From the NCBI RefSeq assembly GCF_019039035.1, contig NZ_JAHNZT010000027.1:1-64000 (forward strand): DNA of 64,000 nucleotides, given 5' to 3'. The position numbers and the translations under genes were made by a program. How positions within the stretch are numbered: position 1 is the first letter of the stretch; the number at the start of each line of letters is the position of its first letter. The notes beneath the pieces were generated by a model. That model saw only the letters and a list, made by a program, of their open reading frames with translations. It was not told the origin of the DNA and did not search any database. Source of the DNA: Citreicoccus inhibens (GTDB lineage Bacteria > Myxococcota > Myxococcia > Myxococcales > Myxococcaceae). Shown here piece by piece: positions 1 through 64,000 of this stretch.

Positions 1-34
1 TGTTGAATTGTGGGTTGTTTTTTATTTTGTGTTA
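1..34. other. AT-rich, C-free stretch joined to bioB
   Basis: The first 34 bases contain 9 G and no C on the + strand, about 26% GC, in a region otherwise far richer in GC. The change is abrupt and falls exactly where the biotin synthase reading frame breaks. It could be the end of an inserted element, a chimeric contig end or a true deletion junction. No terminal repeat can be confirmed because the sequence stops here. Confidence 0.6.
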
Positions 35-403
35 GGCCGCGCCCATGCAGAAGCGGGTGGCACCGGCCGCGCGCGCCTGCGACGCGGACTTGAGCACCTC
101 CGGCACCGACATCAGCTTCTCCGCCTGGACCCCCGTCTTGTAGCGCGCCGCCTGCGGGCAGTACGCGCAGTCCTCCGGGCACCCGCCCGTCTTGATGGAC
201 AGGAGCGAGCAGAGCTGGACCTTGTTCTCCTGGAACACGGCCCGGTGCACCGTCTGCGCCCGGTACACCAGCTCCAGCAGCGGCAGCTTATAGAGCGCGC
301 GAACCTCGGCGAGCGACCAGTCGTGCCGCACGCTCACGCCCGGAGGCGGCGCGGCGACGTGGTGGGCGTGGCCGTGGAAGGACTCGCTGGCGGACTCGGA
401 CAT
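32..403 (-). pseudogene. bioB: Biotin synthase, N-terminal fragment (truncated)
   Basis: BioB is a radical-SAM enzyme that inserts sulfur into dethiobiotin in the last step of biotin synthesis. The 123 visible residues carry the family N-terminus, including the radical-SAM cluster motif in [16 protein letters not shown] and the downstream block ATRFCMGAA. Full-length BioB is normally about 320-350 residues and continues with Trp-Arg after this block. Here a TAA stop (positions 34-32) follows at once, inside the AT-rich window edge, so about two thirds of the enzyme is missing. The start is the ATG at 403, because a GAGGAG ribosome site lies just upstream; a longer in-frame extension to 610 has no support. 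The gene is divergent from radA with about 205 bp between the starts. The break may be biological or an assembly edge. Confidence 0.85.
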
Positions 404-608
404 GGGCTCCTCGAGCAGGCGGGTGAGGGGCGCGACCCTGCGCGGTGCGCCGGGCATTGTCAACGCTGTCGCGAGAACAGGTTGACGACTTCCGGGCGAA
501 GCGTTGGCCTCCGTCCGTCTCGCCTTGACACCCGCTCGGCCGCCGAGCGGGCGGCCCGGAGGCAACGAGTCAGAGAAACGTCGGGGGTCTGGGGTAGACA
601 CCCAACCC

Positions 609-1970
609 ATGGCGAAGGCGAAGACGCACTACACCTGCCAGGCGTGCGGGTATCAGTCGGCGAAGTGGCTCGGGAAGTGCCCGGACTGTGGCGCGTGGAG
701 CTCCTTGGTGGAGGAGTCCGAGGCGAAGGCGGAGGACAAGCGCCCGGCCTGGGGCGCCTCGGGCGGTGCGGCGAAGCCGGTGCTGCTCCAGGACGTGACG
801 GGGGAGACGGAGGCGCGGCGCCAGACGGGTATCGCCGAGTTCGACCGGGTGCTGGGCGGCGGCGTGGTGTCCGGCTCGCTCGTGCTCCTGGGCGGAGACC
901 CCGGCATCGGCAAGTCCACGCTGCTGCTCGCGGCGCTGGACCGGTTGGCGCGCCACGGCCCGGTGCTCTACGTCTCGGGTGAAGAGAGCCTCCGCCAGAC
1001 GAAGATGCGCGCCGAGCGCCTGCGCGTGGAGAGCCCCGCCATCCACCTGTTCGCGGAGACGGACGCGGAGCGCATCCTGAACGCGGCCGAGGCGCTCAAG
1101 CCCCAGGCGCTGGTCGTGGACTCCATCCAGACCATGTACCTGCCGGACCTGGGCAACGCCCCGGGCAGCATCACCCAGGTGCGCGAGGTGGCCGGGCGGC
1201 TGATGGCCTTCGCCAAGCGCAGCGGCGTGCCCACCTTCATCGTGGGCCACGTCACGAAGGAGGGTTCCATCGCGGGCCCGCGCGTGCTCGAGCACATGGT
1301 GGACACCGTCCTCTACTTCGAGGGCGAGCGCGGCCACCCGTTCCGCATCCTGCGCGCGCACAAGAACCGCTTCGGCTCCACCAACGAGATTGGCGTCTTC
1401 GAGATGAAGGGCGCGGGGCTGATGGAGGTGCCGGACCCCTCCGCCCTCTTCCTGTCCGAGCGGCCCACGGGCAAGTCCGGCAGCGTGGTGACGAGCACGC
1501 TCAACGGCACCCGGCCCCTGCTCGTGGAGGTGCAGGCGCTGGTGGCGCCCACGGGCTACGGCACCGCGCGGCGAACGGCCATCGGCGTGGACGGCAACCG
1601 CGTGGCGCTCTTGGCCGCCGTGCTGGAGAAGAAGGAGGAGATTCCGCTCGTGGGCTGCGACCTCTTCGTCAACGTCGCCGGCGGCATGCAGTTGAGCGAG
1701 CCCGCGTGCGACCTCGCCGTGTGCGCGGCGCTGGTCAGCAGCCTCCAGAACCGCCCCCTCGACGGCAAGACGTTGGTGCTGGGCGAGGTGGGGCTCGCCG
1801 GGGAGGTGCGCGCGGTGGGCCAGGTGGAGCCTCGACTCGCCGAGGCCGCGAAGATGGGCTTCCAGCGCGCGGTGCTGCCGCTGGGGAGCGCGCGCCGCGT
1901 GGAGGGCTCGCGGCTCCAGCTCGTCGGCGTGGAGACGCTCGGCGAGGCGCTGACCGCCATGTTCGACTGA
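609..1970 (+). CDS. radA: DNA repair ATPase RadA/Sms
   Basis: RadA is a RecA-like, DnaB-type motor that drives branch migration during recombinational repair. The 453-residue product has the usual length and order: an N-terminal zinc finger (Cys10, Cys13, Cys24, Cys27), a Walker A motif [10 protein letters not shown] around residues 95-104, the RadA-specific KNRFGS motif about residue 250, and a Lon-like C-terminal domain. The ATG at 609 was chosen because the zinc finger follows directly, as in other RadA proteins; the frame is open further upstream to 504 but that stretch resembles nothing. It stands alone, divergent from bioB. Confidence 0.97.
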
Positions 1971-1993
1971 ACGCCCCCCTTCCCGCTGGCGCC

Positions 1994-2010
1994 ATTCACT
2001 TGAAGTGAAT
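1994..2010. promoter_or_regulatory. 17-bp AT-rich inverted repeat upstream of small lipoprotein
   Basis: ATTCACTT-G-AAGTGAAT is a perfect 8-bp dyad around one central base, starting 24 bp after the radA stop and 72 bp before the next start. It is much more AT-rich than its surroundings and is followed by another partial repeat of the TTCA unit. It may be an operator or a weak terminator for radA; a T-tract is lacking, so an operator is preferred. Confidence 0.4.
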
Positions 2011-2081
2011 TTCATTTCACGATGCGATGAGGCTCCCGGCATGCGCCAGACGAGGCGCCCGGTCCGCGACAGGGAGCGACC

Positions 2082-2396
2082 ATGAAGCGCTGGATGACGT
2101 GGGCAGCAGTGGGGCTGGCGGCCTTCATCCTCGGGGCATGTGGCGACGTGGGGAGCGTGGAGCCCGTGGACGAGGCGCCGGCCCAGGTGGAGCAGGGCAT
2201 CGGCACGTCGCCGCTGTGCACATCCGGGCAGACGTTGCAGGGCAAGACGGAGGTGACGGGCACCTGCGGGACGTGTACCCAGGGAGGCGCCGCGGGGTCC
2301 AAGGGCGCCTACTATGAGGCGTGCTGCGGCTCCGGTGGCTGCACCGGCTGGAAGCTCATCAAGGCGGTCTGCGTGACGCCCTGTGAGCTGAACTGA
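2082..2396 (+). CDS. Small Cys-rich lipoprotein
   Basis: The 104-residue product begins with MKRW, a hydrophobic segment and a lipobox ending ILGAC near residue 20, so it is expected to be lipidated and anchored in the envelope. The mature part has eight cysteines in its last 60 residues (patterns CGTC, ACC, GGC, VCVTPC), suggesting a disulfide-braced small domain. A GGGAGCGACC stretch precedes the ATG and can serve as ribosome site. No family could be recognised. It lies between radA and a sensor kinase gene that starts 43 bp downstream, so cotranscription with the kinase is possible. The upstream inverted repeat at 1994-2010 may control it. Confidence 0.8.
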   Translation: MKRWMTWAAVGLAAFILGACGDVGSVEPVDEAPAQVEQGIGTSPLCTSGQTLQGKTEVTGTCGTCTQGGAAGSKGAYYEACCGSGGCTGWKLIKAVCVTPCELN

Positions 2397-2439
2397 GCCC
2401 CGGTGGGGGCAACGAGGAGGGCCGGAAGGCTCCGCGCGG

Positions 2440-3942
2440 ATGAGGCGTCCCTTTGCATCCTCGCGCCCGTGGGAGGCGCTCGGCTCGCTGTCGGCGCGGC
2501 TCCTCGTCGCGTTCCTCGTGCCCACCCTGCTCTTCCTCACGCTCGCGGGCGTCACGGTGTACGCGCTGGCGCGCGCGAGCCTGGAGGACGAGCTGGGCGC
2601 CAGCCTGTCCGCGCTGGCCGCGGCCACGGCCAGTCAGGTGAATGGCGAGCGCATGCTCACCATCGAGCCGGGAGACGACCAGGGGGGGACGCGTACGTGG
2701 CGCGCGCTCGCGCGGCTCCTGGACGGCGTGCGCACGGCCAGCGGCGTGCGGCGCATCTACGCGGTGGACACGGCGGGCCGCGTGCGCGCGGACTCCGCCG
2801 GCAGCCTGCCCGTGGGCGCCGAGGTGCCCGAACTCGCGAGGGACCGCCTGGAGCTGTCGCGCGTCTTCGCGGGCAAACGCGCGGCCAGCCAGGTGCTCTT
2901 CACGGGCTCGGACGGGCTGCTCTACAAGACGGGCTACGCGCCCATCCTCCAGGATGGACAGGTGGTGGGCGCGGTGGGCGTGGAGGGCAGCGCCGCATAC
3001 TTCGTCCCGCTGCGCCGGCTGGGGCGCGCCTTCGCGGTGGCGAGCGCGGTGGCGCTCCTGGTGCTGGCGCTCATCGCGGTGCTCACCGCGCGCGGGTTCG
3101 CGCGGCCGCTGGGCCGGCTGATGGACTCGGCGCTGCGCATTGGCCGAGGCGACCTGACGACGCCCGTGCCCCCCGAGCCCACGCGCGAGATTGGCGTGCT
3201 CGCGCGCGAGCTGGAGGAGATGCGCCGCGCGCTGGAGGGGCGAGACCGGCAACTCAAGCTCATGCTCGCCGGCGTGGCCCACGAAGTGCGCAACCCGCTG
3301 GGCGGCATCGCGCTGTTCAGCGGCCTTCTGGAGGAGGACCTCCAGGCGGGCTCGCACGCGGAGGCCGGGGCGCACGTCGCGCGCATCCAACGCGAGGTGG
3401 CGTACCTGCAGCGCATCGTCGAGGACTTCCTCGCCTTCGCGCGCGAGCAACCCCTGGCGCGCGAGCCCGTGGAGGCGCCCGCGCTCGTGGACGGCGCGTG
3501 TGAGCTGCTCTCGATGGAGGCCGCGGCCCGAGGCGTGGTGCTGGAGGTGGAGGCCGCGCCCGCGCGCCTGGAGGCGGATGGGAGCCTGCTCACGGCCGCG
3601 CTGGTGAACCTGGTGAAGAACGCGGTGCAGGCCTCGCCGTCCGGAGCGCCCGTGCGCGTGACGGGCCAGGCCCAGGACGGGCGCTACACCATCCACGTGC
3701 GAGACCAGGGGCCCGGCGTCCCGGAGGCCCAGCGCGAGCGCATCTTCGAACCCTTCTTCACCACCCGCGAGCAGGGCACCGGCCTGGGCCTGCCGCTGGC
3801 GCGCAAGATTGCCCGCGCGCATGGCGGCGAGCTGGCGCTGACGTCTCAGCCCGGCGCCACCACGTTCCTGCTCACCCTGCCGCTGGCGCCCCAGGAGCCT
3901 CCGGACTCAGCGCCACCGCGTCCTCGTCCTCGTGGACGTTGA
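2440..3942 (+). CDS. Membrane sensor histidine kinase (HAMP-HisKA-HATPase)
   Basis: This 500-residue protein is a classical inner-membrane kinase. It has TM1 about residues 20-42, a periplasmic sensing region about 45-190, TM2 about 198-217, a HAMP linker, a HisKA domain with His281 in GVAHEVRNPLGG, and an ATPase domain with N box (LVNLVKNAVQAS), G1 (DQGPGVP) and G2 (GTGLGLPLA). No response regulator is adjacent, so its partner lies elsewhere. The last 71 bp are also read on the other strand as the C-terminus of a chemoreceptor gene. The Pro/Arg-rich tail encoded there (after LTLPLAP) is outside the conserved fold and probably exists only because of that overlap. Confidence 0.93.
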   Translation: MRRPFASSRPWEALGSLSARLLVAFLVPTLLFLTLAGVTVYALARASLEDELGASLSALAAATASQVNGERMLTIEPGDDQGGTRTWRALARLLDGVRTASGVRRIYAVDTAGRVRADSAGSLPVGAEVPELARDRLELSRVFAGKRAASQVLFTGSDGLLYKTGYAPILQDGQVVGAVGVEGSAAYFVPLRRLGRAFAVASAVALLVLALIAVLTARGFARPLGRLMDSALRIGRGDLTTPVPPEPTREIGVLARELEEMRRALEGRDRQLKLMLAGVAHEVRNPLGGIALFSGLLEEDLQAGSHAEAGAHVARIQREVAYLQRIVEDFLAFAREQPLAREPVEAPALVDGACELLSMEAAARGVVLEVEAAPARLEADGSLLTAALVNLVKNAVQASPSGAPVRVTGQAQDGRYTIHVRDQGPGVPEAQRERIFEPFFTTREQGTGLGLPLARKIARAHGGELALTSQPGATTFLLTLPLAPQEPPDSAPPRPRPRGR

Positions 3943-5722
3943 ACTGCTCCGCCATCCGCGCCACTTCGTGTGACACGGACTGGAGCGCGCGGGTGGCCTC
4001 GCGGGTGGACTCCAGGCGCGTGAGCGTGGCGCCCATGATTTGGGACAGCTCACCGATGGCGGTGAACACCTGGGTGAAGCCCGCGTTCTGCGCCGTGACG
4101 GCGGAGGCAATCTGGCGCGCGGCGGTGGAGCTCTCCTGCGAGATGCGCGACAGCGCGCGCAGCGAGTCCCCCGAGGCGCGCATCTGCTCCAGCCCCTCGG
4201 ACACCTGGGCCTCGCCCACCATGCCCATGCGGGCCGCGTCGCCGATGCCGCGGCTGATCTCCAGGAGGATGGCGTGGATGCGCCGCGTGGCCTGGATGGA
4301 CTGGTTGGACAGTCCGCGCATCTCCTGCGCCACCACCGCGAAGCCCCGCCCCGCCTCGCCCGAGCGCGCCGCCTCGATGGCCGCGTTCACCGCCAGGAGG
4401 TGGGACTGGTCCGCCAGGTCCTTCACCGCCTCGGTGATTTCGCCAATCTGCGTGGTGCTGTCCGCGAGCCGCGACAGCCGCTGCTGGATGCCGTCCACGG
4501 CGCCGCGGATGGCGGTGAGGCCCTTGAGGCTCTGCGCCACGGCCTCTTCGCCGGTGCGGCCCAGCTCCTCGGCGCGCGCGGCCACCAGGAGCACGGACTC
4601 CGCGCGCTGCGCCGCCGCGACCGAGGTGCGCTTGATCTCCTCGCTCGTCACCTGCGCCTCGCGCAGGGCGGCCGCCTGCCGGGTGATGCTCTCGCGCTGC
4701 TCGTCGTTGGCGGTGCTCAAGTGGCCGCCGGCCTCGCTCAACTGGGACGCGGAGGCCTGCAAGGCCCGAGGCAGGCGCCGCAGCTTCGCGAGCACGGCGT
4801 TCATGCCCGCGGCCAGGTCGCCAATCTCGTCGGTGGACACCCACGCGGGGGCCTGCGCGCGGCCCGCCGCCAGGGACTCGATGGCCGTGCGCACCGCGCC
4901 CGCCGCGCTCGCCTGCCGCCGCGCCAGCAGCCACGTGGTGGCCGTGGGCAGGAGCAGGAGGATGCCGCCCACCCACGCCAGGGCCCAGCCCAGCTCGGAC
5001 GCGAGCGCGTCCCCCAGCGCCATCACCCGGGCCGCCGAGCGGTGCGCCCCATCCGCCACCATCTGCGCCATCAGCGTGTCCCGCAGGTGCAGGAGCTTCA
5101 TCACCACCACGCACCCACTGAGCATGAGCGTGGAGAGCGTGGAGCCCACGAAGGTGAAGGGCAGGAACCACGCGAGCCGGGGCCAGGACAGCCCCCTCCC
5201 CGCCAGCACCACCTCCGGCTGACGGCGCTGCTCGGCCAGGGCCAGCGGCAGGAGGGCCCGCTCCAGCGTGATGCAGATGGGAAAGCCGAGCACCACGCCA
5301 CACGCCAGCCCGATGAGCGTGCCCACGCCCACGCGGAACAGGTCCTTCTGGAACCACAGGCACACGGGCAGGCTGAAGAAGAACCCGCCCAGCGTCCACG
5401 CCACGCACGATGACGCCAGCGCCGCGCGCCACGGCAGCCGCAGGATGCGCTCCAGCCTCGCGCCCGGCGCATCCGCGACGCGCGTGCGCAGGGCATGCGC
5501 GAGCAACCCGCGCAGGGTGACGTAGGGATAGAGGAGGCCCAGCAAGACGACGATGGGCGGCAGCACCACGGCGACCGCGAGCACGCCGTCGCGGCCCGAC
5601 ACGCCCATGGTCATCCCGTTCAGGTACGCGGCCACGGGAGCCACCGGCAGCACCCAGGCCGTGAAGACACCGAGCGCACGCCGGGAATGCACCCGGATGT
5701 CATTCTCTTCTTCCTCACGCAT
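3872..5722 (-). CDS. Methyl-accepting chemotaxis protein without periplasmic sensor
   Basis: The 616-residue product ends in a chemoreceptor signalling domain. The hairpin tip matches the family closely (ITEAVKDLADQSHLLAVNAA followed by IEAARSGEAGRGFAVVAQEM), so it should form trimers of dimers and engage a CheA/CheW complex. The N-terminal 290 residues hold about six hydrophobic segments with short loops and no extracellular ligand domain; a HAMP-like stretch follows near residues 270-320. It may sense something in or at the membrane. The ATG at 5722 gives MREEEEND. The gene is convergent with the upstream-listed kinase and overlaps its 3' end by 71 bp. No che genes are nearby. Confidence 0.92.
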   Translation of the reverse strand: MREEEENDIRVHSRRALGVFTAWVLPVAPVAAYLNGMTMGVSGRDGVLAVAVVLPPIVVLLGLLYPYVTLRGLLAHALRTRVADAPGARLERILRLPWRAALASSCVAWTLGGFFFSLPVCLWFQKDLFRVGVGTLIGLACGVVLGFPICITLERALLPLALAEQRRQPEVVLAGRGLSWPRLAWFLPFTFVGSTLSTLMLSGCVVVMKLLHLRDTLMAQMVADGAHRSAARVMALGDALASELGWALAWVGGILLLLPTATTWLLARRQASAAGAVRTAIESLAAGRAQAPAWVSTDEIGDLAAGMNAVLAKLRRLPRALQASASQLSEAGGHLSTANDEQRESITRQAAALREAQVTSEEIKRTSVAAAQRAESVLLVAARAEELGRTGEEAVAQSLKGLTAIRGAVDGIQQRLSRLADSTTQIGEITEAVKDLADQSHLLAVNAAIEAARSGEAGRGFAVVAQEMRGLSNQSIQATRRIHAILLEISRGIGDAARMGMVGEAQVSEGLEQMRASGDSLRALSRISQESSTAARQIASAVTAQNAGFTQVFTAIGELSQIMGATLTRLESTREATRALQSVSHEVARMAEQFNVHEDEDAVALSPEAPGAPAAG

Positions 5723-5950
5723 GGACGCGGCGCCCCCTCGTGGGCCCTCCGCGTCGCGTCAGTGGAGGCGCGCGGCGCTCGGCCCGGCCTCAACACTGGC
5801 CCTCGTGGCCGACCTCCGCAGCGCATCGCGACGAAAGTCCGGCGCGCTGCCGGCTGGCCGACACGATTCTTCGCGGGGACGCGAGCCAGCGGACACGCGC
5901 CGCGCCTCCGCGGTCCGGAGTCCGAGTCGCAGGGTGTGCGTCGCCGTCCG

Positions 5951-6754
5951 TCAATCGGAGACGCACGCGGCGATGGCCGTGGCGTACAGCCGCAGCACCG
6001 TGCGCGCCGCGACCTCCACGCGCGCGGGCTCGTCGGTGGTGTCGTCGGTGGCGAGCTTGATGAGCTCCAGCGCCTCGTCCGGATGCGCGTCGTCGTAGCG
6101 CGCGTGCGCCTTGAGCCACATCATCGACGTCGCGTCGATGCGCGCCCCATCGTCCGCGTAGGCTCGAAAGGGCTGCTCCACCTCGCGGGTCCACACGCCG
6201 GTGATGCCCTCGATGGCCCAGTTGGACGCGGCCACGCCCTCGGCCAACGTGCCGCGCGCGCACACCTCCACGAGGTAGTCATGCAGCGCGGCGACCTCCG
6301 GCAGCGGCTCTTGCTGGAAGAGCGCGGCCGGCTCCACGCCGATGGCGCGCACCCAGTCGATGTACCACTCGGCGTGCCGCGCCTCGACGGCCAGGTTGCG
6401 CAACAGCCACCGCCGCGCGCTCGCGTCGCCCTCGCGCTTGCCGTACGTCGTCTTCACCAGCGACAGCGCCATGTATTTGGGGAAGGCCTCGACGATGACG
6501 AAGAACTGGCTCAGGACCCGGCGCCAGCACCGCAGCGGGGGATGCTCGCCGCGCGCCGTCTCCGCGAACAGCGCGGGCCAACAGGCCGCGCGCCACTCGG
6601 GCTCCAGCCGCGCCAGCACGGTCCGCAACCACTCGGGATGCGGCGTGGCCCTCAACTCGGCGGGGGCGTAGCGCCCACCCTCCGCGCCCGCCCGCGACGC
6701 CACGGCAACCCGGCCTGGCGCCGGATGCGCGCCCCCTTGCCCTGTGAACGACAT
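5951..6754 (-). CDS. TenA/PqqC-fold (haem-oxygenase-like) iron-containing protein
   Basis: This 267-residue helical protein resembles the iron-containing redox branch of the TenA/PqqC/haem-oxygenase-like fold. Supporting stretches are SQFFVIVEAFPKYMALSL, the metal-ligand-like EARHAEWYIDW and the aromatic WAIEGITGVWTREVE. These proteins bind one or two irons, or act as thiaminase-like hydrolases, so the substrate cannot be named. The ATG at 6754 was preferred over 6856 because a GGGAGGGGGAG ribosome site precedes it and the extra upstream residues are low-complexity. It lies in a minus-strand run between the chemoreceptor and the Nudix gene, about 200 bp from each. Confidence 0.65.
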   Translation of the reverse strand: MSFTGQGGAHPAPGRVAVASRAGAEGGRYAPAELRATPHPEWLRTVLARLEPEWRAACWPALFAETARGEHPPLRCWRRVLSQFFVIVEAFPKYMALSLVKTTYGKREGDASARRWLLRNLAVEARHAEWYIDWVRAIGVEPAALFQQEPLPEVAALHDYLVEVCARGTLAEGVAASNWAIEGITGVWTREVEQPFRAYADDGARIDATSMMWLKAHARYDDAHPDEALELIKLATDDTTDEPARVEVAARTVLRLYATAIAACVSD

Positions 6755-6954
6755 GGAACTCCCCCTCCCGGTCTCCCGGGGAGCAATGGGCCTTCCCTTC
6801 GGCCCTCGCCCAACCCGACCCCTCCTAGGGTGGATACAACTTTCCGCTTCGGCCATACCCCCAGGGCCCGGCCTCGCACGAAGCGCGCCGGATGTGGCCC
6901 CGCGGAAGGCCGCGGGTGTTCAGCGGGGACCGCCGGCCCGTCCCCGGAGTGCCG

Positions 6955-7518
6955 TCACGCGATGCGGCGGGCCTTCTCCAGCAAGCGGCGCAGCGGGGCC
7001 TCGTCGGCCCGGGCGAGCGCCTCGTCCCACGTGAGCCACTGCGCACCGAATGACTCCGCGGGGTCATGCGCGAGGGCTTCAGGGTTGTCCGCCACGAAGA
7101 GGAAGCGCACGTCGAGGTGCTCGTGGCCGGGCTCGTCCTTGCGCGCGGGAATGGCGTGCACGTCCACGTCCAGCGGCACGGGCGCGGCGGGATGCAGCCT
7201 CACGCGGCAGCCCGTCTCCTCGCGCGCCTCGCGCAGCGCGGTGGCCTCCATGCGTCCGCCGTCGGCGGGCTCGGCGTGGCCTCCGGGCTGGAGCCAACGC
7301 TTCACCTTGGCGTGGAGCAACATCACGAGGCGCTGCCCTTTGGGGTCCACCACCACGGCGCTTCCGGTGAAGTGCGCGGGGGCCTGCGCGCGCGAGAACG
7401 GCTGGGGCAACACGGCGGCGAAGTGGCGCATGCGCTCCAGGTCCTCGCGCTCCTTGTCGTCCTCGGGGACGTGGCGCGCGAGCAGCTCCTGGAGCGGGGA
7501 CACAGAGGCGTCGGACAT
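6955..7518 (-). CDS. Nudix hydrolase
   Basis: The 187-residue product carries a Nudix signature (GGHAEPAD ... ALREAREETGC), whose glutamates bind the metal used to cleave nucleoside-diphosphate-linked substrates. The motif is slightly unusual: the first Glu is replaced by Asp, and the spacer to the REAREE block is two residues longer than the consensus. N- and C-terminal helices frame the fold. Start at ATG 7518 (MSDASVSP); the longer open frame overlaps the divergent regulator. It shares a 148-bp divergent promoter region with the NtrC-type gene at 7667. Substrate is not predictable. Confidence 0.88.
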   Translation of the reverse strand: MSDASVSPLQELLARHVPEDDKEREDLERMRHFAAVLPQPFSRAQAPAHFTGSAVVVDPKGQRLVMLLHAKVKRWLQPGGHAEPADGGRMEATALREAREETGCRVRLHPAAPVPLDVDVHAIPARKDEPGHEHLDVRFLFVADNPEALAHDPAESFGAQWLTWDEALARADEAPLRRLLEKARRIA

Positions 7519-7666
7519 GCGGCGGATAGACACCACTCCCGCGCGCGGCGCCAGCGCCTTCGCATGCCGAGCGTGCGGGCGACCGCGCCCGGTGTAGGGT
7601 GCCACGCCGGGCGCGCGCCCAGGACCCGCGTCCGCGATATTTCTTGCCCCGGAGGCCCGAGCACCC

Positions 7667-9073
<1,407 letters not shown>

Positions 9074-9248
9074 GCCTCGAAAATCCATCACTTCCGCCCT
9101 GGCACCATGACTTTCCACCAGCCCCTCGCCCACCCTCGCCCACCCTCGGGCGCGCCAAGTGCTTGGAGCGCCGGGGCTTTCGTCCACCCGGGGGGATTGG
9201 ATAGGACACGGGCGAGCTGGCATCCGCCTTGCTGAAGGACCCCTGGAG

Positions 9249-10319
9249 ATGAAGCTGCGCGCCCTCGTCATGCTGGCCTGTCTCGCGTTCGGGGCCCCCG
9301 CTGGGGCGGCCTCGGGGCTGGACGTGGCGCGCACGCGGGCCCAGGAAGCGCGCGCGGAGGCCCGCTCGCTGCGCACCCGGCAACAGGCCCTGCGGGAGGA
9401 GCTGAACGGGCTGGCCTCGCGCATCGAGACGCTCAAAGCCGAACACCAGGGGCGGCTGGCCCCAGGCTCGGAGCTGGAGACCGCGCTGCGCCGCTCGCAG
9501 GAGCTGAGCGGGACGCTGACCGGGCTGGCCCAGTCGGTGTCAGGCGCCGAGACCGAGGTGGAGCGCGCCCACCTCACGCTGCACACCGAGCTGTCCGACG
9601 AGCTGTCCCGGCTGCGCGCGGCCTGGGACCGCACCTCGGAGCGGACGCAGCGGACCCAGTTGCTGGAGCAGATGCGCACGGTCCGGATGGAGCGCGAAGC
9701 CGTGCGCGCCGCCCTGCCCGCCTCGCGCGTGCCCGCGCTGAACGAGGCACCGGCGGGAGGGGATGACCCAGAGGACCTGCTCGCGCGCGCGGACACGCTG
9801 CGCGACAGCCAGGACAAGGCGCGGCTGCGGCTCGGCGCCCTGCGTGCCCGCATCACCGAGGTGCGCGAGGAGCGCGACCTGGATCGCCGGATGAACGACT
9901 TCCTCGGCGAGGAGTCGATGTTCGACGAGCACGACCGGCACCTGCGCCTGCGGACGAGCGCGAGCCGGGGGTTCGAGGTGGAGACGACCCAGCGGCGCGG
10001 AGGCGGCTCCCTGGCGGATGCGCCGCCCATGGTGAACGCGGGGGACTCGCCCGGACCGACGACGTCGCCCGGCGAGGAGCCCGGCAAGGGGGGGCCCACG
10101 AGTCCCCCTCTGACGTTCAACACCTACCGGGCGACGGACCGCCGCACGGACGGGGTGGCCCCGCGCGCGCAGGCGCTGGCCTCGGGGGCGCCCGAGGACC
10201 TGGGCGAGCTGGAGGCGGAGGCCTCGCGGCTGGAGTCGCTGGTGCGCGACCTGGATGGCCGCGCCACCGCGTTGGAGCGCCGCGCGAAGGAGCTGATCGC
10301 TCCGGTGCCAGCGCCCTAG
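9249..10319 (+). CDS. Secreted coiled-coil protein, unknown function
   Basis: The product has 356 residues, starting with a signal peptide (MKLRALVMLACLAFGAPAGAAS), so it should be exported. Most of the mature chain is charged heptad-like sequence (about residues 25-230, and 310-350), predicted as coiled coil, separated by a Pro/Gly/Ser-rich linker about 255-305. No enzyme motif is visible. Start at ATG 9249 with an AAGGA ribosome site just upstream. It overlaps by 4 bp the convergent lipoprotein gene ending at 10316. A structural or scaffolding role in the periplasm is a guess only. Confidence 0.75.
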   Translation: MKLRALVMLACLAFGAPAGAASGLDVARTRAQEARAEARSLRTRQQALREELNGLASRIETLKAEHQGRLAPGSELETALRRSQELSGTLTGLAQSVSGAETEVERAHLTLHTELSDELSRLRAAWDRTSERTQRTQLLEQMRTVRMEREAVRAALPASRVPALNEAPAGGDDPEDLLARADTLRDSQDKARLRLGALRARITEVREERDLDRRMNDFLGEESMFDEHDRHLRLRTSASRGFEVETTQRRGGGSLADAPPMVNAGDSPGPTTSPGEEPGKGGPTSPPLTFNTYRATDRRTDGVAPRAQALASGAPEDLGELEAEASRLESLVRDLDGRATALERRAKELIAPVPAP

Positions 10320-10855
10320 AGAAGGCTCACGGCCACGTCCAGCACCACGGTGGCCTGCAGGCGCACTTCCTTCTCCGGCAATCGGCCACTGCCGCGCACG
10401 ATGATGCCCATGGTGGGGGCGGCGACGAAGTCGCGCAGGTCCACGTCCTCGGTGCGCAGCGGCAGCTCGGGGTTGGGCAGGGACAGCTGCACCTCCGCGA
10501 TGCCCTCGCGGTGCGCGAGCCGCGACTGCCGGTCTCCCGCGCGCGCGAAGAACTCCAGCGCGTCCAGGAAGCGCAGGTCCTGATCATTCGGTCCCAGCAT
10601 CTTCAAGGTGACGGAGCGCACCTGGACGCCCTTCACGTCGGACTTGGAGATGCCCTGGTTCTTGAAGTCCTGGTTCTGGTCGAAGTCCAGCGCCGCGAAG
10701 CTGCTGATGGCGGGGAAGGCATTGAGGGGCGTCTCGACCCCCGGGGGACTCGCGGGCACGGTCGTCTCGCCTTTCACCTCCGTGATGAAGGACGAGGACG
10801 AGCAGGCGACGAGCCAGGGGCAGGCCACCGCCGCGAGGACGGACATGAAGCGCAT
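10316..10855 (-). CDS. Lipoprotein, unknown function
   Basis: The 179-residue product begins MRFMSVLAAVACPWLVACSSSS, a signal peptide with a lipobox (LVAC), so it should be an envelope lipoprotein. The mature part looks like an all-beta domain with alternating hydrophobic residues (VRSVTLKML, EVQLSLPNP, VRLQATVVLDV). The start at 10855 sits directly before the signal peptide; the larger open frame extending to 11554 has no coding character. It is convergent with the coiled-coil gene and divergent from the barrel gene at 11000. No family was recognised. Confidence 0.75.
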   Translation of the reverse strand: MRFMSVLAAVACPWLVACSSSSFITEVKGETTVPASPPGVETPLNAFPAISSFAALDFDQNQDFKNQGISKSDVKGVQVRSVTLKMLGPNDQDLRFLDALEFFARAGDRQSRLAHREGIAEVQLSLPNPELPLRTEDVDLRDFVAAPTMGIIVRGSGRLPEKEVRLQATVVLDVAVSLL

Positions 10856-10999
10856 GGGCGCAATGTATCGGGTGCCCGGGCGGCCCGTCACCGGAGAGGC
10901 CGCCCCGCCGCGTCCACCTGAGGCCCCGGCGAGGCCACGGGGGCCCGCTCCCCCGAGGCTGGGGCATGCGAGCGGGGGCCGGGATATGGTGCGCGCGCT

Positions 11000-12058
11000 T
11001 TGGCTCACCGCCTCCGCTCGCTGCTCATCGTCCTGGTCGCCGCGCTCGGGGGAGGTGCGCGCGCCGAGGGCTGGCAGACCGCGCTGAAGGGCACCGCCCG
11101 CCTGCTGGTGGACAGCAACGCCCCGCGAGACTACGCGTCCGGGCCGGGCGCACCGTCCACCGCGGACATCGCGCTCAGCGTGCTGGGCGCCGCCGAAGCA
11201 CGACGGACGGGCGAGCGCACCCAGCTGCTCGGCCGCTACGAGCTGGGCGCGCGCAAGTACAGCGCCTTCCCCGGCGAGGACACCCTCATCCAATCTGGCG
11301 CGGTGGAGGGCTCGCTCGCGCTGGGGACCGAGTGGGGCCTGGGCGTGGAGGGCCACGCCAAGGACCGACGCGGTGGCTCGCGCGCCTACTCGGACCTGGG
11401 GGCCAGCCTGTTCGCGGAGTACGCCCCGGACGTGCGGCTCGCGCTGCGCCTCAACCTGGGACCTCGGCGGTTCGTCTACCGCCCCAACGCCGCGGCGAAC
11501 TTCGGCGGCTTGGAGGTTGGCGGGCTCGCCCGCTATCGCTTCAACCGGCGCCACAGCCTGAACGTCTTCGGGAGCTGGGGCTCACGCGGGTACGGCACCG
11601 AGGCCCGGCTCGCCACGGACGGGGTCCCCCAGACGTTCACCCGCCGCCGCGACGGCTCCCTCCAGGTGGGCGCGGGCTACGCCTACCGAGGCCCGGTGGC
11701 CCTGGGGCTCACGTACACGTACCAGGAGACGGACTCCAACAGCTTCGGGGAGACCATGCTGCGCCACCGCGTGACGGCCAACGCGGGGGTGCGCCTGCCG
11801 TGGCGGCTGTCGCTGTTCGCGCAGGGCTCGCTCGGGCTGTCGCGCTACCCGGACGGCATCTACCTGTCGCCCGAAATCATCCTCGTGGAGGAGGACGAGG
11901 GACAGGACTCGCTGTCCCTCAAGCTGACGCGGCCGGTGAGCGACCACGTGGACCTGGAAGTGTCCTGGGGCCTGTGGAGTACGCGCCTGCCCCACAACGG
12001 TCTGTCGTATTCGCGTCAGCTCATGGGCGTGGGCATCACCTGGCGGGATGCCCCGTAG
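11000..12058 (+). CDS. Outer-membrane beta-barrel protein
   Basis: The 352-residue product begins with a signal peptide (LLIVLVAALGGGARAEG) and then shows many short amphipathic strands with aromatic belts and Gly-rich turns (YELGARKYSAF, GLARYRFNRRHSLNVFGSWG, VALGLTYTYQET), typical of a 12-18-strand outer-membrane barrel. No TonB box or transporter plug is visible. The start is uncertain: the only codon in frame right before the signal peptide is TTG at 11000, used here. It is followed 7 bp later by the convergent end of the TPR gene. Confidence 0.75.
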   Translation: MAHRLRSLLIVLVAALGGGARAEGWQTALKGTARLLVDSNAPRDYASGPGAPSTADIALSVLGAAEARRTGERTQLLGRYELGARKYSAFPGEDTLIQSGAVEGSLALGTEWGLGVEGHAKDRRGGSRAYSDLGASLFAEYAPDVRLALRLNLGPRRFVYRPNAAANFGGLEVGGLARYRFNRRHSLNVFGSWGSRGYGTEARLATDGVPQTFTRRRDGSLQVGAGYAYRGPVALGLTYTYQETDSNSFGETMLRHRVTANAGVRLPWRLSLFAQGSLGLSRYPDGIYLSPEIILVEEDEGQDSLSLKLTRPVSDHVDLEVSWGLWSTRLPHNGLSYSRQLMGVGITWRDAP

Positions 12059-12064
12059 TCCCGC

Positions 12065-12379
12065 TCAGCCGAGGTCCTCGAGCCGCGCGTCGATCTCCTC
12101 GGCGAGCCCCGGGTGGTTCTGGGAGAGCGCGTGGGCGCGGGCCCGGCCGAACACCTCGCGCGCCTGCTCCGTCTGGCCCGCCGCGGCATGGGCATCCCCC
12201 AGGGACACCAGGGCGGCGGCATAGTTCGGGTCCAGCCGGACCGCGGACTCCAGGGCCTGGATGGCCTCGGCGTACTCCCGGCGCTCCAGGTGCAGCTTGC
12301 CCAGGGAGAACCAGGCCATGGGGGCGGCGGGGAACTGGGCCACCATCTTCTTGAACTGTTCGAGGCGGGCGTCGCTCAT
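12065..12379 (-). CDS. Small TPR protein
   Basis: The 104-residue protein consists of two to three tetratricopeptide repeats (AWFSLGKLHLERREYAEAIQALESA and AALVSLGDAHAAAGQTEQAREVF) with no signal peptide, so it is probably a cytoplasmic protein-interaction module. Starts at ATG 12379, divergent from rsfS with about 60 bp between the starts. Its partner is unknown. Confidence 0.8.
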   Translation of the reverse strand: MSDARLEQFKKMVAQFPAAPMAWFSLGKLHLERREYAEAIQALESAVRLDPNYAAALVSLGDAHAAAGQTEQAREVFGRARAHALSQNHPGLAEEIDARLEDLG

Positions 12380-12441
12380 GGACGGAAGCAGATAGAGGAC
12401 CGCTGGCGGGTTGCCAAGGGTGCGGTAGGGTGCCGTTCCAC

Positions 12442-12969
12442 ATGGCTACGAAGAAGAAGACGAGCACCCCCAAGAAGACCGGCACGCGGGCCCCCGCGCG
12501 CAAGAAGACGGCGGCCAAGCCCAAGTCCAAGTCCGCGGCCCCCCGGGCTCCCGCGCGCAAGAAGGCGCCGGCCAAGAAGAAGGCCCGCGTCGTCGCGCCG
12601 CCGCCGCCCCCCGCCGAGAACGCCCATGCGAAGGCGCTGGCCCACCGCATCGGCCAGCTCCTGCTCGACAAGAAGGCCCAGGACGTCGTCATCCTCGACA
12701 TGCGCGGGATGACCTCGTACGCGGACTACATCGTCATCGCGTCCGGCGAGGCGGACCGCCAGGTGAGCGCCATGGCGGAGCACGTGCAGATCCAGCTCAA
12801 GCAGGGCTCGGACGCGGTCCGCGCGCTCAGCACCGAGGGCATGGAGACGGGCCAGTGGGTGCTGCTGGACTACGACGAAGTGGTGGCGCACCTGTTCCTC
12901 GGCGACGTGCGCGCCTTCTACGACCTGGACGGCCTGTGGGCGGATGCCCCCCGGGAGAAGCTGTCCTGA
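12442..12969 (+). CDS. rsfS: Ribosomal silencing factor RsfS with basic tail
   Basis: RsfS binds uL14 on the large ribosomal subunit and blocks subunit joining when nutrients are short. Residues about 63-172 are a normal RsfS domain ([45 protein letters not shown]). Unusually, residues 1-60 form a Lys/Ala/Pro-rich tail with repeated PARKK and PAKKK units, like histone H1 or bacterial H1-like proteins; most RsfS proteins of about 105-130 residues lack it. Start at ATG 12442. rlmH follows one base after the stop, a pairing common in many genomes. Confidence 0.93.
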
Positions 12970-12970
12970 C

Positions 12971-13435
12971 GTGAAGGTCCGCCTGCTCTCCATTGGCAAG
13001 GACCGCTCGGGCCTGTTCGAGCCCGCGGTCCAGGAGTACGCGCGCCGGCTCGGGCACTACACGCGCTTCGAGCTGGTGGAGCTGTCCGAAGCCAGCGGGA
13101 AGAAGCTCAAGGCCGGTGAGGCGAAGTCCGCCGAGGCCGACGCCATCCTCGCCAGGCGCAAGCCCCAGGACTGGCTCGTGTCACTGGACGAGCGCGGCCA
13201 GCTCCTCGACTCCGTGGAGCTGAGCCGCTACGTGGGCAAGGCGCAGACAGGCGCCAAGGACCTGCTGTTCGTCATCGGCGGGGACGAGGGCCTGGATGAC
13301 CGCGTGCGCGCGGCCTCGGACCGGGTGCTGTCGCTCTCGAAGATGACCCTGCCCCACCGGATGGCGCGCATGGTGCTCGTCGAACAGCTCTACCGCGCGT
13401 TCACCCTCCTCAAGGGTGAGCCCTACCACAAGTAG
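12971..13435 (+). CDS. rlmH: 23S rRNA pseudouridine-1915 N3-methyltransferase
   Basis: RlmH is a SPOUT methyltransferase that methylates pseudouridine 1915 in helix 69 of 23S rRNA. The 154-residue product has the usual length and hallmarks: LSIGK at the N-terminus, the SAM-binding knot region [35 protein letters not shown] and the C-terminal EPYHK. It starts with GTG at 12971, one base after the rsfS stop, so the two are almost certainly cotranscribed. A 6-bp GC hairpin (13441-13455) follows the stop and may end the transcript. Confidence 0.97.
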
Positions 13436-13495
13436 GCCGGCGCCCCCGCGGGGCGGACCGTCAGGCGCTCCGCGAAGCCCCCGTCGGAGCCGGCC

Positions 13496-14653
13496 ATGTT
13501 GCTGCCCGACCCTTCCCGTCCTTCCGCTGCCTCCTCCGAGCCCCTCGTCCGCGTCATCGCGTCGCCCCAATCGTGGGTGGAGGGCGAGGCGGTGCGACAA
13601 CTGGAGGCCGTGGCGCGCTGGCCCGGCATGCGTCAGGCCGTGGGCCTCCCGGACCTGCACCCCGGCAAGGGCGCGCCGGTGGGCGCCGCGTTCGTGTCCG
13701 AGGGCTGCATCTATCCCTATCTCGTCGGCGGCGACATCGGCTGTGGCATGGGCCTGTGGGACACGGACCTGCCGGTGCGCAAGGCGAAGGCGGAGCGCTG
13801 GGCCGCCAAGCTCGACCTGGAGGCCCCCTGGGCGGGTGACGCGGAGGCCGCCCTCGCCGAACACGGCGTGAAGCCCACGGGCTTCGAGGCCGCGCTGGGC
13901 ACCGTGGGTGGCGGCAATCACTTCGCCGAGGTGCAGCGCGTGGAGGCGGTGCACGACGCCCGCGTCTTCGAGGCGTTGGGCCTCGCCGCGGACCGCTTGC
14001 TCCTGCTCGTGCACTCGGGCTCACGCGGCCTGGGCGAATCCATCCTCCGCTCGCACGTGGACCGGCACGCGGCAGGGGGACTGGCGGCGGACTCGGACGA
14101 GGCGCGCGGCTACCTCACGCGCCACGACGCCGCGGTGGAGTGGGGCCGGGCCAACCGCGCGGTGGTGGCCACGCGCATGCTGAATGGAATCGGGGCGGGC
14201 GGCCGGCGCGTGTTGGATGTCTGTCACAACAGCATCACCCGCCTGAGCGAACCGGACCGGGTGACGTGGCTGCACCGCAAGGGCGCGGCGCCCTCGGACG
14301 CCGGGCCGGTGGTGATTCCCGGCAGTCGCGGAGCGCTCAGCTACCTGGTGATACCCACCGGGAGCGGCGTGCTCAGCGCACACAGCCTGGCGCACGGCGC
14401 GGGGCGAAAGTGGACCCGCACCGCCGCGCGCGAGCGCATCCGGGAGCGCTTCACCGCCGAGTCGCTCACCCGCACGACGTTCAAGAGCCACGTCATCTGC
14501 GAGGACCGCGACCTGCTCTACGAAGAGGCGCCGCCCGCGTACAAGGCCATCGACCGCGTGGTGACGGACCTCGTCGAAGCGGGCCTCTGCCGCGTGGTGG
14601 CCACCCTGGCCCCCGTCCTCACCTACAAGACGCGCGCGCACACCGCGGAGTGA
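13496..14653 (+). CDS. RtcB-like RNA ligase, short (release-factor-H-associated) type
   Basis: RtcB ligases join RNA 2',3'-cyclic phosphate or 3'-phosphate to 5'-OH ends using GTP and Mn2+. The 385-residue protein keeps the core residues: metal-ligand Cys83 in GGDIGCGMG, His142 in GGGNHFAE, His173 in LVHSGSRG, and a putative GMP-accepting His300 in SLAHGAGRKW. The length and motif wording fit the short family often annotated as release-factor-H-coupled RctB rather than the 400-480-residue housekeeping RtcB. No prfH gene lies next to it here. It starts 60 bp after rlmH in the same direction. Confidence 0.88.
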   Translation: MLLPDPSRPSAASSEPLVRVIASPQSWVEGEAVRQLEAVARWPGMRQAVGLPDLHPGKGAPVGAAFVSEGCIYPYLVGGDIGCGMGLWDTDLPVRKAKAERWAAKLDLEAPWAGDAEAALAEHGVKPTGFEAALGTVGGGNHFAEVQRVEAVHDARVFEALGLAADRLLLLVHSGSRGLGESILRSHVDRHAAGGLAADSDEARGYLTRHDAAVEWGRANRAVVATRMLNGIGAGGRRVLDVCHNSITRLSEPDRVTWLHRKGAAPSDAGPVVIPGSRGALSYLVIPTGSGVLSAHSLAHGAGRKWTRTAARERIRERFTAESLTRTTFKSHVICEDRDLLYEEAPPAYKAIDRVVTDLVEAGLCRVVATLAPVLTYKTRAHTAE

Positions 14654-14670
14654 GCCCGGCGCGAGGCGCG

Positions 14671-16020
14671 TCAGCGGAGCTGTTGATCCACCGACGCCCA
14701 GTGCCGCTGCACCCACTCGCGCAGGTTCCGCACCTCGTCGTCATGGCCCACGAGGTCCGGCCGGCCGCTCCAGCGCGGGAACGTGGCGTAGGCCGCGCCC
14801 CACTTGCGCTCGTCCTTGCGCGCCGCCTCCGCCACCTCGCTGGCGGCGACATCCACGAGCCCCAGGACGTTCTCCATCCGCAGGCTGCCGTGCAGCAGGG
14901 CGCGGTAGCGCGCACGCAGAGGACCGGCGATGTCCGGGGCCGCGAGCATGCGCGCGAAGAGCTGATTGGGCGCGGCGAAGTCGTCCCACGCCTCCGCGTC
15001 CACGCGGCGCGTGTCCCATTCCTGGCCGAAGCTCGCGTCCAGGTCCCACGGCACGAAGCGCCACTTCCCCTCCGGCCCGGAGTCGCGGAAGTGGTACGCG
15101 TTCTTGGCCACCGCGTCGCGCGTCTGGATGAGCGTGCTGAACACCCACCAGTCCTCATAGTCGCGGGACATCAGCCACTCCTCGCGGTGCGCGACGAAGT
15201 CCTCGGGTGACGCATCCGCGACGAACGCGGTGAACGCCTCGATGTTGGCGAAGGCCTCGCGACCCTTCTTGGGTTCCCCGTCCTTCTTCTCGAAGCCTTG
15301 ATTCAGCGCGCGCTTGGGCTTCCCGTTCTCATCGAGCCGCGAGAAGTTGGCGTCCCAGTCCACCGCCTTGAACAGCTCGCCCTGCGCGTCCCACCCTTGC
15401 TGCGCCAGGAAGTGCCGGTTGATGTGGTCCACCACGGTGTAGAGCCCCTCGTAGCGACCATTCACGTAGACGACGGCGCTGGAGGTCTGCACCTGCGCGT
15501 GCTCGGGCGACATCAGGTTCCACAGCGTGAAGGCCAGGCGCGTGCGCAGGTAGGAGTTGTCGTTGAAGGGACTGACGAGGGTCACCTTGTGGCGCGCGGC
15601 ATCGAACGTGTCCCCCTCGAACTCCAGCGTGTAGCTGCGCTTGGGGAAGGCCCGCGACGTGCTGCCATGCGCCTTCAGGGACAGCGCGTAGCAGCGCCCC
15701 AGGTGGTAGAGGCGCGCGGGGTGTTCGTCATCGTCGTCCGGCAAGGAATCCGGAACGAAGAGGTGGAAGACGGGGAGCCCATCCTCCTGCTGGTCCACGG
15801 CGGGATTCACGGCGGGCCGCGCGTCATAGGCGGTCACCCCTCGCGAGCCACCGCTGACCACCTCCCACGGGAGGGCCACCGCGGTCGGAGCCTCGCGCGG
15901 TCCCGCGCCGGGACATCCATCGGGCCAGGGGGCGGAACCGTCTCCCGGTGCACACGCGGCCAGTGTCATGCAGGCCATGCCCCACACCACGCCTTCGATG
16001 CCCGTCGCAGTTCGCCCCAT
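14671..16020 (-). CDS. CotH-kinase-family lipoprotein
   Basis: CotH-like proteins have a degenerate protein-kinase fold; the Bacillus founder phosphorylates spore-coat proteins. This 449-residue product has a signal peptide with a lipobox (MTLAACAP) and family blocks HGSTSRAFPKRSYTLEF, YVNGRYEGLYTVVDHINRHF and RFVPWDLDASFGQEW, the last holding the metal-binding Asp region. It should act in the envelope or outside the cell. Start at 16020 with GAGGAG seven bases upstream. It lies downstream of the HAD phosphatase on the same strand, about 97 bp apart. A link to myxospore coat is attractive but unproved. Confidence 0.82.
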   Translation of the reverse strand: MGRTATGIEGVVWGMACMTLAACAPGDGSAPWPDGCPGAGPREAPTAVALPWEVVSGGSRGVTAYDARPAVNPAVDQQEDGLPVFHLFVPDSLPDDDDEHPARLYHLGRCYALSLKAHGSTSRAFPKRSYTLEFEGDTFDAARHKVTLVSPFNDNSYLRTRLAFTLWNLMSPEHAQVQTSSAVVYVNGRYEGLYTVVDHINRHFLAQQGWDAQGELFKAVDWDANFSRLDENGKPKRALNQGFEKKDGEPKKGREAFANIEAFTAFVADASPEDFVAHREEWLMSRDYEDWWVFSTLIQTRDAVAKNAYHFRDSGPEGKWRFVPWDLDASFGQEWDTRRVDAEAWDDFAAPNQLFARMLAAPDIAGPLRARYRALLHGSLRMENVLGLVDVAASEVAEAARKDERKWGAAYATFPRWSGRPDLVGHDDEVRNLREWVQRHWASVDQQLR

Positions 16021-16117
16021 GCTGGCTCCTCGCAAGGCGCGAACCTACGCACGCCCCCTTGGACGCGGCAGCGGCACTCCAGGCCGGGGCCATCCGGACA
16101 ACACCCGCGAGGACGGG

Positions 16118-16777
16118 TCAGCGCAGCGGAGGCAGCAGCTCCAGCAGTCGCAGCAGGTTGGGCTGCAACTCATCCGGCCCCGCGGCGGTGAGCTCCTCCA
16201 CGGAGTGCGTGCCCCACGTCACGGCGTAGGTGCGCAGCCCCGCCGCGCGCCCCGCCCCCAGGTCGAGCGAGGTGTCACCCACCATCCACAAGCCGCCGGT
16301 GCCCAGCGCGGCGAGCGCGCGGTGAATCACGTCCGGGGCGGGCTTGTGCGGAAAGCCATCCGTGCCCTGCACGTGGTGCAGGAGCGGCGACAGTCCCATG
16401 GCCTCCACGAAGCGGTGGGCCATGTCGCTGCGCTTGGTGGTCGCGACCGACAACAGATAGCCGCGCTCGCGCAGCACCTGGAGCACCTCCGTCACGCCCG
16501 CGAAGGGGCGCGAGCGGCGGTGGAAGTTGCGTGGATAGTGCTCGCGGTAGGTGACGCACAGCGCGTCCACGCGGTCGGCGGGCGCGAAGCGCGCGTACAT
16601 CGCATCGAGCGGATGCCCGATGAGCGCGCGCACCTCTGCATGGGAGGGCGACTGCAAGCCCAGGTGCGTGAAGGAGTGGAGGAAGCTGTCGATGATGTCC
16701 GGCAGCGAGTCCACCAGCGTGCCGTCGAGGTCGAAGAGGATTCCACGGGGGTCGGAGGCGCTCACGCGGACGTGCAT
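16118..16777 (-). CDS. HAD-family phosphatase (phosphoglycolate-phosphatase-like)
   Basis: The 219-residue enzyme has the HAD motifs in order: motif I ILFDLDGTLVDS (nucleophile Asp near residue 16), a helical cap, motif II in SVATTKR, the catalytic Lys in FPHKPAPD and motif IV in MVGDTSLDLGAG. This is the Gph/PPase subgroup acting on small phosphate esters such as 2-phosphoglycolate or pyrophosphate; the exact substrate is unclear. It is cotranscribed in direction with the AraC gene upstream (27 bp apart) and the CotH gene downstream. Confidence 0.88.
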   Translation of the reverse strand: MHVRVSASDPRGILFDLDGTLVDSLPDIIDSFLHSFTHLGLQSPSHAEVRALIGHPLDAMYARFAPADRVDALCVTYREHYPRNFHRRSRPFAGVTEVLQVLRERGYLLSVATTKRSDMAHRFVEAMGLSPLLHHVQGTDGFPHKPAPDVIHRALAALGTGGLWMVGDTSLDLGAGRAAGLRTYAVTWGTHSVEELTAAGPDELQPNLLRLLELLPPLR

Positions 16778-16804
16778 ACGCTAATCCGGTGCGGCTGGGC
16801 AGCT

Positions 16805-17797
16805 TCACGCATCCAGGCCGGGAGGAACAGGGAGCGCACCCGAGGCGCCTCGTCCCCCGCCCTTGCGCGCGGCCCCCGGCGATATCCCGAGGAAGCGCTT
16901 GAAGGCCCGGCTGAAGGCCGCCTCGGACTGATAGCCCATCCGGTTGGCGAGCTCCCCCAGCGAGACACCGTCCTCTTCTTGGAGCCACGTGTGCGCGACG
17001 TGCATGCGCCAGCGCCCCACGTAGTGCATCGCGGGCTCGCCCACGAGTTCGGTGAAGCGCGCCGCGAACGCCGAGCGCGACATGGCGACCTCCGCGGCCA
17101 GCGACTCGACCGACCAGGGCCGCGCCGGCTCGCGATGGATGAGCGCCAGCGCGCGGCCAATCTGCGGATCCTGCAAGGCCCCCAGCCACCCGGTCCGCGC
17201 CGCGGGGTCCTGCTCCAACCACGCGCGGATGGCTTGGATGACCAGGATGTCCGCCAGCCGCGTGATGACGGCCTCGCCGCCGGGACGCAGCCCGCGCGCC
17301 TCCGCGGCCATGAAGCGCAGCGTGCCCCCCAGCCACTCCGCCTGCGACTCGTTCGAGGCATCCACGCACATGACGCGCGGCAGGAGCTTGACGAGGTGGC
17401 GCGCCGCCGGATGGTCGAAGCGCACCGCGCCACAGATGAGGTTCGCGGGGGCGCCACCCTGCCCGTGTCGCAGCACTTCGTAGCGCTCGCTGAGCAGCTC
17501 GCGCGGCAGGTCGAACAGGTTCGCGGTGGGGACACCCGGCTCGCTCGTGAGCGTGTGCCCCGTTCCATGCGGCACGAGCGCGAAGTCCCCGGGCTGCAAC
17601 AACCGCGGCTCCAGCCCCTCCAGCTCCAGCCAGCACCGCCCCGACGTCACCACATGGAACATCAGGCAGTCGTCCATGGGTGGCAGCGCCAGCCCCCACG
17701 GCGCGGTGAACTCGGAGCGGCAATAGAACGTGCCGCTCATCCGCAGCAGGTGCAGCGCCTCGCCCACCGGGTCCACCCGCGTCCAGGGATTCTTCAT
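16805..17797 (-). CDS. AraC-family regulator with cupin sensor domain
   Basis: The 330-residue protein has an N-terminal cupin (LALPPMDDCLMFHVVTSG, LLQPGDFALVPHGTGHTL) of the AraC_binding/cupin_6 type and a C-terminal pair of helix-turn-helix units (WSVESLAAEVAMSRSAFAAR, SLGELANRMGYQSEAAFSRA). Start at ATG 17797; the open frame upstream to 18301 runs antisense through the neighbouring gene and is not coding. It is divergent from the NAD(P)-binding gene at 17958 across 160 bp. Such divergent AraC genes often control the facing operon, here an NAD(P)-binding protein and a DUF1772 protein. Confidence 0.9.
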   Translation of the reverse strand: MKNPWTRVDPVGEALHLLRMSGTFYCRSEFTAPWGLALPPMDDCLMFHVVTSGRCWLELEGLEPRLLQPGDFALVPHGTGHTLTSEPGVPTANLFDLPRELLSERYEVLRHGQGGAPANLICGAVRFDHPAARHLVKLLPRVMCVDASNESQAEWLGGTLRFMAAEARGLRPGGEAVITRLADILVIQAIRAWLEQDPAARTGWLGALQDPQIGRALALIHREPARPWSVESLAAEVAMSRSAFAARFTELVGEPAMHYVGRWRMHVAHTWLQEEDGVSLGELANRMGYQSEAAFSRAFKRFLGISPGAARKGGGRGASGALPVPPGLDA

Positions 17798-17957
17798 GGC
17801 CCGAGCATCGGCGTTGCCGCATCGCTCGTCCAGGCGTTCCGGACGAATGAGCATGAACCAGCGACTCCCAGGCATTGAGAAGCCAGCTACAAAAACGCAT
17901 CTTGGATGGCATGCAGGGCGAGCCCACCGCGACTTCGCGGCGCTTCTCCCCCCTGCC

Positions 17958-18632
17958 ATGGAGTCGCAGATGAAGGTCCTCGTTCTGGGTGCCACGGGTG
18001 GTTCGGGTCGTGCGGCGGTGGAGCAGTTGCTGTCCGCGGGGCATGAGGTCACGGCGTTCACGCGGCGCGCCGAGCCCATGGGAAACGGGCGGGAGCGCCT
18101 GCACACCTTCGTGGGGGACGTGATGAACCTGGAGGATGTGGAGCGCGCCGTGAAGGGGCAGGACGCCGTCATCATCACGTTGGGCATTCGCGAGAACCCT
18201 CTGCGCGTGCGCGTCTTGGGCGCGGCGCACACGCCCATGGACGTGCGCTCGGCGGGGACACGGAATGTGGTCGCCGCGATGCAGCGCCACGGGGTGCGCA
18301 AGCTGGTGGTGCAGACCAGCTACGGCGTGGGCGTGACGCGCCATCGCCTGGGTACCGTGGACGCCCTGTTCTTCAAACTCCTGCTCAAGCCGCAGATCGC
18401 CGACACGGAGAAGCAGGAGCAGGTGGTCCGCGAGAGCGGGCTCGACTGGGTGATTGCCCAGCCCGTGCACCTGACCGACGCACCCGAGCAGCCCATGCCG
18501 GCGCTCTCCACGGACGGCGACACCGAGCGCATGAAGGTCTCGCGAAACAGCGTGGGACGCTTCCTCGCGCATGCGGCCCAGAGCGCGGCGTTCATTGGTC
18601 GGTCCGTGGCCGTCTCCGGCGCCGCGGCCTGA
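17958..18632 (+). CDS. NAD(P)-binding SDR-like protein
   Basis: The 224-residue protein has the Rossmann signature VLVLGATGGSGRAAVEQLL at its start, and resembles atypical short-chain reductases of the NmrA/NAD(P)H-binding group. The usual Tyr-x3-Lys active site is not evident, so it may be a redox sensor or a flavin/quinone reductase-like enzyme rather than a classical dehydrogenase. Starts at ATG 17958 or at the ATG four codons later. It is followed within about 16 bp by the DUF1772 gene, so they form an operon facing the AraC regulator. Confidence 0.85.
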   Translation: MESQMKVLVLGATGGSGRAAVEQLLSAGHEVTAFTRRAEPMGNGRERLHTFVGDVMNLEDVERAVKGQDAVIITLGIRENPLRVRVLGAAHTPMDVRSAGTRNVVAAMQRHGVRKLVVQTSYGVGVTRHRLGTVDALFFKLLLKPQIADTEKQEQVVRESGLDWVIAQPVHLTDAPEQPMPALSTDGDTERMKVSRNSVGRFLAHAAQSAAFIGRSVAVSGAAA

Positions 18633-18648
18633 GCTCATGAGGTCCCCC

Positions 18649-19149
18649 ATGCTCGACCGCTCCGTCTTCATCGCGAAGCTCTTGGCCGCACTCGGCTGCG
18701 GCCTCATGGCCGGCGTCTACCTGCCCTTCTCCACGTTCCTCATGCGGGCACTGACGCGGTTGCCGCCCGCGCAGGGACTGGCGGCGATGCAGTCCATCAA
18801 CGCCACCATCGTGAGCGGGGGGCGTCTGCACCCAGCGTTCGCCACGCCCTTCGCCGGCACCGCCGTGTTGTGCGTGGCGTTGATCATCTACGCCCTGACG
18901 CGAGGTCGCCAGGAGCCCCATGCCCTCCTCCTGCTCGCGGGCGGCGTGCTCTATCTCGTGGGTCACATCGGGGTGACGGGACTGGGCAATGTGCCGCTCA
19001 ACGAGGCGCTCGCGGTGGTGGACCCCACGAGCAGCGAGGGCACTCGGCTCTGGGCGGACTACCAGGTGCGGTGGACGCTGTGGAACACCGTGCGCACCGT
19101 CGCCTGTCTCGCGTCCGCCCTGGCCTTCTCCCTCTCGCTGCGCGGCTGA
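18649..19149 (+). CDS. DUF1772 (anthrone-oxygenase-like) membrane protein
   Basis: The 166-residue product has four hydrophobic segments and the DUF1772 hallmarks: MQSINATIV in the first loop, GNVPLNEALA, and a terminal RWTLWNTVRT block. The family includes fungal and actinobacterial anthrone oxygenases and many uncharacterised membrane proteins, so an oxidoreductase role is possible. The ATG at 18649 has GAGG at good spacing; an ATG at 18637 is also in frame but lacks a ribosome site. Operon with the NAD(P)-binding gene, probably controlled by the divergent AraC protein. Confidence 0.85.
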   Translation: MLDRSVFIAKLLAALGCGLMAGVYLPFSTFLMRALTRLPPAQGLAAMQSINATIVSGGRLHPAFATPFAGTAVLCVALIIYALTRGRQEPHALLLLAGGVLYLVGHIGVTGLGNVPLNEALAVVDPTSSEGTRLWADYQVRWTLWNTVRTVACLASALAFSLSLRG

Positions 19150-19221
19150 ACAGCTCGCACGAATTACATGATATGCAGATGTAGCGCGAATAGGTCGCGC
19201 GCTTCTGGAGGAGCGGTCGTC

Positions 19222-19416
19222 ATGCTGAAGCAACTGCTGGTGGGCGCCTCGCTGATGCTGGGTCTGGGGTTGGGCTTCGTCGCGGGAGCCCAGCAGGAGC
19301 CCGCGTCCGCGGGCTGGGTGTGCACCATGAATTCTCAGTGTGACCGTGGTTGCGGGGCACCGCGCTGTGGCATCTGCGACTACGAGGGCAAGTGCTGGTG
19401 TGGCTGCATGCCGTAG
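19222..19416 (+). CDS. Secreted 8-cysteine mini-protein
   Basis: The 64-residue product has a signal peptide (MLKQLLVGASLMLGLGLGFVAGA) followed by about 41 residues containing eight cysteines with spacing C-x5-C-x3-C-x4-C-x2-C-x5-C-x-C-x-C. It is expected to be exported and either disulfide-knotted or metal-binding. A GGAGGAG ribosome site precedes the ATG at 19222. Upstream at 19165-19183 is a TACAT-N9-ATGTA inverted repeat in a locally AT-rich stretch. No known family was recognised; it is unrelated in sequence to the 8-Cys lipoprotein at 2082. Ends 11 bp before the convergent end of the GntR-TetR gene. Confidence 0.75.
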   Translation: MLKQLLVGASLMLGLGLGFVAGAQQEPASAGWVCTMNSQCDRGCGAPRCGICDYEGKCWCGCMP

Positions 19417-19426
19417 CGGCCCCTGA

Positions 19427-20383
19427 CTACTTCGCGGCGCGCCTCTTCCGTCGCGCGAAGGAGTGCGCAAAGCCATCCAGCAGGGCCTTCATCCCCTGCT
19501 CGAACAGCGCATCGAGGTTCAACGTGTAGCCCTCCGCGGGCAGCTCCCGCAGGAGGGCAGCGAAGACAGGGAAGCGCCCCGACTCCGCGACGGACTTCAA
19601 CGCGGGCTCGTGGGCCGCGCCCCACTGGTCGTCCGACAGGCCCGTGGCCGCCTCGGCCTGGGCCTCTCGCTCCAGGTTGGAGGCGAGCCCCTGCATGTGA
19701 CTGAAGAGCAGCACATGCGCATCCAACAACGCCGCGCCTTCGAGACGCAGCGCCTTCAACGCGCGCAGAGACCACTCCGCATGGGCCAGCAGTCCGGGCA
19801 GTGGCAGCGGCCTGGAGAGCGGGCTGAGCTGGGCCAGCCACGGGTGACGGCGGAACAGCGACCACAGCGCGCGGCCCGCCAGCTCCAACTGCGCGCGCCA
19901 TCCCTCGGGAGGAACCTGGGGGTAGACGTACGCTCCGAACGCGGCGTCGGCCATGAGCAGGACGAGTTCCTCCTTGTCGCGCACGTGGCGGTACGACGAC
20001 ATGGTCGACACCTCGAGCCGTGACGCGACACCGCGCATGGACAGCGCCGAGAGTCCCTCGGCATCGGCCATCTCGATGGCGACGCGCACGATGCGCTCGC
20101 GCGTCAGCCCTCGCTCGGGGTCCTCGGGCTGCGGAGGCGGCGCTGGCGGCGTGGACGCTCCGCGCGGGAGCACCACGATTCCCACGCGGGGCTCGCCGCG
20201 CACCAGGCCTTCCTGCTGCAGGACGTTGAGCGCCTTCGTCGCCGTCGCGAGCGCCACGCGCCACTTGCGAGCGATCTGCCGAGTCGAAGGCAGACGCGCG
20301 CCCGGCGCGAGGGCTCCGGAGGCGATGCGCCGCCGAAGCTCTCCGGCGATGCGCAGGTAGGGAGCAGGCGTGGGCGTGCTCAC
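19427..20383 (-). CDS. GntR-TetR fusion transcriptional repressor
   Basis: The 318-residue protein joins two DNA-binding modules. Residues about 8-70 form a GntR winged helix (LRIAGELRRRIASGALAPG, LPSTRQIARKW, LNVLQQEGLVRGEPRVG). After a Pro-rich linker comes a TetR helix-turn-helix (IVRVAIEMADAEGLSALSMR, GVASRLEVSTMSSYRHVRDK) and a helical TetR_C-type ligand domain. Fusions of this kind are known, mainly in actinobacteria, usually next to drug or redox genes. GTG 20383 is preferred as start because GAGG lies six bases upstream; GTG 20389 is an alternative. It is divergent from an FAD monooxygenase; the intergenic dyads at 20396, 20438 and 20485 are likely its operators. Confidence 0.9.
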   Translation of the reverse strand: MSTPTPAPYLRIAGELRRRIASGALAPGARLPSTRQIARKWRVALATATKALNVLQQEGLVRGEPRVGIVVLPRGASTPPAPPPQPEDPERGLTRERIVRVAIEMADAEGLSALSMRGVASRLEVSTMSSYRHVRDKEELVLLMADAAFGAYVYPQVPPEGWRAQLELAGRALWSLFRRHPWLAQLSPLSRPLPLPGLLAHAEWSLRALKALRLEGAALLDAHVLLFSHMQGLASNLEREAQAEAATGLSDDQWGAAHEPALKSVAESGRFPVFAALLRELPAEGYTLNLDALFEQGMKALLDGFAHSFARRKRRAAK

Positions 20384-20395
20384 GGGCACCTCGCC

Positions 20396-20411
20396 GCTGT
20401 CCTAGGACAGC
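20396..20411. promoter_or_regulatory. Operator candidate A1 (16-bp perfect palindrome)
   Basis: GCTGTCCTAGGACAGC is a perfect 16-bp palindrome, 12 bp upstream of the GntR-TetR start and so next to its ribosome site. The GT-N6-AC layout is compatible with GntR-family operators. A second, partial copy lies at 20438. Confidence 0.65.
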
Positions 20412-20437
20412 CCTGTGCACGTCGTCCCCAGCGCTGC

Positions 20438-20453
20438 GCTGTCCTAGGGTAGA
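20438..20453. promoter_or_regulatory. Operator candidate A2 (partial copy of A1)
   Basis: The first 11 bases, GCTGTCCTAGG, are identical to site A1 and the right arm is degenerate. The centres of A1 and A2 are 42 bp apart, close to four helical turns, which would place two bound dimers on one DNA face. Confidence 0.55.
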
Positions 20454-20469
20454 TTCGCGCTCCGGCCAA

Positions 20470-20498
20470 TTGGCACCCCTCCGCGTACGGCGTACACA
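20470..20498 (+). promoter_or_regulatory. Candidate promoter of the FAD monooxygenase
   Basis: TTGGCA (20470-20475) and TACACA (20493-20498) are separated by 17 bp, giving a reasonable -35 and a weak -10. The -10 falls inside the GTAC dyad at 20485-20516, so a bound repressor would block it. The predicted transcript starts near 20505 and has a short leader with AGGGAG before the ATG at 20528. Confidence 0.45.
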
Positions 20499-20516
20499 TC
20501 ACCGTGTACATCGTAC
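20485..20516. promoter_or_regulatory. Operator candidate B (symmetric four-GTAC dyad)
   Basis: Four GTAC units start at 20485, 20492, 20506 and 20513, with offsets of 7, 14 and 7 bp, symmetric about 20500.5. The inner pair forms a perfect GTACAC-N6-GTGTAC inverted repeat. This sequence is unrelated to sites A1/A2. It overlaps the likely -10 and transcription start of the monooxygenase, as expected for a TetR-type operator. Confidence 0.65.
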
Positions 20517-20527
20517 AGGGAGACGCC

Positions 20528-21655
20528 ATGAAGACCGTCCTGATTTCCGGAGCGAGCATCGCGGGGCCTGCGCTGGCGTGGTGGCTCCGTCACCATGGAT
20601 TCGCGCCCACCGTGGTCGAGCAGGCGCCCGCGCCTCGGATGGGTGGACAGGCCATCGACATCCGCGGCACCGCGCTCCAGGTCATCGAGCGCATGGGGTT
20701 CCTCGCCGAGGCGCAGCGGGTCCGCACGCGCATGAAGGGCATGTCCGTGTTGGACCCGGACGGGAACGAGGTGATGCGCACCACCGAGATGACCTTCAGC
20801 GCAGGACCGCTGGACAGTGATGACCTGGAGCTGCTGCGCGAGGACCTCACGCGCATGCTCCTCGACTCGACCCGGCCGCAAGTGGAGTACCGCTTCGGCG
20901 ACTCCATCACCGCGCTCGCGCAGGACGCGCGAGGCGTGCACGTCGCGTTCAAGCACGGCCCGCCGCGCGACTTCGACCTCGTGGTGGGCGCGGACGGGCT
21001 GCACTCGAACGTGCGGCGCCATGCCTTCGGTCCTGAGTCGGACTGCGTGCGCCCGCTGGGGACGCAGCTCGCCATCTTCCGCGCGGAGAACTTCCTCAAC
21101 CTGGACCACTGGCAGGTGTGGATGCGGGATGGCGACGCGGGCTTCGGCATCTACCCCGTGCGCGACAACACCGAGCTGCGCATCACCGTCGGCTTCGGCG
21201 GCGCGCCCCAGGACACGCACTCGCGCGACCCCGAGGCGCAGAAGCGACTCGTGGCCGAGCGGCTCGCGCACCTGCGCTGGGAGACGCCTCGCATCCTGCG
21301 CGCCATGTGGGACGCCCCTGACTTCTACTTCGACGCGATGGCCCAGGTGCACCTGGAGCGCTGGTCCTCGGGGCGCGTGGCGCTGCTCGGTGACGCCGCG
21401 TGGTGCGCCTCACCGCTGTCGGGCCAGGGCACCAGCATGGCCCTGGTGGGCGCCTACGTCCTGGCCGAGGAGCTGGCTCGCGCCCAGGGGGACTACACCG
21501 GGGCGTTCCGTCGCTATGAGGAGCGCCTGCGCCCCTTCATCGCGCTCAATCAGGCCCTGGCCACGGAGAACCCGGGCGGACGGCCCTCGGAGGCGTCCAT
21601 CGCTCGGGCCAGCCACGCCATCTGTCTGGACGCCCCGGCGCCCGCGTCCCGGTGA
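20528..21655 (+). CDS. FAD-dependent monooxygenase (TetX/PHBH-like)
   Basis: The 375-residue flavoprotein belongs to the group A aromatic hydroxylase family. It has the dinucleotide-binding start VLISGASIAGPALAWWLRHHG, the DG-type motif in DLVVGADGLHSNVRRH and the FAD-ribityl-binding GRVALLGDAAWCASPLSGQG. Relatives hydroxylate aromatic compounds or inactivate antibiotics such as tetracyclines and rifamycins; the substrate cannot be read from sequence. AGGGAG precedes the ATG at 20528. Its position facing the GntR-TetR regulator across an operator-rich gap suggests induction by its substrate or a related toxic compound. Confidence 0.9.
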   Translation: MKTVLISGASIAGPALAWWLRHHGFAPTVVEQAPAPRMGGQAIDIRGTALQVIERMGFLAEAQRVRTRMKGMSVLDPDGNEVMRTTEMTFSAGPLDSDDLELLREDLTRMLLDSTRPQVEYRFGDSITALAQDARGVHVAFKHGPPRDFDLVVGADGLHSNVRRHAFGPESDCVRPLGTQLAIFRAENFLNLDHWQVWMRDGDAGFGIYPVRDNTELRITVGFGGAPQDTHSRDPEAQKRLVAERLAHLRWETPRILRAMWDAPDFYFDAMAQVHLERWSSGRVALLGDAAWCASPLSGQGTSMALVGAYVLAEELARAQGDYTGAFRRYEERLRPFIALNQALATENPGGRPSEASIARASHAICLDAPAPASR

Positions 21656-21817
21656 GGCGTCCCGAGGGCGAGCCAGCGGACGGCCCATCGACCCCATGAC
21701 CCCACCGACGCGTCACGACGGCGACGCGCGCCATGAGAGGCCGGCCGGCCCTCTGGAAAGCCCGCCGCGCGACTTTTGTGCTCTCCGCCCTGGCGCTCGC
21801 GTGATTAGGGTTCGGGC

Positions 21818-23359
21818 ATGACACCCGCCCACAAGGTCCTGCTCTGCATCCTGGATGGCTGGGGCATCCGCGCCGAGCGCGACGCCAACGCCATCCTGCT
21901 CGCTGGCACGCCGCACCTCGACCGGCTGACCCATCCCTACCCCTCCACCGAGCTTCAGACCGCCGGCCTCGCGGTGGGCCTGCCCGATGGCCAGATGGGC
22001 AACTCAGAGGTGGGGCACACCAACATCGGCGCGGGGCGAATCGTCTACCAGGACCTGGTGCGCATCAATCGCGCCGCGGCCTCGGGCGAGCTGGCCCAGA
22101 ACCCGGTGCTGCGCGCCGCGATGGACCAGGCCAAGGCGGACGGCAAGGCGCTGCACCTCCTGGGGCTCGTGTCTCCGGGCGGCGTGCACTCGTCCATGGA
22201 GCACCTGTATGCGCTGCTGCGCGCCACGCGCGAGCGGGCGCTGCCGCAGGTCTACGTGCACGCCTTCCTCGACGGCCGCGACACGCCGCCGCAGAGCGCG
22301 CTGGGCTACGTGGAGGAGTTGGAGCGATTCCTCAAGGACACCAAGGCCGCGCGCATCGCCACCGTGAGCGGGCGCTACTACGCCATGGACCGCGACAAGC
22401 GCTGGGACCGCGTGCAGCTCGCCTACGAGTCGATGGTGCACGGCGCGGGCCCCAAGGCTCCGGACGCGCTCGCCGCCATCCGCGCCTCGTACGCGGAGAA
22501 GGTGACGGACGAGTTCGTGAAGCCCACCGTCATCACCCACGGCGACGGCTCACCGGTGGGCCGCATCCAGGATGGCGACGTCGTCCTCTTCTTCAACTTC
22601 CGCGCGGACCGCGCTCGGGAGATGACGCGCGCGCTCGCGGATCCGAGCTTCAAGGACTTCGACCGGGGCGGGCTGCGACTGGGGCGCTACGTCTGCATGA
22701 CCCAGTACGACGAGAACTTCGACCTGCCCGTGGCCTTCGGGCCGGACCAGCCGCAAGACATCTTCCCGGAGCTGCTGTCGCGCCAGGGGCTGCGCCAGCT
22801 GCGCACCGCCGAGACGGAGAAGTACGCGCACGTCACGTTCTTCTTCAACGGCGGGCGCGAGGTCGTCTACCCGGGCGAGGACCGCCATCTGGTGCCCAGC
22901 CCGCGCGACGTGAAGACGTATGACCTGAAGCCGGAGATGTCCGCGCGCGAGCTGACGGCGGAGCTGGTGAAGCGGCTCGACTCGGGCAAGTACGACTTCG
23001 CGCTGGTGAACTTCGCCAACCCGGACATGGTGGGCCACAGCGGCCGGCTGGACGCGGCGATGCAGGCCGTGCGCGTGGTGGATGAGTGCCTGGGCATTCT
23101 GGGCAAGGCGTGCGAGCGCAACGGCTGGGTGATGGCCATCTCCGCAGACCACGGCAACTGCGAGCAGATGACCGACCCCGTCACGGGCGAGCCGCACACC
23201 GCGCACACGCTGAACCCCGTGCCCTTCCACCTCATCCACCCGGACTTCCGCGGACAGAAGCTGCGCCCCGGCATCCTCGCGGACATCGCGCCCACGCTGT
23301 GCAAGGTCATGGGCCTGCCCACGTCGCCGGAGATGAATCGCCAGGGCCTGCTGCCGTGA
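21818..23359 (+). CDS. gpmI: 2,3-bisphosphoglycerate-independent phosphoglycerate mutase
   Basis: GpmI interconverts 3- and 2-phosphoglycerate in glycolysis through a phosphoserine intermediate and two Mn2+ ions. The 513-residue protein matches the family in length and motifs: LCILDGWGI with a metal Asp, catalytic Ser63 in GQMGNSEVGHTNIGAG, HAFLDGRDTPP, GRYYAMDRDKRW, FFNFRADRARE, and FANPDMVGHSG plus ISADHGNCEQM near the C-terminus. It starts at ATG 21818 after a 160-bp gap and is followed 37 bp later by the ComF gene. Confidence 0.97.
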   Translation: MTPAHKVLLCILDGWGIRAERDANAILLAGTPHLDRLTHPYPSTELQTAGLAVGLPDGQMGNSEVGHTNIGAGRIVYQDLVRINRAAASGELAQNPVLRAAMDQAKADGKALHLLGLVSPGGVHSSMEHLYALLRATRERALPQVYVHAFLDGRDTPPQSALGYVEELERFLKDTKAARIATVSGRYYAMDRDKRWDRVQLAYESMVHGAGPKAPDALAAIRASYAEKVTDEFVKPTVITHGDGSPVGRIQDGDVVLFFNFRADRAREMTRALADPSFKDFDRGGLRLGRYVCMTQYDENFDLPVAFGPDQPQDIFPELLSRQGLRQLRTAETEKYAHVTFFFNGGREVVYPGEDRHLVPSPRDVKTYDLKPEMSARELTAELVKRLDSGKYDFALVNFANPDMVGHSGRLDAAMQAVRVVDECLGILGKACERNGWVMAISADHGNCEQMTDPVTGEPHTAHTLNPVPFHLIHPDFRGQKLRPGILADIAPTLCKVMGLPTSPEMNRQGLLP

Positions 23360-23396
23360 GGACTCGGGCCCGCCGCCTCGGGAGGCGCCGTAGCAC

Positions 23397-24098
23397 GTGC
23401 TGACGGCGCTCCTGGACCTGTTGTACCCACCGGCTTGCATCGCGTGCGCCCGGGTGCTGTCCGGCCCAGGCTCCGCGTTCTGCGAGTCCTGCGACACCGC
23501 GCTGGAGCGCCTGCCTCCCGCGTGCTGCCGCACCTGCGCCGAGCCCGGAACCTTCCCGGCCGACACCTGTCCCCGCTGCCGCGCCGCCCCACCGCCCTTC
23601 ACCCGCGCGTGGGCGCCGTTCGCGCACGAGGGGCCCATCGCCCGCGCCATCCATCGGTTCAAGTACGAGGACCACCCCGAGCTGGCCGCGCCGCTCGGAG
23701 CGCTGCTCGCGGGTGAGGCACGGCGCTTCCTCACGGACGCGACGGGCCCGGTGGTGGCGCTGCCACTGCACACCCACCGCTTCCGTCAGCGCCAGTATGA
23801 CCAGGCGCAGCTGCTGGCGGGCGCGCTGGCGAAGGCGTCGGGGCGAGAGGCCCCGGCGGGCTGGCTCGAGCGCACCCGCGACACGCGCCGACAGGTGGGC
23901 CTCAGCGAAGCCGAGCGCGCCGCCAACGTGGCCACCGCCTTCCGTGCGCCCCCGGAGGTCGCGGGTCGCTCGCTCGTCCTGCTGGATGACGTGTTCACCA
24001 CCGGCGCCACCGCGCGGGCCGCGGCCTCGGCCCTGCTCGCGGCGGGCGCGGTGCGCGTGGACGTGCTCACCCTGGCCCGCGCGTTCACGCTCACCTGA
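23397..24098 (+). CDS. ComF-family phosphoribosyltransferase-like protein
   Basis: The 233-residue product has an N-terminal four-Cys zinc-binding region (PPACIACARVL, CESC, CCRTC, CPRC) and a C-terminal type I phosphoribosyltransferase fold with the PRPP loop VLLDDVFTTGATARA. ComF/GntX proteins aid DNA uptake in some bacteria, and their exact reaction is unsettled. RFRQRQYDQAQLLA is the family's central motif. Start is GTG at 23397. Same strand as gpmI and close behind it. Confidence 0.92.
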   Translation: MLTALLDLLYPPACIACARVLSGPGSAFCESCDTALERLPPACCRTCAEPGTFPADTCPRCRAAPPPFTRAWAPFAHEGPIARAIHRFKYEDHPELAAPLGALLAGEARRFLTDATGPVVALPLHTHRFRQRQYDQAQLLAGALAKASGREAPAGWLERTRDTRRQVGLSEAERAANVATAFRAPPEVAGRSLVLLDDVFTTGATARAAASALLAAGAVRVDVLTLARAFTLT

Positions 24099-24266
24099 GC
24101 CCCCGCCTCCCCACTTCTCCCACACCGCCATCCGTTCTAGGTTGGCTGCTCGCCGCTCGGCGTTACATGGCAGGGGAAGGCCCAGGGGGGGCCGCCTGTT
24201 CACCGCCGTCGTCGCCCCAGGCCCACGCGGGACCACCCGCGCTGGAGTCCCTACCGAGGAGAACGG

Positions 24267-27200
24267 ATGTCGCGCTTCAAATGGCTGTCCGCAGTCTTCG
24301 TGCTCACCTGCCCGTTCCTGGTGCAAGCGAAGCCGAGCGCGGATGAGACGGCCAAGGGCTACATGGCCGAGGCCCAGCGCCTGGCCTCCTCGCCCCGCGG
24401 CGCGGCCGCCCTTCTGCGAGTCCATGGCCTCATTGACGACGTGGAGGACCTCACCCCGCTGGTGAGCACCTACCAGTCGCTGGCCTCGAAGCGCAGCGCG
24501 GACCCCGGCACGCGCGCCACCGCGCAGATGCTGCTGATGGACGTGGAGCGCTCGCGCGGTCGCCTCATCCGCGCCAATGAGGTCCGCCAGTGGCTGGGCT
24601 TCATCGGGGACTACTACGTCGTCGGTGGCTTCGAGAACGAAGGCAAGGCCGGCTGCGACACGGACTTCGGCCCCGAGGCGGCCGCGCTGGACCTGGGCGC
24701 GCGCTACCCCGCGGCCAAGGGCCACGAGGCCGCGTGGCGCAAGCTGTCCGTCAGCCCGGCGGACGGCTACGTCGACCTGTCCGCGGCGGTGCGGCCCAAT
24801 CGCGAGTCGGTGGCCTACGCCCTCACCTGGCTGGACATGCCGCAGGACGCGCGCGTCACGCTGGGACTGGGGACCTCCGGCGCCTTCCGGCTGTGGGTGA
24901 ACGGCCAGCAGGCCGCGAAGGAGGACCGCTACAACCTGCCCCGCCCCGACCAGGCGCGCGTGTCGGTGAAGCTCAAGAAGGGCCTCAACCGCGTGCTCCT
25001 CAAGGTGTGCCAGGAGTCCGGTCCCCTGGGCTTCTACCTGCGCTCCGAGTCCACCTCCGCGCGCGCCAACCTGCCCGCGAAGGCGCCCGCGCTGGAGCGC
25101 AACGCCGCGCCCGCGCCCCAGGCGCTGCCCACGCTCACCTCGTCGCTGCGCACCCTGGTGGAGCGCAGCCCGAAGGACGCCGCGCTGCGCGGCGACTACG
25201 CCCAGGTGCTGGCGTACTTCCGCGCCTATGACGAGCGCGAGCACACCGCCACCACCGAGGCCGCGCTCGCCGCCGAGGCCGCGCCGCAGGACGCGCGCCT
25301 GCAGTACCTCGCCAGCGAGACCCAGCGCGATGACCTGAACGACCGCCGCCGCTTCCTCGAGGCCGCCGTGAAGGCGGACCCCGCGTACATGGATGCCCGC
25401 GTGGCGCTGGCCGAGCACGAGCTGGACCGCGGCCACCCCGAGCGCGTGCTGGCGCTGCTGGAGAACAACCTGGACTCGGCGGATGCGCGCCTGCTGCTGG
25501 CCCGCGCGTACGAGACGCTCGGCGAGCGCCCCCGGGCGCAGCAGTTGGTGGAGGAGACGTTCCGCCAGTTCCCCCGCATTCCCAGCGTGGTGCGCGCCGC
25601 GGCGCAGGTGTCCCGCCAGCTCGGCCGCTCGAAGGAGGCCATGGACCGCATGCGCGTGGTGCTCGCGCTGCGCTTCGATGACACCGGCACCCGCCGCCAG
25701 CTCGCCGCGCTGCTCGCGGACGCGGGACAGATCGAGGCCTCCGAGCGCGAGTACGCGCAGCTCCTGGTGCTCAACCCCTTCGACAACGGCGCGCGCGTGC
25801 GGCTCGCCGAGCTGAAGGCCTCCAACGGTCAGGTGGACGAGGCCACGGCCCTCTTCGCCGAGGCCAAGGCCCTCTCGCCCGACGAGCCCGAGGTGCATGA
25901 GCGCGAAGGCCGCGCGCTGCTCGCCGGCGGCAAGCGCGAGCTGGCGCTGGCCGCCTTCGAGCGCTCCCTGGCGCTGCGTCCGCAGAACCCGGGCCTGAAG
26001 GAGGCCCTGCGCACGCTCAAGGGCGAGGCCGAGGCCGCGGGCACGCAGTACCTGGTGGACGCGCGCCCGCTCCAGAAGGAGGCGGAGGCCTACGCCAACG
26101 AGGACGCGGTCTACCTGGTCGACAACACCTACGTCCGCGTCCAGAAGAGCGGCCTGTCCAGCCGCCTCCAGCAGATGGTGGTGAAGGTGCTGAACCAGCG
26201 CGGCGTGGACTCGTTCCGCAGCCTGCCGGTCACGTACTCGCCGGACCGGCAGGAGGTGCGCGTGCTGCGCGCCCGCGTCACCAAGCCGGATGGCTCGGTG
26301 GTGGAGAGCTACGGCGACAACGACCGCAACATCAACGAGCCGTGGACGGGCATGTATTACGACGCCCGCGCCAAGGTCATCTCCTTCCCGTCCCTGGCCG
26401 CCGGCGACACGCTGGAGCTGACGTACCGGCTGGACGACACCGCGCAGGACAACCTGCTGTCGGACTACTGGGGCGACGTGGAGAGCGTGCAGGGCGTCTA
26501 CCCGAAGGTGCGCTTCCAGTACCTGGTGGACATGCCGAAGGAGCGGCCCCTGTACTGGAACAAGAGCCGGCTGGCGGGCGTGCAGCAGGCGCAGGAGACG
26601 GTGGACGCGGGCCGCGTGCTGTACCGCTTCAACGCGCGCAGCGTCTCCAAGGTGGTGCCCGAGCCCGGCATGCCCGGCTGGTCCGAGGTGGCGCAGAACC
26701 TCCACGTCTCCACGTACAAGACGTGGGACCAGGTGGGCCGCTACTGGTGGGGCCTGGTGCGTGACCAACTCCAGCCGAACGCGGAGCTGAAGGCGACGGT
26801 GGAGCAGGTGCTCCAGGGCGTGGACCGCAAGGACGAGCTGGCGGTGGTGCGCGCCATCTACTCCTTCGTGGTGACGAACACGCGCTACGTGGCGCTGGAG
26901 TTCGGCATCCACGGCTTCAAGCCCTACCGCGTGGACCGCGTGCTGGCGCGCCGCTTCGGTGACTGCAAGGACAAGGCGAGCCTCATCCACGCCATGCTGA
27001 AGGTGGCGGGCGTGGACAGCCGGCTGGTGCTCTTGCGCATGCGCAACCTGGGCACGCTGGACGCGGAGCCCGCGTCACTGGCGGCCTTCAACCACGCCAT
27101 CACCTACGTGCCCAAGTTCGACCTGTACCTGGACGGCACGGCGGAGTTCCACGGCGCCAAGGAGATGCCCAGCGCGGACCGCGTGGCCAACGTCCTCGTG

Positions 27201-27911
27201 GTGGATCCGGACGGCAAGAGCAACTTCCTCGTCACCCCCGAGGCGAAGGCCGAGGACAACGCCACGCAGCTCTCCATGGACGTGGCGCTCCGCCCGGACG
27301 GCGGCGCCGAGGTGCAGGGCACCAGCACGGTGGCGGGCCAGTCCGCGCCGGACTACCGCCGCGCGTACCGCCCCGAGGCCACGCGCAAGTCCACCTTCGA
27401 GCGCGCCTGGGCGCAGAGCTTCCCCGGCCTCACCGTGCGCGAGGTGAAGCTCAGCGACACGACAAAGCTGGATGATGACGTCACGCTGAACTTCCGGATG
27501 AGCATCCCCCGCTACGCGGAGGTGCTCCCCGGCGGCAGCCTGCGCTTCCTGCCCTTCGGAACGGGCCGCACGTATCAGCAGGCCTACGCCGCGCTCGCCG
27601 AGCGTCGCTTCGACCTGGTCATGCAGGGCCCGTGGCTCAACACGTTCGCGCTGCGCTACACGCTGCCGGGCGGCTACACGGTGGCGGAGCTGCCGCAAGC
27701 CGTGGAGGAGCAGACGCCCTTCGGACGCCTCAAGCTCTCCTATCGCGTGGAGCAGGGCACCCTCATCGCCGAGGGCGAAGTGGCCCTCACCCAGGCGCGC
27801 ATCAAGGCGGACGACTACCCGAAGTTCCGCGAGTTCCTCGGCCGCGTGGACCGCGCCTTCGGCCGCCGCGTGCTCTTGCAGGGCCCGGGCGTGAAGACGG
27901 CGTCGCGCTAG
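24267..27911 (+). CDS. Large DUF3857/transglutaminase/TPR envelope protein (active type)
   Basis: The 1214-residue protein starts with a signal peptide (FVLTCPFLVQAKP). Residues about 110-270 resemble a jelly-roll-like beta module, about 290-590 are TPR repeats, about 610-800 are DUF3857, and about 840-970 a transglutaminase-like fold. The catalytic triad is complete: Cys900 in RRFGDCKDKASL, His943 in FNHAITYV and Asp956 in YLDGTAE. Such proteins may cut or cross-link peptides at the cell surface; no substrate is known. GAGGAG precedes the ATG at 24267. A paralogue of the same architecture lies at 54022-57789 but has lost Cys and His. The gene is convergent with the trehalose gene. Confidence 0.9.
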   Translation: MSRFKWLSAVFVLTCPFLVQAKPSADETAKGYMAEAQRLASSPRGAAALLRVHGLIDDVEDLTPLVSTYQSLASKRSADPGTRATAQMLLMDVERSRGRLIRANEVRQWLGFIGDYYVVGGFENEGKAGCDTDFGPEAAALDLGARYPAAKGHEAAWRKLSVSPADGYVDLSAAVRPNRESVAYALTWLDMPQDARVTLGLGTSGAFRLWVNGQQAAKEDRYNLPRPDQARVSVKLKKGLNRVLLKVCQESGPLGFYLRSESTSARANLPAKAPALERNAAPAPQALPTLTSSLRTLVERSPKDAALRGDYAQVLAYFRAYDEREHTATTEAALAAEAAPQDARLQYLASETQRDDLNDRRRFLEAAVKADPAYMDARVALAEHELDRGHPERVLALLENNLDSADARLLLARAYETLGERPRAQQLVEETFRQFPRIPSVVRAAAQVSRQLGRSKEAMDRMRVVLALRFDDTGTRRQLAALLADAGQIEASEREYAQLLVLNPFDNGARVRLAELKASNGQVDEATALFAEAKALSPDEPEVHEREGRALLAGGKRELALAAFERSLALRPQNPGLKEALRTLKGEAEAAGTQYLVDARPLQKEAEAYANEDAVYLVDNTYVRVQKSGLSSRLQQMVVKVLNQRGVDSFRSLPVTYSPDRQEVRVLRARVTKPDGSVVESYGDNDRNINEPWTGMYYDARAKVISFPSLAAGDTLELTYRLDDTAQDNLLSDYWGDVESVQGVYPKVRFQYLVDMPKERPLYWNKSRLAGVQQAQETVDAGRVLYRFNARSVSKVVPEPGMPGWSEVAQNLHVSTYKTWDQVGRYWWGLVRDQLQPNAELKATVEQVLQGVDRKDELAVVRAIYSFVVTNTRYVALEFGIHGFKPYRVDRVLARRFGDCKDKASLIHAMLKVAGVDSRLVLLRMRNLGTLDAEPASLAAFNHAITYVPKFDLYLDGTAEFHGAKEMPSADRVANVLVVDPDGKSNFLVTPEAKAEDNATQLSMDVALRPDGGAEVQGTSTVAGQSAPDYRRAYRPEATRKSTFERAWAQSFPGLTVREVKLSDTTKLDDDVTLNFRMSIPRYAEVLPGGSLRFLPFGTGRTYQQAYAALAERRFDLVMQGPWLNTFALRYTLPGGYTVAELPQAVEEQTPFGRLKLSYRVEQGTLIAEGEVALTQARIKADDYPKFREFLGRVDRAFGRRVLLQGPGVKTASR

Positions 27912-27935
27912 CGTCGCATCAGCGACTCGCGGGGC

Positions 27936-30104
<2,169 letters not shown>

Positions 30105-30259
30105 GGTCCCTCGACCTGTATTCATTCTCGTCGGGAATGGCTACCACGGGAGTGGGGGCGTGCCGGATGCTGGACCGCCCCGAGCGTCCGACTCCAGTAT
30201 TAGGAGACTGTCACCCAGCGAGGGCCACGAGCGCGCGGGTGCGGTATGAACGGCCCACC

Positions 30260-31519
30260 ATGCGCGGCCCTCCGTCCCTCTCCGCGTCCTCCACGCCAAC
30301 CCTCGACTCGGGCAGGCCCGGACCCGAGCGCCCTCCGCTGCGTTTCCGCCGACGGTTGCTCGCGGTGATGCTCGTGACGGGGCTCGTCCCCCTCATCTTG
30401 TTGGGCATCCTCGCGCAGGGGGCGCTGGAGCGCGTGCTCTCCGTGTCCATCGCGCCCGTGGAGCAAGTCCTGGAGGACGTCGCCTCCGAGATGGAATCGC
30501 GCGGGCTCTCGCAAGACGCGCTGCGCGAGGCGCGGCTCAACCTGGCGCAAGCGGAGCTCGCGCGGCGGGCCCTCGCGCGAAGGGTTCCCGCGTTCATCGC
30601 GGGCCTCGTGCTCGTCGCGGCCGTGTTGCTCGCGGGCGCGGCCGTGCTGCTGGGCCGCGCCCTCACCCGCCCCATCGTCACGCTCACCGATGGCATGTGG
30701 GCCTACGCGCGCGGAGACCTGGGCGTTCGCCTGCCGACCCCCGCGCCCCCGCGCGACGAACTCCAGTTCCTCCTCGCGCGCTTCAACCACATGGGCCAGG
30801 AGCTGCTCGCCCAGAGAGACCGGCTGCGCGCCGCCGAGCAGATCGCCGCGTGGCAGGACGTGGCCCGCGCGCTCGCGCACGAGCTGAAGAATCCGCTCAC
30901 CGCAATGAAGTTGTCGCTCGCGCGTTTGTCCCGCACGGATGCGAGCACCTCCCCCGACCCCACCCGCATCGCCGAGGCCGTGGCGCTCCTCCAGGAAGAG
31001 GTGGACCTCCTCATGCGCATGACGCAGAGCTTCTCCACCTTCGCGCGACTGCCGGCCGCGCGCTTCCAGCCCGTGGCGCTGAAGCCGCTGCTCGCCGAGG
31101 TGTGCGCGCTCTATCAGGGCACCTCGCCCGTTCCGGTGGAGCTGACCTCGGCGGAGGACATCGCGCTGCACGCCGACCCGGATGGCCTGCGCCGCCTCTT
31201 CGGCAACCTCGTGAAGAACGCCGCCGAGGCCTCGCCGCCCGGCGCCGGGCCCGTGCGCGTGCGAATCGAACCGCGTGATGCCCGCGCCGTGCGCGTCGTC
31301 ATCCACGACCGAGGCCCCGGCATCCCGCACGTGGTGGAGGGCCCCGCGCTCACCCGAGGGCTCTTCAGCACCAAGCCCGAGGGCAGCGGCCTGGGCCTGC
31401 CCATCGCGCAGAAGATCGTCCACGAGCACGGCGGCGTGCTGCGCCTGGAGCCCGCGCCCGAGGGCGGTACGCTGGCGCTGGTGGACCTCCCCCTGTCTCC
31501 GCCCACGCCCCGCGCATGA
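30260..31519 (+). CDS. Sensor histidine kinase (NtrY/NtrB-like)
   Basis: The 419-residue inner-membrane kinase has TM1 about residues 33-53, a short external region of about 55 residues, TM2 about 111-132, a HAMP domain, HisKA with His207 in VARALAHELKNPLTAMKLSL and an ATPase domain with LFGNLVKNAAEAS, DRGPGIP and GSGLGLPIA. The HELKNPLTAMK wording is typical of kinases that pair with NtrC-type regulators. Start ATG 30260. Its stop overlaps the start of the NtrC-type gene by 4 bp, so the two form a translationally coupled two-component pair. Confidence 0.94.
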   Translation: MRGPPSLSASSTPTLDSGRPGPERPPLRFRRRLLAVMLVTGLVPLILLGILAQGALERVLSVSIAPVEQVLEDVASEMESRGLSQDALREARLNLAQAELARRALARRVPAFIAGLVLVAAVLLAGAAVLLGRALTRPIVTLTDGMWAYARGDLGVRLPTPAPPRDELQFLLARFNHMGQELLAQRDRLRAAEQIAAWQDVARALAHELKNPLTAMKLSLARLSRTDASTSPDPTRIAEAVALLQEEVDLLMRMTQSFSTFARLPAARFQPVALKPLLAEVCALYQGTSPVPVELTSAEDIALHADPDGLRRLFGNLVKNAAEASPPGAGPVRVRIEPRDARAVRVVIHDRGPGIPHVVEGPALTRGLFSTKPEGSGLGLPIAQKIVHEHGGVLRLEPAPEGGTLALVDLPLSPPTPRA

Positions 31520-32871
31520 AGCCCGGCCTCCGCGTTCTCGTCGTCGATGATGACTCCGGCGTCCTCAAGGCCCTGCGCGGGCTGTTGGGGGATGAGGGCT
31601 TCACCGTCCTCGAAGCCTCCTCCGCCACCGAGGCCTCGCGCCTCCTGCTCGATGCGTCCACGCCTCCGCCCGCGCTGATGTTGTTGGACCTGCGCATGCC
31701 CGGTGAGACGGGCCTGGAGCTGCTCGCGCGTCTGCCCCGGCCCTTGCCCGCGCCCGTGGTCGTCCTGTCTGGTGAGGCCTCCCCCGCCGAGGCCGTGCAG
31801 GCCCTGAAGCTGGGCGCCACCGACTTCGTGGAGAAGCCCCCGTCTCCCGAGCGCCTCCTCACCGCCATTCGCAACGCGCTCGCGTTGGACACCCTGCGCG
31901 AGGAGCGAGAGCGGCTGCTCGGCGAACTGGCGCGCCCCGGGCACCTCGTGGGGGACAGCCCCGCCATGGAGTCGCTGCGTCAGCTCATCACCCGCGTGGG
32001 GCCTCGCGACACGGCGGTGCTGATCACCGGCGAGACGGGCACGGGCAAGGAGCGCGTATCGCGCGCGCTGCACCTCGCCTCGGGGCGCAAGGGGCGGCTG
32101 GTCGCCGTCAACTGCGCGGCCATCCCCGCCACGCTGTTGGAGAGCGAGCTGTTCGGCCATGAAAAGGGCGCGTTCTCCGGCGCGCTGTCCCGGCGCGTGG
32201 GCCGCATCGAACAGGCCCAGGGCGGCACGCTGCTGCTCGATGAAGTCGGCGACATGCCGCTGGAGCTCCAGGCCAAGCTCTTGCGTGTCCTGGAGACGAA
32301 GGAAGTGGAGCGGCTGGGAGGAACGACGCCCGTGCCGGTGGACGTGCGCATCCTCGCGGCCACGCACCAGGACCTGTCCCGCGGCGTGAAGGAAGGGCGC
32401 TTCCGACAGGACCTCTACTTCCGCCTCAACGTCCTGCCGCTCCAGGTTCCGCCGCTGCGAGAGCGCCTGGAGGACTTGCTGCCGCTGGCCCGTGCCTTCG
32501 CGGCGGAGTTCGCGGGCCCGCATGTGTCCCTGGAGCTTCAGCCGGGAGCGGAGGCCGCGCTGCGCGCCTATTCCTGGCCCGGCAACGTGCGAGAGCTGCG
32601 CAACGTCGTCGAGCGCGCCAACCTCCTGCGTGGCGACGGCCCGCTCACCTTGAGCGCGGCCTCACTCGGCGCGCCGACCGCACCCGCGCGAGGACCGAGC
32701 CCGAAGCTCTCCGAGAAGAGCTACCGCGAGCACGTGGAGGACTTCGAGCGCGACCTCATCCGCGCCGCGCTCCAAGAGGGCGAAAGCATCGCGGGCGCGG
32801 CGCGGCTCCTTCAGGTGGACCGCGGAAACCTCTATCGCCGCATCCGAGCGCTGGGGCTCCCGGTCACCTGA
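31516..32871 (+). CDS. NtrC-type response regulator with GAFSGA loop
   Basis: The 451-residue partner of the kinase just upstream has a receiver with Asp58 (MLLDLRMPG) and Lys in VEKPP, an AAA+ domain with Walker A TGETGTGKE and Walker B LLLDEVGD, and a Fis-like helix-turn-helix (GAARLLQVDRGNLYRRI). The sigma54-contacting loop reads GAFSGA (residues 218-223) in place of GAFTGA, a conservative Thr to Ser change. The 4-bp overlap with the kinase gene supports a matched pair. Targets are unknown. Confidence 0.95.
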   Translation: MKPGLRVLVVDDDSGVLKALRGLLGDEGFTVLEASSATEASRLLLDASTPPPALMLLDLRMPGETGLELLARLPRPLPAPVVVLSGEASPAEAVQALKLGATDFVEKPPSPERLLTAIRNALALDTLREERERLLGELARPGHLVGDSPAMESLRQLITRVGPRDTAVLITGETGTGKERVSRALHLASGRKGRLVAVNCAAIPATLLESELFGHEKGAFSGALSRRVGRIEQAQGGTLLLDEVGDMPLELQAKLLRVLETKEVERLGGTTPVPVDVRILAATHQDLSRGVKEGRFRQDLYFRLNVLPLQVPPLRERLEDLLPLARAFAAEFAGPHVSLELQPGAEAALRAYSWPGNVRELRNVVERANLLRGDGPLTLSAASLGAPTAPARGPSPKLSEKSYREHVEDFERDLIRAALQEGESIAGAARLLQVDRGNLYRRIRALGLPVT

Positions 32872-33192
32872 GCCTGCCAGCGCTGGAGCGAGGTCGGATG
32901 AGCGAGCCACGAGCGCCCCCATACCGGGCGTTCAACGCAGTTCGACTCAGCGCGCTCGGACATCCACTGCATCCCGGCGTTGTCCGCCGCCCGTGTGTGA
33001 TGGCGGCACGAGGAAAGGGCCATGATGACGCACCGAGGCACCTCCGCTCCCCACGGACGTCCGATGTGGAACTCACATCGCGCTGGAACATCCGGATGTG
33101 ACCGTGACATCTCGCTGGCAAACTGCGGCCAATCCTTTCGGGCACTTGCCTCGAGCCTCCTGTTGGAACGGACCGTGCTCTCCCTGTCGCGC
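32872..33192. other. Gap before the Omp85 gene; no gene seen
   Basis: This 321-bp stretch has no credible reading frame with coding bias; an in-frame extension of the Omp85 gene to 33022 has no family resemblance. Its right third holds a cluster of inverted repeats (33063-33112), listed separately. The left part shows nothing identifiable. Confidence 0.6.
33063..33112. promoter_or_regulatory. Clustered GATGT/ACATC inverted repeats
   Basis: Five copies of GATGT or its complement ACATC begin at 33064, 33076, 33089, 33096 and 33108. They form CGATGTG-N5-CACATCG (33063-33081), a perfect 12-bp palindrome ACATCCGGATGT (33089-33100), and GATGT-N7-ACATC (33096-33112). They end 80 bp before the Omp85 start, a suitable place for operators. 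Confidence 0.5.
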
Positions 33193-35724
33193 ATGAAACG
33201 CACCGCGCTGCTGCTCTCACTCCTCTCGTTCACGGCCACCGCGCAATCCCAGCCGAGCGCGCCCCCCCTGGCCCCCGCGCAGCCCGCGCCCCCCCACACC
33301 CAGGCGCAAGCCACTCCGCGACCCGAGGCGCAACCCTCCGACGCGTCCGCACCTCCCGAGACGCCAGCAAACGCTCCGGCCATGCGCGCGGAGGACCCGG
33401 CCACTCGCGCCGAAGTGGAGTTCTCCACGGCGCGTGCTCGCGAGGACCAGAGGGGCGCGACCCTGTCTTTCTCCGTTCGTGGCTCAGCGAGCCGGCATCG
33501 CTGCCCCGAGTCGGACTGGGACGATTCGGACGACACGGGGACCCCTTCCGTCCTCGCGCCGCTGCGGCTGAGCATCGATGGCCGCGCGCATGATGTCGGC
33601 CGCATCGAGCTGCATGGACTTCAGCGCCTCGACGCGGGCCAGGTGCGCTCGCTCGTGGGCATCCCCGATGAGGGCGCGGTCGATGCGCGGCAGGCGGATG
33701 TGCTGCTGCATCGGCTGGCTCGCACGGGCCTCTTCGCGCGCGTGGAGCCTCGCGTGCAGATGGCGGAGGGCGCGCCCACGGTGCTCGACGTCACGCTGGA
33801 GGAGAACCCGCTCATCACCCGCGTCACCTTCGCGGGTCTTCAGGACGTGCAGGCCCGCGAGCTGATGGACTCGCTCTTCTTCCGCACCGCGGACCTCCGC
33901 GACGAAGACACGGACAACGAGGACGAGGACGAGAACGACGAGGAGCGCCCGTCAGGCTTCGTGGCCACCCTTCGCGTCCATGGCGCGCGGGGCACCTTGT
34001 CCGTGTCGCGTCCGTGCCCGTCCAGCGAGCCTCCCGCGGCGTGGCTCGCTCGCGTGGAGCGCGGCGTCTTCCATCCCGGCATCATGCTCGGCGGAGTGCC
34101 GCGCGCCCTGGAGCACGCGCTGCGCGAGCTGCGCGACGAGGGCTACCTGCTCGCGGACCTCACCGCGGACCTCGATGCCCAGGGCCGCTTGCGCGTGCAG
34201 GTGGATGAGGGCCGGCTGGAAGAGGTGGACGTGCGGGGCGTGGACGCGGACACCGCGGCGCAGGTGCGCGAAGCCCTCGGATTGAACAAGGGCGATGTCT
34301 TCCTGCGCAGCGACGCACGCCGCGCGGCCCGCCGCCTGGAGTCACGGCTGCCCTTCCTCAGGCTGCAGGACGTGGGCGATGACGGCCTGGACCCCAAGGG
34401 CGAGGTCCGAGTCACCGAGGAACCCGTCCCCGAGGGAGGCTGGCGCTACCACGCGGCCATCGCCGAGGAGCCGCCGCGACGCCACACCCAAGAGTCACCG
34501 GACCCCGAGTGGACCTGGACGCGCTACTTCGGAGAGGGCGCGTGGGACTGGGACACGGAGGGCCTCTCGCTGGAGGGCCGCAAGCTCGTCGTCTATCTGC
34601 GTCCGCGCCCCGTGTCGCTGCGGCTCCGCCCGCTGCCGGTCCACACGCAGGTGACGGGCTTCGCGCCCGGCGTGACGACGCAGCTTCGCGCCTGGGACCC
34701 GCGCAACCGGGTGAACCCCACGGTGGACGCGGCGCTCTTCGTGCCGCTGCGCCTGCGGCACCAGGAGATTCCGGATGATCCCGAGGGCACGCGCCGCCAG
34801 CGCAGGCTGAACCTGTTGGCGGGACTGAAGGCGCAGATCCCCTCGGCCGCCGTGGCGGAGCTCGGCGTGCAGGCGCATGACTTCACGGACACGTCCGACC
34901 GCTGGCGCATGAGCGACATCGACTCGGCGCTGTACTCGTTCCTCATCAACCGGCCGGACCGAGAGTACTTCCGACGCAAGGGCCTCGCGGCCTTCGCCAC
35001 GGTCCGCTGGACGGACACCGCGCTCGTCGGCGTCGAGTACCGCAACGACCGCTACGAGTCGATGCAGTCCTTCGCGCCGCCCTTGAGTCTGTTCCGTCGC
35101 GACTCGGCGCCCTTCACCAACTCGCCGATCAGCGAGGGCCGCTTCGAGTCCGTGGTGGCGCGCCTGGAGTACGCCAGCGAGGCGAAGGCCTCGACGAAGG
35201 TGGGCTCACTCTTCCGCACGCCGGAGACGTCGCTGTTCCAGTTGGACTCGGACGATGACCGCCGGCTCGCGCTGCGCAGCCTCGTCACGCTGGAGGTGGG
35301 CCACGGCCCGAACGAGGACGGGGCGGATGCCCGCTTCTGGAAGCTCGTGGCGGACGCGACGGCGGAGCTTCCCACGGGATGGCACTCGGGCCTCCAACTG
35401 CGTGCACGCGTGGCGGGCGGTCATGCCCTGCCCCTCCAGAAGCAGGAGGCCCTGGGCGGCTGGACGGCGCTGCGCGGCTACGGCTTCAAGGAGTTCCGCG
35501 GCGACGTGTCGGTGCTTGGCACTTGCGAGTACCGCTGGCACGCGTTCGGCCTCTTCGCGGACGTGGGCTCGGTGCACTCCACCGAGGGCTGGGCGGATGC
35601 GCGGCTGGGCGCGGGCGGCAGCTTCCACTTCGGAGAGGGCGTGCGCTTCGACGTCGCGTGGCGCACGGACGACCAGGCCTCGGCCACACCCGAAGCCCGC
35701 CTGTTCTTCGAGCGGACCTTCTGA
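33193..35724 (+). CDS. Omp85/BamA-like outer-membrane protein with acidic insert
   Basis: The 843-residue product has a signal peptide (LLLSLLSFTATAQSQP), a long Pro/Ala-rich linker to about residue 110, POTRA-like domains (VGRIELHGLQRLDAGQVRSL, LEEVDVRGVDADTAAQVREA), and a C-terminal barrel with the Omp85 block ALGGWTALRGYGFKEFRG and a final Phe (FFERTF). It belongs with outer-membrane assembly or secretion pores (BamA/TamA/FhaC), probably a lineage-specific member because BamA itself usually has five standard POTRAs. A 17-residue Asp/Glu-rich run interrupts the POTRA region about residues 236-252. The small secreted gene 5 bp downstream is likely cotranscribed. Confidence 0.85.
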   Translation: MKRTALLLSLLSFTATAQSQPSAPPLAPAQPAPPHTQAQATPRPEAQPSDASAPPETPANAPAMRAEDPATRAEVEFSTARAREDQRGATLSFSVRGSASRHRCPESDWDDSDDTGTPSVLAPLRLSIDGRAHDVGRIELHGLQRLDAGQVRSLVGIPDEGAVDARQADVLLHRLARTGLFARVEPRVQMAEGAPTVLDVTLEENPLITRVTFAGLQDVQARELMDSLFFRTADLRDEDTDNEDEDENDEERPSGFVATLRVHGARGTLSVSRPCPSSEPPAAWLARVERGVFHPGIMLGGVPRALEHALRELRDEGYLLADLTADLDAQGRLRVQVDEGRLEEVDVRGVDADTAAQVREALGLNKGDVFLRSDARRAARRLESRLPFLRLQDVGDDGLDPKGEVRVTEEPVPEGGWRYHAAIAEEPPRRHTQESPDPEWTWTRYFGEGAWDWDTEGLSLEGRKLVVYLRPRPVSLRLRPLPVHTQVTGFAPGVTTQLRAWDPRNRVNPTVDAALFVPLRLRHQEIPDDPEGTRRQRRLNLLAGLKAQIPSAAVAELGVQAHDFTDTSDRWRMSDIDSALYSFLINRPDREYFRRKGLAAFATVRWTDTALVGVEYRNDRYESMQSFAPPLSLFRRDSAPFTNSPISEGRFESVVARLEYASEAKASTKVGSLFRTPETSLFQLDSDDDRRLALRSLVTLEVGHGPNEDGADARFWKLVADATAELPTGWHSGLQLRARVAGGHALPLQKQEALGGWTALRGYGFKEFRGDVSVLGTCEYRWHAFGLFADVGSVHSTEGWADARLGAGGSFHFGEGVRFDVAWRTDDQASATPEARLFFERTF

Positions 35725-35729
35725 GGCCC

Positions 35730-36332
35730 ATGCGACGTCACGTCAACCGGACCGGGCGGTGGCTCGGCGCGGCGTGGGTGGCCGCGACGGGACTGCTCGC
35801 GTCCAATGCGCGCGCGGACGAGCCTCACGTCGCCTGCGTCGCGACGGTGTCCGGGCGGCGCGTGCTGGTGAAGTCACAGGCCTTCGCGTTCATGTCATCG
35901 GAGCTGGAGCGCCTGGTGAAACTGGGGCTCGCCGGCAAGCTGGAGGTGGAGCTCACGCTCCTGCGCAAACGCGCGCTCTGGTTCGACACGCGGGTGGAGG
36001 GCGCCGTGCTCACGCAGGTGCTCGCCTTCACGCGCGGCGGCTACGTCCTGGACGGGCGACCGCTCGCCTCGGGCACGGAGCCACTGGAGTTGGAGCGCGT
36101 GGCCTGGTCTCTGGAGACCGCCCCCGCTACCGATGAGCGCTGGGTGGTGCGGATCAACGTCCGCCTCCATGTGGTGACCGCCGCGAGCCTGGGCCGCGTC
36201 GCCGAGTGGCTCACCCAGGACCCGGACGAGGGTGAGGCACGCTCGCCCATGTCGAAGACACTGCTGCGGTCCCTGGCCGAGGACCTGGCACGCGATGCCT
36301 CTGGCCGGTGTGACGTCACCCGCGTCCCCTGA
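35730..36332 (+). CDS. Small secreted protein (DUF4390-like), partner of Omp85
   Basis: The 200-residue product has a signal peptide (GAAWVAATGLLASNARADE) and a beta-rich body with LEVELTLLRKRALWFDTRV and RGGYVLDGRP, which faintly resembles DUF4390; the match is tentative. It starts 5 bp after the Omp85 stop, so translation is probably coupled and the two may work together in the envelope. Confidence 0.65.
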   Translation: MRRHVNRTGRWLGAAWVAATGLLASNARADEPHVACVATVSGRRVLVKSQAFAFMSSELERLVKLGLAGKLEVELTLLRKRALWFDTRVEGAVLTQVLAFTRGGYVLDGRPLASGTEPLELERVAWSLETAPATDERWVVRINVRLHVVTAASLGRVAEWLTQDPDEGEARSPMSKTLLRSLAEDLARDASGRCDVTRVP

Positions 36333-36398
36333 CGGTCCCTGCCCTCTCTCCCTCCTCTTCCACGCGCCCGGCCCCGTCGCCGGGCGCGAAGGAGCGTC

Positions 36399-36761
36399 AT
36401 GCGCCTTCTCATCCCGCTGATGCTGCTGACCCTCGGATTCATCGAGCCGCACCTGCCGCGCCTGCTGCGTGAGCCCGCGCGCAGCGCACGCCGAGCCGTG
36501 AAGACACGGGACATCCCAGCGCCCACCTCACGCGGGGCCGTGCGCGTCTTCACGCCCGACCATGCGGCGTCGCTCGGCGCCCACGTCCCCGTCCTCTACC
36601 TGGAGGAGGGCCAGGCGCTGTTCCTCCCCGAGGGCGCGGGAGAGACGCACGCCGCGAGGGTGCCCGCGCCCGGTGAGCTGGTCTCGCTCATCCGTCGCCG
36701 CGACATCGTCATCGTCACGGTGGACGCGCAGGAGCCCCCCGCAGAGGTCATCTCGCGATGA
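36399..36761 (+). CDS. Small exported protein, unknown
   Basis: The 120-residue product begins with an uncleaved-looking hydrophobic segment (MRLLIPLMLLTLGFIEPHL), then a basic stretch (RLLREPARSARRAVKTR) and a small beta domain. A GAAGGAG ribosome site precedes ATG 36399. No family recognised. It follows the DUF4390-like gene by 66 bp on the same strand and may belong to that operon. Confidence 0.6.
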   Translation: MRLLIPLMLLTLGFIEPHLPRLLREPARSARRAVKTRDIPAPTSRGAVRVFTPDHAASLGAHVPVLYLEEGQALFLPEGAGETHAARVPAPGELVSLIRRRDIVIVTVDAQEPPAEVISR

Positions 36762-36830
36762 GGCACCTCCGGTCGGGTGTCGCCGTGGCCTCATGGCAAT
36801 CCGGCGGACCGACCTTCTAGGCTCCCGCGC

Positions 36831-38009
36831 ATGACGAGCCCTGCCCGCGAGCGGCCCACTGCCTCGACGCTGCTGTCCCATGTCCAAGCCCTCGCGCCTC
36901 ACGTGGCCGCGCGCTCGGACGAAATCGAGGCGGCGCGAACGCTGCCCAAGGATCTCGTGCGCGCGCTGGCGGACACCGGCCTCTTCCGCGCGGTCATCCC
37001 CGAGGCGTATGGCGGACTGGAGCTGCACCCCGCGCGGCTGTTCGAGGCGCTGGAGACGCTCGCGCGCGCGGACGGCTCCACGGGTTGGTGCGGGATGATT
37101 GGCGCGGCGACGGCGGTGACCTCAGGCTGGCTGCCCGAGCCAGCCGCGCGCGAAGTCTTCGCCACCCCGGACGTCATCGTCGGCGGCGTCGCCGCGCCCC
37201 TGGGCCACGCCGAGCGCGTCGAGGGCGGCTACCGCGCCACGGGACATTGGACCTGGGCGAGCGGCAGCCAACACAGCGACTGGCTCGTGGGCGGCGTGGT
37301 GCTGATGGAGGGAGGCGCGCCGCGCATGCAGGCCAACGGCATGCCGGAGACCCGGCTGCTCTTCTTCCCCGCCAGGCAGGTGGCGCTGCACGACACCTGG
37401 TTCGCCTCGGGGCTGTGCGGCACGGGCAGCGGAGACATGGCGGTGAAGGAGGTCTTCGTGCCCGAGTCCCACGGCCTCTCGCTGATGAGCGGGCGCCCCA
37501 CCGTGGAGCGCCCGCTGTTCCGCTTCCCCGTGTTCGGAATGCTCGCGCTGGGCATCCCCGCCGTCGCGCTGGGCATCGCGCGCCGTGCCATCGACGAACT
37601 CGTGGCGCTCGCGTCGCGGAAGACCCTCCTGGCCGAGCGGCGATTGCTGGCCGCGCGCCCCGCCGCGCAAGAGGCCGTGGCGGACGCGGAGGCCACCCTG
37701 CGCGCGGCCCGCGCGTTCGTGCTCGAGACCCTCCACGCGGCCTTTGACGAGGCCACGCGACAGGAGGTCTCCGTGCGCACCCGCGCGGAGCTGCGACTCT
37801 CGCTCACGCACGCCACCCGGAGCGCCGCGCGCGTGGTGGACCGGATGTACGAGGCCGCGGGAGGCACCGCGGTGTTCCGCGCCAGCCCGCTCCAGCGCTG
37901 CTTCCGAGACATCCACACGGCCACGCAACACGCCATGGTCGCGCCCGCCACGATGGAGCTGTTGGGGAGCCTCCTCCTGGGGCAGCCCGCGGACACCTCG
38001 CGCCTGTGA
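36831..38009 (+). CDS. Acyl-CoA-dehydrogenase-like flavin monooxygenase
   Basis: The 392-residue protein has the all-alpha N-terminal domain, beta middle domain and four-helix C-terminal domain of acyl-CoA dehydrogenases. Its sequence (GGLELHPARLFEALETLARADGSTGWCGMI, SGLCGTGSGDMAV) points to the HsaA/HpaB-like branch: FMNH2- or FADH2-dependent hydroxylases that work with a separate flavin reductase. The catalytic Glu of true acyl-CoA dehydrogenases is not evident. No reductase gene is adjacent. Start ATG 36831. It is convergent with the MocR gene, with one base between the stops. Confidence 0.82.
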   Translation: MTSPARERPTASTLLSHVQALAPHVAARSDEIEAARTLPKDLVRALADTGLFRAVIPEAYGGLELHPARLFEALETLARADGSTGWCGMIGAATAVTSGWLPEPAAREVFATPDVIVGGVAAPLGHAERVEGGYRATGHWTWASGSQHSDWLVGGVVLMEGGAPRMQANGMPETRLLFFPARQVALHDTWFASGLCGTGSGDMAVKEVFVPESHGLSLMSGRPTVERPLFRFPVFGMLALGIPAVALGIARRAIDELVALASRKTLLAERRLLAARPAAQEAVADAEATLRAARAFVLETLHAAFDEATRQEVSVRTRAELRLSLTHATRSAARVVDRMYEAAGGTAVFRASPLQRCFRDIHTATQHAMVAPATMELLGSLLLGQPADTSRL

Positions 38010-38010
38010 C

Positions 38011-39486
38011 TCAGCGCACCGACGCGAGCGCGGCCACGGCGGTCCGCAGCGCGGCGGTCTCCACGCCCGAGAAGCCCAGCACGAGGCCTCGCGTCCGCCG
38101 AGGCCCGAGGTAGTGAATGGACAAGGGCCGCGGATCCAACCCACGCCGGGCCGCGCGCGCGACGAGCGCCACATCGTCCTCGCGCCCCGCCAGCGTCACG
38201 GAGACATGCATCCCCGCGTCGGCCGACCCCACCGGCCGCAGCCGCTCCGAGGCCAATCGACGAAGCCCCTCCAGCAAGGCCTCGCGGCGCTCGGCGTAGA
38301 GCCCGCGCATGCGCCGCACATGCGCGGTGAAGTGGCCGCGCTCCATGAAGTCCGCCATGGCCGCCTGGGTGAGCGGCGCCGTGTGTCCATCCGTCAGGGC
38401 CTTCGCGCGACGGAAGGGCTCCACGAGCGCCTCGGGCAACACCAGGTACGCCAGCCGCAGCGAGGGAAACATCACCTTGTTGAAGGTGCCCACGTACAGC
38501 ACGCGCCCCGCGTCATCCAGCCCCTGCATGGCGGAGAGCGGACGCGACGTGTAGCGGAACTCGCTGTCGTAGTCGTCCTCCACCACCCACGCGCCCGCGC
38601 GCCGCGCCCAGTCGAGGAGCGCCAGCCGACGCGGCAGGCTCATCGTGAGGCCCAACGGGTATTGATAGGACGGCGTCACGTACGCCAGCCGGGCGTCGGG
38701 CGCGCGCGAGACGCCGTGCTCCACACACAGCCCCTCGTCATCCACCGGGACGGGAATGAGCCGCGCGCCCGCCCATGAGAACACGGCGCGCGCGCCCAGA
38801 TAGCCCGGCTCCTCCAGCCACACCGCGTCGCCGTCCTCCAACAACAGGCGCGCCACCAGGTCCAACGCCTGTTGTGTGCTGGAGACGATGAGCACCTGAC
38901 GCCATCCGCAACGCACCCCGCGAGACGCCGCCACGTACGAGGCCACGGCCTCGCGCAAGGGACGCCAGCCCGCCTCGTCCCCATAGGCCAGCAGCCGCGC
39001 GCCCTGGCTTCGCCCCTGACGCTGGAGCGAGCGCCGCCAGAGCGACAAGGGGAACGCCTCCAACGCGGGCATGCACGGGGTCAGCGGGAGCAGGTCGGCG
39101 GGCTGCTCCGGCAACAGCAGCTCGGACACGCGCCGGGCCCGGCCCTTCAACACGGGCGGCGGCACCGGGCGGCGCGAGGCCACACGAGTCGCGCCATGCG
39201 GCGGACGGGCGCGCTCGGGCAGCGCCACCACCGAGCCCGAGCCCACGCGCCGCTCCAACAGTCCCTCCGCATCCAGCTGCGCGAAGGCCTGCTCCACCGT
39301 GTTGCGAGACAACCCCAGTCGCTCCGCCAGCGCGCGCGTGGAGGGCAAGCGTCCGCGCGGAGGAAGGCCGCCCGTGAGGATGGCCTCCCGAAGCCGCTCG
39401 TAGAGCTGCCGGTGCAGGGGGCCCTGTTCGTGGCGCAACCCCTGGAGCGACGGAAGGAAGGACGAGGGAGATGCGCCGCGTGGCAT
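38011..39486 (-). CDS. MocR/PdxR-type GntR-aminotransferase regulator
   Basis: The 491-residue protein has an N-terminal GntR winged helix (LHRQLYERLREAILTGGLPP, LPSTRALAERLGLSRNTVEQ) and a C-terminal fold-type I aminotransferase-like domain with the PLP Lys in GTFNKVMFPSLRLAY. MocR proteins sense PLP, GABA or related amines and control vitamin B6, GABA or taurine genes. No pdx or gab genes are next to it, so its targets are unclear. Start ATG 39486 (MPRGASPS). Convergent with the flavoprotein gene. Confidence 0.93.
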   Translation of the reverse strand: MPRGASPSSFLPSLQGLRHEQGPLHRQLYERLREAILTGGLPPRGRLPSTRALAERLGLSRNTVEQAFAQLDAEGLLERRVGSGSVVALPERARPPHGATRVASRRPVPPPVLKGRARRVSELLLPEQPADLLPLTPCMPALEAFPLSLWRRSLQRQGRSQGARLLAYGDEAGWRPLREAVASYVAASRGVRCGWRQVLIVSSTQQALDLVARLLLEDGDAVWLEEPGYLGARAVFSWAGARLIPVPVDDEGLCVEHGVSRAPDARLAYVTPSYQYPLGLTMSLPRRLALLDWARRAGAWVVEDDYDSEFRYTSRPLSAMQGLDDAGRVLYVGTFNKVMFPSLRLAYLVLPEALVEPFRRAKALTDGHTAPLTQAAMADFMERGHFTAHVRRMRGLYAERREALLEGLRRLASERLRPVGSADAGMHVSVTLAGREDDVALVARAARRGLDPRPLSIHYLGPRRTRGLVLGFSGVETAALRTAVAALASVR

Positions 39487-39531
39487 GTCTCGCGAGCCTA
39501 ACGTGTCCTGGGCCCGAGCCGGGGCAAGCCG

Positions 39532-39999
39532 CTACACCTCGCCCTGCATGCCGAACACCGGGACGCCGCGGGGCAGCGCGCCCTCGGTGGGGAAGCCCTC
39601 CTTCACCCAATACTCGATGCCGCCCAGCAACTCCTTCACGCGGAAGCCCAGCGCGGTCAGACGCACGGCGGCCCGCGTGGCGCCATTGCACCCCGGGCTC
39701 CAGCAGTACACGACGATGACCTCGTCCCTGGACAGCGCCGCCGTCGTCTCGGCCGAGAGCGTGCGCGTCGGCAGATTCAGGGCGCCCGGAATGTGTCGGC
39801 GCGCGTAGGCCTCGGGGGAGCGGGTATCCACCACGACGAAGCCCTTGCACCCGCGCTCCAGGTCCAGCTTCAGGTCGGCCGCGTCCGTCTCCACCGACAG
39901 CCTGGCCAGGAAGTGCTCGCGCGCGGCCTCCGGCGAGGCCGCGGGGGTCTCCAGCACGAAGGAGAAGTGGGGCGTGTGACTCGGGGCGGCGGGGCGCAT
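39532..39999 (-). CDS. Rhodanese-like sulfurtransferase
   Basis: The 155-residue protein is a single rhodanese domain with DTRSPEAYARRHIPGALNLP and the active-site loop VVYCWSPGCNGATRAA, whose first Cys would carry the persulfide. The loop is one or two residues longer than in GlpE-type proteins and has a second Cys. Start ATG 39999 with GAGGAG seven bases upstream; an in-frame extension to 40077 lacks support. Cytoplasmic; partner unknown. Confidence 0.9.
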   Translation of the reverse strand: MRPAAPSHTPHFSFVLETPAASPEAAREHFLARLSVETDAADLKLDLERGCKGFVVVDTRSPEAYARRHIPGALNLPTRTLSAETTAALSRDEVIVVYCWSPGCNGATRAAVRLTALGFRVKELLGGIEYWVKEGFPTEGALPRGVPVFGMQGEV

Positions 40000-40338
40000 G
40001 GTGGACTCCTCACGGCGTGGGGCGAGCGACGAACGCGCGGCACTATCGCGGCGAAGTGGTCTCCTCAAAAGGTCCACTTCCGCGCGGAAGGCAGGACCAC
40101 TTTCGCTCGCCCGCTCGCTCAGTCACACGCACCCCACGGGTTCCCCTGCTACCGCATGAGAAAATGCGACCCGCGTCATCACGCGACGGACAGCGTGCGT
40201 GAAATCTTCTGCCCCGTGTCTTTGATTGAAGCCTGACGTGAAACACCGACACATTCCGTGTTGACCGAACTTGCAAGGTTTTCTGTTTGGGGCGTTAGAA
40301 TGGTTGTAGCAACACGACGGTCAACCAAGGAGGCTGTC
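40000..40338. other. Divergent intergenic region; no gene seen
   Basis: This 339-bp stretch separates the rhodanese and cupin starts. It is locally more AT-rich toward the cupin gene and carries no frame with coding bias. A candidate promoter for the cupin gene is TTGCAA (40271-40276) and TAGAAT (40296-40301), 19 bp apart; spacing is longer than ideal. A TTGACC lies at 40261. Confidence 0.5.
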
Positions 40339-40770
40339 ATGGCCAACAGGCAGATGATGGATGTCCTGGTGCACAGCTCGGAGCTCCCGTGGAAGCCGCT
40401 GGGCCCGGGAACGGCGTACCGGCTGCTGAGGGTGAGCGCGGAGACGGGGGTGTGGACCGTGATGCTGAAGATGGAGGCAGGCGCCGTCTTCGCTCCGCAC
40501 AAGCACCTGGGCGCCGCGGAGATCTTCATGCTCCAGGGACTCACCCGGGACAGGCAGGGGCTGACGCGCACGGGCGACTACCTGTACGAGCCCATTGGCG
40601 TGGAGCACGAGGCCACCACGGCCATCGAGGACTCGCTCATCCTCTTCACCGCGCACGGCCCCATCGCCTTCTACAACGACAAGGGCGGCATCGGCATGGT
40701 GCTGGACTGGGAGTTCTTCGCGCAGGCGGATGCCCAGGACCCCAACCTGAGCATGAAGAAAGCCGCCTGA
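40339..40770 (+). CDS. ChrR-like / dihydroxyacetophenone-dioxygenase-type cupin
   Basis: The 143-residue protein is a single cupin with the metal motif in FAPHKHLGAAEIFMLQG and a second motif near VEHEATTAIED. It resembles the anti-sigma ChrR cupin and 2,4'-dihydroxyacetophenone dioxygenase group, which bind Fe or Zn. A clear AAGGAGG ribosome site sits six bases before ATG 40339. No sigma factor gene is adjacent, so an enzymatic or sensor role of its own is more likely than an anti-sigma role. Confidence 0.82.
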   Translation: MANRQMMDVLVHSSELPWKPLGPGTAYRLLRVSAETGVWTVMLKMEAGAVFAPHKHLGAAEIFMLQGLTRDRQGLTRTGDYLYEPIGVEHEATTAIEDSLILFTAHGPIAFYNDKGGIGMVLDWEFFAQADAQDPNLSMKKAA

Positions 40771-40864
40771 GACGGTTTGTCACGCGCCCCACGCGGTGAC
40801 TCGGGGTGTCTGGCTATCACCGGCGGTGTCTGTCTTTGCCCGGGCCCTCGCGCGGCGGCGCCCG

Positions 40865-40886
40865 CTTCGTTCCATCGGGAACGAAG
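40865..40886. terminator. Hairpin between cupin and cyclophilin genes
   Basis: CTTCGTTCC and GGAACGAAG form a perfect 9-bp stem with the 4-base loop ATCG. It lies 95 bp after the cupin stop and 62 bp before the cyclophilin start. No T-tract follows, so it may be a weak terminator or a leader structure. Confidence 0.45.
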
Positions 40887-40948
40887 GGACGGGCCGCCTC
40901 GCATTCCACGCCGCGCGCGACCTCAAAGCGGAATAGGATGCGCGCGCC

Positions 40949-41644
40949 ATGCGCACTCGCCTCCTGACCCTGGGTTTCCTCTGCCTCGCACTGACCGCCT
41001 GCTCCAAGGAGAAGGAAGGACAGTCCGGCGGCAAGAGTTCCACGACGACCACGCCGCAGAGCGTGGAGTTGAACACCGACGCCGCCACCGCCAAGGGCTG
41101 GCAGAAGAAGGCCCTGGACGGTCAGGAGCTCTTCGCGACCCTGACGACGAATCAGGGCCCCATCGTCGTGCGGCTGTTCTCCAAGGACGCGCCCAAGACG
41201 GTGTCCAACTTCGTGGGCCTCGCCAGCGGTGAGCAGCCATGGATTGACCCGGCCACGGGCCAGCGCGTGGAGGGGCGCCCGCTGTACAACGGCCTCACCT
41301 TCCACCGCGTCATCCCCGGCTTCATGATTCAGGGCGGTGACCCCACCGGCACCGGCCGCGGCAGCCCGGGCTACCGGTTCGAGGACGAGTTCCAGGGCAG
41401 CCACTCGTTCGACAAGCCGGGCATCCTGGCCATGGCCAACGCGGGCCCGCGGACGAACGGCAGCCAGTTCTTCATCACCACCTCCACGCCCGCGTACCTC
41501 AACGGCCGCCACACCATCTTCGGTGAGGTGGTGAAGGGCTACGAGGTGGTGGAGAAGATCTCCAACGTGCCGCGCGACGCGCAGGACAAGCCCGCGGAGC
41601 CGGTGGTCATCCAGTCCATCCAGGTGAGCGACTCGCAGCCGTGA
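40949..41644 (+). CDS. Cyclophilin-type peptidyl-prolyl isomerase lipoprotein
   Basis: The 231-residue product has a signal peptide with a lipobox (LALTACSK), a Ser/Thr-rich linker and a cyclophilin domain (FHRVIPGFMIQGGDPTGTGRG, GILAMANAGPRTNGSQFFIT, LNGRHTIFGEV). It should speed prolyl isomerisation of proteins in the periplasm. Arg in FHRV and the Gln-Gly-Gly block are intact, so it should be active. The stop overlaps the esterase start (GTGA), so the pair is translationally coupled. Confidence 0.94.
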   Translation: MRTRLLTLGFLCLALTACSKEKEGQSGGKSSTTTTPQSVELNTDAATAKGWQKKALDGQELFATLTTNQGPIVVRLFSKDAPKTVSNFVGLASGEQPWIDPATGQRVEGRPLYNGLTFHRVIPGFMIQGGDPTGTGRGSPGYRFEDEFQGSHSFDKPGILAMANAGPRTNGSQFFITTSTPAYLNGRHTIFGEVVKGYEVVEKISNVPRDAQDKPAEPVVIQSIQVSDSQP

Positions 41645-42381
41645 CGAACCTGCGCATGCGGCAGGTCTCGACGCGGCTCGGTGACCTGGACTGCCACGTG
41701 GTGGATGCGCTGCCCGAGGGCGCCATGCCCTCGCTGGCCGTCGTCCTGTGTCATGGCTTCGGCGCGCCGGGGACGGACCTGGTCGCGCTGGCGCCGGAGC
41801 TGGCCTCGCTGGCGCCTCGGCTCGCCGAGTCCGTCCGCTTCGTGTTCCCCGCCGCCCCGCTGACGCTCGCCGAGTTCGGCATGCCCGCGGGGCGCGCGTG
41901 GTTCCACCTGCCGCCCGAGTTGCTCATGGGGCAGCAGCGGGACTGGACGCGCTTCACGCAGGAAGTGCCTCCGGGCATGCCGGCCGCGCGCCGCGCCGTG
42001 ATGAACACCGTGTCCGCGCTGTCCGCCGCGACGAAACTCCCCTACGGCCGCATCGTGCTGGGGGGCTTCAGCCAGGGCGCCATGGTGACGACGGACGTCT
42101 CGCTGCGGCTGGAAGAGGCGCCCGCGGGCTTGAGCATCCTCTCCGGCACGCTCACCGCCGAGCCGGAGTGGCGGACTCGCGCCGCCGCGCGCAAGGGGCT
42201 CCCCGTGTTCCAGGCCCATGGCCGCTACGACCCCGTGCTGCCCTTCCAGGAAGCCGAGCGGCTGCGCGACCTGCTGGTGGAGTCCGGCCTGGCGGTGGAG
42301 TTCCTACCTTTCGACGGGCCCCACACGATTGCGTCCGAGGAGATGGAGCGACTGGCGGCCTTCCTCGTGGCGCGGCTGTAG
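41641..42381 (+). CDS. Phospholipase/carboxylesterase-family hydrolase
   Basis: The 246-residue alpha/beta hydrolase has the nucleophile elbow GGFSQGAM, Asp in HGRYDPVLP and His in FDGPHTI, completing a catalytic triad. It belongs to the YpfH/APT-like carboxylesterase group acting on short acyl esters or thioesters. GTG at 41641 overlaps the cyclophilin stop. No signal peptide, so it is cytoplasmic although its neighbour is a lipoprotein. Confidence 0.9.
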   Translation: MTNLRMRQVSTRLGDLDCHVVDALPEGAMPSLAVVLCHGFGAPGTDLVALAPELASLAPRLAESVRFVFPAAPLTLAEFGMPAGRAWFHLPPELLMGQQRDWTRFTQEVPPGMPAARRAVMNTVSALSAATKLPYGRIVLGGFSQGAMVTTDVSLRLEEAPAGLSILSGTLTAEPEWRTRAAARKGLPVFQAHGRYDPVLPFQEAERLRDLLVESGLAVEFLPFDGPHTIASEEMERLAAFLVARL

Positions 42382-42407
42382 CGGGCGGACCGACGCGGGA
42401 GGCGCGC

Positions 42408-42824
42408 ATGTACCACGCGAGGGAGCTGACGGTGTCCACCCGGGGTCGCGACTTCGTGGACATCACCCGCGACGTGCAGGAGGCGGTGCGCGAGAGCGGC
42501 GCGAAGCAGGGCCTGTGCACCGTGTTCCTGCATCACACCAGCGCGTCGCTCGTGCTCTGCGAGAACGCGGACCCGGACGTGCGCCGCGACCTGGAGGCCT
42601 TCTGCTCGCGGCTCGTGCGGGATGGGGATCCACTGTTCCAGCATGACGCGGAGGGGCCGGACGACATGGCCGCGCACATCCGCACGGTGCTGACGCACAG
42701 CTCCCTCACCGTGCCGGTGAAGCACGGCGCGGCGGACCTGGGCACCTGGCAGGGCGTCTACGTCTGGGAGCACCGCACGTCGCCCCACCGGCGGCGTGTC
42801 ACCGTGTCGGTGCTCGGCGGCTGA
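42408..42824 (+). CDS. YjbQ/UPF0047 family protein
   Basis: The 138-residue protein matches the YjbQ family, with the hallmark CTVFLHHTSASLVLCENADPDVRRD at residues 37-61 and a C-terminal GTWQGVYVWEHR. Members complement thiamin-phosphate synthase defects weakly and may bind a metal with the conserved His cluster; the true role is unsettled. Start ATG 42408 with GGGAGG upstream, 26 bp after the esterase gene, so probably the same operon. Confidence 0.93.
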   Translation: MYHARELTVSTRGRDFVDITRDVQEAVRESGAKQGLCTVFLHHTSASLVLCENADPDVRRDLEAFCSRLVRDGDPLFQHDAEGPDDMAAHIRTVLTHSSLTVPVKHGAADLGTWQGVYVWEHRTSPHRRRVTVSVLGG

Positions 42825-42834
42825 AGGCGCGCGG

Positions 42835-43467
42835 CTACTTGCGCTCCAGCAGCGCGAGCCGCAGCCCCAGGCCCACGAACACGGCGCCGGTGGCGCGCTG
42901 GAACCACGGCGCGCCGCCGAGCCGCTGCTTCGTCCACCGCCCCGCCCCGCTCGCCGCCCACGCCACGCACGCGAGCACCAGCGTGCCTGACACGTTGAAC
43001 AGCACGCCGAGCAGCACGAACTGCCCCGTCACCGCCCCGCGCGACGGGTCCACGAACTGCGGCAGGAAGGCGAGGAAGAACAGCGCCACCTTCGGGTTCA
43101 GCACATTGGTGACGATGCCCTGGCGGAAGATGGCGCCCATGCGCGCGCGCTCCACGACAGGCGCCTGGAGCGTGGCGGGGGCCTTGCTCAGCAGGGCCTT
43201 GAGCCCGAGGAACACGAGGTACGCGGCGCCGGCGTACTTCACGACCTCGAAGGCGAGCGGCACCGCCATCAACATGCCGGACAGGCCCGCCGCGATGGCG
43301 AACGTGTGCACCAGACAGCCCACCGCGATGCCGAGCGCGGAGACGAAGCCCGCCTTGCGTCCCTCGCTGGCGGAGCGCGCGAGGACATAGAGCATGTCCG
43401 GCCCCGGCGTGACGTTGAGGGTGAGCGTCGCGGCGAGGAACACCAGGAGCGTGGAGATGGGGGGCAT
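42835..43467 (-). CDS. LysE/RhtB-family amino-acid exporter
   Basis: The 210-residue product has five to six transmembrane helices and the family motif TPGPDMLYVLARSASEGRKAG near the N-terminus, with FFLAFLPQFVDPSRG in the middle. LysE/RhtB proteins export amino acids such as homoserine, threonine or lysine. Start ATG 43467. It is convergent with yjbQ and upstream of nothing on its strand except the L,D-transpeptidase gene. Confidence 0.93.
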   Translation of the reverse strand: MPPISTLLVFLAATLTLNVTPGPDMLYVLARSASEGRKAGFVSALGIAVGCLVHTFAIAAGLSGMLMAVPLAFEVVKYAGAAYLVFLGLKALLSKAPATLQAPVVERARMGAIFRQGIVTNVLNPKVALFFLAFLPQFVDPSRGAVTGQFVLLGVLFNVSGTLVLACVAWAASGAGRWTKQRLGGAPWFQRATGAVFVGLGLRLALLERK

Positions 43468-43516
43468 GGGCTCACTCTAATCCGAGCAAGCCATGGGGGG
43501 CCGTCTCCGTGCCAGC

Positions 43517-45610
43517 TCAGCGGGTGTTCACCGCGACGGACACCTTGCGGCCGGGCCGGGCCACGACGCGCGACTGCCCGCGAATGCGCACCCACGAGCC
43601 TGGGACGTCATGCGTCGCATGGACCATGGACCAGCCCAGGGGTACCTCCGGGGCGGTCCACGCGTAGAGGGCCCGCGCGTCCTTGGGCGCCAGGTTGATG
43701 CAGCCGTGGCTCACCGGCTCGCCGAAGCGGTCATGCCAGTAGGCGGTGTGCAGCGCGAAGTCCCCCTGGAAGAACATGGTCCACGGCACCGTGGCCACCG
43801 TGTACGAGGCCATGCCCGTGCGGCCGCGCATGTCGGCCTCGGCGAACTTGACCCAGATGCGATAGAGGCCCTCGGGGGTGTCGGTGCCCGGGGCTCCGGA
43901 CGAGACGAGCGTCGCGTAGACGGGCCGCTCGCCCTCGTAGGCCACGAGCACCTGCGCATCCAGGTCCACGTCCAGCCAGCGCTCGCCGGGCTCCACTTGC
44001 GGCGGAGCCGGCAGATACCAGGCGACGTGCAGGTCATCGCGCGCCACCCAGTATCCGTCGGCGATGCGCACCCAGCGGCCATCGGCGGACAGCTCATGGA
44101 CGGCCACCAGCGTGCGCGGCGGGAGCACCGTGGCGCGCGGAGCGTGCGCATCGGGAGCCCGGCGGACCTCCACGGCGGCGCGAGGCGTGGTGCGAGACTG
44201 GGCCCAGGCGAACGGGTTGGGCAGCTCGGACAGCATATCCGCGTCGAGCCCGCTGAAGTCCGAGGGCCGATACTCGCGCAGCGCGCGCGCCTCGAAGTAG
44301 CGGCCATCGGTGGTGCGCCAGAACGTGCGCCGTCCGACCTTCACCTGTCCGCTCAGCTTCACGGTCACCGAGCCCTTGAGGAGCACGCCTTTGCGACGCG
44401 CGCGCGCCAGCGCGAGGCTCGGGTACGCGCGCACGCGGTGGCCCACCACGCGCGCATAGATGCCGGGCGTCAATTCACCATCCAGGACGCGGGGCAGCTC
44501 GCGCACGCGGGGCTCGCGGAAGTTCGGCTCCAGATAGCGCTCGCAGACCCAGCCTTGGGGCTCAATCTCCACCCACGCCTCGCAGTCGGGTCCGCGCATG
44601 GCGCCCTTCCAACGCACGCGCATGTCCTGAGCCACCGTGCCCAGCGGCTCCGAACTCTGCCGAGGCTCCGAGCGAACCGCGATGGAGCGGCGAACCCGCA
44701 GCGAGCCTGCATCCGGGGCGTACGCGATGACCACCACGCCCGCGTCCGCGCCCACTGAGGTCACGCGAGGCTCGGGCTCCAACACAGGGACCTCGGAATC
44801 GACTGGCGCCTCGGCGTCCACGAGGGGCTCGCCGTCCGGGCCCAGCGGCAGGATGGGGACATCGTCCTCGGTGATGACGACGGGGGTGTCCTCACCAGGA
44901 AGGGCTTCCTCCTGCTCGGAGCGGGACGCGCCAGAAGCGTGAGGGCCCGCGCTGAGGGACAGTTCCTCCGCGCCTGCGTGTGTGCCCTGCGGCTCGGAGG
45001 CGAGATCGACCACGGGAGGAGGCTCGCCCCGAGGCCGCCCGGATTCAGCCTGCGGATCCGTGCGGCGCCACGTGGACAGCAAGTCAGCAGTGCCGCTCGG
45101 AGCAATACCAGCCGTACCGCTCGGAGCAGCAGCTGTTCCGCGCGAAGGAGCCGCAGCCGTGTCGTGCCCCATCGTGTGCGGAGCCGCGAAGGCTCCCCCC
45201 ACGTCCGTGCCCGCACGCAGCGCATCCTGTGTGTTGGCCTCCCCCTCTGTCGCGTGTGGCACACCAGATGGGTCCGCGGCCGGAAGCGCTCCACCCGAGG
45301 CCGGCGATGCGCCAGCCACGACAGGTGAATCCGAGGGCGATGGCCCATGCGCTTCTGCAACCGCCTGGGCTTCTTCCGCAGCGGGTGCATGCGGTTCATT
45401 CAGGCTCGGAGCACCAGACGCCTCCGTGTCCCCGTTCGCGGAGGACGGTCTCTCCTCTCGGAGTCTCGCCTCCGTCGCGGCCTCGCGTTCAGAACGCGAG
45501 TCGGGGCCTCCTCTCGAGGAGGAAGCACCCGAAACGGCAGGAGCATCGGGAGCAGGAGCGGAACACGCGGCGATGAACAACGGCAGAGCGAGCGGGAGCC
45601 AACGCGTCAT
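43517..45610 (-). CDS. L,D-transpeptidase lipoprotein with long disordered stalk
   Basis: The 697-residue product has a lipobox (PLFIAACSAP) followed by about 270 residues rich in Ala, Pro, Ser, Gly and Glu that look disordered. Then come SH3-like peptidoglycan-binding modules about residues 300-540, and a C-terminal YkuD domain with the catalytic motif PVSHGCINLAPKDA. YkuD enzymes form 3-3 cross-links in peptidoglycan or attach lipoproteins to it. The lipid anchor plus a long stalk would let the enzyme reach the wall from a membrane. Start ATG 45610. Base composition in the stalk is similar to neighbours. Confidence 0.88.
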   Translation of the reverse strand: MTRWLPLALPLFIAACSAPAPDAPAVSGASSSRGGPDSRSEREAATEARLREERPSSANGDTEASGAPSLNEPHAPAAEEAQAVAEAHGPSPSDSPVVAGASPASGGALPAADPSGVPHATEGEANTQDALRAGTDVGGAFAAPHTMGHDTAAAPSRGTAAAPSGTAGIAPSGTADLLSTWRRTDPQAESGRPRGEPPPVVDLASEPQGTHAGAEELSLSAGPHASGASRSEQEEALPGEDTPVVITEDDVPILPLGPDGEPLVDAEAPVDSEVPVLEPEPRVTSVGADAGVVVIAYAPDAGSLRVRRSIAVRSEPRQSSEPLGTVAQDMRVRWKGAMRGPDCEAWVEIEPQGWVCERYLEPNFREPRVRELPRVLDGELTPGIYARVVGHRVRAYPSLALARARRKGVLLKGSVTVKLSGQVKVGRRTFWRTTDGRYFEARALREYRPSDFSGLDADMLSELPNPFAWAQSRTTPRAAVEVRRAPDAHAPRATVLPPRTLVAVHELSADGRWVRIADGYWVARDDLHVAWYLPAPPQVEPGERWLDVDLDAQVLVAYEGERPVYATLVSSGAPGTDTPEGLYRIWVKFAEADMRGRTGMASYTVATVPWTMFFQGDFALHTAYWHDRFGEPVSHGCINLAPKDARALYAWTAPEVPLGWSMVHATHDVPGSWVRIRGQSRVVARPGRKVSVAVNTR

Positions 45611-45802
45611 CTGCGAGACACGGTACGGATCCGCGCTGACAGTCTCAACGTCGTCTCAGGTGCGATCCCCTGCGCGAGACGCGGCGGGAGTGCGTATCCC
45701 GTGCGCCCGCAACGGCGCTTGCCGCGAGGAACGGAAAGTCAGCGGCCTCCCGTCGCCTTGCGGGCAGCGACCCATGACCCGCGGGCGGACCGAACGCCGC
45801 GC

Positions 45803-46604
45803 TCAGCTCAAACTTTCCGCGCGGTATCGAGCAATCAGCCTCGTGCGCACCGCGTGCTGGCAGACGCGCGTGAAGAACCACACGCGAGCAGGATGTGCCG
45901 CACCGCGAGCCCCGTGCCCCACACCAGCGACGACGCGGGGAACGCCTCGCCCGCGAGGATGGTGCGCATGCCCTCGAACACATACGACGGCGGCAGCACC
46001 CGCGAGATGGCCTGCGTCCAGTGCGGCAACGTGGACACCGGATGAGACACCCCGGCGAACGGAGACAGCAGGCTCGGGCTGGGCCACACGAACCACTCCG
46101 ACGCGGGCCCGAACCGCAGCACCCGCGCACTTCCGAACACGCCGAGCGCGATGCCAGACAAGAACAAGCTGAGCAGGAACGGCAACAGCGCCAGCCCGTA
46201 GGCGGAGAAGGACAACCCGAAGCCCGCCGTCGTCAACACCCACGTCACGACGAGCCCCACGGAGCCGGTCGCGATGCTCGACGTCACCATGCCCGTGACG
46301 TACTCGGCGATGGACAGCGGCGTGGCGAAGAAGTTGAGGGTGTTGCGCGACCCGACGTCCTCGAAGAAGGCCATCGCCCCCTCCTGCATCACGCGGGTGA
46401 AGAACTCGCTGAGGAGCACCGCGCCAGCAGCACCGGCACGAAGTTGAAGCCCGCCGCGGTGACGCGGTTGAGACAGCGGCCGATGCCCCCCCACGGCACC
46501 ATGTCGAGGGCCACCCACGCGAACAGGGGCAGCACGCGCGCGGGACTCTCACGCAAGAGATAGAACTGGCGCAGCGTAATGGCGGCGACTCGACCCAGGC
46601 GCAT
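45803..46604 (-). pseudogene. ABC-2 exporter permease, frameshifted remnant
   Basis: Homology to ABC-2 type permeases is split over three frames. It begins at ATG 46604 with MRLGRVAAITLRQFYLLRES and runs to about 46430 (FNFVPVLL), continues in another frame with LLSEFFTRVMQEGAMAFFED to about 45890 (RHILLAC), and ends in a third with RTRLIARYRAESLS at 45803. The pieces join in the right order without loss, so at least two small indels have broken the gene. It follows the ATPase remnant by 5 bp, as in an intact exporter operon. Confidence 0.8.
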
Positions 46605-46609
46605 GGCGC

Positions 46610-47250
46610 TCACGCCTTTCCCAGCGAGAGGGGCTCGCGCGCGACGGTGATGAAGAGTCCTTCCAGCGTCTGCTTGCCGTGCTCGCGCGGCAGCGTCCAC
46701 GGATTGCCTTCGAGCAGGATGCGCCCACGCGCGAGAAACAACAGGCGGTCACATCGTGCAGGCCGTACGACGTCCAGAGGACCCCGCCGGGCCCCTCGGC
46801 GGCGAACACACGAATCTTCGCGCGCAGGTCCTGAGCCGTCGCCGGGTCCAGCGATGCGGTGGGCTCGTCGAGAAACAAGAGCCACGGACGTTTCAACGGG
46901 GCCTTGGCCAACGCCACGCGCGTCTGCGCACCCGAAGAGAGCACGCCGCACTTCACGTCCAGGAACGCCTGGAGGCCGAACTGCGCCAGCACCTCCTCGA
47001 TGCGGGCCACCAGCGAGGCCCCCCGTACAGCAACCCGAAGATGCGCAGGTCCTGCACGACGGTGAGGTTGCCCGGCAGCGGCGCGTACATCGCCGCGAAG
47101 TCCGTGCGCTCCAGCGCCCGCGAGCGCTCGGTGGCGAGGTTCACGCCCTCGACGTGGATGCTGTCCGCGCGAGACTTCACCTGGAACGACGGCCCGTCCA
47201 CGCCACGGCGTCGCCATGGCGCCTGCGCACCGCCGAGACCGCGAGCACCG
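46610..47250 (-). pseudogene. ABC exporter ATP-binding protein, degenerate remnant
   Basis: Recognisable pieces are LAVSAVRRRHGDAVA, VDGPSFQVK, SIHVEGVNLATERSRALER, YAPLPGNLTVVQDLRIFGLL, the signature-like VLSSGAQTRVALAKA, Walker B LLFLDEPTASLDP, and TLPREHGKQTLEGLF. They lie in three frames: shifts occur near 47205, at a run of six G near 47025, and near 46755. The stretch that should hold Walker A (GPNGAGKT) is deleted between VDGPSFQVK and SIHVEGV, about 30 residues. The protein cannot bind ATP normally, so this is a dead gene rather than only a sequencing problem. The 5' end is approximate. Confidence 0.82.
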
Positions 47251-47295
47251 GGCGCGCGGGGACTTCTTCCGAAGCGGCTGACTTGGGTACGGCCT

Positions 47296-48663
47296 TCAGC
47301 TCCGCCCCTCTCCCGAGGGAAGGGGGGGCTCGCCCTGCTCGGGCGTCTCCAGCAGTTTGTAGAGCGTCTTGCGGTCCACCGCGAGCAACCGCGCCGCCTC
47401 GCTCTTGTTGCCACCCACGTGCTGGAGCACGTGAGCCGCGTAGCGCCGCGACAGCTCAGCCAGGCTGGGGAGGTCTCCGGCCAGTCCACCCGTGAGTCGC
47501 TTGGGCGCGTCACCAATGGGCTCGGGGAAGTCCTGCGGCCCCAGCACGCCCGTCACGTTGAGCGCGAGCGCGCGCGCCACCACGTTCTCCAACTGGCGCA
47601 CGTTGCCCGGCCAGTCATACGCGGTCAGCCGAGCCATGGCGTCCGTGGTCACCACCGGACGGGCCCCACCCCGCGCATGCAGCGATGCGAAGTGATCCAC
47701 CAGCGAGGGGATGTCCTCGCGCCGCTCGCGCAGCGGGGGCAGGTGCAGGTGCACCACGTCCAGTCGGTACAGGAGGTCCTCGCGGAACAGACCCTCGGCC
47801 ACGCGCGCCTTGAGGTCCTTGTTCGTCGCCGCGAGCACGCGCACGTCCACCTTCACCGGGACGCTCTCGCCCACGCGGCGGATCTCCCCTTCCTGGAGCA
47901 CGCGCAGCAACTGGGACTGCACCTTCATCCCCACGTCGCCAATCTCGTCCAGGAACAGCGTGCCGCCGTGGGCCTCCTCGAAGAGACCGCGCCGCGCGCC
48001 CGAGGCGCCCGTGAAGCTGCCCTTCGCGTGGCCGAACAGCTCGCTCTCCATCAGCGACTCGGTGATGGCGCCGCAGTCCACGGGGATGAACGCCGCCTGT
48101 GCGCGGGTGGAGCGCCGGTGCAGCGCGCGGGCCACCATCTCCTTGCCCGTGCCCGTCTCGCCGGTAATGAGCACCGGGACGTTGCTCGTGGCCGCGCGAG
48201 CCACCTGCTTGTAGACCTCCAGCAGCGCGGGGCTGCGGCCCACCAGCGACGTGCGCTCCACCTGCTTGCGCAGCGTGCGGTTCTCCTCCACCAGCCGCTT
48301 CTGCTCCAGCGCGCGCCGCGCCACGCGCAGGATGGCGTCCACGTCGAAGGGCTTGGGCAGGTAGTCGAACGCGCCCTGCTGGATGCTGTCGAGCGCGCCC
48401 TCGATGTTGCCGAACGCCGTCACCACGATGACGGGCGTGTCCGGCAGGTGCGTGCGCACCTCCTGCAACACCTTGAGCCCATCGCCGGGCTCGGGCATGG
48501 CCATGTCGGTGAGCACCAGGTCAAAGGGCTGCTCGCCGATGCGCTCGGCCGCGCCCTTTGGATCCGCCGCCTGCGTCACCGACCCGAGCATGCCCAACAA
48601 CCGCTGCAACAGGTCCCGCGCATGCGGGTCATCGTCCACGACCAGGATTCGCGCTGTGCTCAT
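47296..48663 (-). CDS. NtrC-type response regulator with GSFTGA loop
   Basis: The 455-residue protein has a receiver with Asp53 (LVLTDMAMPEPG) and Lys in LPKPF, an AAA+ domain with TGETGTGKE and LFLDEIGD, and a Fis-like helix-turn-helix (EAARLLAVDRKTLYKLL). The sigma54 loop reads GSFTGA (residues 215-220) in place of GAFTGA. Its ATG shares one base with the stop of the kinase gene upstream, so the pair is coupled. The operon begins with a lipoprotein gene at 50601 and faces a gene with a candidate sigma54 promoter, a likely target. Confidence 0.95.
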   Translation of the reverse strand: MSTARILVVDDDPHARDLLQRLLGMLGSVTQAADPKGAAERIGEQPFDLVLTDMAMPEPGDGLKVLQEVRTHLPDTPVIVVTAFGNIEGALDSIQQGAFDYLPKPFDVDAILRVARRALEQKRLVEENRTLRKQVERTSLVGRSPALLEVYKQVARAATSNVPVLITGETGTGKEMVARALHRRSTRAQAAFIPVDCGAITESLMESELFGHAKGSFTGASGARRGLFEEAHGGTLFLDEIGDVGMKVQSQLLRVLQEGEIRRVGESVPVKVDVRVLAATNKDLKARVAEGLFREDLLYRLDVVHLHLPPLRERREDIPSLVDHFASLHARGGARPVVTTDAMARLTAYDWPGNVRQLENVVARALALNVTGVLGPQDFPEPIGDAPKRLTGGLAGDLPSLAELSRRYAAHVLQHVGGNKSEAARLLAVDRKTLYKLLETPEQGEPPLPSGEGRS

Positions 48664-50099
48664 CAGAGGGCCTTGCGCGCTGCACTAGCACGGTTCTGCC
48701 CGGACTCCACGGTCGCGGGCGCTCCTCCGGTCAGCGTGGAACCGGAGACCTTGGGGAAGCGCACAGTCATGCGGGTGCCCTTCCCCTCCTCGGAGTGCAC
48801 CACCAGCGTGCCGCCATGCGCCTCCACCACGCGCCGGGTGGTGGCCAGTCCCAGGCCGTGGCCCGGGATGCCGCGCACCTCGGGCGCCCGGAAGAACGGC
48901 TGGAACAACGAGGCCTGCGTGGCGGCGCTCATGCCCAGGCCGTTGTCCGTCACCTCCAGCACCGCATCCGTGCCCGCGGTGGCCACCCGCACCGTCACCC
49001 GAGGCTCCGGCCGGCCCGCCGTGTACTTCACCGCGTTGGACAAGAGGTTGCGCGCCACCACTTGGAGCAACTGGCCGGGGCAGTCCACCGCCACACCCGC
49101 CTCCAACTCGCGCTCCAGCGCCACGCCCTGCGCGGCGGCCGTCTGGCTCACCTCCAACAGCAGCGTGCTCACCGCCGTGTCCAGCTCGCCCGCCGTGTGC
49201 TCGCCGCGCGTCCCGGCCCGACAGAAGCGCAGGAGCGCCTCGATGAGCTCGCCCATGCGCACCGCGCTCGACTCGCACTGGGCCAGCATCTCCAGCACGC
49301 CCGGGTTCTTCACCTCGCCCGAGCGCCGCACCAGCGTCAGGTAGCCCTTCAGCGGCGCCAGCGGGCTCATCAGGTCGTGCGCCACGCGCCGGGTGAACGA
49401 ATCCAGCTCCTGGTTGTGCCGCCCCAACTCCTCCAGCTGTCCCTGGATGGTGGCGTCCTGGCGGCGCAGCACGGACATGATGTGCAGGCCCACCAACATG
49501 GACACGAGGATGGCCAGCAGCGTGGCCCCCGCGCCCAGGGCCGTGTTGCGCACGCGCAGCGTGGCCAGGTGCCCCAACAGCTCGCGCGTGCCATCCGAGT
49601 TCTCCTGCGCCAGCTGCCCCGCCAGCGCATCCACCTCGAGGGCCATGGGGCGGATGCCCTCCACCAGGTGCCGGCGCGCGCGCTCCGCCTCGCGTTGGCG
49701 AGAGAACACCGCCGCCGCGCGGACCTGATCCGCCAGCCCCTGGCAGGCCGCGTTGAAGCGCAGCCACACCGCCTTCTCGCCCAGCGGCATGTCGCGCGTG
49801 TACGCGTCCGAGGCCAACCGGATGTCGGAGAGGATCTCCTCCATCACCGCGTCGGCCTCCTTGCGCTCGGCGTCGTCCGTGGCCCGGATGTGCGCCTCGA
49901 TGGCGGACTCCAGCGACATCACGTACACGCGAATGCGCCCGATGAGATCCGCGCGGTTGAGGGCCTCGCCCACCAACCCGTCCACCTGGCGCCCGGTGCG
50001 CATCTCCGTCCACAGCGTGAAGCCGGTGACGGCTGACAGCAGCACCACCACGAAGAAGAAGCCCGCGCGGTAGCCCCGCAGCGGCGTCCGGGAACTCAT
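48663..50099 (-). CDS. Sensor histidine kinase with four-helix-bundle sensor
   Basis: The 478-residue kinase has TM1 about residues 11-30, a roughly 155-residue periplasmic helical region resembling 4HB/CHASE3-type sensors, TM2 about 188-210, a coiled linker, HisKA with His241 in RRVAHDLMSPLAPLKGYLTL and an ATPase domain (LLSNAVKYT, DNGLGMS, GHGLGLATT). A HAMP domain is not obvious. Start ATG 50099. It is coupled to the NtrC-type gene (TGATG overlap) and lies 37 bp after the coiled-coil lipoprotein gene. Confidence 0.94.
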   Translation of the reverse strand: MSSRTPLRGYRAGFFFVVVLLSAVTGFTLWTEMRTGRQVDGLVGEALNRADLIGRIRVYVMSLESAIEAHIRATDDAERKEADAVMEEILSDIRLASDAYTRDMPLGEKAVWLRFNAACQGLADQVRAAAVFSRQREAERARRHLVEGIRPMALEVDALAGQLAQENSDGTRELLGHLATLRVRNTALGAGATLLAILVSMLVGLHIMSVLRRQDATIQGQLEELGRHNQELDSFTRRVAHDLMSPLAPLKGYLTLVRRSGEVKNPGVLEMLAQCESSAVRMGELIEALLRFCRAGTRGEHTAGELDTAVSTLLLEVSQTAAAQGVALERELEAGVAVDCPGQLLQVVARNLLSNAVKYTAGRPEPRVTVRVATAGTDAVLEVTDNGLGMSAATQASLFQPFFRAPEVRGIPGHGLGLATTRRVVEAHGGTLVVHSEEGKGTRMTVRFPKVSGSTLTGGAPATVESGQNRASAARKAL

Positions 50100-50136
50100 C
50101 ACGCCAGTGACTCCACCCGGCACGGACCTCGGCGCA

Positions 50137-50601
50137 TCAATGAGAGGTCCCGTCGTCAGCCCCCGCCGAGCCCCCATCCTCTCCCTGGCGATGAGGCAGC
50201 GGCGGCAAGGTGCGACGGCGCGCGCGCTCCAGCGCGGACTCGTACCAGACGTCCGACAGCTCCTCGTGCATCGCGGCCAGCTCGCGCTGCTTCGCCTGAA
50301 GCTGCGCGTTGTGCTCCTCCAGGGCGTGGCGCTCCACTTCCGCGCGCCCCAGCTCGTCCACCCGCAGCGCGCGCTCGAGCTGCTCGGCTTCCGCGCGCTC
50401 CTGCGCCTGCTCCTCCAGCGCGGCCTCCGTCGCGGCCAGCCGCACCGCCAGCGCCTCGGTGCGCTCGCGCTCCTGTTGATAGGCGCGCTGCCACCGGTCC
50501 GCCTCGATCACCTGGGCCTCCAGCCGCTCGGGTGCGATGCCCACCGCGGCACACCCCGTCCCGACCCATGCCACGCCCGTTGCGACCAGGAGGTACCGCA
50601 T
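50137..50601 (-). CDS. Coiled-coil lipoprotein in kinase operon
   Basis: The 154-residue product has a lipobox (VAWVGTGCAAV) and then an almost continuous charged coiled coil (residues about 30-135, AYQQERERTEALAVRLAATE onward). GGGAGAG precedes ATG 50601. As first gene of the operon with the kinase and its regulator, it may be an accessory sensor or an envelope-stress reporter for the kinase. No family recognised. Confidence 0.75.
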   Translation of the reverse strand: MRYLLVATGVAWVGTGCAAVGIAPERLEAQVIEADRWQRAYQQERERTEALAVRLAATEAALEEQAQERAEAEQLERALRVDELGRAEVERHALEEHNAQLQAKQRELAAMHEELSDVWYESALERARRRTLPPLPHRQGEDGGSAGADDGTSH

Positions 50602-50918
50602 ACACCGTCTCTCCCTGCCCCTGGCCCCGCGACATGCGGAGCGAGAACGGGCCGGGCCTGCCATCGCATGATTCTGACGCGGACGGCCGACGCAGCTTGC
50701 TCAAGAGAGGGGGTGTCGTCAAAGCAACCCGCGCCTGCTTGGGGAGCCTGCACCCAATGTTTGCATTCCAACTGAGGAGTTTCTCCCCAGGCGCAACGGG
50801 AGGGCAGCGCGCGAACCCAGCGGAGTTGCTGTGAATGCAGTCCTGGCATGGCGGGTGCTCAAGCCCCTGTCCGCAAGCCGACGCAATTCCGCGCCGGACC
50901 GTCGCATCGGAGCGTTCC
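50602..50918. other. Divergent intergenic region; no gene seen
   Basis: This 317-bp gap separates the lipoprotein-kinase-regulator operon from the secreted Ala/Lys-rich gene. It has no frame with coding character. Its right part holds a sigma54-like promoter (50844-50859). The middle has locally AT-rich sequence around 50755-50790 that could hold activator sites, but no clear repeats were seen. Confidence 0.5.
50844..50859 (+). promoter_or_regulatory. Candidate sigma54 (-24/-12) promoter
   Basis: TGGCATGGCGGGTGCT matches the consensus TGGCACG-N4-TTGCW at 10 of 12 fixed positions, with GG (50845-50846) and GC (50857-50858) exactly 10 bp apart. Transcription would start near 50870, about 50 bp before the ATG at 50919. 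The divergent NtrC-type gene makes a sigma54 promoter here plausible. Confidence 0.5.
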
Positions 50919-51155
50919 ATGAAGACCCTGATCGTCGCCGCCGTCCTCGCCGCCACCACCGCGTTTGCCAACACCCCGGCCCCGGCCGCCGCGGAGACCA
51001 AGCCGGCCGCCGCCGAGGCGAAGACGGAGGCCGCTGCTCCTGCCGCTGAGGCCGCTCCTGCCGCCGAGGCCAAGCCGGAGGCCAAGCCGGCCGCGAAGAA
51101 GGGCGGCAAGAAGGCCGCTGCCGCGAAGGACGCGGCCGCCCCGGCCACCAAGTAG
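50919..51155 (+). CDS. Secreted Ala/Lys/Pro-rich small protein
   Basis: The 78-residue product has a signal peptide (MKTLIVAAVLAATTAFAN) and a mature part made almost only of Ala, Lys, Pro and Glu in repeating AEAKP/PAAEA patterns, ending GGKKAAAAKDAAAPATK. It is probably unstructured and cationic at its C-terminus, suited to binding polyanions or the wall. A GGAG ribosome site precedes ATG 50919. A strong hairpin follows the gene, so it is monocistronic. Function unknown. Confidence 0.7.
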   Translation: MKTLIVAAVLAATTAFANTPAPAAAETKPAAAEAKTEAAAPAAEAAPAAEAKPEAKPAAKKGGKKAAAAKDAAAPATK

Positions 51156-51187
51156 TTCGCTGTCCTCCGCGCGTTCGCGGAGTCACC

Positions 51188-51217
51188 CGAGGGCGCCCTT
51201 TCACAGGGGCGCCCTCG
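51188..51217 (+). terminator. Rho-independent-like terminator
   Basis: CGAGGGCGCCC and GGGCGCCCTCG form a perfect 11-bp stem with an 8-base loop, 33 bp after the stop at 51155. Only a weak T-rich stretch follows (GTTTCT). It separates the Ala/Lys-rich gene from the promoter at 51281. Confidence 0.75.
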
Positions 51218-51280
51218 TGGCGTTTCTGGGGATTCCCCGTCCACTCGGCTGCCCTCCGACCCTTCCAGCATTGCTGTGAT

Positions 51281-51309
51281 TTGACAGGACGGCGGGAAAT
51301 CGGCTTAAT
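51281..51309 (+). promoter_or_regulatory. Sigma70-type promoter of the GAF gene
   Basis: TTGACA (51281-51286) is a perfect -35 and CTTAAT (51304-51309) matches TATAAT at four positions, with a 17-bp spacer in an AT-rich patch. The start codon of the GAF gene is at 51382, leaving a leader of about 65 bases. Confidence 0.6.
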
Positions 51310-51381
51310 ACGACTTAAGCGAGTGACGTCTCATTCGCGACAGGTGTGGATCCCCCCATCCCACCTATCGGGAGAACCCCC

Positions 51382-51975
51382 ATGGTCGAAGCCTTCGTCA
51401 AAGTGTCCGAAGCCTCGCGGTTGCTGCTGGAGAAGGGGCTCGTCCCCGCGACCGGCGCCGAGGCCCTGGGCATGGTGGCGCATACGCTGGGCGTTCACCG
51501 GGCCTTCATCTTCGAGAACCGCGCCCCCTCCTTCTCGACCAAGGGCCGCTTCGTGGCGGACCTGCGCCACGCGTGGGCGAAGCCGGGGATCGCCTCGCCG
51601 CTGGCCAACGCCTCCTTGCGCACCTTCGCCTTCCGGGACTTCGCGCCGGGCTGGGCGGACATGCTGGAGGGCGGGCTCGCGGTGGCGTGCCCCACGGCGG
51701 AGGCCCCGGTGATGATGCGCGAGCTGCTGGTGCAGCAGGGCGTGCACTCCTCGCTGCTCTGCCCCATCACCCCGGCCCGCGAGTGGTGGGGGTTCATCGG
51801 CTTCGAGGACTGCGAGCGCGCGCGGGTGTGGCGGCCGGAGGAGATCTCCATCCTCAAGTCGCTGGCCCGCGCCGTGGGCGCGTCCGTGCGCCAGGCGCAG
51901 ATGCGCGCCTCGCTCAACCAGGTGCGCTCCACCCTGCGCGGCGCCGTGCTGCAGACGGCCCCCAGCGACTCGTGA
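51382..51975 (+). CDS. GAF-domain protein
   Basis: The 197-residue protein is a single GAF domain spanning about residues 5-170 (GMVAHTLGVHRAFIFENRAP, SLLCPITPAREWWGFIGFED, ISILKSLARAVGASVRQAQ) with a short helical tail. GAF domains bind small ligands or mediate dimerisation in signalling; here no output domain is fused, so it probably acts through a partner. GGGAGAA precedes ATG 51382, and a promoter is visible at 51281. The Ser/Thr kinase gene follows 120 bp downstream. Confidence 0.85.
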   Translation: MVEAFVKVSEASRLLLEKGLVPATGAEALGMVAHTLGVHRAFIFENRAPSFSTKGRFVADLRHAWAKPGIASPLANASLRTFAFRDFAPGWADMLEGGLAVACPTAEAPVMMRELLVQQGVHSSLLCPITPAREWWGFIGFEDCERARVWRPEEISILKSLARAVGASVRQAQMRASLNQVRSTLRGAVLQTAPSDS

Positions 51976-52095
51976 GCCCGTCAGGCCCGCCTGCCTGACT
52001 GCTGGGGTGGGCTCTACCCGGGCCCATCGTCGGGGAGACAGCGCGCCGCCGCGCCGCCGCGAATCTGTTAGCCTGCGGGCCGCGCACGCCCCCCC

Positions 52096-53949
52096 ATGTC
52101 CTCGATTGAACCCACGGCGATCAGCCGGCACCGCACCCCGGATCTCATCACCGGCTACCGCCTCGAGAAGCTCGTTGGAACGGGAGGCATGGGCGAGGTC
52201 CACAAGGCCACCCAGCTGTCACTCGGCCGAACTGTCGCGGTGAAGCTGCTCAACCCGGAGCTGGCCAAGGACCCGTCCTTCATCGCGCGCTTCCAGAAGG
52301 AAGCCGCGGCCCTGGCCGCGCTGAGCCACCCCCACGTCGTCTCCATCGTCGACAAGGGCAACACCACCACCACCTACTACCTGGTGATGGAGTTCGTGGA
52401 CGGGCCCAGCCTGCGCGAGCTCATGCGCACGCCCCCGCAGGACTCTCCCGTGCTGCTGCGGCGCATGTTGGAGATCTGCCGGGCCATCGAGTACGCGCAC
52501 GGCCGCGGCGTCATCCACCGGGACCTGAAGCCGGAGAACATCCTGCTGGACCAGCAGGCCGGCGGCATCGCCAAGGTGTCCGACTTCGGACTGGCCTCGT
52601 TCCTGGACGACGCGAACGCCTCCTCGCGCTACGCCCTGACGTCCACGCACGTGTCCATGGGCACCGTGTCGTACATGGCGCCCGAGCAGCGCGTGGACGC
52701 CAAGAGCGCGGACGCGCGCGCGGACATCTTCTCGCTGGGCGTCATCCTCTACGAGATGTTCACCGGCGAGGTGCCGCTGGGCACCTTCGACCTGCCCTCG
52801 CGCCGCCGGCCGGGGTTGGATCCGCGGGTGGACGGCATCGTCACGCGCTGCCTCAAGCCAGACCCCGCGGACCGCTATCAGACGGTCACCGCGCTCATCA
52901 CGGACCTGGAGCCGCTGGTCCCAGGGAGCCTGCCCTCGCTGGCGCCGCTGCGGCTCACGCGCATGCAGCGCTTCCGCCACGCGATGCGCCGGTTGGTGGG
53001 CGCCACGCTGCGCGCCGCGGCCGTCGTGGTGGTGCTGGCGGCGCTGGCCGTGCTGGGCGTGGCGTGGCTGCGCGCCGGTGAGCGGCGCCCCGCGGTGGCA
53101 CCGGGCGCCGCCATCATGGCGGACCTCGGGCCGCCCTCGCCCCGCACGGGCACGGGCCGGCTGGAGACGGGGGCGGAGAAGCGCAAGGTGGTGCTGGGCG
53201 AAGGCCCGGATGCCCCTTCCGTGCTGGTGGCCGGACGCCCCGTGGCGTTCGAGGAGAAGGCGCTGGTGTTCCCCGCCGTGGACGGGCAGTCGCGCGTGGG
53301 CCGCGCGCGCCTGGACGTGGTGGGCCTGGAGGGTGACATCGCGGAGCTGACCGCGCGCGTGCGCGCCGACGCGCCTCCGCCCACCTTCAGCCGCCGGGCG
53401 CGCGCCATGCTGTACGGCCCCGCCCCGGAGCCCGTCGCCGCGCTGATGCTCGTGGGCAGCACGGGCCGCTACGTGGCGCTCCTGCACAACGGCGCGGGCG
53501 CGCCGCTGGCCCTCGAGTGGGCGCTGGGCGAGCGCCGCGGCACCATGCTCGGGCTCGCCTCTCCCGAGGGCGAGGCCCGGCTGGAGCTGTCCTTGGACGC
53601 CGACGGCGTGCTCCAGGCCTACGTCGGCAGCGGCAAGGACCGCCGCGCCATCGCCGAGCCGCTCGACCTGGGCCCCGGCTGGCAGGAGCAGTTCGGCGGG
53701 GCCCCCACCCCCGCGTTCGGCTGCGTGGAGGGGACGTGCCGCGCGGAAGGCCTCACCTACGCGGTCCGGCGCGCGCCCCCGCTCCCGGTGGAGGCACCGG
53801 TCGCCGTCTCCCCGCCGCCCACGCGCACGGTGGCCGTGGCGGTGCCCACCAAGGCCGTGGTGCCCCCCAAGCGGGTCGCCACCCCACCGCCCCCGCCCAA
53901 GCGCCAGCCCATCAAGCAGCCTCCCCCCAAGCCCCCCAAGCGCCGGTAG
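52096..53949 (+). CDS. Membrane Ser/Thr protein kinase (Pkn type)
   Basis: The 617-residue protein has a eukaryote-like kinase domain about residues 20-285: Gly loop GTGGMGEV, Lys50 in VAVKLL, HRDLKPEN at 141-148, DFG at 163-165 and APEQR. All catalytic residues are present. One transmembrane helix follows about 302-322 (AAAVVVVLAALAVLGVAWL), then a roughly 230-residue external beta-rich domain and a Pro/Lys-rich tail (PPPPPKRQPIKQPPPKPP). It should phosphorylate cytoplasmic proteins in response to an external signal. The large DUF3857 lipoprotein gene follows 72 bp later. Confidence 0.94.
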   Translation: MSSIEPTAISRHRTPDLITGYRLEKLVGTGGMGEVHKATQLSLGRTVAVKLLNPELAKDPSFIARFQKEAAALAALSHPHVVSIVDKGNTTTTYYLVMEFVDGPSLRELMRTPPQDSPVLLRRMLEICRAIEYAHGRGVIHRDLKPENILLDQQAGGIAKVSDFGLASFLDDANASSRYALTSTHVSMGTVSYMAPEQRVDAKSADARADIFSLGVILYEMFTGEVPLGTFDLPSRRRPGLDPRVDGIVTRCLKPDPADRYQTVTALITDLEPLVPGSLPSLAPLRLTRMQRFRHAMRRLVGATLRAAAVVVVLAALAVLGVAWLRAGERRPAVAPGAAIMADLGPPSPRTGTGRLETGAEKRKVVLGEGPDAPSVLVAGRPVAFEEKALVFPAVDGQSRVGRARLDVVGLEGDIAELTARVRADAPPPTFSRRARAMLYGPAPEPVAALMLVGSTGRYVALLHNGAGAPLALEWALGERRGTMLGLASPEGEARLELSLDADGVLQAYVGSGKDRRAIAEPLDLGPGWQEQFGGAPTPAFGCVEGTCRAEGLTYAVRRAPPLPVEAPVAVSPPPTRTVAVAVPTKAVVPPKRVATPPPPPKRQPIKQPPPKPPKRR

Positions 53950-54021
53950 CAGCCGCGCATTCGGAGAAGGCGCAGGGAATATGGCCTCGTGCGTGGGATT
54001 GCACTATCCCTCGACACTCCT

Positions 54022-57000
54022 ATGCGCACCCTCCACCGCAGCCTCGCCGCGCTCGCTCTCGTCGCCGGACTGACCGGCTGCCCCAAGCCCACCGTCACGC
54101 CCCGAGTCCTGGAGGCCGCCGCCGAGCGCGCGCAGAGCGGCTCCCCCGAGGCGCGCACCCTCGCCTTCGCCGGCTTCCACGCGTACCTCATGGCGGGAGA
54201 CGCGGCGCTCGCCCAGCAGCGCTTCGACGCGGCGCTCGCCAAGGATCCGAACGACCCGTACGCGCTCCAGGGTCAGGCCCTGCTGGCGCGCCGTGCGGGC
54301 CGCACGGCCCCCGCGCTCACCGCCTCGCTGGAGCTGGTGAAGCGCGCGCCGCGCCACCCGCTCGCGGTGCCCGCCGCGCGCTACGCGCTGGACCTGGTGG
54401 GCACCTCGCCCGCGATGGACGACAGCATCCTCGAAGGCGTCGAGGCCGCGCTGGCCGCGGGCGTCCAGGGTGAGGCGGCGTATCTCCTCCGGGGCGCGCG
54501 CCTGTCCATCCACACCTTCCGCGGCGACACCGCGCGGCAGGCGCAGGACCTCAAGGACCTGGGCGGCGTGAGCGAGGCGACGGTGGTGGGCCCCTTCTCG
54601 CCCTTCCACATCCTCTCCTTCCGGGACCTGCTCCCCCCGGAGAAGGACGGTTCGCTCGCGGGCCCCTTCACCGGCGCGTTCGGCCCGCTGGCCACCCGCA
54701 CCGTGCACGCGCCAGACGGGCGCCTGGACCTGGGCGGGGAGCCCGGCCACGGGGACATGTACGTGCTCGCGTTCGACGCCGAGGTGACCGAGCCGGGTGA
54801 CTACGTGGTGCGCTCGGTGAGCCAGACCTCGCACCGCGTGCTGCTGGATGGCACGCCGGTGCTGGAGCGCCAGCGCTGGACGCGCGCGGCCTCCACCGTG
54901 ACGGCGCGCGCGGTGTCGCTGAAGCCGGGCAAGCACCGCATCGTGACCAGCGTGTCGCGCGACGAGACCACGGGCGTGTTCACCTTCGCGCTGCTGCGGG
55001 CGGACGGAAAGCCCTCGGCCGTTCGCTACACCGCGGCCACGGGCGCGGCTCCAGCATGGGGCGCAGGAGTGCCCCCCGCCGAGGCCCCGCTCCAGTACGC
55101 CACCTCGGAGGACCTCGCGGCCGCCCTGCGTGGAGAGGCCGGGGACACGCTCGCCACCTTCCTCGCCGTGCGCGACGGCATGGGCCGCGATGGAGATGGC
55201 GCGCGGCGGCTGATGGCCACGGTGGAGCCCACCTCGCCCGCGCTGCTCGCCTTGCGCGCGGAGCTGGCCTCGCAGGACCGCACCATCCCCGCGAAGGTGG
55301 CCCGTGGCCGCGCCACGCGCGACCTGGAGGCCGTGCTCGCCAAGGACCCGGGCAACGTGGCCGCGCAGCTGTTGCGCGCGGACCTCTTCCTGGATGAAGG
55401 CCAGGCGGCGCAGGCCCTGGAGGCGCTGAAGACCGCGCGCGACGCGGCGAAGCCCACCGGCTCCGCCGTGCACCTGATGCTGGCCCGCGCGGCGCTCGCT
55501 TTGGACGTGGATCCGCAGGCGGAGGTCGCGCTCGAAGCGGCCCTGGAGGCCCAGCCCGGCCTCTGCGACGCCGTGGCGCTCCAGTACAACCTCGCCCGCA
55601 AGCGCGACGCCGTGGCGCGCGCGGACATGCTCATGGGCGCGCAGGAGAACTGCCCCGGCGCGCTGGCGCGACAGGCGGACCATGCGCGCACCCGCGGCGA
55701 GCCGGAGGCCGCGGCCCAGGCCTACGCCACCATGCTGGCGCGGGACCCGGACAACGTCACCACCGGCGCCGCGCTCGCCAACGCGTACATCGGCCTGCGC
55801 CGCTTCGATGACGCCACCCGCGTGCTGCGCTCGCTCTTCACCATCTGGCCGCGCAACAAGGAGCTGCTGGAGCGCCTGGCCGACGTGCGCGAGTACGCGG
55901 GCGACAAGGCCGAGGCCCTGGCGCTGCGCGAGCAGGCGCTGATGCTGGACGGCAGCGACCTCACCCTGCGCCGGGCGGTGGAGCGCGCGAAGACGGGCAA
56001 GGAGCTGCTCCAGGCCCACGCCATCGACGGGCGCGAGGCCATCCGCGCGTACGAGGCCTCGCCCGTCACGGGCGGCAGCGCCGCGGCCTACGTGCTGGAC
56101 GCGGCCGCCGTGCAGGCCTTCCCGGACGGCTCGCTGGTCAACCGCATCCACACCATCCAGAAGGCGCTGGAGCAGTCCGGCGTGCAGGAGATCGCCGAGG
56201 TCAACCTGCCCCGCGGCGCGCAGTTGCTCGCGCTGCGCACGCTGAAGGCCGACGGCCGCGTGCTGGAGCCGGAGAACATCGAGGGCAAGGACACCATGAG
56301 CCTGCCCGGCGTGCAGGTGGGCGACTACGTGGAGGTCGAGTACCTGTTGGCCGAGGGCGACCGCGGCCCCGCGCAGCCGGGCTTCGCCGCGTCCGCGTTC
56401 TATTTCCAGATCGCCAACCAGCCCAACGCCTGGTCCACGTACACGGTGGTGGCGCCCAAGGGCAGCAACCTGCGCGTGGACGCGCACAACATGAAGGCGC
56501 CGGAGCCGGTGGTGCAGGGCGACCAGGAAGTCTTCCACTACGACGCCCGCCGCGTGCCGCCCTTCATCCCCGAGCCGGACGCGCCGCCCTCTGGCAACGA
56601 GTACCTGCCGTTCGTCGTCGTGGGCACCGGCGCCACGGGCAATGACGGGCTCGTGCAGGTGTACGGCGACGCGTTCCAGGACCGCTGGCAGCGCACCACC
56701 GAGGTCGAGGCCTTCGCGAAGCAGGCCACCGAGGGCAAGAAGGGCCTGGAGGCCGTGAAGGCCCTGCACGCCGCGGTGATGAAGCGCTTCTCCGGGCGCG
56801 ACACGGGGCTGGGTCAGTCCGCGGCCTCCACGGTGGCTCAGGACCGAGGCAGCCGCCTCACGGTGTTGAAGGCGGGGCTGGAGACGCTGGGCATCCCCTC
56901 ACGCGTGGCCGCCGTGCGCACCTTCAACACGCCGCCCGCGCCGTACCTCTTCCCCAACGAGCAGCTCCTGCCCTACGCCGCGCTGCGCGTGGAGGTCCCG

Positions 57001-57789
57001 GGCGAGGCGCCGGTCTGGGTGGACACCTCGGTGCGCTTCGGCCCGTTCGGCGAGCTGCCCGAGACCGCCATGGGCGAGCGCGAGGCGTACCTGATGCCCG
57101 AGCCCGGCAAGGCGCAGCAGAAGGTCACCACGCCCGCGCTGAAGGACCGTCCGGGCAAGCAGGTGAAGCTGGACCTGGAGCTGTCCGCGGACGGGAAGCT
57201 CACGGGCAAGGGCGACGAGGTCTACACGGGCTTCGAGGCGGCGCAGATCGCCGAGGCGTTCGAGCAGCTCTCCGCCGAGAGCCGCAACCAGGCGCTCCAG
57301 GGCGCGGTGTCGCGCTACTTCGGGGGCGCGGAGCTGTCCTCGGTGAAGCTGGACCGCACGACCGAGGTGGGCGCGCCGTTCGTGCTGCACTACGAGTTCA
57401 CCGTGCCGCGCTTCGGCCGCCTCGAGGGCGACCAGAAGATGGTGCTGGGCGCGCTGACCTTCCCCGCGCTCCTGGGGCGTCGCTACGTGGAGCTGAGCTC
57501 GCGCGACACGCCGCTGTTCATCGACAGCATGGAGGCCAGCCGCACGCAGGTGACGCTGACCATGCCCCAGGGCTGGAAGCTGGCGGATCCGCAGGCGTCG
57601 CTGAAGGTGGACAGCGACTTCGGCCACTTCGCGCGCGCGGAGAAGCAGGAGGGCCGCACCCTGACCCTCAACGAGTCGCTCCAGGTGCCGCGCAACCGCA
57701 TCTCCCCGCGTGACTACGAGAAGTTCTCGGCCTTCGCGGGAGACGTGGACCTCATCCAGGTGCGCGAGATGTTCCTCGTGAAGCAGTAA
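54022..57789 (+). CDS. Large DUF3857/TPR lipoprotein with inactive transglutaminase fold
   Basis: The 1255-residue protein has a lipobox (LVAGLTGCPKP), TPR repeats at both ends of an N-terminal beta module (residues about 30-680), DUF3857 about 700-870, and a transglutaminase-like fold about 910-1030. It parallels the protein at 24267-27911 in order of domains. By alignment, the nucleophile Cys is replaced by Arg942 (QDRGSR) and the catalytic His by Tyr985 (LPYAAL), while Asp1001 (WVDTS) remains. It is therefore a pseudoenzyme, likely a binding or structural protein. Start ATG 54022. It lies behind the Ser/Thr kinase gene on the same strand. Confidence 0.88.
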   Translation: MRTLHRSLAALALVAGLTGCPKPTVTPRVLEAAAERAQSGSPEARTLAFAGFHAYLMAGDAALAQQRFDAALAKDPNDPYALQGQALLARRAGRTAPALTASLELVKRAPRHPLAVPAARYALDLVGTSPAMDDSILEGVEAALAAGVQGEAAYLLRGARLSIHTFRGDTARQAQDLKDLGGVSEATVVGPFSPFHILSFRDLLPPEKDGSLAGPFTGAFGPLATRTVHAPDGRLDLGGEPGHGDMYVLAFDAEVTEPGDYVVRSVSQTSHRVLLDGTPVLERQRWTRAASTVTARAVSLKPGKHRIVTSVSRDETTGVFTFALLRADGKPSAVRYTAATGAAPAWGAGVPPAEAPLQYATSEDLAAALRGEAGDTLATFLAVRDGMGRDGDGARRLMATVEPTSPALLALRAELASQDRTIPAKVARGRATRDLEAVLAKDPGNVAAQLLRADLFLDEGQAAQALEALKTARDAAKPTGSAVHLMLARAALALDVDPQAEVALEAALEAQPGLCDAVALQYNLARKRDAVARADMLMGAQENCPGALARQADHARTRGEPEAAAQAYATMLARDPDNVTTGAALANAYIGLRRFDDATRVLRSLFTIWPRNKELLERLADVREYAGDKAEALALREQALMLDGSDLTLRRAVERAKTGKELLQAHAIDGREAIRAYEASPVTGGSAAAYVLDAAAVQAFPDGSLVNRIHTIQKALEQSGVQEIAEVNLPRGAQLLALRTLKADGRVLEPENIEGKDTMSLPGVQVGDYVEVEYLLAEGDRGPAQPGFAASAFYFQIANQPNAWSTYTVVAPKGSNLRVDAHNMKAPEPVVQGDQEVFHYDARRVPPFIPEPDAPPSGNEYLPFVVVGTGATGNDGLVQVYGDAFQDRWQRTTEVEAFAKQATEGKKGLEAVKALHAAVMKRFSGRDTGLGQSAASTVAQDRGSRLTVLKAGLETLGIPSRVAAVRTFNTPPAPYLFPNEQLLPYAALRVEVPGEAPVWVDTSVRFGPFGELPETAMGEREAYLMPEPGKAQQKVTTPALKDRPGKQVKLDLELSADGKLTGKGDEVYTGFEAAQIAEAFEQLSAESRNQALQGAVSRYFGGAELSSVKLDRTTEVGAPFVLHYEFTVPRFGRLEGDQKMVLGALTFPALLGRRYVELSSRDTPLFIDSMEASRTQVTLTMPQGWKLADPQASLKVDSDFGHFARAEKQEGRTLTLNESLQVPRNRISPRDYEKFSAFAGDVDLIQVREMFLVKQ

Positions 57790-57845
57790 CGCTCACGACG
57801 ACGCAGTCACGGACAGGGCCACGGGCACCCGCCCGGGGCCCTTCG

Positions 57846-58127
57846 TCATTCCTGGGGACGGGCGCGCTCGGCCTTCTTGAAGCGCAGGCGCTTCATGGAC
57901 TCGAAGCGGGCCCGGTCACGCGGCGGAGTCGTCGCCACGAGCCCCTCCAGCATGCGCTTGGAGCTGCGGTAGATTTCCTCCACGGCGACCTCGAAGGCGT
58001 CGGTGTTCTGCTTCGAGGGATTGCGCGTCCCGGCGATCTTCCGGACGAACTGGAGCGCGGCCGCGCGGATGTCCTCGTCCGTGGCGGGCGGCGCGAAGTT
58101 GAACAGGGGCTTGATGTTGCGGCACAT
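57846..58127 (-). CDS. DUF2277 family protein
   Basis: The 93-residue protein has the DUF2277 start MCRNIKPLFNFAPPATDEDI and the block AALQFVRKIAGTRNPSKQN, followed by the usual TTPPRDR. Function is unknown; it is small, soluble and probably cytoplasmic. It is on the minus strand, convergent with the DUF3857 gene, and is downstream of the isoaspartyl peptidase gene with 111 bp between them. Confidence 0.9.
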   Translation of the reverse strand: MCRNIKPLFNFAPPATDEDIRAAALQFVRKIAGTRNPSKQNTDAFEVAVEEIYRSSKRMLEGLVATTPPRDRARFESMKRLRFKKAERARPQE

Positions 58128-58238
58128 GCCTCCACCCTAACGCCCTTCGCCGCGGCCGACATGCCTCCGGATGAGGCCACTCCGCAGCCCACGCCACGCC
58201 CCCGCGAGACACAGCAGGCCCTTTCCAGCTCCGCGTGC

Positions 58239-59348
58239 TCACTCCTGGAAGATGGCCACGTGCGGCACACCGTCCTCGCCGATGACGCCGCGGTACATGC
58301 CGCTGGAGTTGAAGGGCATGGTCACGTTGCCCTGGTGGTCCATGGCGATGACGCCGCCCTCGCCGCCCGCCTTCACCAGCACATCGTTGACGACGACATG
58401 AGCGGCCTCGGCCAGCGGCAGGCCCTGGTACTCCACGCGAGCGCAGATGTCGCGCGCCACGGTGTAGCGGATGAAGAACTCACCATGCCCCGTGGCGGAC
58501 ACCGCGCAGCGAGGGTCCGCGTAGGTGCCCGCGCCAATGACGGGCGAGTCCCCCACCCGTCCGAACCGCTTGTTCGTCATGCCGCCCGTGGACGTGCCCG
58601 CCGCCAGGTTGCCCGAGGCATCGAGCGCCACCGCGCCCACCGTGCCGAACTTGTGGTCGCCCGTCACCGGATCCAATCCCGGCGTCAGCGACGACGCCGG
58701 AGCCGACGGTTGCGTCTCGCGCTCCTTCTCCAACGCGCGCTGAAGCGACTGCCAGCGCTCCTCCGTGTAGAAGTACTTCGGATCCACCCACTCCATGCCC
58801 TGTGAGCGCGCGAAGGCCTCCGCGCCGTCGCCCACCATCATCACGTGCGGCGACTTCTCCATCACCATCCGCGCCAGGTCGATGGGATTGCGGATGTGAC
58901 GCACGCCCGCCACCGCGCCCGCGGCCCGCGTCCGGCCATCCATGATGGCGGCGTCCAGTTCGTTCACCCCATCATGGTTGAAGACCGCGCCCTTGCCCGC
59001 GTTGAAGTACGGCGAGTCCTCCATCACATGAATGGCGGCGCTCACCGCATCCAGGCTGCTGCCTCCCCGAGCCAGCACGGCATGCCCCGCCTGCAGTGAC
59101 TGGGCGAGCGCGGCACGCACCGCCGCCTCGCGCTCCGGGGACAGGTTCTCGCGCGAAATCACCCCCGCGCCGCCGTGGATGACCAGGCCCCACTTCGGCT
59201 TCGGCCGAGGCGCCGCCTCTTCGTGCATCATCGCCTCGTCTCGCTTCGCGGAGACCGACCGCGTGCTGGCGGCGCACCCCCAGGTGAGCATCACCAGCGA
59301 GGCCGCCACCAGGTGACTCCAGGAACCGGACGAAAGCGAAGCGAGCAT
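58239..59348 (-). CDS. Isoaspartyl peptidase/L-asparaginase lipoprotein
   Basis: The 369-residue protein is an Ntn-hydrolase of the IaaA type, which self-cleaves and then removes isoaspartyl residues or hydrolyses asparagine. The nucleophile is Thr236 in HKFGTVGAVALD, with GTSTGGMTNKRFGRVGDSP downstream and VIHGGAGVISREN near the start. Unusually it has a lipobox signal peptide (VMLTWGCAAS), so it should work in the periplasm or at the surface rather than in the cytoplasm. Start ATG 59348 with GGAGG upstream; the longer open frame to 59576 is not supported. Divergent from the PfpI gene. Confidence 0.92.
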   Translation of the reverse strand: MLASLSSGSWSHLVAASLVMLTWGCAASTRSVSAKRDEAMMHEEAAPRPKPKWGLVIHGGAGVISRENLSPEREAAVRAALAQSLQAGHAVLARGGSSLDAVSAAIHVMEDSPYFNAGKGAVFNHDGVNELDAAIMDGRTRAAGAVAGVRHIRNPIDLARMVMEKSPHVMMVGDGAEAFARSQGMEWVDPKYFYTEERWQSLQRALEKERETQPSAPASSLTPGLDPVTGDHKFGTVGAVALDASGNLAAGTSTGGMTNKRFGRVGDSPVIGAGTYADPRCAVSATGHGEFFIRYTVARDICARVEYQGLPLAEAAHVVVNDVLVKAGGEGGVIAMDHQGNVTMPFNSSGMYRGVIGEDGVPHVAIFQE

Positions 59349-59614
59349 GCGAAGGGCCTCCAGGCAGCCGGCGGCCGAGCCTCGGCGGACAAGCCGGAGC
59401 GAAGCCGCGCACGTGTCCGGTCGGTAGCACGCCCGCCCCGCGCGGGACAACGCCACCCCGAGACAGCGCGCCCTCGACTGGACGCCGCCACGCCAGGGCA
59501 CGGGCAGGGGCTGGTCCGCGGACCGCGCGGCGCGGTTCCCCTCGGCTCGCGCCATCCCCATCGTCTCCGACAGCAATGGGCCGTGCGACCACGCCCACTC
59601 CGAGGGAGGCCGCG

Positions 59615-60274
59615 ATGAAGAAGCTGTCCGGGATGCGAGTGGCCGTGCTGGCGGCCGAGGGCTTCGAGCAAGCCGAGCTGACGCGGCCCGTCAGGAAGCT
59701 CCAGCACGAGGGCGCGACCGTGACACTCGTCTCGCTCAAGCCCGGCGCGGTGCAGGGGATGGCGCGACACACTCCGGGCCGAGCACGCCACGTGGACGCC
59801 ACGCTGCGCGACGCGAAGGCCGCGGACTTCGACGCGCTGGTGCTACCAGGTGGCTTCCTGAGCCCGGACCTGTTGCGCCAGAACGCGCTCGCCTTGGACT
59901 TCGTGCGCGACGCGGACACGCTGGACCTGCCCATGGCCATCATCTGCCACGCGCCGTGGGTGCTCGTGTCCGCGGGGTTGGTGGAGGGACGTCGACTCAC
60001 CTCGTGGCCCGGCATCCGCGACGACGTGAGCAACGCGGGCGGCCTCTGGGTGGACGAGCCGGTGGTGCGCGACGGCAACTGGGTCACCAGCCGAGACCCT
60101 CACGACCTCGCGGCCCTCGAACGCGCGATGGTGGAGCTCTTCGAGGAGCGCGTGCCCGAGCTGCGCGACCGCGAGCCCGCCCCCACACGAAAGCGCTGGC
60201 CCAAGGTCTTCGCGGGCGTGCTGGCCACGGCGGCGCTCGGTCTCACCGCGCACCGTCTGGCCGCCACCCGCTGA
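59615..60274 (+). CDS. DJ-1/PfpI-family protein with C-terminal membrane segment
   Basis: The 219-residue protein has a DJ-1/PfpI domain over residues 1-185 with VAVLAAEGFEQAEL, LVLPGGFLSPD and nucleophile Cys111 in IICHAPWVL. Relatives act as deglycases, chaperones or proteases. Residues about 196-215 form a hydrophobic helix (VFAGVLATAALGLTAHRLA) after a basic stretch, unusual for this family, and may tether it to the membrane. GAGGGAGG precedes ATG 59615. It is convergent with the suf operon, 3 bp between the stops. Confidence 0.9.
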   Translation: MKKLSGMRVAVLAAEGFEQAELTRPVRKLQHEGATVTLVSLKPGAVQGMARHTPGRARHVDATLRDAKAADFDALVLPGGFLSPDLLRQNALALDFVRDADTLDLPMAIICHAPWVLVSAGLVEGRRLTSWPGIRDDVSNAGGLWVDEPVVRDGNWVTSRDPHDLAALERAMVELFEERVPELRDREPAPTRKRWPKVFAGVLATAALGLTAHRLAATR

Positions 60275-60277
60275 CGC

Positions 60278-60838
60278 TCACATCCACCCGAGCTGGAGCC
60301 GCGCCACGTCCGTCATGCGGCTCTGGTCCCAGGGTGGCTCCCACACCAGCTCCACCTGGGCTTCCTTCACGCCCGGCAGCGACGACACCTTCGAGCGGAC
60401 ATCCTCCACGAGCACCTGCCCCATGCCGCAGCCCGGCGCCGTCACCGTCATGTGGATGTCCACCCGCTGGCCACCCTCGGGCAACGGCGTGGCCTTGCAC
60501 AGGTACACCAGGCCCAGCTCCACGATGTTCACCGGAATCTCCGGGTCGAACACGGTGCGCAGCTGCTCCCAGACCTTCTCCTCGCTGAACTCCTCCGCGG
60601 AGGCGTCCGACGTCGGAGCGCTCGCCTCGGGGACCTTCGCCGCGAAGTCCGCGCCCAGCGCGGAGGTGTCTTTCTCGTTGATGCGGAAGAGCTGACCGTA
60701 AGGGTCCTGGACGGTGACATTCCCGCCCAGCGTCTGCATCACCCGCAGCTCCGCGCCCGCGGGCAGCGACACCTTGTCCCCACTGGGGATGAGCATCGCG
60801 TCCACGTCGCGCTCGAGCACCGTCATCATGCCTCGCAT
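60278..60838 (-). CDS. sufT: SufT-type DUF59 iron-sulfur assembly factor
   Basis: SufT proteins help deliver iron-sulfur clusters to targets under high demand. The 186-residue product has a short N-terminal extension (residues 1-80, with VMQTLGGNVTVQDPYGQLFR) and a DUF59/MIP18 domain with FDPEIPVNIVELGLVYL and TAPGCGMGQVLVEDV, whose Cys is the key residue. Start ATG 60838 with GGAAGGAGAGG upstream. It is last in the minus-strand suf operon, 16 bp after sufU. Confidence 0.9.
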   Translation of the reverse strand: MRGMMTVLERDVDAMLIPSGDKVSLPAGAELRVMQTLGGNVTVQDPYGQLFRINEKDTSALGADFAAKVPEASAPTSDASAEEFSEEKVWEQLRTVFDPEIPVNIVELGLVYLCKATPLPEGGQRVDIHMTVTAPGCGMGQVLVEDVRSKVSSLPGVKEAQVELVWEPPWDQSRMTDVARLQLGWM

Positions 60839-60854
60839 GTCCGCCTCTCCTTCC

Positions 60855-61307
60855 CTATTCCGTGGACACCGAGGTCGAGCGGCCTTCCAGCGCGGCACGC
60901 AACGTGTGCCACGCCAGGCTCGCGCACTTCACGCGCGCGGGGAACTCGCTCACACCCGAGAGCACGGCCAGCTTGCCCAATGACTCCACGTCCACCGCGC
61001 TGGGCCCTTCGGTCACCAGGGCGTGCACCTGCTCGAACAGCGCCACGGCCTCCGCGAGCGTCCGGTCCTTCACCGCGCCCGTCATCAGCGACGCGGACGC
61101 GCGAGAGATGGCGCAGCCCTGTCCCTGGAAGCCGATGTCGCGGATGACGTCTCCCTCCATGTGCACCGTCACGGAGAGCTGGTCGCCACAGAGCGGGTTG
61201 TAGCCCTCGGCCTGCCGGTTGGCGTCCGGCACCGCGCGGAAGTTGCGCGGGCGCTTGGAGTGCTCCAGCACCACCTCTTGATAGAGGTCCTGCAAGTCGG
61301 AGCTCAC
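60855..61307 (-). CDS. sufU: SufU-type iron-sulfur scaffold/sulfur relay protein
   Basis: SufU accepts sulfur from SufS and passes it to the SufBCD scaffold. The 150-residue product has the three conserved Cys sites in YNPLCGDQLSV, GQGCAISRASASLM and VKCASLAWHTL, with the spacing of zinc-binding SufU rather than IscU. It starts with GTG at 61307, overlapping the sufS stop by 4 bp, so its translation is coupled. SufE is absent, consistent with SufU as partner. Confidence 0.93.
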   Translation of the reverse strand: MSSDLQDLYQEVVLEHSKRPRNFRAVPDANRQAEGYNPLCGDQLSVTVHMEGDVIRDIGFQGQGCAISRASASLMTGAVKDRTLAEAVALFEQVHALVTEGPSAVDVESLGKLAVLSGVSEFPARVKCASLAWHTLRAALEGRSTSVSTE

Positions 61308-62533
61308 TGGAACACCTCCCGCACCTTGTGCAGCCCTCGGACCAGCGCGTCCACGTCCTCGGGCGTGTTGTAGAAGGCCAGCGACGCGCGCGCCGTGGCC
61401 GCCACGCCGAAGCGCTTCATCAGCGGCTGCGCGCAGTGGTGGCCCGTGCGGATGCACACGCCCTCGCGGTCCAGGATGGTGCCCACGTCGTGGGGATGCA
61501 CGTCCGCCAGCGTGAAGGACAGGACGCCCGTCTTCTCGCTCGCCGTGCCCACCAGCGACAGGCCCGGCACCGCGCTCAGCGCCTGCGTCGCGTAGGTGAG
61601 CAGCGCCTGGTCATGCGCCGCGATGGCCGCCATCCCCACCGACTCCAGATAGTGGATGGCCGCCGCCAGTCCCACCGCGCCGGCCATGTCCGGCGTCCCC
61701 GCCTCGAAGCGATGCGGCACGCGGTTGTAGACCGTCTTCTCCATCGTGACGGAGAGGATCATGTCCCCGCCGCCCTGATACGGCGGCATCGCCTCCAGCA
61801 CGTCCAACCGGCCGTAGAGCACGCCGATGCCCGTGGGCCCGAACAGCTTGTGGCCACTGAAGGCGTAGAAGTCGCAGCCCAGGTCCTGCACGTCCACCGG
61901 CAGGTGCGTCACCGCCTGCGCGCCATCGAGCAGCACGGGGATGTTCTTCGCGTGCGCCCTGCGAACCAGCTCGCGCACGGGGTTCACGGTGCCCAGCGCG
62001 TTGGAAACATGCGTCACCGCGAGGATGCGCGTGCGCTCGGTGAGCAGCGCGTCCACCGCGTCCATCCTCAGCTCGCCCCGGTCATCCACCGGAATCACGC
62101 GCAGCTTCGCGCCCACCGCGTCGCAGACCATCTGCCACGGGACGATGTTGGAGTGGTGCTCCATCGCGGAGATGAGCACCTCGTCCCCGGGCCCCACGTG
62201 CTTGCGCCCGTACGTGGACGCCACCAGGTTGATGGCCTCCGTGGTGCCGCGCATGAAGACAATCTCCTTCGCGTCGCGGGCATTGATGAACCGCCGCACC
62301 GACTCGCGCGCGTCCTCGTATGCCTGCGTGGCGCGCTCAGAAAGGATGTGCACGCCACGGTGCACGTTGGCGTTGTCGTGCGTGTAGAAGCGGGTCAGCG
62401 CGTCGATGACGGCCTGGGGCTTCTGCCCCGTGGCCGCGCTGTCCAGATAGACGAGCGGTCGGCCTCGGACCTCTTGGTGCAGGATGGGGAAGTCCGCGCG
62501 GACGCGGCGCACATCGAATCCAGGCGTGCTCAT
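61304..62533 (-). CDS. sufS: Cysteine desulfurase SufS
   Basis: SufS is a PLP enzyme that takes sulfur from cysteine and holds it as persulfide. The 409-residue protein has the PLP Lys in FYAFSGHKLFGPTGIG, ISAMEHHSNIVPWQ and the group II active Cys in RTGHHCAQPLMKRFG. The length is typical. Start ATG 62533, overlapping sufD by 4 bp; sufU overlaps its stop. It works with SufU downstream. Confidence 0.97.
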   Translation of the reverse strand: MSTPGFDVRRVRADFPILHQEVRGRPLVYLDSAATGQKPQAVIDALTRFYTHDNANVHRGVHILSERATQAYEDARESVRRFINARDAKEIVFMRGTTEAINLVASTYGRKHVGPGDEVLISAMEHHSNIVPWQMVCDAVGAKLRVIPVDDRGELRMDAVDALLTERTRILAVTHVSNALGTVNPVRELVRRAHAKNIPVLLDGAQAVTHLPVDVQDLGCDFYAFSGHKLFGPTGIGVLYGRLDVLEAMPPYQGGGDMILSVTMEKTVYNRVPHRFEAGTPDMAGAVGLAAAIHYLESVGMAAIAAHDQALLTYATQALSAVPGLSLVGTASEKTGVLSFTLADVHPHDVGTILDREGVCIRTGHHCAQPLMKRFGVAATARASLAFYNTPEDVDALVRGLHKVREVFQ

Positions 62534-63849
62534 GCCGTCACCTCGAGCCGGGGCGCGCCCGGCAGCTTCAACGCCAGCATCGCTTCCACGCGCGCTCGGA
62601 CGTTGCCCTCGGGCACGGCCCGCACCAGCTCGCTGGCGAAGGCATGCGTGAGCAACTGCTCGGCCTGGGCGCGGTCGATGCCGCGCGAGCGCAGGTAGAA
62701 CAAGGCGTTCTCATCCAACCGCCCCACCGCCGCGCCGTGGGCGCACTTCACGTCATCCGCGAAGATCTCCAACTGCGGCCGAGCATCCACCTGCGCCGTC
62801 TCCGACAACAGCAGGTTGCGGCTCGTCTGGCGCGCGTCCGTGCGCTGCGCGTTCTCGCGCACCCGCACGCGTCCATGGAAGGCCCCGTGCGCGCGGCCAT
62901 CCAGCACGCCCTTGTACAACTCGCGGCTCGTGCACCGAGGCACCGCGTGGTCCAGGTCCGTGCGGTGGTCCAAGTGCTGCGTGCCCTGCCCCACGAAGAG
63001 GCCATTGAGCGTGCAGTCCCCGCCCTCGCCCGCGAACGCCGCATGGACTTCGTTGCGAGCCAGCGCCGCGCCCAGGTTGAACGCGTGCGACGCGAAGCGG
63101 CTGTCTCGTCCCAGGCGCGAGTGCAGCACGCCCAGGTGCAGCGCCGCGTCGCCCTCCACCTGGAGCTTCACGTGGTTCAGGCTCGCGTTGTCGCCCAGCG
63201 TCACCTCGGTCACCGTGTTGGTGAAGCTGGCGCCCGCGCCGGCATACGTCTCCACCAGCGTCGCCTCGCTGCCCTCCTCGGCCACGACGACGACGCGCGG
63301 GCTGGACAGCACGGCCTCACCGCCCGCGCGCGACAGGAAGAGCACCTGCACCGGCGCCTCGCCGCGAACTCCGCGCCCCAGCCGAAGGAATACGCCGTCC
63401 TCCAGCAACGCGGCGTTGAGGGCGACGAAGGGATGGGCCTCCGCCCGAGCACGCTGCCCCAGCACCTCGGCCAGCACCGCCTCGTCATCACGCAGCGCAT
63501 CCCGCAGGGGCTTGAGCGTCATTCCGCGAGGCAGACCGCCCAGCACCGACAGCGAGGAGTCCAGCCGCCCATCCACGAAGACCAGCCGGGGACCCGCGCT
63601 CGACAGGCGCGCCACCTCGGCCGCCACGTCCGCGCTCCCAACCAGCTCGCGCGGGAGCGAGAACGGCCGCGCCTCCACGGGCGCCACGCTCGTGTACTTC
63701 CACTCTTCATCGCGCGGCGTGGGCAGCCCCTGTCGCTCGAACTGGCGCAGCGCCTCTTCACGCAGGCGCTTGAGCCAGACAGGAGCATCCGCGCGCTCCG
63801 CCTGGAAGCGCGTCGCCACGTCCAGGTAGTGGGCGAGGCCAGACGTCAC
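62530..63849 (-). CDS. sufD: Iron-sulfur scaffold subunit SufD
   Basis: SufD forms the SufBC2D scaffold with SufB and the SufC ATPase. The 439-residue product has the right-handed beta-helix core ([40 protein letters not shown]) and the C-terminal block [25 protein letters not shown] with the conserved His. Start is GTG at 63849, overlapping sufC by 4 bp. Another 4-bp overlap links it to sufS. Confidence 0.95.
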
Positions 63850-64000
63850 GACCGCGCCTCCTTCGGCGCCTTCGCCTGCTCCAACCCCAACCAGCCGTAG
63901 CCCTTCTCCTCCAGCTCCAGCGCCAGCTCACGCCCACCCGAGCGAACGATGCGCCCCGCCGCCATCACGTGGACGCGGTCCGGAACGATGTAGTCGAGCA
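63846..64000 (-). CDS. sufC: Suf scaffold ATPase SufC, C-terminal part (runs out of window)
   Basis: The 50 visible residues end the ABC-type ATPase Suf[21 protein letters not shown]-like sequence, [17 protein letters not shown] and a short charged tail. SufC powers cluster assembly on SufBD. The stop overlaps the sufD GTG by 4 bp. Upstream sequence, presumably the rest of sufC and sufB, lies beyond the window. Confidence 0.9.

Follow-up and report, generated by a model that had tools for sequence, protein, structure and literature searches.

A regulator with a GntR winged helix and a TetR helix-turn-helix in one chain is encoded divergently from an FAD-dependent monooxygenase in the window (the whole 64,000-nt stretch of DNA analysed), and the gap between the two genes contains two families of dyads, one built on CTAG and one on GTAC. 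Both families recur together in relatives of this gene pair and come apart beside homologues that have only one of the two heads. The protein is very probably a local repressor whose TetR head would read the GTAC sites and whose GntR head would read the CTAG sites. Most bacterial one-component regulators have one kind of DNA-reading head. The most likely reading of the present case is a SimR-like repressor that would have received a grafted GntR head and a second operator, an arrangement common in actinobacteria. We lean towards regarding it as a widespread natural class of two-headed repressors, each head with its own operator family, in which regulator level and enzyme expression would be set via two independent DNA codes. 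The GntR+TetR architecture itself already figures in public annotation, where it goes by GntR or TetR names; the open literature searched holds no description of a GntR–TetR regulator with two operators, and papers beyond that scope may exist. The features of the window are as follows.

19427–20389, minus strand: gene for the GntR+TetR regulator (320 aa, GTG start; Pfam scan and AlphaFold2 model)
20396–20411, no strand: CTAG dyad 1, GCTGTCCTAGGACAGC, putative GntR-domain operator adjoining the regulator start
20438–20453, no strand: CTAG dyad 2, the partial copy GCTGTCCTAGGGTAGA, overlapping a possible regulator −10
20470–20475, plus strand: predicted monooxygenase −35, TTGGCA (from the sequence and the TTG geometry kept in relatives)
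20485–20516, no strand: four-GTAC dyad, putative TetR-domain operator
20528–21655, plus strand: gene for the FAD-dependent monooxygenase, the presumed target (PRK05868 / tetracycline-destructase-like)

The regulator and its divergent gap

A Pfam scan locates GntR at residues 11–73, TetR_N at 100–144 and TetR_C_1 at 157–308, in agreement with the first-pass annotation, which had proposed a GntR winged helix and a TetR helix-turn-helix in one chain. The N-terminal winged helix-turn-helix matches PF00392 with 50.6 bits against a cut-off of 27, and the C-terminal part has the TetR_N helix-turn-helix and TetR_C_1 domain of the SimR-like TetR family. In the same scan, the UTRA (chorismate-lyase-like) effector domain of the GntR/HutC subfamily is absent, its place at the C-terminus being taken by TetR_N and TetR_C_1; the extra GntR head departs from the single DNA-binding domain of the TetR family, and there is one TetR module rather than the two per chain of Mce3R-type regulators. 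The AlphaFold2 model (pLDDT 93, pTM 0.70) displays a winged-helix head, a low-confidence proline-rich linker around residues 75–90 and then the TetR core. Structure comparison, which was carried out for the TetR part only, places SimR nearest (Z 20.9, 33% identity), while relatives of the GntR head come from sequence, by which it matches 1v4r (Transcriptional Repressor) and YvoA. The flexible, proline-rich linker differs in length between relatives. Column conservation reveals invariant residues in the GntR head (P34, S35, R37, T49 and A50) as well as in the TetR head (A108, D109, G112 and R119); several invariant columns lie within the DNA-reading elements of both heads, so that neither head seems vestigial.

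On the regulator side of the gap, GCTGTCCTAGGACAGC is a perfect 16-bp palindrome with a GT-N6-AC core, and the partial copy lies exactly 42 bp from it; the first-pass annotation had given both, with all coordinates correct. A candidate regulator −10, TACCCT as read on the minus strand, sits inside CTAG site 2 in the window. Allowing up to three mismatches, the 16-mer has four matches in the 64,000 nt, against 0.34 expected, and TGTNCTAGNACA occurs a single time in the whole 9.05-Mb genome, at this gap. Of 137 loci, 30 have a TANNNT on the regulator strand at one constant distance from their first CTAG dyad, consistent with autorepression of the regulator; the TACCCT of the window departs from this arrangement.

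On the enzyme side, the four-GTAC dyad has the form GTAC-N3-GTAC-N10-GTAC-N3-GTAC, i.e., two GTAC-N3-GTAC palindromes with their centres 21 bp apart. The second GTAC overlaps the −10 TACACA (20493–20498) of the predicted monooxygenase promoter, TTGGCA-N17-TACACA; a strict consensus promoter scan, in which the −10 must end in T, did not report this TACACA. The four-GTAC pattern has one exact match in the window, compared with 0.03 expected at up to three mismatches, and this is its single occurrence in the genome. A search for further genomic targets of the regulator returned none, both strict patterns being unique in the 9.05 Mb. The −10/−35 geometry at the GTAC site is conserved in relatives: a TTG stands at −15/−16 from the first GTAC site, 17–18 nt 5′ of the −10, in 61 of 123 loci, compared with about 2.4 loci for any other offset. 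In 63 of the 123, TACATT, TACGTT or TACACA occupies the right half of the first GTAC palindrome, which doubles as the partner −10. Since the palindrome coincides with the partner −10, occlusion of the partner promoter in the manner of TetR is the natural reading, and the position of the predicted operator over the divergent promoter is that of SimR-like TetR proteins. The first-pass annotation had placed the symmetric dyad correctly over the likely −10. It had also assigned the palindrome by the regulator's start to the regulator itself and the GTAC dyad to the monooxygenase, with which the positions agree.

The closest groups for the monooxygenase are PRK05868 and the tetracycline destructases, whose cut-offs it does not reach. 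On the other side of the regulator gene and converging on it is a 64-aa ORF (19222–19416, plus strand) with a signal-peptide-like start and nine cysteines in the mature part (VCTMNSQCDRGCGAPRCGICDYEGKCWCGCMP). It is absent from the other loci compared and has an 89%-identical, syntenic counterpart in the sister genome (L018:1290-1478).

Conservation of the dyads and their probable assignment to the two heads

Many Myxococcaceae and actinobacteria encode the same regulator beside a divergently oriented monooxygenase gene. The copy in a sister genome is 90% identical; the next nearest ones, at about 60% identity, are actinobacterial. In each of three actinobacterial families, about a third of the sampled genomes have a match at E ≤ 1e-60 (65/200, 66/200 and 86/201). 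The sister genome keeps 16 of 16 letters of CTAG dyad 1, 15 of 16 of site 2, all 16 GTAC letters of the four-GTAC dyad and 14 of 26 of the spacer between the CTAG sites. Almost all loci have a TGTACTAGTACA- or TGCACTAGTGCA-like dyad near the regulator start and, where the enzyme gene begins, a single or double GTAC-N3-GTAC palindrome; a second CTAG copy, deeper in the gap, is usual. A scan of 10 actinobacterial genomes for exact CTGTACTAGTACAG was overly strict and uninformative.

We counted the dyads at loci encoding the two-headed fusion, calling a CTAG dyad at 9 or more of 10 defined positions and a GTAC dyad at 7 or more of 8, with dinucleotide shuffles as controls. In a first set of 69 non-redundant fusion loci, 63 had the CTAG dyad, 60 the GTAC dyad and 57 both, the shuffles giving 2.3% for CTAG and 9.8% for GTAC. 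A second, independent set of 80 fusion loci, drawn from the families of an Amycolatopsis and a Nonomuraea genome and from further Streptomycetaceae, gave 77, 64 and 63, respectively. Pooled over 149 non-redundant gene pairs from Myxococcaceae and actinobacteria, these counts are 140, 124 and 120; the 140 are GT...AC-flanked dyads at the regulator's own gene, putative operators of the palindromic NyGTNxACNy type. One motif is missing at the thresholds used in 12/69 and 17/80 loci, and two CTAG sites are present in 48/69 and 52/80, some loci having one only. Both dyads are often retained where the monooxygenase is replaced by an MFS pump or a hydrolase (several loci). Two loci with an MFS-like partner, L072 and L084, have two GTAC palindromes together with overlapping CTAG dyads (CCTAGTGCACTAGTGC) right at the regulator start. 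A second head appears to have been added in evolution, and a second operator for it to have been retained across two phyla.

To separate the contributions of the two heads, natural domain deletions were used. One group comprised TetR-only homologues, which lack the GntR head, at 29 non-redundant loci, almost exclusively of Myxococcia, with inspection of their reading frames; the other, GntR-other, comprised 31 loci encoding a related GntR head with a different C-terminus. The GTAC dyad was present at 17 of the 29 TetR-only loci (22 for the relaxed TAC-N3-GTA) and at none of the 31 GntR-other loci (Fisher p = 1e-7). CTAG was found at 2/29 TetR-only loci, a marked difference from the fusion loci (Fisher p = 4e-16), while 7/31 GntR-other loci had a CTAG-type dyad, against 1.5% in shuffles; the comparison between these two groups alone was not significant (Fisher p = 0.15). 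Because GTAC is kept in the TetR-only group, where CTAG is almost absent, and never occurs in GntR-other, it is most likely the TetR operator. The case that the GTAC dyad would serve the TetR domain is strong, and the case that the CTAG dyad would serve the GntR domain is strong by subtraction and modestly supported directly. The first-pass annotation had proposed a separate operator for each domain; in the intergenic regions of related genomes, both dyad families are conserved with the fusion proteins across two phyla and are split apart in the TetR-only and GntR-other groups. This pattern also speaks against the two outcomes it had set against its own proposal, namely that one dyad family alone would be conserved or that both domains would use the same site.

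Covariation between amino acids and bases was rejected as a means of domain assignment: residue 47 of the GntR recognition helix ranks top, but phylogeny confounds the signal and TetR residues rank equally high. Four TetR-only paralogues (L011, L110, L111 and L113) face other genes and have the palindrome ATAC-N3-GTAT, or one near it, in place of GTAC-N3-GTAC. This variant is possibly a specificity switch inside one TetR subfamily.

Proposed mechanism, spacing and alternatives

In the mechanism we propose, the SimR-like C-terminal TetR module would bind the GTAC-N3-GTAC palindromes, which cover the monooxygenase −10, and keep this divergent gene shut as long as the TetR_C pocket is without ligand. 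On the regulator side, the winged helix of the N-terminal GntR domain would bind the CTAG dyads around its own promoter and start, and the protein would limit its own synthesis, an autoregulation suggested by the position of these sites; from CTAG site 2, the winged helix may also affect the partner promoter. Binding, the pairing of heads with sites, repression and the ligand are what we infer from the sequences. If the two-code reading is true, a ligand could free one head while the other stays bound. The system would allow a direct test of why a repressor separates self-control from target control, and about 150 paired putative operator sets are available for such tests and for the design of orthogonal switches.

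Alternatively, a dimer or tetramer might hold the CTAG and GTAC operators at once, looping or co-occupying the roughly 45 bp between them and shutting both promoters together, which we consider unlikely. In the window and in many lineages, 44–46 bp separate CTAG site 2 from the first GTAC site, and in the discovery set this distance showed a helical-phase preference (p = 0.0004 with 17 clusters, p = 0.001 with 19). However, the preference was weak in the independent set (p = 0.02) and gone when the common 45-bp class was left out (p = 0.66), so we rejected helical phase as evidence for bridging. No robust helical phase was found across fusion loci in the distances from the first CTAG dyad to the second or to the GTAC site. 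The 42 bp between the two CTAG dyads, described in the first-pass annotation as four helical turns, are indeed that here but are not conserved: this spacing is shared with the sister genome only and ranges from about 22 to 108 bp in relatives. Certain loci own a single CTAG site, and a linker of flexible nature and variable length likewise argues against bridging. The earlier proposal that one protein bridges the operators is thus unsupported for now, as is obligatory bridging of both by one dimer.

It is also rather improbable that the GntR head on CTAG site 2 acts from an upstream activator element of the monooxygenase promoter instead of a repressor site. Relative to the predicted transcription start, site 2 would fall at about −60 in many loci, with further common spacings around −72 and −82; class I activators use such positions. 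The phase test, however, fails on independent data, and the location of site 2 is equally consistent with autorepression of the regulator gene. A further alternative is that the dyads serve another host regulator, e.g., of the HutC type, and not the fused GntR head; CTAG-type dyads do stand beside the genes of some independent GntR-other proteins. This alternative we regard as very improbable, for the CTAG dyad accompanies the fusion gene in both phyla, with almost none beside TetR-only homologues, and the fused head retains its invariant DNA-reading positions; moreover, the dyad's occurrence once in the whole genome makes a global regulon unlikely. An origin of the dyads by chance or base composition, for which nothing speaks but the shortness of the half-sites, has a negligible probability: both strict patterns are unique genome-wide, and the dyads turn up again in about 150 non-redundant gene pairs at roughly 9- to 40-fold the shuffle rate.

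Relation to known regulators

The two-headed repressor proposed here is best compared with SimR (TetR family, Streptomyces; PDB 2y2z and 3zql), the closest solved structure to its TetR module (33–34% identity, Z about 20). SimR represses a divergent gene, and the region between the two genes holds two operators for it (PMC5812520). Its dimer binds a 17-bp site (PMC4150764), and the symmetrical TGCGTAC-N3-GTACGCA of several relatives of the present regulator is also 17 bp long. Unlike the GntR winged helix, the N-terminal extension of SimR is short and flexible, and a second operator family is not described for SimR in the literature searched.

With the HutC subfamily of GntR (DasR, NagR, TraR/KorA), the regulator shares an N-terminal winged helix of the GntR Pfam family, but its C-terminus is TetR, whereas that of HutC proteins is a chorismate-lyase-like effector domain. 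GntR-family operators are palindromes of the form NyGTNxACNy, which the CTAG dyad fits, and divergons of this family usually have a pair of sites, one close to each operon (PMC4494728). Here GT and AC are 6 nt apart around a CTAG core, compared with the HutC norm of 4 nt (PMC4494728). Chimeras of the AraR type, in which a GntR head is joined to a LacI/GalR ligand domain (PMC4494728), are alike in that a GntR head is grafted onto a ligand domain from another regulator family; they differ in having one DNA-binding head, while the TetR part here retains its own helix-turn-helix and putative operator. Mce3R, a double-TetR repressor, does have two DNA-binding heads per chain (PMC11667970), but both are TetR and are joined as one asymmetric DNA-reading unit. 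In contrast, the heads of the present regulator come from different families and have separate palindromic putative operators.

A locus on the Corynebacterium glutamicum plasmid pAG1 (L048) has the same domain order, a divergent FAD monooxygenase and CTAG dyads; its regulator is distant (35% identity), and a GTAC dyad was not found at the locus. The annotated pAG1 regulator (3256–3936) begins inside the homologous frame (3001–3936) and omits most of the GntR head, which can be read upstream. Its start is probably a misannotation in this tetracycline-resistance plasmid.
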